Source: a virus
DNA: 21,736 nt
Reading direction: 5' to 3' (one strand)
Virus record (IMG/VR): IMGVR_UViG_3300050026_000046
Coordinates: 1-21,736 of that record
Part shown: positions 1-21,736 of the stretch, in pieces
How positions within the stretch are numbered: the first letter of the stretch is position 1
Layout of the letters: each line of letters opens with the position of its first letter
Notes under the pieces: model-generated
Seen by the model: the letters and a program-made list of their open reading frames with translations, nothing else
Told to the model about the DNA's origin: nothing
Database searches by the model: none
Position numbers and translations under genes: made by a program

Positions 1-1937
1 ATATATTCAATCGCATCCTGCATCGGCAGTTTCCCAACCTCTGCCGGGGTTAGGTCTCGGCCACCAGCTTGCTCAGGAAGCAGCAATCCCTTACGCAGCG
101 GAGTCGTAGTGTAGTTCGTCGGAGGGTTCTGCGTTCCGGTCGGTACACCCTCTAACGACGATGGAAGAGGAATCGGGTGGCTTGCGCCCGCCTGTTCTGG
201 CAATAGCCTCCCAAGTCGCTGTGGCGCGGTTGTGTAATTTGTAGGCGGCGGTTGCGTTCCGGTCGGTACACCCTCAAGCGAAGACGGTAACTGAATCTGA
301 GCCGCCGGCAGCAATCCCTTAATTGGGGGTGCGCCGGTTCCGACTTCCCGCGTTGCCTTGATTCCGCTATCGGCTAAACTCTGGAACCCGTTTTGCAACA
401 TCTTACCGATATTCACGTCCGCCACGGCTGCTTGGCTCGCAGAGGCTATTCCACTTTTGCCCCCTGTGATGGCCGATATGACCGGCTTCAGAACTGCCTT
501 AACGACGCCGGGTTGATTAAGTTCGACGGCGTTCATTCTAGCCTGTAGCTGGTCACGGATTGAACTTAGTCCAGCGTAGCGGCGTTCATAGCCCTTGATT
601 CCCGCTTCGCCTCGATTACTCAACTCTTGCGCGATTGAATCGGACAGATTGCGGTCCAATCCCTGAAGAGAACCCATGCGCTTGCTATTCCCCTCCGATA
701 CTGCCAATTCCTGCGGAGTCATCCCGCGCAATGGTGCAAGTTCTCGATTCGTCGCCCGCGCTAGGCTGTCCACTTCCTGTAAGGTCAACGGCTCTCCAGT
801 AAGGGCTTTGGTGGCAAGTGCTCTATCTGCCGCCAGTCCTGCATTCTTAGAGAGATACGAAAGTCCGACCTGAGCATCTGCGCCTAACTTCGGCACCACT
901 GCGGCATCCGAGTTGCGAGCAATCTGCGGCGCACGCTCTTCCGCATACATGTCGTGGAGGTGATCGTTGATAGCGTTTACCGTTGCCCGGACGCGCATGT
1001 CTGGGTTGATGACTCCGCCCTTTGCTTCAGACAGGTTTATGTCGCGTCCGATCTCGGCCAAGTCTCCTGCCGAAGCGTAAAGGTTAGCCCGGAACTGAGG
1101 GTCACTGCCGACCGGAGCCGATGCGCGGAAGATGTTCTCTGCACCGAGTACGGCCTTTGGCGGCATGTTTGCCACTTCGGGCATTACCGCTGCCTGTGCT
1201 CCGCTCGGACGCGCGTTCGTCACGGCATCAGAGATTGCCCCTTTGACCGTATTAGCTGCATCTACCGCTACGCCCTTTGGTATATCCGGTATCACCTTGG
1301 CCGTCTCTCCAACCAGCTTTCCCGCCAGCATAGGAGCCCACGTTCCAGAAGTCGCGTCAGCCATTCCTACAACGTCGCCACGCTGTGCCGCATTTGCTAG
1401 TTGCGTGGGGTCCGTTCCGATATACGGTGCTACCGTGCTGGCCGCCGTCTCAATCGGACCAGCTCCACGCTGACGGGCTTCCGCATTGGATTGAACTCCA
1501 GGCGCGGCAAGCTCGCCCATCGCCGCCCCTCTATCTGTAGCATTCGAGAACGGGCTTAGCATCGACTGCATCACGCCCGCCTGTTGATACATCGCTCCCG
1601 GAATACTCGCGACCTTTTCGGCGGCATTGTTTACCATCGTACCAATCGATGTTTTCGGCTGGTTTTGCGACTGCTCCAATTGCGTTGGCGCTTGATCTCT
1701 CCAGCCTAGGTTCGCGGCTTCTTTGCGGTCTGATGCCTGAATCCATCGGCCCTTTCCGTCTTCGTTAAACATCCACGATGAATCGGGAGTCGGCTTCGTT
1801 CCGGGATTGGTGTAGGGATCGCCCGCCTGTGGCTGCGAGCTAGTAGCGCTATCCAACTTGTATCCAGCGGGCAAAGGGGGAATAGAGGGCGACTGCTGGA
1901 CGAGCGTGTAACCATTGGGGAGCGGGGGTGTGGCCAT
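1..1937 (-). CDS. Large candidate DNA-ejection / internal virion protein, partial (C-terminus beyond left edge)
   Basis: The frame is open without a stop from the ATG at 1935-1937 to the left edge, giving 645 complete codons; the true C-terminus is outside the window. The start overlaps the stop of the upstream gene by one base (TAATG), indicating translational coupling. The N-terminus carries two copies of a PPLPxGY motif (residues about 4-10 and 20-26), a proline-rich style I have seen at the start of phage ejection proteins. The middle is Ala/Gln-rich and probably helical, and residues 550-631 are two tandem 41-residue repeats. It is the third of three consecutive genes downstream of the tail-nozzle block, the same position as the P22 gp7/gp20/gp16 ejection proteins. 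No transglycosylase motif is recognisable in the visible part. The role is inferred from position and composition rather than from a recognised domain. Confidence 0.8.
   Translation of the reverse strand, partial: MATPPLPNGYTLVQQSPSIPPLPAGYKLDSATSSQPQAGDPYTNPGTKPTPDSSWMFNEDGKGRWIQASDRKEAANLGWRDQAPTQLEQSQNQPKTSIGTMVNNAAEKVASIPGAMYQQAGVMQSMLSPFSNATDRGAAMGELAAPGVQSNAEARQRGAGPIETAASTVAPYIGTDPTQLANAAQRGDVVGMADATSGTWAPMLAGKLVGETAKVIPDIPKGVAVDAANTVKGAISDAVTNARPSGAQAAVMPEVANMPPKAVLGAENIFRASAPVGSDPQFRANLYASAGDLAEIGRDINLSEAKGGVINPDMRVRATVNAINDHLHDMYAEERAPQIARNSDAAVVPKLGADAQVGLSYLSKNAGLAADRALATKALTGEPLTLQEVDSLARATNRELAPLRGMTPQELAVSEGNSKRMGSLQGLDRNLSDSIAQELSNRGEAGIKGYERRYAGLSSIRDQLQARMNAVELNQPGVVKAVLKPVISAITGGKSGIASASQAAVADVNIGKMLQNGFQSLADSGIKATREVGTGAPPIKGLLPAAQIQLPSSLEGVPTGTQPPPTNYTTAPQRLGRLLPEQAGASHPIPLPSSLEGVPTGTQNPPTNYTTTPLRKGLLLPEQAGGRDLTPAEVGKLPMQDAIEY
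45..290 (-). repeat. Two tandem in-frame 123-bp repeats (41 aa each)
   Basis: Unit 1 spans 168-290 and unit 2 spans 45-167, both inside the partial ejection-protein gene. Each begins LPSSLEGVPTGTQ and contains PPTNYTT and LLPEQAG. The two units agree at 31 of 41 residues; the first half is nearly invariant and the last six residues diverge most. The 22-base core gcgttccggtcggtacaccc with its following tc recurs exactly 123 bases apart (131 and 254). A degenerate piece resembling the KGLLLPEQ part precedes unit 1, so the array may have begun with an older third copy. Confidence 0.9.
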
Positions 1938-3616
1938 TACTGCACCGCCTGTCCGGTCTTTGCATCAACCCATCGCCCGTTATTTACGATGATTTCATGC
2001 CCGTTTGGTCCAATGGCACGAGGTACTGCTCCGCCCGCGTTCGGCTGCTGGCTTGCGCCCTGGGGAGTGCTGGACTGTTGCTGCACCTTGGCTGCATATT
2101 CGGGGTCAAGACGTGCTCGTGCGCCCATGGAGGCCTGCGAGTATCCCGGCATTGGCGTCCGGTAACTCTGGCTGGGAGCAGCGTTATCCCATGTATTCTG
2201 TAATTCGTCAAACTTAACTCCCATCGCCTGCGCCTGCTCTTTTATCGCAGCACCACGATTCAAAACTCCACCGAGCGTAGCCTTCTTGGACGCTATGACT
2301 TCATTCGTTTTCGGTTCTCCGTAGAACGTACCCAACTCATCAGCCACGGTGTCTAGCAGGTTGTTGTACGCCTTATAAGCGGCAGTCGTAGGATTATGCA
2401 CGGCCACGGGGTTTTCGTTGTTGATTGTGTTAAGTTGATCTAAATGACGGAGCGCAGTAGAGCCAGCATTCAATTGATTTCCATATTTCCCGGCTCCAGT
2501 GAAGTCACGATATGCAGCGGTGTAGCTTTTCACTTTGGAGCCGTCAAAATCGGGATATTGCTGCGCGACCGCTGAGAGCAATGCTGGATTTTTGGCAGCG
2601 AGATAATCAAGTCTCGCCAGTGGCATTTTCCCTGTCCCTATTTCGTCAACCATCGGCTGCATTGCGACGGGAAGCGCCCCACCAGTTAGAGCATCGTTGC
2701 GGCTGCGATCTAGGGCTAGATGTCCTTGAGCAACGGCAAGCTGTTGACGCTCTGTATTTACACGCTGATCCCCTTGGGCTGATACAACTTGCTGATCCGG
2801 CGTCATCCCCACGTTCTGCACGGTTCGTTTGTCGAATTGCGCCGGGAAGCTCTTGGCCAAGCCGTGTGGCAACTGGTCTAGCTTCGACTGGTAATCATCT
2901 TGGTTCTGCGACATAGCGAGCTGGGCAGCCGTAGTCTGAAGCGCCTTCTGTTGTGCGCTCGCACCCAACTCATTCGCGCGCTGAGTGTTATAGCCCGTCT
3001 CTGCTTGCGTCTTCGCGTCAGCTAGTGCCTGTGCGTGCATTCCGAGAGGGACTTCAAACCGCGACAGGGTGTCATTGTCTGGAACCTGCTGCGGGAACTG
3101 TGAAGTGTCGAGTCCGTTCTGCTGCGACCACGCTAATGACTGTTGCCATGTTTGCTGGCGCGCGTTGGGGTCAGTAATCCCCTTGACTCCCTCAAGTTGC
3201 TCATACGCCTGTTTGTTAATCGAAGCCATGTTCTCAAGCGTTACTTTCTTTGCATTAGACTGAGCAAGTAGCGTATCGGCGGCGGTTTTCTGCTGAGTCT
3301 GAAGCGGCGTAAGCAGTTGCGGTGGAACACCCTTCGACACAGCCTCACTGTATAGCCCGTTGTAGTCATATCCGGTGGGGCGACCATCGGAGTCTTTTGT
3401 GACATGGTTTGGGCTGATCTGCTGCAATGTTTGCATAGCTTTCGCTTGCAACTGTTTTTGCTGGAGGTCAAGTGCCCCACTCTGTAATTGTTGCGCCCCC
3501 ACCTGTTGCTGCTGTTGGGAGTTTTGGATCTGCATCAAACGTGCGTACTGGTCGAGCGGGCCTTCCTGCTGAACTGGAGGCTTGATATCTAAAGATGGTA
3601 AAGGAATTGATGCCAA
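1937..3616 (-). CDS. Gln-rich candidate DNA-ejection / internal virion protein
   Basis: 559 aa. The start codon is TTG (3614-3616), preceded at a 7-base spacing by a strong GGAGGG ribosome site that lies in the last codons of the upstream gene; no ATG at that site is in frame. Residues about 30-65 are extremely Gln-rich (QQQQQVGAQQLQ), and the first 300 residues look like long amphipathic helices. The C-terminus (IGPNGHEIIVNNGRWVDAKTG) resembles a short tail I recall from phage ejection and internal virion proteins. It sits between two other candidate ejection genes, four bases after the first and overlapping the third by one base. I know of no catalytic domain here. The most likely role is a virion-internal protein expelled with the DNA; this is inferred from composition, tail motif and gene order. 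Confidence 0.85.
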   Translation of the reverse strand: MASIPLPSLDIKPPVQQEGPLDQYARLMQIQNSQQQQQVGAQQLQSGALDLQQKQLQAKAMQTLQQISPNHVTKDSDGRPTGYDYNGLYSEAVSKGVPPQLLTPLQTQQKTAADTLLAQSNAKKVTLENMASINKQAYEQLEGVKGITDPNARQQTWQQSLAWSQQNGLDTSQFPQQVPDNDTLSRFEVPLGMHAQALADAKTQAETGYNTQRANELGASAQQKALQTTAAQLAMSQNQDDYQSKLDQLPHGLAKSFPAQFDKRTVQNVGMTPDQQVVSAQGDQRVNTERQQLAVAQGHLALDRSRNDALTGGALPVAMQPMVDEIGTGKMPLARLDYLAAKNPALLSAVAQQYPDFDGSKVKSYTAAYRDFTGAGKYGNQLNAGSTALRHLDQLNTINNENPVAVHNPTTAAYKAYNNLLDTVADELGTFYGEPKTNEVIASKKATLGGVLNRGAAIKEQAQAMGVKFDELQNTWDNAAPSQSYRTPMPGYSQASMGARARLDPEYAAKVQQQSSTPQGASQQPNAGGAVPRAIGPNGHEIIVNNGRWVDAKTGQAVQ

Positions 3617-3620
3617 TTTA

Positions 3621-4697
3621 TTACCCTCCGTTCATTGCGCCGCTGTCATTCAGTCCGCCCATGCCATACAGCGGGCTATTTGGATTATTGTACGGATTAG
3701 GGTTGTTCGTCTTCGTTAGGCTCTGGAGCATCGCGTACTGACTGGCTTGGTTTCCAAGATTATTCAGCGCGCCACCGTAGGCGTTTGCAGACCCGACATA
3801 GCCGCTCGCCATCGCCGCTGCTGCATTGTTGCCTTGCTGTCCGATCTGCGTAGCGGCATTGCTCAGTGTGGAACCAACCTGCTGCCCGCTGTTCGCCAGT
3901 CCGTTATTGATCGTGTTCGCCGCCGTCTGCCCAACTCCGGCCACTGATGCAAGGCGGTTGTACTGGTTCGCCTGGTTTGCCTCAAAGGTGTTGAAGTTTG
4001 TTCCGTATCCCTCAAGCGCGCGGTTGTAGACGTTCTGGTATTCATTTGACCCAAAGTTCTGTCCGTACTGCTGAAGCGCATTTGCTGTCCCGCCAGTGAG
4101 AAGGTTTCCGCTGGCCGCCGCGCCAAGATTCAATGCCTTAGCGCCTTGCTGAAGACGGAACTGATAGCCGGGATCGTTCGCTTCCGTTACGCCCGTGGGT
4201 GCTTGGAATGTCTGATTCCACCCCTGCTCTAATTGGCCCTGCCCCAATCCAGTGTTTCCCGGACTCGGCGTGATTCCGCTCCCGCTGGCTGCGTTCGGAG
4301 TCAACCCGGTACCACTTGTTCCCCCTGTCGAAGATTGTCCATTTGTACCAAACGGACTTCCTGCACCACCTGGAAGATTCATCTGTGGGACATTGACGCC
4401 CTGCGCAGCGGCTCCGGGAGAGATACCAAGGCCGTAGTCCAAATCTGACAGCGCGCCCTCGCCAGACTGATACCATGGCTGCTGGTTGGCGATCTCGGCG
4501 TTTGATAGGTTGCCTTGATACTGGAGATTCGTGTTTGCGGTCTGTGCCTGAAGGTTCGCAGCGTAATCCGCGGCATTCGCTTGCGTCTGTGCCGCCTTAC
4601 CGGCAGCGTTGGCACTGATCATTCCGCCGGCAACTCCGCCAGCCGCGCTCACGGCCGCCCCAACCAGCAACGCGGTTCCTGTTGCGATTCCAGACAT
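3621..4697 (-). CDS. Glycine-zipper DNA-transfer / ejection protein
   Basis: 358 aa. Residues about 5-33 form an Ala/Gly-rich hydrophobic stretch with GxxxG spacing (VGAAVSAAGGVAGGMISANA), followed by an Ala/Gln/Asn-rich helical segment with little charge. Residues about 100-150 are Gly/Ser/Thr low-complexity and the C-terminus is Asn/Gly/Pro-rich. This architecture, with a hydrophobic glycine zipper followed by an Asn/Gln-rich body, is typical of podovirus proteins annotated as DNA transfer protein, which are thought to enter the host envelope during DNA delivery (compare P22 gp7). The ATG follows the upstream stop by three bases (TAGCGTATG). The family assignment rests on pattern recognition, not on an alignment. 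Confidence 0.82.
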   Translation of the reverse strand: MSGIATGTALLVGAAVSAAGGVAGGMISANAAGKAAQTQANAADYAANLQAQTANTNLQYQGNLSNAEIANQQPWYQSGEGALSDLDYGLGISPGAAAQGVNVPQMNLPGGAGSPFGTNGQSSTGGTSGTGLTPNAASGSGITPSPGNTGLGQGQLEQGWNQTFQAPTGVTEANDPGYQFRLQQGAKALNLGAAASGNLLTGGTANALQQYGQNFGSNEYQNVYNRALEGYGTNFNTFEANQANQYNRLASVAGVGQTAANTINNGLANSGQQVGSTLSNAATQIGQQGNNAAAAMASGYVGSANAYGGALNNLGNQASQYAMLQSLTKTNNPNPYNNPNSPLYGMGGLNDSGAMNGG

Positions 4698-4700
4698 ACG

Positions 4701-5168
4701 CTATACTCCAGTGACCGTGATCAGGTCGTTTCCGTCGCGCCGACTTGTTAGCAATTGATCCATTTCGTCAGTGAATTGCGCTTCCGCTTCTTCCACTGTC
4801 TTTGCGTTAGATGGAAAAATCATAGTGATTTCAGTTGGGCCAATGGTCACATAGACCTGCTTTCGCCCCGCGCTCGCTGGCATCACCTGATACCCCTCCA
4901 GCGAATACCACTTGTCGCCCGCGAAAACACAGCACCGACCATTTACCACCAGCATCGTCGGGATCTTGATTAGTACGCTAGTGATCAGCATCCCCGCAGC
5001 TAGGCGGCACGTTCTGGAATACATCCCAGCATGCAAGACGTGTTCCATCTGCACTTGAAGCGTGTGCTCGTGAGGTCTAACCCTGGCCTCTAGCGACTTG
5101 ATTTTCTCGATTACGTCAGGCGGTGCAGAGGGAAGCGTGTTGCCTTGAACCAATAGTTCTTCACTCAT
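4701..5168 (-). CDS. Conserved podovirus protein, probable cupin-like fold
   Basis: 155 aa from the ATG at 5166-5168. I chose this start because its ATGA overlaps the stop of the acetyltransferase gene by four bases; a start five codons earlier (5183) is possible but less economical. The N-terminus has a short helix (VIEKIKSLEARV). The body from about residue 40 is a series of beta strands (HAGMYSRTCRLAAGMLITSVLIKIPTMLV split by turns, then YQVMPASAGRKQVYVTIG), reading like a double-stranded beta-helix/cupin. It ends in an acidic segment (AKTVEEAEAQFTDE). I recall this arrangement, including the PASAGRKQ and AKTVEEAE segments, from hypothetical proteins of podovirus structural operons. No function is known to me. 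The fold is inferred only from strand pattern. Confidence 0.8.
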   Translation of the reverse strand: MSEELLVQGNTLPSAPPDVIEKIKSLEARVRPHEHTLQVQMEHVLHAGMYSRTCRLAAGMLITSVLIKIPTMLVVNGRCCVFAGDKWYSLEGYQVMPASAGRKQVYVTIGPTEITMIFPSNAKTVEEAEAQFTDEMDQLLTSRRDGNDLITVTGV

Positions 5169-5611
5169 TGGATATGCCTGCAAAACACGCTATTAGTGCG
5201 CCGGTATGGCTTCAGCAAGGACAGCAGTTTTTCCAATTGGCTTCCGGTCGGTGCGCTGTACAGTATCGCTACGCATTCCTTCGACTTGGCGAACTTCTCA
5301 ATTGCCGACATTAAATCAAGTCCAGTGTTTCCGGTTCGGTGTTTCTTGGCCACAAATAGGCTTTCCACGGTAGCAATCTTCTTGCCGTAGTGCGGAAGAA
5401 CGTACGTCAGTTCCGCCGCAAAGCCAACCAGTTCATCACCGTGAAACGCGCCGAATGTATGAAACATCCCCGAACTTTCCATCATGGCGTACATAACGGA
5501 CTGGGGAGATGCCTCGCCAATCTCAGGTATAGAACACTCCGCAGCGTACTCCGCAAGCAGGTCGCCAGCTTCCAGAATAGAGGCGTAGGGTATCTGTCGA
5601 ATGCTCACCAT
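5165..5611 (-). CDS. GNAT-family N-acetyltransferase
   Basis: 148 aa. The layout is that of a GNAT acetyltransferase: an N-terminal helix (SILEAGDLLAEYAAE), a central beta strand pair (GMFHTFGAFHGDELVGFAAELTYVLP), then strand beta4 plus the acetyl-CoA pyrophosphate loop (ATVESLFVAKKHRTGNTGLDLMSAIEKFA), matching the R-x-x-G-x-G/A-type motif A loosely, and a final strand (CVAILYSAP). Its ATG overlaps the preceding stop by seven bases and its stop overlaps the next start by four, so it is tightly embedded in the tail operon. Acetyltransferases in this position occur in other podovirus structural modules. The substrate is unknown; a virion protein or a host target are both possible. Confidence 0.85.
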   Translation of the reverse strand: MVSIRQIPYASILEAGDLLAEYAAECSIPEIGEASPQSVMYAMMESSGMFHTFGAFHGDELVGFAAELTYVLPHYGKKIATVESLFVAKKHRTGNTGLDLMSAIEKFAKSKECVAILYSAPTGSQLEKLLSLLKPYRRTNSVFCRHIQ

Positions 5612-5844
5612 TGCCCCTTTGCGTATCTCGCCCAGGTGTTCTTATCTGTGCAGACGTAAAGGTAATTGGAATCATAGGCAAGCTGGCCGGGAGTACCGCC
5701 CGCCGCCGCACTTGCTGGCGCGGTCACAATCTGAGGCGCTGCGTTGACGGCTGACGTGAGCGGAGAATAGAACCTCTGCCACTCAGAACTTACCGTTCCG
5801 GCATCATTGCTGTGGGGCGCTCGATATGGAGGATTAGGAATCAT
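5605..5844 (-). CDS. Small conserved virion-region protein (79 aa)
   Basis: 79 aa. The C-terminal half reads GGTPGQLAYDSNYLYVCTDKNTWARYAKGQW, split here as a Gly-Thr-Pro-Gly turn, a YDSNYLYVC strand and a W-R strand. This short beta-rich motif is familiar from phage tail-fibre and virion-associated proteins, where it ends the chain. The N-terminus (PYRAPHSNDAGTVSSEWQRFY) looks like a short extended arm. The ATG overlaps the nozzle stop by four bases (ATGA). It may be a small virion subunit associated with the nozzle; that role is inferred only from position and motif. Confidence 0.78.
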   Translation of the reverse strand: MIPNPPYRAPHSNDAGTVSSEWQRFYSPLTSAVNAAPQIVTAPASAAAGGTPGQLAYDSNYLYVCTDKNTWARYAKGQW

Positions 5845-7670
5845 GCGATCTGAGCCAGTCTCTTGTTCAGTCGCTGCTGCGGGTCAAATCCCGGAGCAGC
5901 TCTGAGATAAGCGTTGATGATTGTCCATGCGATAGGATCGTCAACCGTCACTTCATACACGCGATCCCTAGACCTTCCGAGCCGACGCCATATACAGCGC
6001 GTTTTATAGGTTCCCGCTTTGCCCGCTGAAACCCAGTGCTCGCTGCTCCACGTCTTGCCGCCGTCATCTGACCAGCGCAACATCATCTTCGGGTCACGCT
6101 GCCCCGCCGTGGCCGGAATGATGGTGATTACTCCATTGAGCACCGCCAGCCCGGTCTGCAACTGCGTTCCGCTCGTGGCCATCTGGAATAGCTGGGGCGC
6201 GGAAGAATCGTAAGCAACCTGCGTGATCTGAAGTACCGGGCCGGGACCAACACCGAATTGCCACGTCACTCCAGCGTTCTGGCCATCGTTGACGATCGGC
6301 GGAAACTGCGCTCCACCAGCAAGCTCTGCATACTGAATCACGCTCGCATCGTCGATTGTCAATTGCCAAGCATTTCCGCTCACATCGGCCAACTGCAACT
6401 GCGTCGGGCCCGCACCCTGTCCCGGGAGCGCCGGAATCGGACCAATACCGACTTCCGCATCAACCTGCATTTCTGCATGGCGAATCCACGCTTGCTCGCT
6501 GGAGATATGCGGCGCGCGGCGTTGCCGTCGAATGTTCGCACCGTTATCCGTCAGAATGGATATGCTCTGCTGATAGATTTTTCCAGAATTCCAATCGCCT
6601 ACAAGGTGTTTCCCAAACGCGAAAGAATGCGTAATGCCGTGCCACATCTCAAAATCATTACCGTTCCGCCGCGCGCGGTCATGCCACAAACCAGTAGCTA
6701 CGTCGTAAACCCACGTCTTGCCAGCGGTTGGGAAGTTCAGCACATAGAAGCTATGCCCGTTCTCCTGATAGGTGTAACCAATAGCGTCAGCTACAGTCGA
6801 GTAGCCATTGAACTCGTTCTCGATAGCGTGATTGCTCACCCTGACAGGGAGGTATCCGTTAGCTCTCCACACCATCGCCTGCCCGCGGTCATCCTGCCCC
6901 AACCAAAAGAAGCTGTTATCGAGCTTCGCGGGACTCCACTGTGCCGCACAACCCTGCTCCATGAACCCGCCGGATACCGGCTGCCAAGGGTTATTCACGT
7001 CGCCAGAGTTGTAATAGAAGGCCGAATGGCCGCCGCCAAGGAAGAACGGCTCACGGAATCCCTGAATCATTCCTACCAGGTTCTCTGGAAACTCCGAAAC
7101 CTCAAACACATACAAATCGCTCCAAGTCGTAGCATCATTTGGGTTCGACATCTGGAACTTATTTGTCCCGCTCAACAGCGCGAGGAACTCACCGTCAGCA
7201 TAAGTAACTTGTGAGATCGGCCCAACTGGGCCAGTCCCGTTGCTCTGTGAGACTTGCTGAAAGGTTCCCGCTGGCACCGTTACGCCGTTTAGCGTCACGT
7301 TCTGAAGATAGAACACATAGATATTTCCGCCGCTCGCAACTAGCAATTGAATCTGGCTTGCTGCCAGCGAGGCCATGCTGAGGTCGTCAGGAAGATTCAA
7401 TCCGATAGCCGTATAGGTTCCATCGGCCATCACCTCGTACAGCGTCGTTCCTACAACGGCAAACATCCGGCCATTGATAGCGAATGTACCGCGCACTGAG
7501 CGCCCCGGAAGCGTGGCGAAGGTAGCAAGCCCCGGCGTGCGATAGAGCACATAGGCCGATTTCCCCATCCCCGACTCAACCGATTCCAGATACCAGTTTC
7601 GGCAAATCTGGCAGTCGGCGAGGACGCTCTCGGATGTATAGCTCGCGCTGCAAAACCCAAATTGCGCCAT
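5841..7670 (-). CDS. Tail nozzle / packaged-DNA stabilisation protein (P22 gp10-like)
   Basis: 609 aa, longer than P22 gp10 (472 aa). Residues about 45-90 (TPGLATFATLPGRSVRG, then FAINGRMFAVVGTTLYEV) are the characteristic opening blade of the phage stabilisation protein family. Further repeated beta motifs with W/F/Y turns follow (SGGNIYVFYLQNV, DGEFLALLSGTNKF, FPTAGKTWVYDVATGLW), consistent with a beta-propeller-like nozzle. In P22 this protein sits below the gp4 adaptor and helps close the DNA channel after packaging. Here it directly follows the gp4-like gene with no spacing (TAA immediately before ATG), the same order as in P22-type modules. The C-terminal region (RDPKMMLRWSDDGGKTWSSEHW) is another typical segment of this family. 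Confidence 0.9.
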   Translation of the reverse strand: MAQFGFCSASYTSESVLADCQICRNWYLESVESGMGKSAYVLYRTPGLATFATLPGRSVRGTFAINGRMFAVVGTTLYEVMADGTYTAIGLNLPDDLSMASLAASQIQLLVASGGNIYVFYLQNVTLNGVTVPAGTFQQVSQSNGTGPVGPISQVTYADGEFLALLSGTNKFQMSNPNDATTWSDLYVFEVSEFPENLVGMIQGFREPFFLGGGHSAFYYNSGDVNNPWQPVSGGFMEQGCAAQWSPAKLDNSFFWLGQDDRGQAMVWRANGYLPVRVSNHAIENEFNGYSTVADAIGYTYQENGHSFYVLNFPTAGKTWVYDVATGLWHDRARRNGNDFEMWHGITHSFAFGKHLVGDWNSGKIYQQSISILTDNGANIRRQRRAPHISSEQAWIRHAEMQVDAEVGIGPIPALPGQGAGPTQLQLADVSGNAWQLTIDDASVIQYAELAGGAQFPPIVNDGQNAGVTWQFGVGPGPVLQITQVAYDSSAPQLFQMATSGTQLQTGLAVLNGVITIIPATAGQRDPKMMLRWSDDGGKTWSSEHWVSAGKAGTYKTRCIWRRLGRSRDRVYEVTVDDPIAWTIINAYLRAAPGFDPQQRLNKRLAQIA

Positions 7671-8447
7671 TTAGTTTCCACGTGTTCCGGTTAAATAATT
7701 CCAATCAGGGATAATTCGCCGACTGCTGCTTTTCGGAAGTCCGCCAGAAAGGTAAATGCGTGGTGGAGGGTCGTTATTGTCCATCACCGTTTTCTTCGCT
7801 TCATTGCGAGCAGCCACCAGTTCTTGACTCGGCTCCATTTGGTCAGAAGGGCACAACTCAATTGCGAGCTGATAGCAGAGGTACTGCCAATATCCAGGCG
7901 GCAGAACCATTGGCATTGAAGGCTTGATGGCTTGCGGGAGGTTGGTAAACATCTCCAACCGAACTGGATAGGCGCTGGTAGGGATGGGCCAGAAGTTCAA
8001 TGTTCCGTTTGGTACGTCGGGAGAATAGTAAACGTACAGCGGAAAATTGTTGGTCAGCGACTTCAGCCGCTCCTGCGCCCACCGCTCCTTGCCGACAACT
8101 TCAATTGGAAGATCCACGCCATTGGGGATGACCACGGATGCCGACTCAAGCCGTACCGGGCGCTGCGCGATAGCGAACGTGGCCCCTGCTGGCCCGATGG
8201 TATGCGGTGCAAGGTTGGGAATGAGGGTATAGAGATTGAACGCAACGGTGTAGATCATCGACCGCCGCGCGCCGAGCATGTCAATTATCCGCTGGAGCTT
8301 GGAAAGTGCCCAGTCCATGTCGTAAGCGTCCAAGTCTTCGCCCGCCGCCAGGTGCCCGATTTCCATATAGGCTGAAGTAATTATCTGGGCCGGAGTAATG
8401 CTTGGCTGCGTATTGCCGATGCTGAACGATTGCGCTGTGCTTGCCAT
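7671..8447 (-). CDS. Head-tail adaptor / tail accessory factor (P22 gp4-like)
   Basis: 258 aa. The N-terminal part (SITPAQIITSAYMEIGHLAAGE, then ALSKLQRIIDMLGARR) has the helix pair and Leu/Ile pattern of the P22 gp4 tail accessory factor, which binds below the portal ring. P22 gp4 is shorter (166 aa); many related podovirus adaptors have a longer beta-rich C-terminal part as here (YVYYSPDVPNGTLNFWPIP, RLEMFTNLPQAI). The ATG at 8445-8447 has a good ribosome site (GGGAGAG, three bases further upstream). It immediately precedes the gp10-like nozzle gene, which supports the assignment. Confidence 0.88.
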   Translation of the reverse strand: MASTAQSFSIGNTQPSITPAQIITSAYMEIGHLAAGEDLDAYDMDWALSKLQRIIDMLGARRSMIYTVAFNLYTLIPNLAPHTIGPAGATFAIAQRPVRLESASVVIPNGVDLPIEVVGKERWAQERLKSLTNNFPLYVYYSPDVPNGTLNFWPIPTSAYPVRLEMFTNLPQAIKPSMPMVLPPGYWQYLCYQLAIELCPSDQMEPSQELVAARNEAKKTVMDNNDPPPRIYLSGGLPKSSSRRIIPDWNYLTGTRGN

Positions 8448-8472
8448 GTTCTCTCCCTATACCCTCACCCGC

Positions 8473-9018
8473 TTACTGCTGTTGCCGTGGACGTCCAGGG
8501 CCGCGCCGAGTGTGTTCTACTTCGTGCCCCGCTTCCGCCCCCGAAACAATAGAGCCGGAGTCCATATCGAGCAGCTCGTCAGTCCATACCCGGTTTCCGT
8601 TGCGGTGCTTCTTGCCTTCGTCAACGTGTCCAACGTGCCATTCGCACCGCAGTTCGTGGCCGGCGTATTCCTTGCCAGACTCACAGCGCAGTTCCGGTGC
8701 ATGCGGCTTTTCTATGTATCCGTTGCCCTTCGCCGCGTGCTCATCTTCTTCATTGTTTGCAATCAGCGTGATGTCAGGCTGTGTCCGGTTCGCCGGAGTC
8801 CGATACATCATCTTCGGGAACTCGATAAATGGCAGAGCCTTCAGTGGAGGGTGATCAATGTTGAACTCCGTCGCCATGCGCGGGCCGGATTCCTTCTTTT
8901 GCTTCTCCATGTACTCGTAGAGTTCTTCCGCGCTGGTGAAATCTGAAATCTTTGGTTTGTAGGCGTTGGGGTCAAGTGAAGATTTACCTCGAATTGCATC
9001 CCAATCGACGCAAGGCAT
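8473..9018 (-). CDS. Unknown neck-region protein with Cys/His cluster and AT-hook-like C-terminus
   Basis: 181 aa; I do not recognise the full-length protein. The central part (FPKMMYRTPANRTQ, then ITLIANNEEDEHA) resembles small podovirus proteins found between coat and adaptor genes. Residues 112-138 hold C112, H121, C125, H128, H131 and H138, a zinc-finger-like spacing, followed by NGNRVW. The C-terminus RRGPGRPRQQQ has a GRP core flanked by arginines, like an AT-hook that binds the DNA minor groove. A strong ribosome site (AAGGAGA, six bases before ATG) supports the start. DNA binding in the neck region is an inference from these two motifs. Confidence 0.82.
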   Translation of the reverse strand: MPCVDWDAIRGKSSLDPNAYKPKISDFTSAEELYEYMEKQKKESGPRMATEFNIDHPPLKALPFIEFPKMMYRTPANRTQPDITLIANNEEDEHAAKGNGYIEKPHAPELRCESGKEYAGHELRCEWHVGHVDEGKKHRNGNRVWTDELLDMDSGSIVSGAEAGHEVEHTRRGPGRPRQQQ

Positions 9019-9064
9019 GTTGATTCTCCTTATGGTTTTATGTGGTGCTGGTTTTTATTGGAGC

Positions 9065-9094
9065 AAAAGCGCGGCCCCACCGAAGCAGGGCCGC
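9065..9094 (-). terminator. Probable rho-independent terminator after the beta-helix gene
   Basis: Read on the minus strand, a 7-bp perfect GC stem (GCGGCCC paired with GGGCCGC, 9088-9094 with 9071-9077) encloses a 10-base loop and is followed two bases later by TTTT (9065-9068). It lies 17 bases past the stop of the beta-helix gene and before the ribosome site of the next gene. The short T tract suggests partial termination. Confidence 0.55.
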
Positions 9095-9111
9095 AAGTGT
9101 GACAGTCAAAC

Positions 9112-10107
9112 TTAGGTGGCGACAATTCCCTTTACGCCGTTGGTGGCAGTGCCACCAGAGACGTAGGTCTGCCCCTTGGTGGTAGCATCTCCAATCGCAG
9201 TGAACCCGTACAAACCGCTGCCGGAGTCAAACGCGAGGATTCCGCCGCAACTAGCAACCATGTGAGCGAACGCGGCAAGCGCGGTGCCCCCGGTGGAGTT
9301 CACTGAGTTGATGGCCTCGCAGCACTTAATGAGTACCCATCGATCCAGCGCGTTGGCAGCGGCAGCCAGTAAAACGTACTGAAGTCCGTCACTTGACCAC
9401 GACAAGAACGTGCAGTTCTCGAACACGTTACGAGCGGCGCTAGAGCTGATCTCTATTGTCGCATTCGCCCCGGTGCGAATAACCGTATCCAGGCCGATAT
9501 TGCAATGGCCAAAGTAGTTCTCTCCAGCGCTCAGAAGAACGCAACGAGAGCCCGCGTCGGTTGCACCGGTGGCATCGCCCATGCCTTCAATGTCGCAATT
9601 GATAAAGGCATTGCGCTGGCCGGAAACCGTCAAACAGATTTCAGCCGCAACCCCAGCCGTGAACCCTTGAAAGAAGCTCAAGTTCTGGAATAGACATCCG
9701 TTGCCGGACACTACAAAGAAATTGGCGAAAGCAGCAGCGGTCGCCAATGGAGCGATACGAGCGCGCTGTGACACCATAGACGGAGCGCAAACACCGATCA
9801 GGTGACAAGCGTTCTTCGCCCAAGTGAACGTAGCGCTGGTTCTGGCGGAACCGGTTGACGTACCGTTACCCTCAAGAACCAGCACATCATTGTTACCGCT
9901 GGTCATGAGGTTGTACCCGGCGGCAAGCGTTTGCACGGCGCTCTTTGGAGACAAGCCAGAATTAACGTCGAGGCCGTTGACCGGATCGACGTAGTACACG
10001 TTGCCAGTCACGCCGAGGCCCATGCGGTTAATGGCCGACTGGATGGCGTTGGCACCGGCGAGCGTGAGTGATCCTAGATTGGGAAGCCCTGCAGGAAATG
10101 AACTCAT
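9112..10107 (-). CDS. Right-handed beta-helix (pectate-lyase-like) virion-region protein
   Basis: 331 aa. Residues about 37-70 (NVYYVDPVNGLDVNSGLSP, then KSAVQTLAAGYNLM) are the classic opening of pectate-lyase-like beta-helix proteins. Short repeating coils with Asn and Cys/Val stacks follow (GCLFQNLSFFQGF, RNAFINCDIEGMG, ENYFGHCNIGLDT, RNVFENCTFLSWS). Unlike its upstream neighbour it has no signal peptide. In phages this fold occurs in tailspikes and in capsid-surface proteins. Its place between the coat gene and the neck genes, rather than at the tail end, favours a head-decoration or surface role, but this is only inferred. No catalytic residues of a specific polysaccharide lyase or hydrolase can be assigned. 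Confidence 0.85.
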   Translation of the reverse strand: MSSFPAGLPNLGSLTLAGANAIQSAINRMGLGVTGNVYYVDPVNGLDVNSGLSPKSAVQTLAAGYNLMTSGNNDVLVLEGNGTSTGSARTSATFTWAKNACHLIGVCAPSMVSQRARIAPLATAAAFANFFVVSGNGCLFQNLSFFQGFTAGVAAEICLTVSGQRNAFINCDIEGMGDATGATDAGSRCVLLSAGENYFGHCNIGLDTVIRTGANATIEISSSAARNVFENCTFLSWSSDGLQYVLLAAAANALDRWVLIKCCEAINSVNSTGGTALAAFAHMVASCGGILAFDSGSGLYGFTAIGDATTKGQTYVSGGTATNGVKGIVAT

Positions 10108-10170
10108 GGAGATTTTCTTTCTACTACGGCGCTCTGGGGGTTCCCGGTAGGTTCCGTTTCACCTTATCCA

Positions 10171-10217
10171 TTAAGCGCGGTACTGCAGCGAGGCGGCATT
10201 GCTACCGCCCCGCTTAA
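10171..10217. repeat. Intergenic nested inverted repeat
   Basis: Between the secreted-protein gene and the beta-helix gene, an outer perfect arm TTAAGCG (10171-10177) pairs with CGCTTAA (10211-10217), and an inner GGCGG pairs with CCGCC around an 8-base loop. No T tract follows on the minus strand, so it is not a standard terminator. It could be an RNA stability or processing hairpin. The rest of the 131-base gap (10108-10238) shows nothing else I can name. Confidence 0.5.
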
Positions 10218-10238
10218 CTCTTTTGTTTCGGGCACTTA

Positions 10239-11237
10239 TCAATAAAGATACAGATAGGCGCCATTCAAGGTGGTGAAGCTGGTAGGCGGGGTGAAACTCG
10301 GCAACGTGCCGAAGGTTCCAGCCGCGGCAGACTTATAGGTCAGGATGTTGTCCTGATACCCCGTCTTGAGCAGATCAACATAGTCGCCGGTGCCATTGCT
10401 CATCATGCAACCGTAATACTGAGTTGGGCCAACGGCGTAAAACGGAGTAGTGAACGGAAGCGCGGCCCAGGCGTAGTTCGTTCCCGCAACCACCGTTCCC
10501 GCAACTGCGGAATTAGCAAGCAGGTTCCCAGCAGCGTCATACAGTGCATAAATCCATTTGTCGGTGCCGTTGCCAGTGGCTCCAACGTGGACTCCGAAGC
10601 CAGTAATCAACTTGCTGTGCGGCAAGGCGATTTCCGTGCAGTACAACTCGGCTGCAACCGTAGCGGTGCTGGTGCCAAGCGCGGCTCCACCATTCGTCGC
10701 TCCCGGATTCGGAATGGGAAGACGATATTCGGTTGCGCGCGTGGTCTGCCTTGCATCACCGTTCACCCATTGCCCACCAACGCAGTCAGAAATCAGACCG
10801 CTGGTGAACTGAATGCGCGGCAATGCCGGTTCGTTACTTCTGACGCACGAGCCCTGATCAACCGCAGGCCCAACTCCAGACTCTCCAGCGGAGAAGTTTA
10901 CGAGGTACGCCGGGACCACAAAAACCATGGCACCGGACGCATGAGCGTGAGCAGCCGTAGAACCGTAACTGCGAATCACGGAAACGTAAGAACTGTTGAT
11001 CGCGGTGACAAGCTCCAGCTCCCGGTCAACGTACAGCCAGGTCGTGGTGTTGGGGGTAATCCCGCTGTATGCGGTAACGCCAGTGGTGCTGGTAAGCGCA
11101 ATGGAGCTGTCCGAAACGCCCTGTGCAGCCGAAAGCGTGGTATTGGTGAGAATTACCTGAGCCTGAGCCGGGGCGGTGAAAAGCGAAAGCGCCAGCACCA
11201 TACCCAGCAGAGAGAGTACGATAGAGAGTTTCTTCAT
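10239..11237 (-). CDS. Secreted-type structural protein with Sec signal peptide, two beta domains
   Basis: 332 aa. The N-terminus is a textbook signal peptide: MKK, a hydrophobic core (IVLSLLGMVLALSLF), and a cleavage site after A26 in TAPAQA|QV. There is no lipobox cysteine. Residues about 27-110 form a beta domain containing LYVDRELELVTAI and then a V-I-R-S-YGST and AHASGA segment, a pattern I know from phage structural proteins. Residues about 170-332 form a second beta-rich domain (GFGVHVGATGNGTDKWIYALYD, shown here within its first 20 or so residues, and YYGCMM) resembling a jelly-roll. Four cysteines (C131, C152, C200, C277) could form disulfides after export. The ATG has a good AAAGGA ribosome site. 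It is expressed with capsid genes, yet its leader targets the membrane. Function unknown. Confidence 0.88.
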   Translation of the reverse strand: MKKLSIVLSLLGMVLALSLFTAPAQAQVILTNTTLSAAQGVSDSSIALTSTTGVTAYSGITPNTTTWLYVDRELELVTAINSSYVSVIRSYGSTAAHAHASGAMVFVVPAYLVNFSAGESGVGPAVDQGSCVRSNEPALPRIQFTSGLISDCVGGQWVNGDARQTTRATEYRLPIPNPGATNGGAALGTSTATVAAELYCTEIALPHSKLITGFGVHVGATGNGTDKWIYALYDAAGNLLANSAVAGTVVAGTNYAWAALPFTTPFYAVGPTQYYGCMMSNGTGDYVDLLKTGYQDNILTYKSAAAGTFGTLPSFTPPTSFTTLNGAYLYLY

Positions 11238-11248
11238 GTTCGTTTCCT

Positions 11249-11506
11249 TTAACCCGCCTTACGGCGTCGGTTGAGATTCTTAATCGCGTATGTTACCCAT
11301 CGGCAATTGTCAGGTTCGTAACTGCGGTCATTGTCCCGGCGATCAATGGTGAGTCGTGCCCTTCCAGTGCGCCGTTCATAGCCGTTTGCTAGTGCCCAGT
11401 CATAGAAGGTCTGAAAATAACACCTCCACTCATCGCACACCGTAATTCCGCGACCGCCATAATCCGGATATTTCCTGTTTTTCGGATTGCAGCATCGCTG
11501 AATCAT
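11249..11506 (-). CDS. HNH-like (YGGRGI-type) phage protein, 5'-shortened
   Basis: 85 aa from the ATG at 11504-11506. It contains YGGRGITVCDEW, TIDRRDND and YEPDNCRWVT followed by NLNRRR, the signature of a widespread phage family related to HNH homing endonucleases; the last block corresponds to the HNH core with the catalytic His replaced (IDRRDN instead of DHxDxN). Family members normally have more residues before the RCxNPxN motif. In this gene the homologous frame does continue upstream but has no usable start (see separate entry). A GGGAGG lies only two bases before the ATG, too close for good initiation. It sits directly after the coat gene. It is probably a decayed mobile gene; a short expressed protein is possible. 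Confidence 0.7.
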   Translation of the reverse strand: MIQRCCNPKNRKYPDYGGRGITVCDEWRCYFQTFYDWALANGYERRTGRARLTIDRRDNDRSYEPDNCRWVTYAIKNLNRRRKAG

Positions 11507-11626
11507 GGCCTCCCAAATACTATACAGTGGGGACGCCGATAGCCCGTGTGTGCGATTGGTGAATCGTTCCCTTTTCAGGCAACCACAGGATTGCGTATTT
11601 CCAGTCCTAAGACTTGTTAAATAACA
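11507..11626 (-). pseudogene. Upstream remnant of the HNH-like gene (no start codon)
   Basis: In frame with the 85-aa gene, the 40 codons upstream read without a stop and encode typical family residues: SLRTGNTQSCGCLKRE, then THGLSASPLYSIWEA leading straight into MIQRC. The SCGCL and HG-S-SPLYSIW blocks match the normal N-terminal half of this family. No ATG, GTG or TTG occurs in this stretch, and a TGA (11627-11629) closes it, seven bases before the coat stop. The 5' end of the gene has therefore been lost or replaced, presumably when it landed next to, or was trimmed against, the coat gene. Confidence 0.7.
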
Positions 11627-11635
11627 TCAATAGAA

Positions 11636-12874
11636 TCAGGCACCTGCAACCGCAACAACTCCGTTATCCTGATACATATTTCCAAAGCCGTAAGGAATAT
11701 CCATACGGTGAGTCATGCAGTATTGCTTCTGGTCCCAGGCGACGATGTAGGTGATTGACATGCCGGTATCCGGGTCGCTGATCTGTTCAGCCTTCTCCAC
11801 CATCTTCGGAGGATCGGGGTACTTTCCACCAACAATGGCAAATGCGTGCTCAGATAGTGCAAGCGACACAACGCCAGCGGCGCCGGACGGGTTAGCGGTT
11901 CCAGGCCACATGGTCAAAGCTGCGTTGGCTGCGGGCAGAGCGTTCACGTTCTGGTAAGGCGAACCGGGACCATAGATAGCAGGCAGGACGACGAGCGTGT
12001 CGTTGCCACCGGTCAGGGTAAGCGGCTGGGCTGCTACGAAGTTCATCAGGCCGAGTGAACCCTGAGCGCCGGTCATCGGGTTGACAGCGTACACGCCAGC
12101 AACGGAGAACTTGTCGCCAGCCTTGATCGTATCCAGCGCGGTTCCGGTGACGGTAAGCTGGTTGCCAGACTGACCCGCACCAACGATGGTCAGGCCATGA
12201 GTTGCGGCGGTCCCAGCGGTGAAGCGCTGGAGCGAGGTCGAGGCGTACACGTCAAAGCCAGCAATCTGCAACAGGATGCCTTCGCGGTACATCTTGGCCA
12301 CGTCGGACATTGGGTTGAAAATCTGGTAATTGTTGGCAATGAAGGTTTCGATGATCGAAGGAGAGATAATCAGGTTACGCTCTCCACCTTTCGGACAGCC
12401 CTTTTCGTCCAGGCGCCGCTGTGAAGCCAACGCGAAGTCGATGGTCGTCGGATCAGCGCCAAGCGTGCCAACCACGTTCGAGGTATTCAGCATCGCAAAC
12501 GTCGCGGCATCATAATCAATCTTGGTGGCCAGTTTGCGGGCAAACGGATGGAGGTAGTTTTCCACCAATTCCTTTTCGCTGCGTTCCAGGCTGACCAAAC
12601 GCTCAAACTGGTCGAACTGGAAGTGCTCGCCGACCATGTTATTGATCGTCGCGGTGGTTACAACGCGGTTAATGTCCTGCGGCTGGTAGCCCAATCCAGA
12701 GGTGGTATTCAACATCGCTGGGCGCTTGATGGTAACGGTGGCGCCGATGGGGAACTCCTGCTCGTAGTCCTCCCTCCAGTCAGTGTTGAATAGCGCGGCA
12801 ACCTTCAAGTCGTTCTGAAGGAGCGCGAGGATCGTAGTAGACACGAAATTTGTGGTGGCGAAATTGTTTGGCAT
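11636..12874 (-). CDS. Major capsid (coat) protein, P22 gp5-like
   Basis: 412 aa, close to P22 coat (430 aa). It begins with a helix (TTILALLQNDLKVAALF), followed by a beta-rich region (ATVTIKRPAML). The HK97-like spine helix is rich in charged residues (SLERSEKELVENYLHPFARK). The segment IKAGDKFSVAGVYAVNP corresponds to the P22 coat insertion-domain segment with GDKISFAGV, and the NVNALPAANAALTMW stretch lies in the A-domain-like C-terminal half. The gene follows the scaffold gene, as in P22. The ATG is preceded by AAGGGA at a 7-base spacing, a good ribosome site. As the most abundant virion protein it would assemble around the scaffold on the portal-nucleated procapsid. Confidence 0.9.
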   Translation of the reverse strand: MPNNFATTNFVSTTILALLQNDLKVAALFNTDWREDYEQEFPIGATVTIKRPAMLNTTSGLGYQPQDINRVVTTATINNMVGEHFQFDQFERLVSLERSEKELVENYLHPFARKLATKIDYDAATFAMLNTSNVVGTLGADPTTIDFALASQRRLDEKGCPKGGERNLIISPSIIETFIANNYQIFNPMSDVAKMYREGILLQIAGFDVYASTSLQRFTAGTAATHGLTIVGAGQSGNQLTVTGTALDTIKAGDKFSVAGVYAVNPMTGAQGSLGLMNFVAAQPLTLTGGNDTLVVLPAIYGPGSPYQNVNALPAANAALTMWPGTANPSGAAGVVSLALSEHAFAIVGGKYPDPPKMVEKAEQISDPDTGMSITYIVAWDQKQYCMTHRMDIPYGFGNMYQDNGVVAVAGA

Positions 12875-12945
12875 TGGTAATTCCCTTTCAGAAATTGGTT
12901 ATGGGAATCGTCCGAGCAGGTGCCATGATAGAAGCGGCTCTCTGG

Positions 12946-14145
12946 CTAGAACTTTCCCCGTCCTCGTAAAATTCCTTGTTCGCGCATGAGGGCTTTGACT
13001 TTCGCCATGTTCCCGCTCTGCACGGCTAGTTTCATCGGATCGACGGCGGAAACACCGTGCCCGCCTGTAACGTCGGCTGGCGGTGCTGGCACGCGCGTCT
13101 GAGCTTGTTCTTTGTGCGGTTCCGGGGCCGCTGGTTTCGGAGTTTCGGGGGTCGATACCTTCTTATCTGACGCCGCAATAACGGGCGCTTTTCCTGCATC
13201 GGCGCGACGGGCGCTTACTGCCTTTTGCACGTCTTTTTCCACATCAAACAGCACCGACAAAGCCTGTCTAGGATTCGTCTTTGCGGTCTTGATTAGTTCT
13301 GCGAGCGTATCGCCCTCGCTCAACGTAAACAGCAACTCGGCAAACACTGGAGAGAGGCCAACGGTATCACTGAAAATCTGAGGTACTGTCGAATCCTCGA
13401 AGATCGCTTTCGCGGCTGCATTGATGTTCGGCTCTGAGCCTGGATGCGCGTCTAGGGTCTCCTGATATGTCTTACGAAAGCCCTCTTGCTGGCGCTTTTG
13501 TTCGGCTTCCCAGTCGCGTTTTTCCAGCTTCCAATCTGTGAGCGCCTCGGTGTAATCGTCTACGGCCTTTTCATACGCTTCGAGAGTCTCGTAGACCAAC
13601 TGTCCGCCCTTCGTGTAGGTGTCACGCTCAGGGCGAGTCGGTTTCGGTTTGGTAAACTCCAGAGCCTTGGCTTTCGGCGCTTCCGCCGCGGGTGACGATT
13701 CCGCCCTTCCGTCTGATTTCTTGCTCAGTTCAACAATGCGGCCTTCCAGTTCGGCAATCTTGCGGTCTTTCTCGCTCTGGACTCCCGCACCTTTGCTGAT
13801 CTTCTCAATGGTCGATTCGAGCTGGTTTATCCGTTCTTCGGCAGTCAGCTTGCCATGGGCTTTGGGCTTCTCACCCTCACCTTCGGGCTTTGCGGCTTCA
13901 GTACCAGCTTCCTTGGTTTCCGGTTTAGCTTCTGCGACCGGCTTACTCTCGACCTTTGCGGGTGACGGTGCCGCTTTCGTCGGTAATGTTCCGCTGCGTC
14001 TGAACTCCTCACGTTCGCCTCGCGTCCAAGTATTCATGGGAGCGAGTACGGGTTGGACCGGAGGGGAGACTGTGGAAGTGGCTTCAGTGTTTGAATTCGT
14101 GGTGGACTCGGTAGACGGGACCGCTACAGCTACGTCGTTTGGCAT
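12946..14145 (-). CDS. Scaffolding protein
   Basis: 399 aa, highly charged and Ala/Glu/Lys/Pro-rich, with no beta-rich core. Residues about 1-98 are low-complexity (Ser/Thr/Val then Pro/Glu/Lys/Ala). Residues about 100-142 form a coiled coil (AEERINQLESTIEKISKG and KDRKIAELEGRIVELSKK). The C-terminus (MAKVKALMREQGILRGRGKF) is a basic helix-turn like the coat-binding end of P22-type scaffolds. It lies immediately upstream of the coat gene. Function would be to nucleate procapsid assembly inside the shell and then leave. The start is supported by GGAG five bases before ATG. The stop is TAG and the 71-base gap to the coat gene contains only the coat ribosome site. Confidence 0.87.
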   Translation of the reverse strand: MPNDVAVAVPSTESTTNSNTEATSTVSPPVQPVLAPMNTWTRGEREEFRRSGTLPTKAAPSPAKVESKPVAEAKPETKEAGTEAAKPEGEGEKPKAHGKLTAEERINQLESTIEKISKGAGVQSEKDRKIAELEGRIVELSKKSDGRAESSPAAEAPKAKALEFTKPKPTRPERDTYTKGGQLVYETLEAYEKAVDDYTEALTDWKLEKRDWEAEQKRQQEGFRKTYQETLDAHPGSEPNINAAAKAIFEDSTVPQIFSDTVGLSPVFAELLFTLSEGDTLAELIKTAKTNPRQALSVLFDVEKDVQKAVSARRADAGKAPVIAASDKKVSTPETPKPAAPEPHKEQAQTRVPAPPADVTGGHGVSAVDPMKLAVQSGNMAKVKALMREQGILRGRGKF

Positions 14146-14156
14146 TTATTCTCCAT

Positions 14157-14179
14157 AAAAAATACGCCCCGAAAGGCGT
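14157..14179 (-). terminator. Rho-independent terminator just upstream of scaffold
   Basis: On the minus strand, stem ACGCC (14179-14175) pairs with GGCGT (14068-14064 within the 14164-14168 arm) around a TTTCGG loop, followed by ATTTTTT (14163-14157). This is a compact intrinsic terminator. The T tract ends only two bases before the scaffold ribosome site GGAG (14151-14154). On the plus strand the hairpin lacks a T tract, so it acts on the leftward transcript, i.e. on the one coming from portal. Confidence 0.65.
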
Positions 14180-14212
14180 CAAACTGCGATTAGCTCTTGC
14201 GCCGAGCAGGCG

Positions 14213-14434
14213 ATGGTTCTAAACTTCACAATTATGGCGATGCTTCTAGTTCAGGGCGTTCGTGACAAGACCGGGAACATCATTACGCAATTGTTCCGTT
14301 GCCGAGGCTGTCACCGTGATTTTGTGCCTACGGGCATTGTTTCAATTGCCGATGGCGATGCTTGTCCATTTTGCAATTCTAAACACTTTGAAGCAGTTAC
14401 ATTTGTTCAGCCGAGCAACAAAAAACCGATCTAG
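14213..14434 (+). CDS. Small zinc-ribbon protein
   Basis: 73 aa from ATG 14213; ATGs at 14234 or 14240 would give 66 or 64 aa and are equally plausible, since no start has a strong ribosome site. Two CxxC knuckles (CRGC and CPFC), separated by about 17 residues, with a strand pattern between them (DFVPTGIVSIADGDA), are typical of a zinc ribbon. It is the first gene of the plus-strand cassette inserted between portal and scaffold, opposite to every neighbour. The local base composition is low in G+C: 24 of 60 bases at 14341-14400, against 37 of 60 at 12001-12060 in the coat gene. Function unknown; nucleic-acid or protein binding is the usual role of such modules. Confidence 0.7.
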   Translation: MVLNFTIMAMLLVQGVRDKTGNIITQLFRCRGCHRDFVPTGIVSIADGDACPFCNSKHFEAVTFVQPSNKKPI

Positions 14435-14444
14435 GAGACACTTC

Positions 14445-14687
14445 ATGGATCATGCCGTCGATTCAGATGCGCTCTATTACTGTGAGATTTTGGATTATGT
14501 GGATCCAACGGCGGAACCAACTGCTGTAGTCATCCACACCGCACTAGAAACAATCCGCTCCAATGCTAGATCCGAACTTGGAGACAACGTGTTTCTTGAT
14601 AACATCGTTTGGTGGTTCGTTGGCACGCCGCATTTCTCCTATGTACTTCGTGCCCGCGCCGTAAAATTAAAACCAATCGATTTGTAA
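14445..14687 (+). CDS. Unknown 80-aa protein of the plus-strand cassette
   Basis: 80 aa from ATG 14445. I chose this start because AGGAGA lies six bases upstream and the preceding zinc-ribbon gene stops ten bases before; the frame is open further upstream (to 14262), but that would overlap the zinc-ribbon gene almost completely. I do not recognise the protein. It is acidic at the N-terminus (DHAVDSDALYYCEILDYVD), contains an aromatic segment (NIVWWFVGTPHFSYVLR), and ends basic (RAVKLKPIDL). It is likely co-transcribed with the zinc-ribbon gene. The 155-base gap that follows (14688-14842) has only a weak hairpin (14738-14757). Confidence 0.68.
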   Translation: MDHAVDSDALYYCEILDYVDPTAEPTAVVIHTALETIRSNARSELGDNVFLDNIVWWFVGTPHFSYVLRARAVKLKPIDL

Positions 14688-14842
14688 TGCGATCCGTGGT
14701 CAACCGGCGCTTCCCGGATACTCAGTTACACAGGGTTAGCGGTTTCATTGTGCCGCTTTACCGTCAACCGCCTCTTTGAGGTGAATAACGAGAAGGTCAA
14801 TCGCAATACAACGGTCCACATAAGAAATATGATCGGGTAAAA

Positions 14843-15199
14843 ATGCTCCCGGAATATGCGATCTGGACCGGAATTAAAACGCGATGTCTTAACTCCCATT
14901 CAACCAGTTTTGCAAACTATGGCGGAAGGGGGATCACTATTTGCGAACGATGGCTTGATTTCTCTTGCTTTTTCTCTGACGTTGGACCTCGCCCGACGAA
15001 ACTCCATAGTATCGACCGAAAAGACAATAGCGGTAATTACGAGCCCGACAACTGCCGATGGGCTACCTCCAGAGAACAAGCACTAAATAGAAGACCGGGT
15101 AAGCGCGGTAAATATAAGAAACATTGCGACCGGAGTGCAATAGCTACAGCAAGAGAAGCTAGGAAACGGGCTGCCCGGTTGGCGGCGGCGATTGGTTAG
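14843..15199 (+). CDS. HNH-like (YGGRGI-type) phage protein
   Basis: 118 aa. The order of motifs is YAIWTGIKTRCLN, YGGRGITICERW, SIDRKDN, YEPDNCRWAT and EQALNRR, followed by a Lys/Arg/Ala-rich tail (ARKRAARLAA). This is the same family as the decayed gene after the coat protein, and here the core is intact. As in that relative, the HNH first His is replaced (IDRKDN), so nuclease activity is uncertain; the protein may bind DNA without cutting it. The start is weakly supported (no clear ribosome site). Its last 41 bases (15159-15199) overlap the 3' end of the portal gene in antisense. It probably arrived as a mobile or moron gene with the rest of the plus-strand cassette. Confidence 0.75.
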   Translation: MLPEYAIWTGIKTRCLNSHSTSFANYGGRGITICERWLDFSCFFSDVGPRPTKLHSIDRKDNSGNYEPDNCRWATSREQALNRRPGKRGKYKKHCDRSAIATAREARKRAARLAAAIG

Positions 15200-17414
15200 G
15201 CTCTTGCACAGACTGTAACGCATTCTGTTGCGCGTTTTGCTGAGACATATTCCTTTCGTGAGATTGATCTATCGCTTGCAGTGCGACCTCGTGACTCTGA
15301 CTGTGGAATTGTTTAACCAGGTCAGCAATGAACTCCTGCCGCTCGCTTGCACTCTGAGCCTTCGTGCTCACTTCTGCAACCGCAATCTTCGTTTCTCGGT
15401 CGAGGTTCGCCTGTGTCACCATCTGCGTCATTGCAACCGTGTGTTGGGCCTCGATCTCCTTCAGCTTCATGATGTGGTCAGCCGTCTTGGCCTTCGCGTC
15501 GAACTGCAATTGCTGAAGTACTTGGCCTTGCTGCTGCAATGCCTGTTGAGCTTGCTGGAGCTTCGCTTGGAACTGGCCGATGATCGGTTTGGCCTCGGCT
15601 GGGATATCAGCCTGCGTTGGATTGATCGTTTCAGCCAGTGCGTCTACTTCCGGGCCAAGATTGCGCATCTTCAAGGATTGCGCCATGATCGCAGCCGCCG
15701 GACTTCCGGGAGGTGGAATGTTGCCCATGTTCTGCATGATCTGGTCTGCTACATCACCAGCCGCTTCGCGCTCCGATTCCGTGCTTGGACCGCTTGATAC
15801 CGTTACATCAAACTCGCCATTGTCCACTACCAAGTAATCGTCTTTTTCCTTGATGTCATCTGGAATCTGGTCAAGCTGATCTTTTGTGGTGACATACATC
15901 AGCCCATGTTTACCATCTTCACGCATTGCGGAAACGTGGCGCTGCGTGTCTATGCACTTGGTGATCAACTCATTCAGTTGCCGCCCGCGATTCTTCAAGC
16001 ATCGCTCGAAGTTGTCAGTGAAGTGGAAGCTCCCCACCTGCTCCTGCGTTTGAATCTTACCGAGCGCAACCCCTGATTTCTGATTCTGCTCCTGTGCGCT
16101 GGTGGGCATGGGCATAATACCCATGGCCGACTGCACAGCCCTTCTCCAGGCCTCACGCGACATTGCGTAAGCCTGCGAGTTCGGAGCCCATATCGGTTTC
16201 TGTGGTGGCGGAAGTGGCGCACCAGCACCGTCCGGCATAGGGTCATATTCCAGGAACGCTATAGGCTCACTGGTGCAGTTTTCCCAAGCCTTACGGGCTG
16301 CGTCTGGAATCTGTCCCTTAGCTACAACCCATGGCGTCAGCGGAATAGATAGAAACTCGATAGCTTCCTGCGAAGCAATGAACGCCAGCATCGCCTGAGA
16401 ATCGCGCGCTGTGCGCACCAGCGAGGCGAAGTGCCGCTCCGCTAACTCACCCTTGCGGGTCCAATACTCTTTGCCGATGCCAACAACGATCGGAATCCAC
16501 GAGCCCGGCCATTCGTTGCGCTCAAGAATCTCCACGCCATTAGTGATGTACTGCACAACCCGGCACGGGCGAACCTTGCGGCGCCGGCCAACCTTCTTTG
16601 GCTTGCCGTACTCGCGTGCCCAGTATTCTAAGAGAACTACTTCTTTGTCGTGGAAGAACTGTGCGGCGGTTCTCTTGTCCGCATCGGTGAAATCGTGTTT
16701 CGTTGCCCACGGATATTTGCGCTTGAAATCTCTCTCTGGAATCGAGCTTGCAACGATACAGATATCTTGGTCGGAGAAGTCCATTTCCTGTGCGTTCGGG
16801 TCAGGATAGACGCTGAATCCATCGCGGATTGGCTTGACCCACGGCGTCACCTCGTCTGTATCGTCCGAGACATACTTCGTAGTGATTCGCTCGAATCCCC
16901 AACCGCAGTTGATCATGCCCTCAAATAGAACGGTGTCGGCGGCAAGCGCGTTCGCTTCGTGTTCAATGCCGCGGATAATTGCTGCCCTCCGCTTGGCGTC
17001 CTTGTCCGTCGCCCCAGTGCCGCGCGGAATCAGCTTGACCGCCCGCTTCTGCTCTCGGAGATTGTTGATTGCCTGGTTAAGGTACTGACTGATTTCGTCC
17101 GGGCAGATACACGGCAGCCCAGCAGCCTCACGGCGCATCCGGCTTGAATCATCCCATGGATCACCCGACACAAAGCGCATGTCGATTGCCGCTTCGTCGC
17201 GGATGATCTTCCAATAGCTCTGGAAGTAGCTGTAGTCGTCTCTGATGCGCTTCAGCAGTTCTGGGTCTTGTTCAAGGATCGATTCGCTATCGTTTGCCCG
17301 CTCATCAGGTGATTCCAGCGCGGTCACATCCTCAGAAGCTTTTGGTGATGGCGCAGGTGTGGCGTCAATCTCTGGAGGTGCAGCACCGTCTCTGAATTGG
17401 TCAATTACGCCCAT
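15159..17414 (-). CDS. Portal protein, P22 gp1-like
   Basis: 751 aa, close to P22 portal (725 aa). The N-terminal helices (LLKRIRDDYSYFQSYWKIIRD) and the following region (MRFVSGDPWDD, then LPCICPDEISQYLNQAINNL) are characteristic of the P22 portal family, as are the DGFSVYPDPNAQEMDFSD and DICIVASSIPERDFKRKYP blocks. The last 140 residues are Gln/Ala-rich helix (QQALQQQGQVLQQLQF), matching the long C-terminal barrel of P22-type portals that reaches into the capsid. It would form the dodecameric DNA channel, nucleate the procapsid and dock terminase. The ATG follows the preceding stop by three bases. The 3' end is overlapped in antisense by the HNH-like gene, and the expected adjacent scaffold is displaced by about 1 kb. 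Confidence 0.92.
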   Translation of the reverse strand: MGVIDQFRDGAAPPEIDATPAPSPKASEDVTALESPDERANDSESILEQDPELLKRIRDDYSYFQSYWKIIRDEAAIDMRFVSGDPWDDSSRMRREAAGLPCICPDEISQYLNQAINNLREQKRAVKLIPRGTGATDKDAKRRAAIIRGIEHEANALAADTVLFEGMINCGWGFERITTKYVSDDTDEVTPWVKPIRDGFSVYPDPNAQEMDFSDQDICIVASSIPERDFKRKYPWATKHDFTDADKRTAAQFFHDKEVVLLEYWAREYGKPKKVGRRRKVRPCRVVQYITNGVEILERNEWPGSWIPIVVGIGKEYWTRKGELAERHFASLVRTARDSQAMLAFIASQEAIEFLSIPLTPWVVAKGQIPDAARKAWENCTSEPIAFLEYDPMPDGAGAPLPPPQKPIWAPNSQAYAMSREAWRRAVQSAMGIMPMPTSAQEQNQKSGVALGKIQTQEQVGSFHFTDNFERCLKNRGRQLNELITKCIDTQRHVSAMREDGKHGLMYVTTKDQLDQIPDDIKEKDDYLVVDNGEFDVTVSSGPSTESEREAAGDVADQIMQNMGNIPPPGSPAAAIMAQSLKMRNLGPEVDALAETINPTQADIPAEAKPIIGQFQAKLQQAQQALQQQGQVLQQLQFDAKAKTADHIMKLKEIEAQHTVAMTQMVTQANLDRETKIAVAEVSTKAQSASERQEFIADLVKQFHSQSHEVALQAIDQSHERNMSQQNAQQNALQSVQEPNQSPPPTGQPVS

Positions 17415-17417
17415 AGA

Positions 17418-17771
17418 TTAGCCACCAATCGTTTTCTGCTGCGATGGTTGGTTCTGAATGCGAGTGAACTTGTTGAAGTCTCGCTCAATCCGGCGCAGTT
17501 CATAGGTTCCATAACTTTGCGCCTTGAACCGGAAATAGGGCCGCATCGCCTCAAACTTCTGTGCCCGCTCGTGCCGTGGGCAGGTTCCGAGCATGATCAT
17601 CAAATGATCTTCGTCGGCCAGCAGGCGGCCAAGCATCGCCAGTTCTGCGCCTGAGCTGATCTCCGCCAGCGGTGTAGCCAGTAACCGTGTTTCCTCGGCC
17701 CACACTTGCGCGTTGTGGTCATTGCGCTGATGGTGCGGCGTGATGTTGGGAGTCGGAAGTCCGGATTTCAT
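17418..17771 (-). CDS. Conserved small protein upstream of portal
   Basis: 117 aa. The ATG overlaps the stop of the preceding gene (ATGA). The N-terminus is His-rich (PHHQRNDHNAQVW). The middle is helical (GAELAMLGRLLADEDHLM), and the C-terminal half is basic and aromatic (PYFRFKAQSYGTYELRRIERDF). I do not recognise a domain. Its position and coupling to portal suggest a virion-assembly or packaging accessory. I cannot assign a function. Confidence 0.75.
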   Translation of the reverse strand: MKSGLPTPNITPHHQRNDHNAQVWAEETRLLATPLAEISSGAELAMLGRLLADEDHLMIMLGTCPRHERAQKFEAMRPYFRFKAQSYGTYELRRIERDFNKFTRIQNQPSQQKTIGG

Positions 17772-18229
17772 TTCAGGATCACTACCACTTGAGATTTAAG
17801 TAGTTCGGCCGTGTTTTGAAAAGCCGTCATGAGGACTTCTGGCTTGATGTCGAGAGGGTAGACTGTTCCCGTTCTCCCCATCCCCGCCATAACGCAATCC
17901 ACAATCATATCCAGAACGTCGATGAGATTTACATCGGAGGGTACGCCGTCCTCATTGAGCAGGTGGTGACGGTTGACCTTGCGGTGATTATCCCACCACG
18001 TTGTCTGTTTGAACCCCGTGATAAAATCGCGGTGAAAACCGTCAATGTCGGATAACTTATCGTGATCGTGAAGGTACATGGCATCCACGACCTTAGCCGC
18101 AAAGAACTCAAGCCCCTTACGTACGTCATTTATGTGCTGGACGCTGCTCTCACGAAGAGTCTCTTTTGTGACCTTCGCAAAGTCACATGATCGCGTGTCT
18201 GCTGTCTTGCTTTGCTTGATTTCTATCAT
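17768..18229 (-). CDS. HD-like predicted metal-binding protein (153 aa)
   Basis: 153 aa from the ATG at 18227-18229, which overlaps the previous stop by four bases (ATGA); a longer start at 18316 would run through the upstream gene and is unlikely. H32, a cluster HDHDK at 54-58, H66, H82, HH at 88-89 and D104/D107/D111 lie in helices, the pattern of an HD-type metal-binding phosphohydrolase. The spacing resembles the DUF5662-type motif HD-K-S ... H ... N-HH as I recall it, but I have not aligned it. I recall similar proteins in podoviruses (FITGFxQTxWWDNHRxxNRHH). Possible roles are nucleotide hydrolysis or counter-defence; none is shown. It ends where the 117-aa gene begins. Confidence 0.8.
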   Translation of the reverse strand: MIEIKQSKTADTRSCDFAKVTKETLRESSVQHINDVRKGLEFFAAKVVDAMYLHDHDKLSDIDGFHRDFITGFKQTTWWDNHRKVNRHHLLNEDGVPSDVNLIDVLDMIVDCVMAGMGRTGTVYPLDIKPEVLMTAFQNTAELLKSQVVVILK

Positions 18230-18417
18230 TTCTTTGGATACCCCGTTGACATCGTGCCCCGCGCTTGCGACACACTCATTGCACGGCCAACGCGCCCGAA
18301 GTTCGGCGGTGTCCATGGCTTCGGAGCCGATGGTTTCGGCACTGCAAGCTGTGGCGGAGGCTTAACACCTAACTGCTGGTGAATCGCCGCAGATGGAAAG
18401 AACTGTTTAACGCTCAT
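18226..18417 (-). CDS. Small Pro-rich protein (63 aa)
   Basis: 63 aa from the ATG at 18415-18417, overlapping the end of the preceding gene by 11 bases. A longer ORF starts at 18468, but it lies wholly inside the upstream gene, so I prefer the short start. The centre is Pro/Lys-rich (GVKPPPQLAVPKPSAPKPW) and the end is SQARGTMSTGYPKK. The stop is shared in an ATGA overlap with the HD-like gene. This coupling on both sides argues that it is a real gene. No family is recognised. Confidence 0.6.
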   Translation of the reverse strand: MSVKQFFPSAAIHQQLGVKPPPQLAVPKPSAPKPWTPPNFGRVGRAMSVSQARGTMSTGYPKK

Positions 18418-18817
18418 TGGGCACCCTAACCTTGTTTTCCGCTTCAGCGAACCGCTTATAGGCGGCATCTAGTTCCGCCCTGGCTACCTCGTATTCGCGC
18501 TGATTATCAGACTTTATCTTGTTGTCACGTTCCGGGAACTTCTCGTCAATGTGACGAAAAAGTAAATTCTCCGCCGCCCGTGTCGCAACCCGATCTCGGT
18601 ATGGTAAATTCGCGCAGTCTTCAGAAGCAAAATACTGAGGACCGAGTGCCCACCTCAAGTCGTGATCAAGCCTGATGCGAATGCTTTCTTTGGGATGGGA
18701 CTCGGGTTCTCTGGCATTACAGAATCTCCAGCCGCACCGTGTTCCAGAAGCGCCGAACACGATACTCTCCCCAGTCTCTTCATCCGTCACTTCATAAAGC
18801 TGGTAATCGTCGCTCAT
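18407..18817 (-). CDS. Unknown acidic/charged protein (136 aa)
   Basis: 136 aa. The ATG overlaps the previous stop (ATGA). The N-terminal half is beta-like (YQLYEVTDEETGESIVFG, then CGWRFCN) with two cysteines that might pair or bind metal. The C-terminal half is a charged helix (RDNKIKSDNQREYEVARAEL and AAYKRFAEAENKV). I do not recognise a family. It belongs to the chain of coupled small genes between terminase and portal. Confidence 0.72.
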   Translation of the reverse strand: MSDDYQLYEVTDEETGESIVFGASGTRCGWRFCNAREPESHPKESIRIRLDHDLRWALGPQYFASEDCANLPYRDRVATRAAENLLFRHIDEKFPERDNKIKSDNQREYEVARAELDAAYKRFAEAENKVRVPNER

Positions 18818-19041
18818 TTGCTCCCCTTCGCCAACATCGCAGCGTGTTCTCGGTCTCCCTTAGCCTTCTCTGCCCGCTTTGCCGAAGCGCGCGCAATCAC
18901 CCCGTTAGCCTCACGGACGGCAACACCATCGTCACCAGTCCGCTTGAGTACAGAGTTGGCAACGGCAGCCCACTGGCGTGCTTTCTTGGGCGTACCGGCC
19001 TTGCGGTCGTGCTTCGCGGCATCACCGGCGGTCCAGGGCAT
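18814..19041 (-). CDS. Small conserved basic phage protein (75 aa)
   Basis: 75 aa. The sequence opens MPWTAGDAAKHDRKAGTPKK, then RQWAAVANSVLKRTGDDGVA and a basic Ala/Lys/Arg helix. I recall this opening (MPW-AxDAxxHxxKAxTPK-QWAxVANxVL) from small proteins encoded near terminase and portal genes in many podoviruses; no function is known. The ATG follows the upstream stop by two bases. Confidence 0.78.
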   Translation of the reverse strand: MPWTAGDAAKHDRKAGTPKKARQWAAVANSVLKRTGDDGVAVREANGVIARASAKRAEKAKGDREHAAMLAKGSK

Positions 19042-19043
19042 CG

Positions 19044-19415
19044 CTACCCCTTGTCTTCTTTGGCTTCGTCCGCCGCTACCCGCTTGTGGATTCCGGGGCT
19101 CAGCTTCTCTTCTTCCTTCTCATCGCGGGCGCTTTCGTCCATCGGGTCAACACCCTTGATATTCGCGTGCTTGACCAGGTGGGCCACCAACTTGACACCA
19201 TCACCCTTACCAAACGGGTAGGACTTGGGTTCTTTATACGGGCTGTTGTCGTCACGGACAAAGTGGTGCTCGACAATGTGACCGCCGTCTTCGCCCTCAG
19301 TCAGCTTGATATGCGACAGCTCGCCGTCTTTCTTGGTGCTGGAGACTGCCTTCGGTTTAGCCAATGCTCCGGCTTTCTTGGCATCGAAAAACGTACCTGC
19401 AATTGAACGTCCCAT
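19044..19415 (-). CDS. Unknown 123-aa charged protein
   Basis: 123 aa, with a Lys/Asp/Glu-rich, low-hydrophobicity composition. Segments HIKLTEGEDGGHIVEHHFVR and YPFGKGDGVKLVAHLVKHAN suggest a small beta/helix fold, and the last 30 residues are acidic then basic (DESARDEKEEEKLSPGIHKR). The ribosome site AAAGGA lies five bases before ATG. No family recognised. Confidence 0.75.
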   Translation of the reverse strand: MGRSIAGTFFDAKKAGALAKPKAVSSTKKDGELSHIKLTEGEDGGHIVEHHFVRDDNSPYKEPKSYPFGKGDGVKLVAHLVKHANIKGVDPMDESARDEKEEEKLSPGIHKRVAADEAKEDKG

Positions 19416-19431
19416 GTGATTCCTTTCGTGA

Positions 19432-19632
19432 TTAACTTGCGAGCTTTTTATTGGCCTTGCTTCTGATCTTTGCGGCCTGCGATGCTGACAGCGTGCCCTT
19501 GTTTACACCCTCGGTAGCTCTCGCTTTCGCGGCGACAGCGTGGCTCTTATCAGGAACCGGAAAGCGCCGCCCCGGTAGCGCAAACTCACTGGCCGGCAGA
19601 GCGTTCCGTGTTGCTGCTTTCAGTTTTGCCAT
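19432..19632 (-). CDS. Small conserved phage protein (66 aa)
   Basis: 66 aa, basic. The motif ALPASEFALPGRRFPVPDKS followed by an Ala/Lys/Arg helix (AAKARATEGVNKGTLS) recurs, in my recollection, in small proteins near podovirus terminase and portal genes; function unknown. AGGAG lies five bases before the ATG (19630-19632). Confidence 0.78.
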   Translation of the reverse strand: MAKLKAATRNALPASEFALPGRRFPVPDKSHAVAAKARATEGVNKGTLSASQAAKIRSKANKKLAS

Positions 19633-19640
19633 GGTAACTC

Positions 19641-19805
19641 CTATCGTTTACTGGTTGCCCGAATTAGCTTTGTCATGAGTTCCCGTCGCCTCAGTGAATC
19701 TGCACCCTCGCGCTCTTCGCGCCACTGCTTCACAATCTCATGTGCTACGCGGTTAGCCTCTGGATACCGCTCAATCACCTGCTCCAGCTTTGACTCTACG
19801 CCCAT
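19641..19805 (-). CDS. Short coding gene (54 aa) between large terminase and the 66-aa gene
   Basis: 54 aa, reading MGVESKLEQVIERYPEANRV, then AHEIVKQWREEREGADSL, ending TKLIRATSKR with a TAG at 19641-19643. The ATG (19803-19805) is one base past the terminase stop, and GGAAGG lies seven bases upstream of it. The protein is a charged amphipathic helix. Without it the terminase and the 66-aa gene would leave a 174-base gap, unlike the tight packing elsewhere. No family recognised. Confidence 0.72.
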   Translation of the reverse strand: MGVESKLEQVIERYPEANRVAHEIVKQWREEREGADSLRRRELMTKLIRATSKR

Positions 19806-19806
19806 A

Positions 19807-21174
19807 CTACCGCCTTCCAAACGGCATGAAACTTCCGCGCCCTGTGTGCGATGGCGGTTGAGACGGCTGCTTCATCTGTGGTTCTGGCTCTTTACTCCCA
19901 ATCGCAAAGTATGTGAAGGCCTTACCGCCATGGCTCGCCCAATTGTGTAGCGTGTGAGTGCTGTAGGTTTGTTTGCCGGGGTTCGATGCATCTCCCACCG
20001 CCTGCGCGCTCGCTGGAAGCGGTGCCCACTGGAAATATCGCAGAGCCCGCAACCCGTCTTTGCAGCCTTCGCGGTCGAAGTAGCAACGATGAAATACCGC
20101 GCGGCCCGCGTTAACCTGCTCCGATTCGCTCAGATTTCGCACGATCTGCACTCGACGTCCAGAGGCTCGCAGTAATTCCTCGTATGTCTTGCCAGAGCCT
20201 TTCTCGCGCGCTCTGGCGTCATGCGGAAGGTAATGTGTGCCGTAATTGAACGGCTTCGACTGTAAAACCATCAGCCAGCCATTATCCCCCACCAGCGGGC
20301 GGTTATTACCCTCTTCATAATCGATCAAGTGATACTCATATCCAACCGTCTGCACAAACCAAATGGCCGTGAAATCGCTGATTCCAATATCAAAGAATAC
20401 GTCAACCGGCTTAATCGGATCATACGGCACGCTACAAATGCGCCCCGAGGTCTCCGCTGCCATCAGGCCGTCTTTGTAGATCGTGGCCTCAGTAATGCTT
20501 TGGCACTGCCCCTGCCAGATGTGCGCGAATCCGTGCGGGTCATTTATTCTGCACGCTTCCATCTCGTCCCGCAACACTTGGGTGAACCACGGGTTATCTT
20601 CGGTGGTTAGTTGATGGACCGCCATCCTCGCATCTGGTTTAACGATGAACCGCTGATAGGTGTCGTCGGATTCTAGGTTCGGATTGAACGACACCCATAT
20701 TTCAGACTGCCCACGGTACAAACCGAAGTCCACATCGTCTTTCCGAATGGTAGGGATCAACACGTCCCATGACCGCTTCGTGACGTTCGCGGCCTCCTCA
20801 ACCCAAACGATGTCGATAGATTCAAACGACTTGATGTTGTCTACCGTGAGCTGCCGCAACCCGGCGAATACAAACTCGGATCCATTCCTCCCGGCGATGG
20901 AACTCTTCAGAATGTCGTAGTGCTTCCCCATCCCGAGAAGTTCAATTTGATTCGACAATAACCGATGTACCGACTCCTTGATCGACAACATAGTCTCGCG
21001 AGCGCACAAGATACGCAGCGGGACAATCGTCCCCAGCGATAACAACGTCCGAGCAAAGGTCCACGACTTCGCGCCCGCCCCACGTCCCGAGGCCGCCACC
21101 TTGAATCGGTGCGGCTCTAGCAAGAATTGCATGGCCTCTGGAATTTGCGTCTTTATCTCGACTACGTTACCCAT
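19807..21174 (-). CDS. Terminase large subunit
   Basis: 455 aa. ATPase half: Walker A-type GRGAGAKS at residues 30-37 (K36; Ala in place of the usual last Gly, as in many relatives), a Walker B IDIVWVEEA at 120-128, and the coupling motif WVSFNP (160-165). Nuclease half: D262 and D267 in FFDIGISDFTAIWF, then D319 in LPHDAR. The C-terminal motif reads HNWASHGGKAFTYFA, where relatives normally read close to HDxxSHGADAFRY; the expected Asp is Lys418. A basic tail (GRGSFMPFGRR) may contact the portal. It lies directly after the small subunit gene. Except for the altered motif this is a typical phage DNA-packaging motor. Confidence 0.92.
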   Translation of the reverse strand: MGNVVEIKTQIPEAMQFLLEPHRFKVAASGRGAGAKSWTFARTLLSLGTIVPLRILCARETMLSIKESVHRLLSNQIELLGMGKHYDILKSSIAGRNGSEFVFAGLRQLTVDNIKSFESIDIVWVEEAANVTKRSWDVLIPTIRKDDVDFGLYRGQSEIWVSFNPNLESDDTYQRFIVKPDARMAVHQLTTEDNPWFTQVLRDEMEACRINDPHGFAHIWQGQCQSITEATIYKDGLMAAETSGRICSVPYDPIKPVDVFFDIGISDFTAIWFVQTVGYEYHLIDYEEGNNRPLVGDNGWLMVLQSKPFNYGTHYLPHDARAREKGSGKTYEELLRASGRRVQIVRNLSESEQVNAGRAVFHRCYFDREGCKDGLRALRYFQWAPLPASAQAVGDASNPGKQTYSTHTLHNWASHGGKAFTYFAIGSKEPEPQMKQPSQPPSHTGRGSFMPFGRR

Positions 21175-21175
21175 G

Positions 21176-21265
21176 GGTTATCTTTTTCTCATTCATCCCG
21201 AAAGTGTAACCCCGAGAAATTGGCATCTAACTGTTGATAATGTTTACTTATTGGTTATCTTTTTC
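21176..21265. repeat. 13-bp direct repeat flanking the terminase intergenic gap
   Basis: The sequence ggttatctttttc occurs at 21176-21188 and at 21253-21265. One copy covers the last codons and stop of the small terminase gene, the other lies just before the large-subunit ATG. The 64 bases between them contain no gene. Excising one repeat plus the spacer would place the terminase stop right next to the large-subunit start. Confidence 0.75.
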
Positions 21266-21707
21266 CGACAATCTCGAACAATACCGTGGTTTTTATCGGT
21301 GAATCGCTCTCGCCGCCACCGGTTAGCGCCACCTTGTCCCCGTACTTTTTCGGCGCCAGCTTTGATGCGTACCACTTGCGGGCATCGATCTGAAGCCGCG
21401 ACCGCTCTACCATGTCGCCAGTCTCAACAAATGTGCCGTCTTTTGTTTCCCGCGTTTTCTTGCCCTCACGGCAAGTGTCAGCGAGCTCAACAATCTGCGC
21501 GGCGTACAGGTCTGCTTGATCTTCTCTCGCACGCGCGTATTTCTCCGCAAATCCTTTGTTATCACGGTTCCAGCGGTAGATTGTATCTTGCACCGGGAAG
21601 CCGTTTTTACCCGCGAACTGATGCACGGCTCGGCCTGACGCAATCTCGGCGCAGATTCGATCTGCTATCACGTCTGTGTATTCGCTTGGCCTGCCCGCTT
21701 TTTTCAT
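21255..21707 (-). CDS. Terminase small subunit
   Basis: 150 aa. The N-terminus (GRPSEYTDVIADRICAEIAS) followed by FPVQDTIYRWNRDNKGFAEK is a helix-turn-helix DNA-recognition domain of the terminase small-subunit type. The middle (AREDQADLYAAQIVELAD) is the oligomerisation helix, and RSRLQIDARKWYASKLAPKK followed by YGDK is the family's common C-terminal block. It would recognise the packaging site and feed DNA to the large subunit encoded next. Only 29 bases of upstream sequence remain in the window, so its promoter is not visible. Confidence 0.88.
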   Translation of the reverse strand: MKKAGRPSEYTDVIADRICAEIASGRAVHQFAGKNGFPVQDTIYRWNRDNKGFAEKYARAREDQADLYAAQIVELADTCREGKKTRETKDGTFVETGDMVERSRLQIDARKWYASKLAPKKYGDKVALTGGGESDSPIKTTVLFEIVGKR

Positions 21708-21736
21708 GTCTCGATTTCTAATCCCTTGATGTGCCA

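Follow-up and report, generated by a model that had tools for sequence, protein, structure and literature searches.

A predicted Sec leader on a coat-adjacent, virion-surface-type protein in a lineage of soil podoviruses with P22-type heads

Introduction

Tailed phages are taught to assemble entirely in the cytoplasm, and capsid decoration proteins are usually, though not by strict definition, made and kept there. Phage-coded products that leave the cytoplasm are known from other settings: lambda Lom and T5 Llp carry a signal peptide and either reside in the envelope or exert their effect there. We know of no leader on Dec of phage L, nor of any report of an exported coat-adjacent protein in phages of the kind described here, and a search of the open-licence literature for decoration or tail fibre proteins that are exported returned nothing relevant. 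Once P22-type capsids have assembled and matured, Dec is added to their exterior, with a high affinity in vitro (PMC6449081). In a full-text search of a review of decoration proteins (PMC7602432), signal peptide, disulphide and cysteine were unmentioned.

A cultured phage that can be compared directly is Xanthomonas phage PBR31, which has a relative of the coat protein discussed below (28% identity) and the same gene order from the terminase to the internal proteins and tail spike. It differs in that its tail spike and its coat-adjacent protein are both leaderless.

The locus described here lies in a virus record of IMG/VR that is 21,736 bases long (the window, meaning the whole stretch analysed) and whose minus strand carries an operon of head and tail genes. 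Beside the coat gene is an ORF of 332 aa (10239-11237, minus strand, ATG start) whose product begins with a Sec-type leader. The original prediction regarded an exported protein of structural type as a paradox, and this was correctly seen. The leader itself is confirmed, and the case for it is stronger than originally put. The coat-adjacent export feature is real, unusual and common to a phage lineage, and the protein is best classed as one of virion-surface type for which an export step would not have been expected. Whereas Dec, among the cement proteins, has an OB fold, the present protein is built differently, and its universal Sec leader predicts a departure from the cytoplasmic residence that is usual for the decoration class. 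It also differs from Lom and Llp, which are envelope proteins with no strict coat linkage and no virion-type domains.

The gene and its leader

The operon runs from the terminase through a P22-type portal (PF16510), the scaffold and the P22-type coat (PF11651) to an HNH-like insert and the exported gene, after which come a beta-helix gene, a gene of 181 aa and the two neck genes, Ad3 and Hc3. The coat protein, the upstream operon partner, is encoded at 11636-12874 (minus strand; PF11651 E 1.6e-24; phrog_283; synteny), and the HNH endonuclease-like ORF between it and the exported gene, recognised by reading of the sequence only, occupies 11249-11506 (minus strand). The downstream boundary of the slot is the head-tail adaptor (gp4/Ad3-like; 7671-8447, minus strand; phrog_12985 E 1.7e-33; synteny), for which the match to Ad3 itself is weak (E 0.0038); head closure Hc3 (gp10-like) lies at 5841-7670 (minus strand; phrog_578 E 2e-97). 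The originally proposed position between coat and neck genes thus holds, as does the claim that the gene has its own ribosome site, a Shine-Dalgarno sequence AAGGAAA (11243-11249, minus strand) 5 nt before the ATG.

The predicted signal peptide comprises residues 1-26 (11160-11237, minus strand), reads MKKLSIVLSLLGMVLALSLFTAPAQA and is followed by QV, with cleavage predicted between A26 and Q27 as had been claimed. It contains two lysines, a hydrophobic core without charge and an AxA site, which are the positive n-region, uncharged hydrophobic core and AxA-type site of a Sec (signal peptidase I) leader. These features were scored by a custom, fixed rule that demands a basic n-region, an uncharged hydrophobic stretch and small residues at -3 and -1. 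When the non-overlapping ORFs of at least 60 aa in the window were scanned, the 332-aa protein was the sole leader-positive one.

Conservation in relatives

Scans of viral contigs provided 40 relatives first, then 80 loci via the coat, from which a set of 70 non-redundant relatives with complete 5' ends (<95% identical) was used for the leader counts. Sixty-six of the 70 passed the rule and leaders were visible by eye in the remaining four, so that the leader properties are kept in 70/70; among homologues of the other window genes, 0/288 passed. The mean pairwise identity is 28.7% in the leader against 52.4% in the mature part. Residue +1 is Q in 36 of 37 members, and at -1 all 37 have A, G or S; the first eight leader residues hold about 2.2 K/R and acidic residues are almost absent. 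A sequence that varies while its properties stay constant looks like a signal peptide selected for those properties. Leaderless relatives, the result that would speak against the prediction, were sought and none occurred among the 70, and a start at the mature residue (about 27) was found in no relative.

The four cysteines claimed for the protein are present at positions 131, 152, 200 and 277, and all are conserved. In the mature part of the 70 relatives, four cysteines were counted in 62, two in four, six in three and three in one; the number is therefore even in 69 of the 70, as would be expected for disulphides. Taken together, predicted Sec export of the coat-adjacent protein is well supported.

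The 332-aa protein gave no tblastn match in GenBank phages. A cellular origin of the gene was considered and rejected, since the single genome match was a contig of Acidicapsa dinghuensis that shows phage gene order. In the order to which Acidicapsa belongs, a true or close coat was found in three of 397 genomes, each of which also carries the exported gene next to the coat and the spike N-domain (see below) nearby. Where hosts of the lineage are known, the window phage's own host apart, they are Acidobacteriota.

Domains and fold

Searches of Pfam and PHROGs with the 332-aa protein alone gave weak matches only. The mature N-terminal beta domain (residues 27-110; 10908-11159, minus strand) is related to phage tail protein domains: phrog_1101, a tail protein, was matched in 28 of 37 members, and among PDB entries the matches were to the minor tail protein 8vjh (E 3e-7) and the tip attachment protein 8rk3 (E 0.0025). 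It is followed by a cysteine hairpin of conserved columns (residues 129-158; 10764-10853, minus strand; GSC...SDCxGGQWV), in which C131 and C152 may form a disulphide, judging from the cysteine parity. The C-terminal beta-sandwich (residues 170-332; 10242-10730, minus strand), which holds C200 and C277, is DUF4082-like by Pfam. The DUF4082 (PF13313) score of the 332-aa protein is 18.2 bits, below the curated cut-off of 28.4, and E values of 0.01 or less were obtained in 9 of 37 members, the best being 6e-5.

The AlphaFold model of the beta-sandwich has a pLDDT of 82. Foldseek searches with it suggest a likeness to the Bxb1 tail tip (9d93_Pa), the Douge central fibre and 9jwb_Z (E 3e-5, TM 0.53 on the target); tail tip proteins match too, and the fold matches are partial, with a TM of about 0.35 on the query. 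Chain Z of 9jwb is A-4L ORF25, which is resolved in the asymmetric unit of the cyanophage A4 capsid. Its beta-sandwich is partly similar to that of the exported protein, but it is leaderless, has 202 aa and one cysteine, and is encoded beside tail fibre genes, away from the coat.

By our own reading, at least five types of C-terminal domain replace one another in the relatives, and the leader and N-terminal part are retained. With its virion-type domains and this exchange, the protein looks like an export-tagged fibre or decoration protein of the virion, built from modules. The coat-adjacent protein of PBR31 was tried as a homologue of one of the swapped C-terminal domains and rejected; it was the best of 571 frames, yet the E value was 0.015.

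The slot beside the coat

In coat relatives without the exported gene, the same slot is taken by D145, a protein that is about 145 aa long and has no leader. Each of the two comes directly after a coat of one and the same family, but D145 also lacks conserved cysteines and is not homologous to the exported family, for which hhalign gave a probability of 0.5%. Among redundant loci, 97 contained the exported gene only and 23 D145 only; none contained both and none neither. A coat tree built from 79 rows requires the two genes to have replaced each other at least three times, three of these switches being well supported. Eleven of 13 D145 members match phrog_673, annotated 'head scaffolding protein' (best E 1.5e-32), and the best PDB match of the D145 model is a modest one to the Pa223 capsid spike (E 1.7e-3), which is consistent with a putative role at the capsid. 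Since the two proteins never co-occur, have been swapped at least three times and D145 is of head type, the slot beside the coat is probably a capsid-surface slot.

Linkage to the coat and expression

The coat is the nearest upstream window-type gene in every coat-containing locus, with or without the HNH insert, and the exported gene thus shows the linkage to the coat in the head operon that marks capsid decoration genes. The gap between the two has a median of 59 nt and is often below 20 nt. With the sigma70 consensus, the only one searched, promoter-like signals between them did not exceed those in shuffles, and a terminator-like site was found in 1 of 96 cases. A short gap without an excess of promoter-like signals and almost without terminators indicates a late gene that is expressed along with the coat. 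Expression independent of the late operon, from a promoter belonging to the gene itself, would mark a superinfection exclusion gene or moron; it was considered and rejected on the same figures.

Leaders on tail spikes and fibres

The window ends within a gp16-like gene and includes no spike of its own phage. In metagenomic relatives, the spike N-domain VTFxDxNGVPLAGGCVFTY was preceded by a leader in 16 of 16 loci, a set biased to the Cys form because the scan pattern required it (GGCVFTY). The N-domain relatives in cultured PBR31, X14 and P26218 and in two assembled podoviruses begin at the domain and are leaderless. The PBR31 spike, which also begins at the N-domain, is homologous to the leader-bearing spikes and is the receptor-binding protein according to its authors (PMC10975493). 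Directly after this leaderless spike, PBR31 orf35 (L203 24674-25483, plus strand; 'putative structural protein') has a Sec-like leader. Tail-spike-type proteins with Sec leaders were seen at 14186-16303 (plus strand) of L051, the prophage of Acidicapsa dinghuensis 4GSKX, and in L003, L015, L016, L021, L027, L043 and L148-L163; most have the N-domain cysteine (GGCVFTY), whereas the homologues in cultured phages have neither leader nor cysteine.

In most of the relatives examined, spike leaders are thus present. Seven genomes (G398, G399, G401, G403, G404, G406 and G407) have leaders on most of their appendage genes, with the spikes bearing them in G398 and G399. Behind the ejection proteins, almost every gene carries a leader in the contigs G401, G403, G404 and G407 (38-44 kb) and in G406 (34 kb); the leader-rich genes of these five correspond to loci L176, L180, L181 and L185-L193. 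The homologues of the ejection proteins themselves are leaderless and nearly free of cysteine. Since G404 and G406 are D145 phages, leader-bearing spikes extend wider than the exported coat-adjacent protein. A claim that all fibres are exported would be too strong: no leaders were seen on the genes behind the ejection proteins in G405 and G408, and a fibre-like gene near Hc3 is leaderless in some relatives. No phage can do without a receptor-binding protein; as nearly all spike candidates in several genomes are leader-bearing, exported spikes probably reach the virion.

Behind the fibre genes of G406, a holin-like ORF and an Rz1-like lipoprotein were recognised by reading, so that lysis looks ordinary. 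Weak GDSL-esterase matches were seen in G401 (832 aa) and G399 (1920 aa, L175).

Proposed route and alternatives

The best explanation, which we consider to have an even chance of being correct, is that proteins of the virion surface leave the cytoplasm by export, undergo oxidation in the periplasm and join the virion when the cell lyses. A late protein of virion-surface type, from a podovirus with P22-type head genes, would be produced together with the coat. Sec would carry it to the periplasm, where the leader would be cleaved between A26 and Q27 and oxidation would form two disulphides, while the capsids fill with DNA in the cytoplasm. Lysis would mix both pools, and the protein would then bind to the exterior of the mature capsid, which is the most likely site, or to the tail, with the constant N-terminal part as anchor and the exchangeable C-terminal beta-sandwich facing outward. 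Docking at lysis would be the simplest route for exported spikes, and the same route is here applied to the coat-adjacent protein. Against the capsid site counts the N-terminal domain, which resembles tail and not capsid proteins; against late docking counts the dilution at lysis, which would disfavour assembly outside the cell. Of the possibilities originally listed for the exported protein, addition to virions after export or lysis is favoured by the coat linkage, slot exclusion, C-terminal fold and spike leaders, whereas a block to superinfection fits poorly in timing with a late gene co-transcribed with the coat.

The protein could also be exported and never enter the virion. It would then coat the infected cell or be shed and mask receptors or surface polysaccharide, which would keep progeny off debris and block superinfection; we regard this as unlikely. 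The leader and cysteines agree with such a role, an exchange of the C-terminal beta-sandwich for other types, at least five in all, would be expected of a binder of variable surface ligands, and T5 Llp and lambda Lom are exported phage products. However, the strict coupling to the coat and the exclusion of a head-type protein would be superfluous for it, and expression without a separate or early promoter would come too late for exclusion.

That the protein is instead an exported tail or fibre component that joins the tail machine at lysis, the coat adjacency serving expression only, appears improbable. It would account for the N-terminal matches to phrog_1101, 8vjh and 8rk3 and for the likeness of the C-terminal fold to the tail tip of Bxb1 (9d93_Pa) and to the central fibre of Douge, but not for the position right after the coat or the mutual exclusion with the phrog_673 head-type D145. 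There is scarcely any probability left for a hydrophobic N-terminus unused for export, one that belongs to an internal or head-fibre protein and acts on membranes or as a capsid anchor. It would suit virions that assemble in the cytoplasm, and export itself is predicted from sequence; yet the classic n, h and c regions, an AxA site followed by Q, a leader free in sequence and fixed in properties, the even cysteine count and the leaders that these phages carry on spike and fibre proteins unrelated to this one all argue against it.

If attachment at lysis is extended to the whole lineage, these tailed phages with P22-type heads, which are widespread in metagenomes and occur as prophages of Acidobacteriota, may have a two-compartment virion in which heads are cytoplasmic and Sec-exported, disulphide-bonded surface proteins, spikes and fibres dock at lysis; this broader proposal stands at a little short of even. 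Were it true, the final assembly of surface proteins and receptor-binding spikes would take place outside the cell, which would explain the cysteine-rich spikes and open tailed-phage appendages to periplasmic disulphide chemistry, and appendages could be mixed between phages at lysis. The annotation of receptor-binding proteins would also be affected, as a leader is easily misread as the mark of a 'host secreted protein'.

Other genes in the operon

A few further features of the window were observed. An acetyltransferase-like gene, GNAT-type by reading, lies within the tail operon (5165-5611, minus strand); PBR31 orf028, annotated as an acetyltransferase, has a similar place and no visible likeness to it. 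A second HNH-like ORF (14843-15199, plus strand) is found on the opposite strand in the interval between scaffold and portal, where it overlaps the 3' end of the portal gene. The gene that adjoins the exported gene (9112-10107, minus strand) encodes a beta-helix-like protein without a leader, and it has moved, since relatives with 63% identity are located upstream of the portal in L040 and L046.
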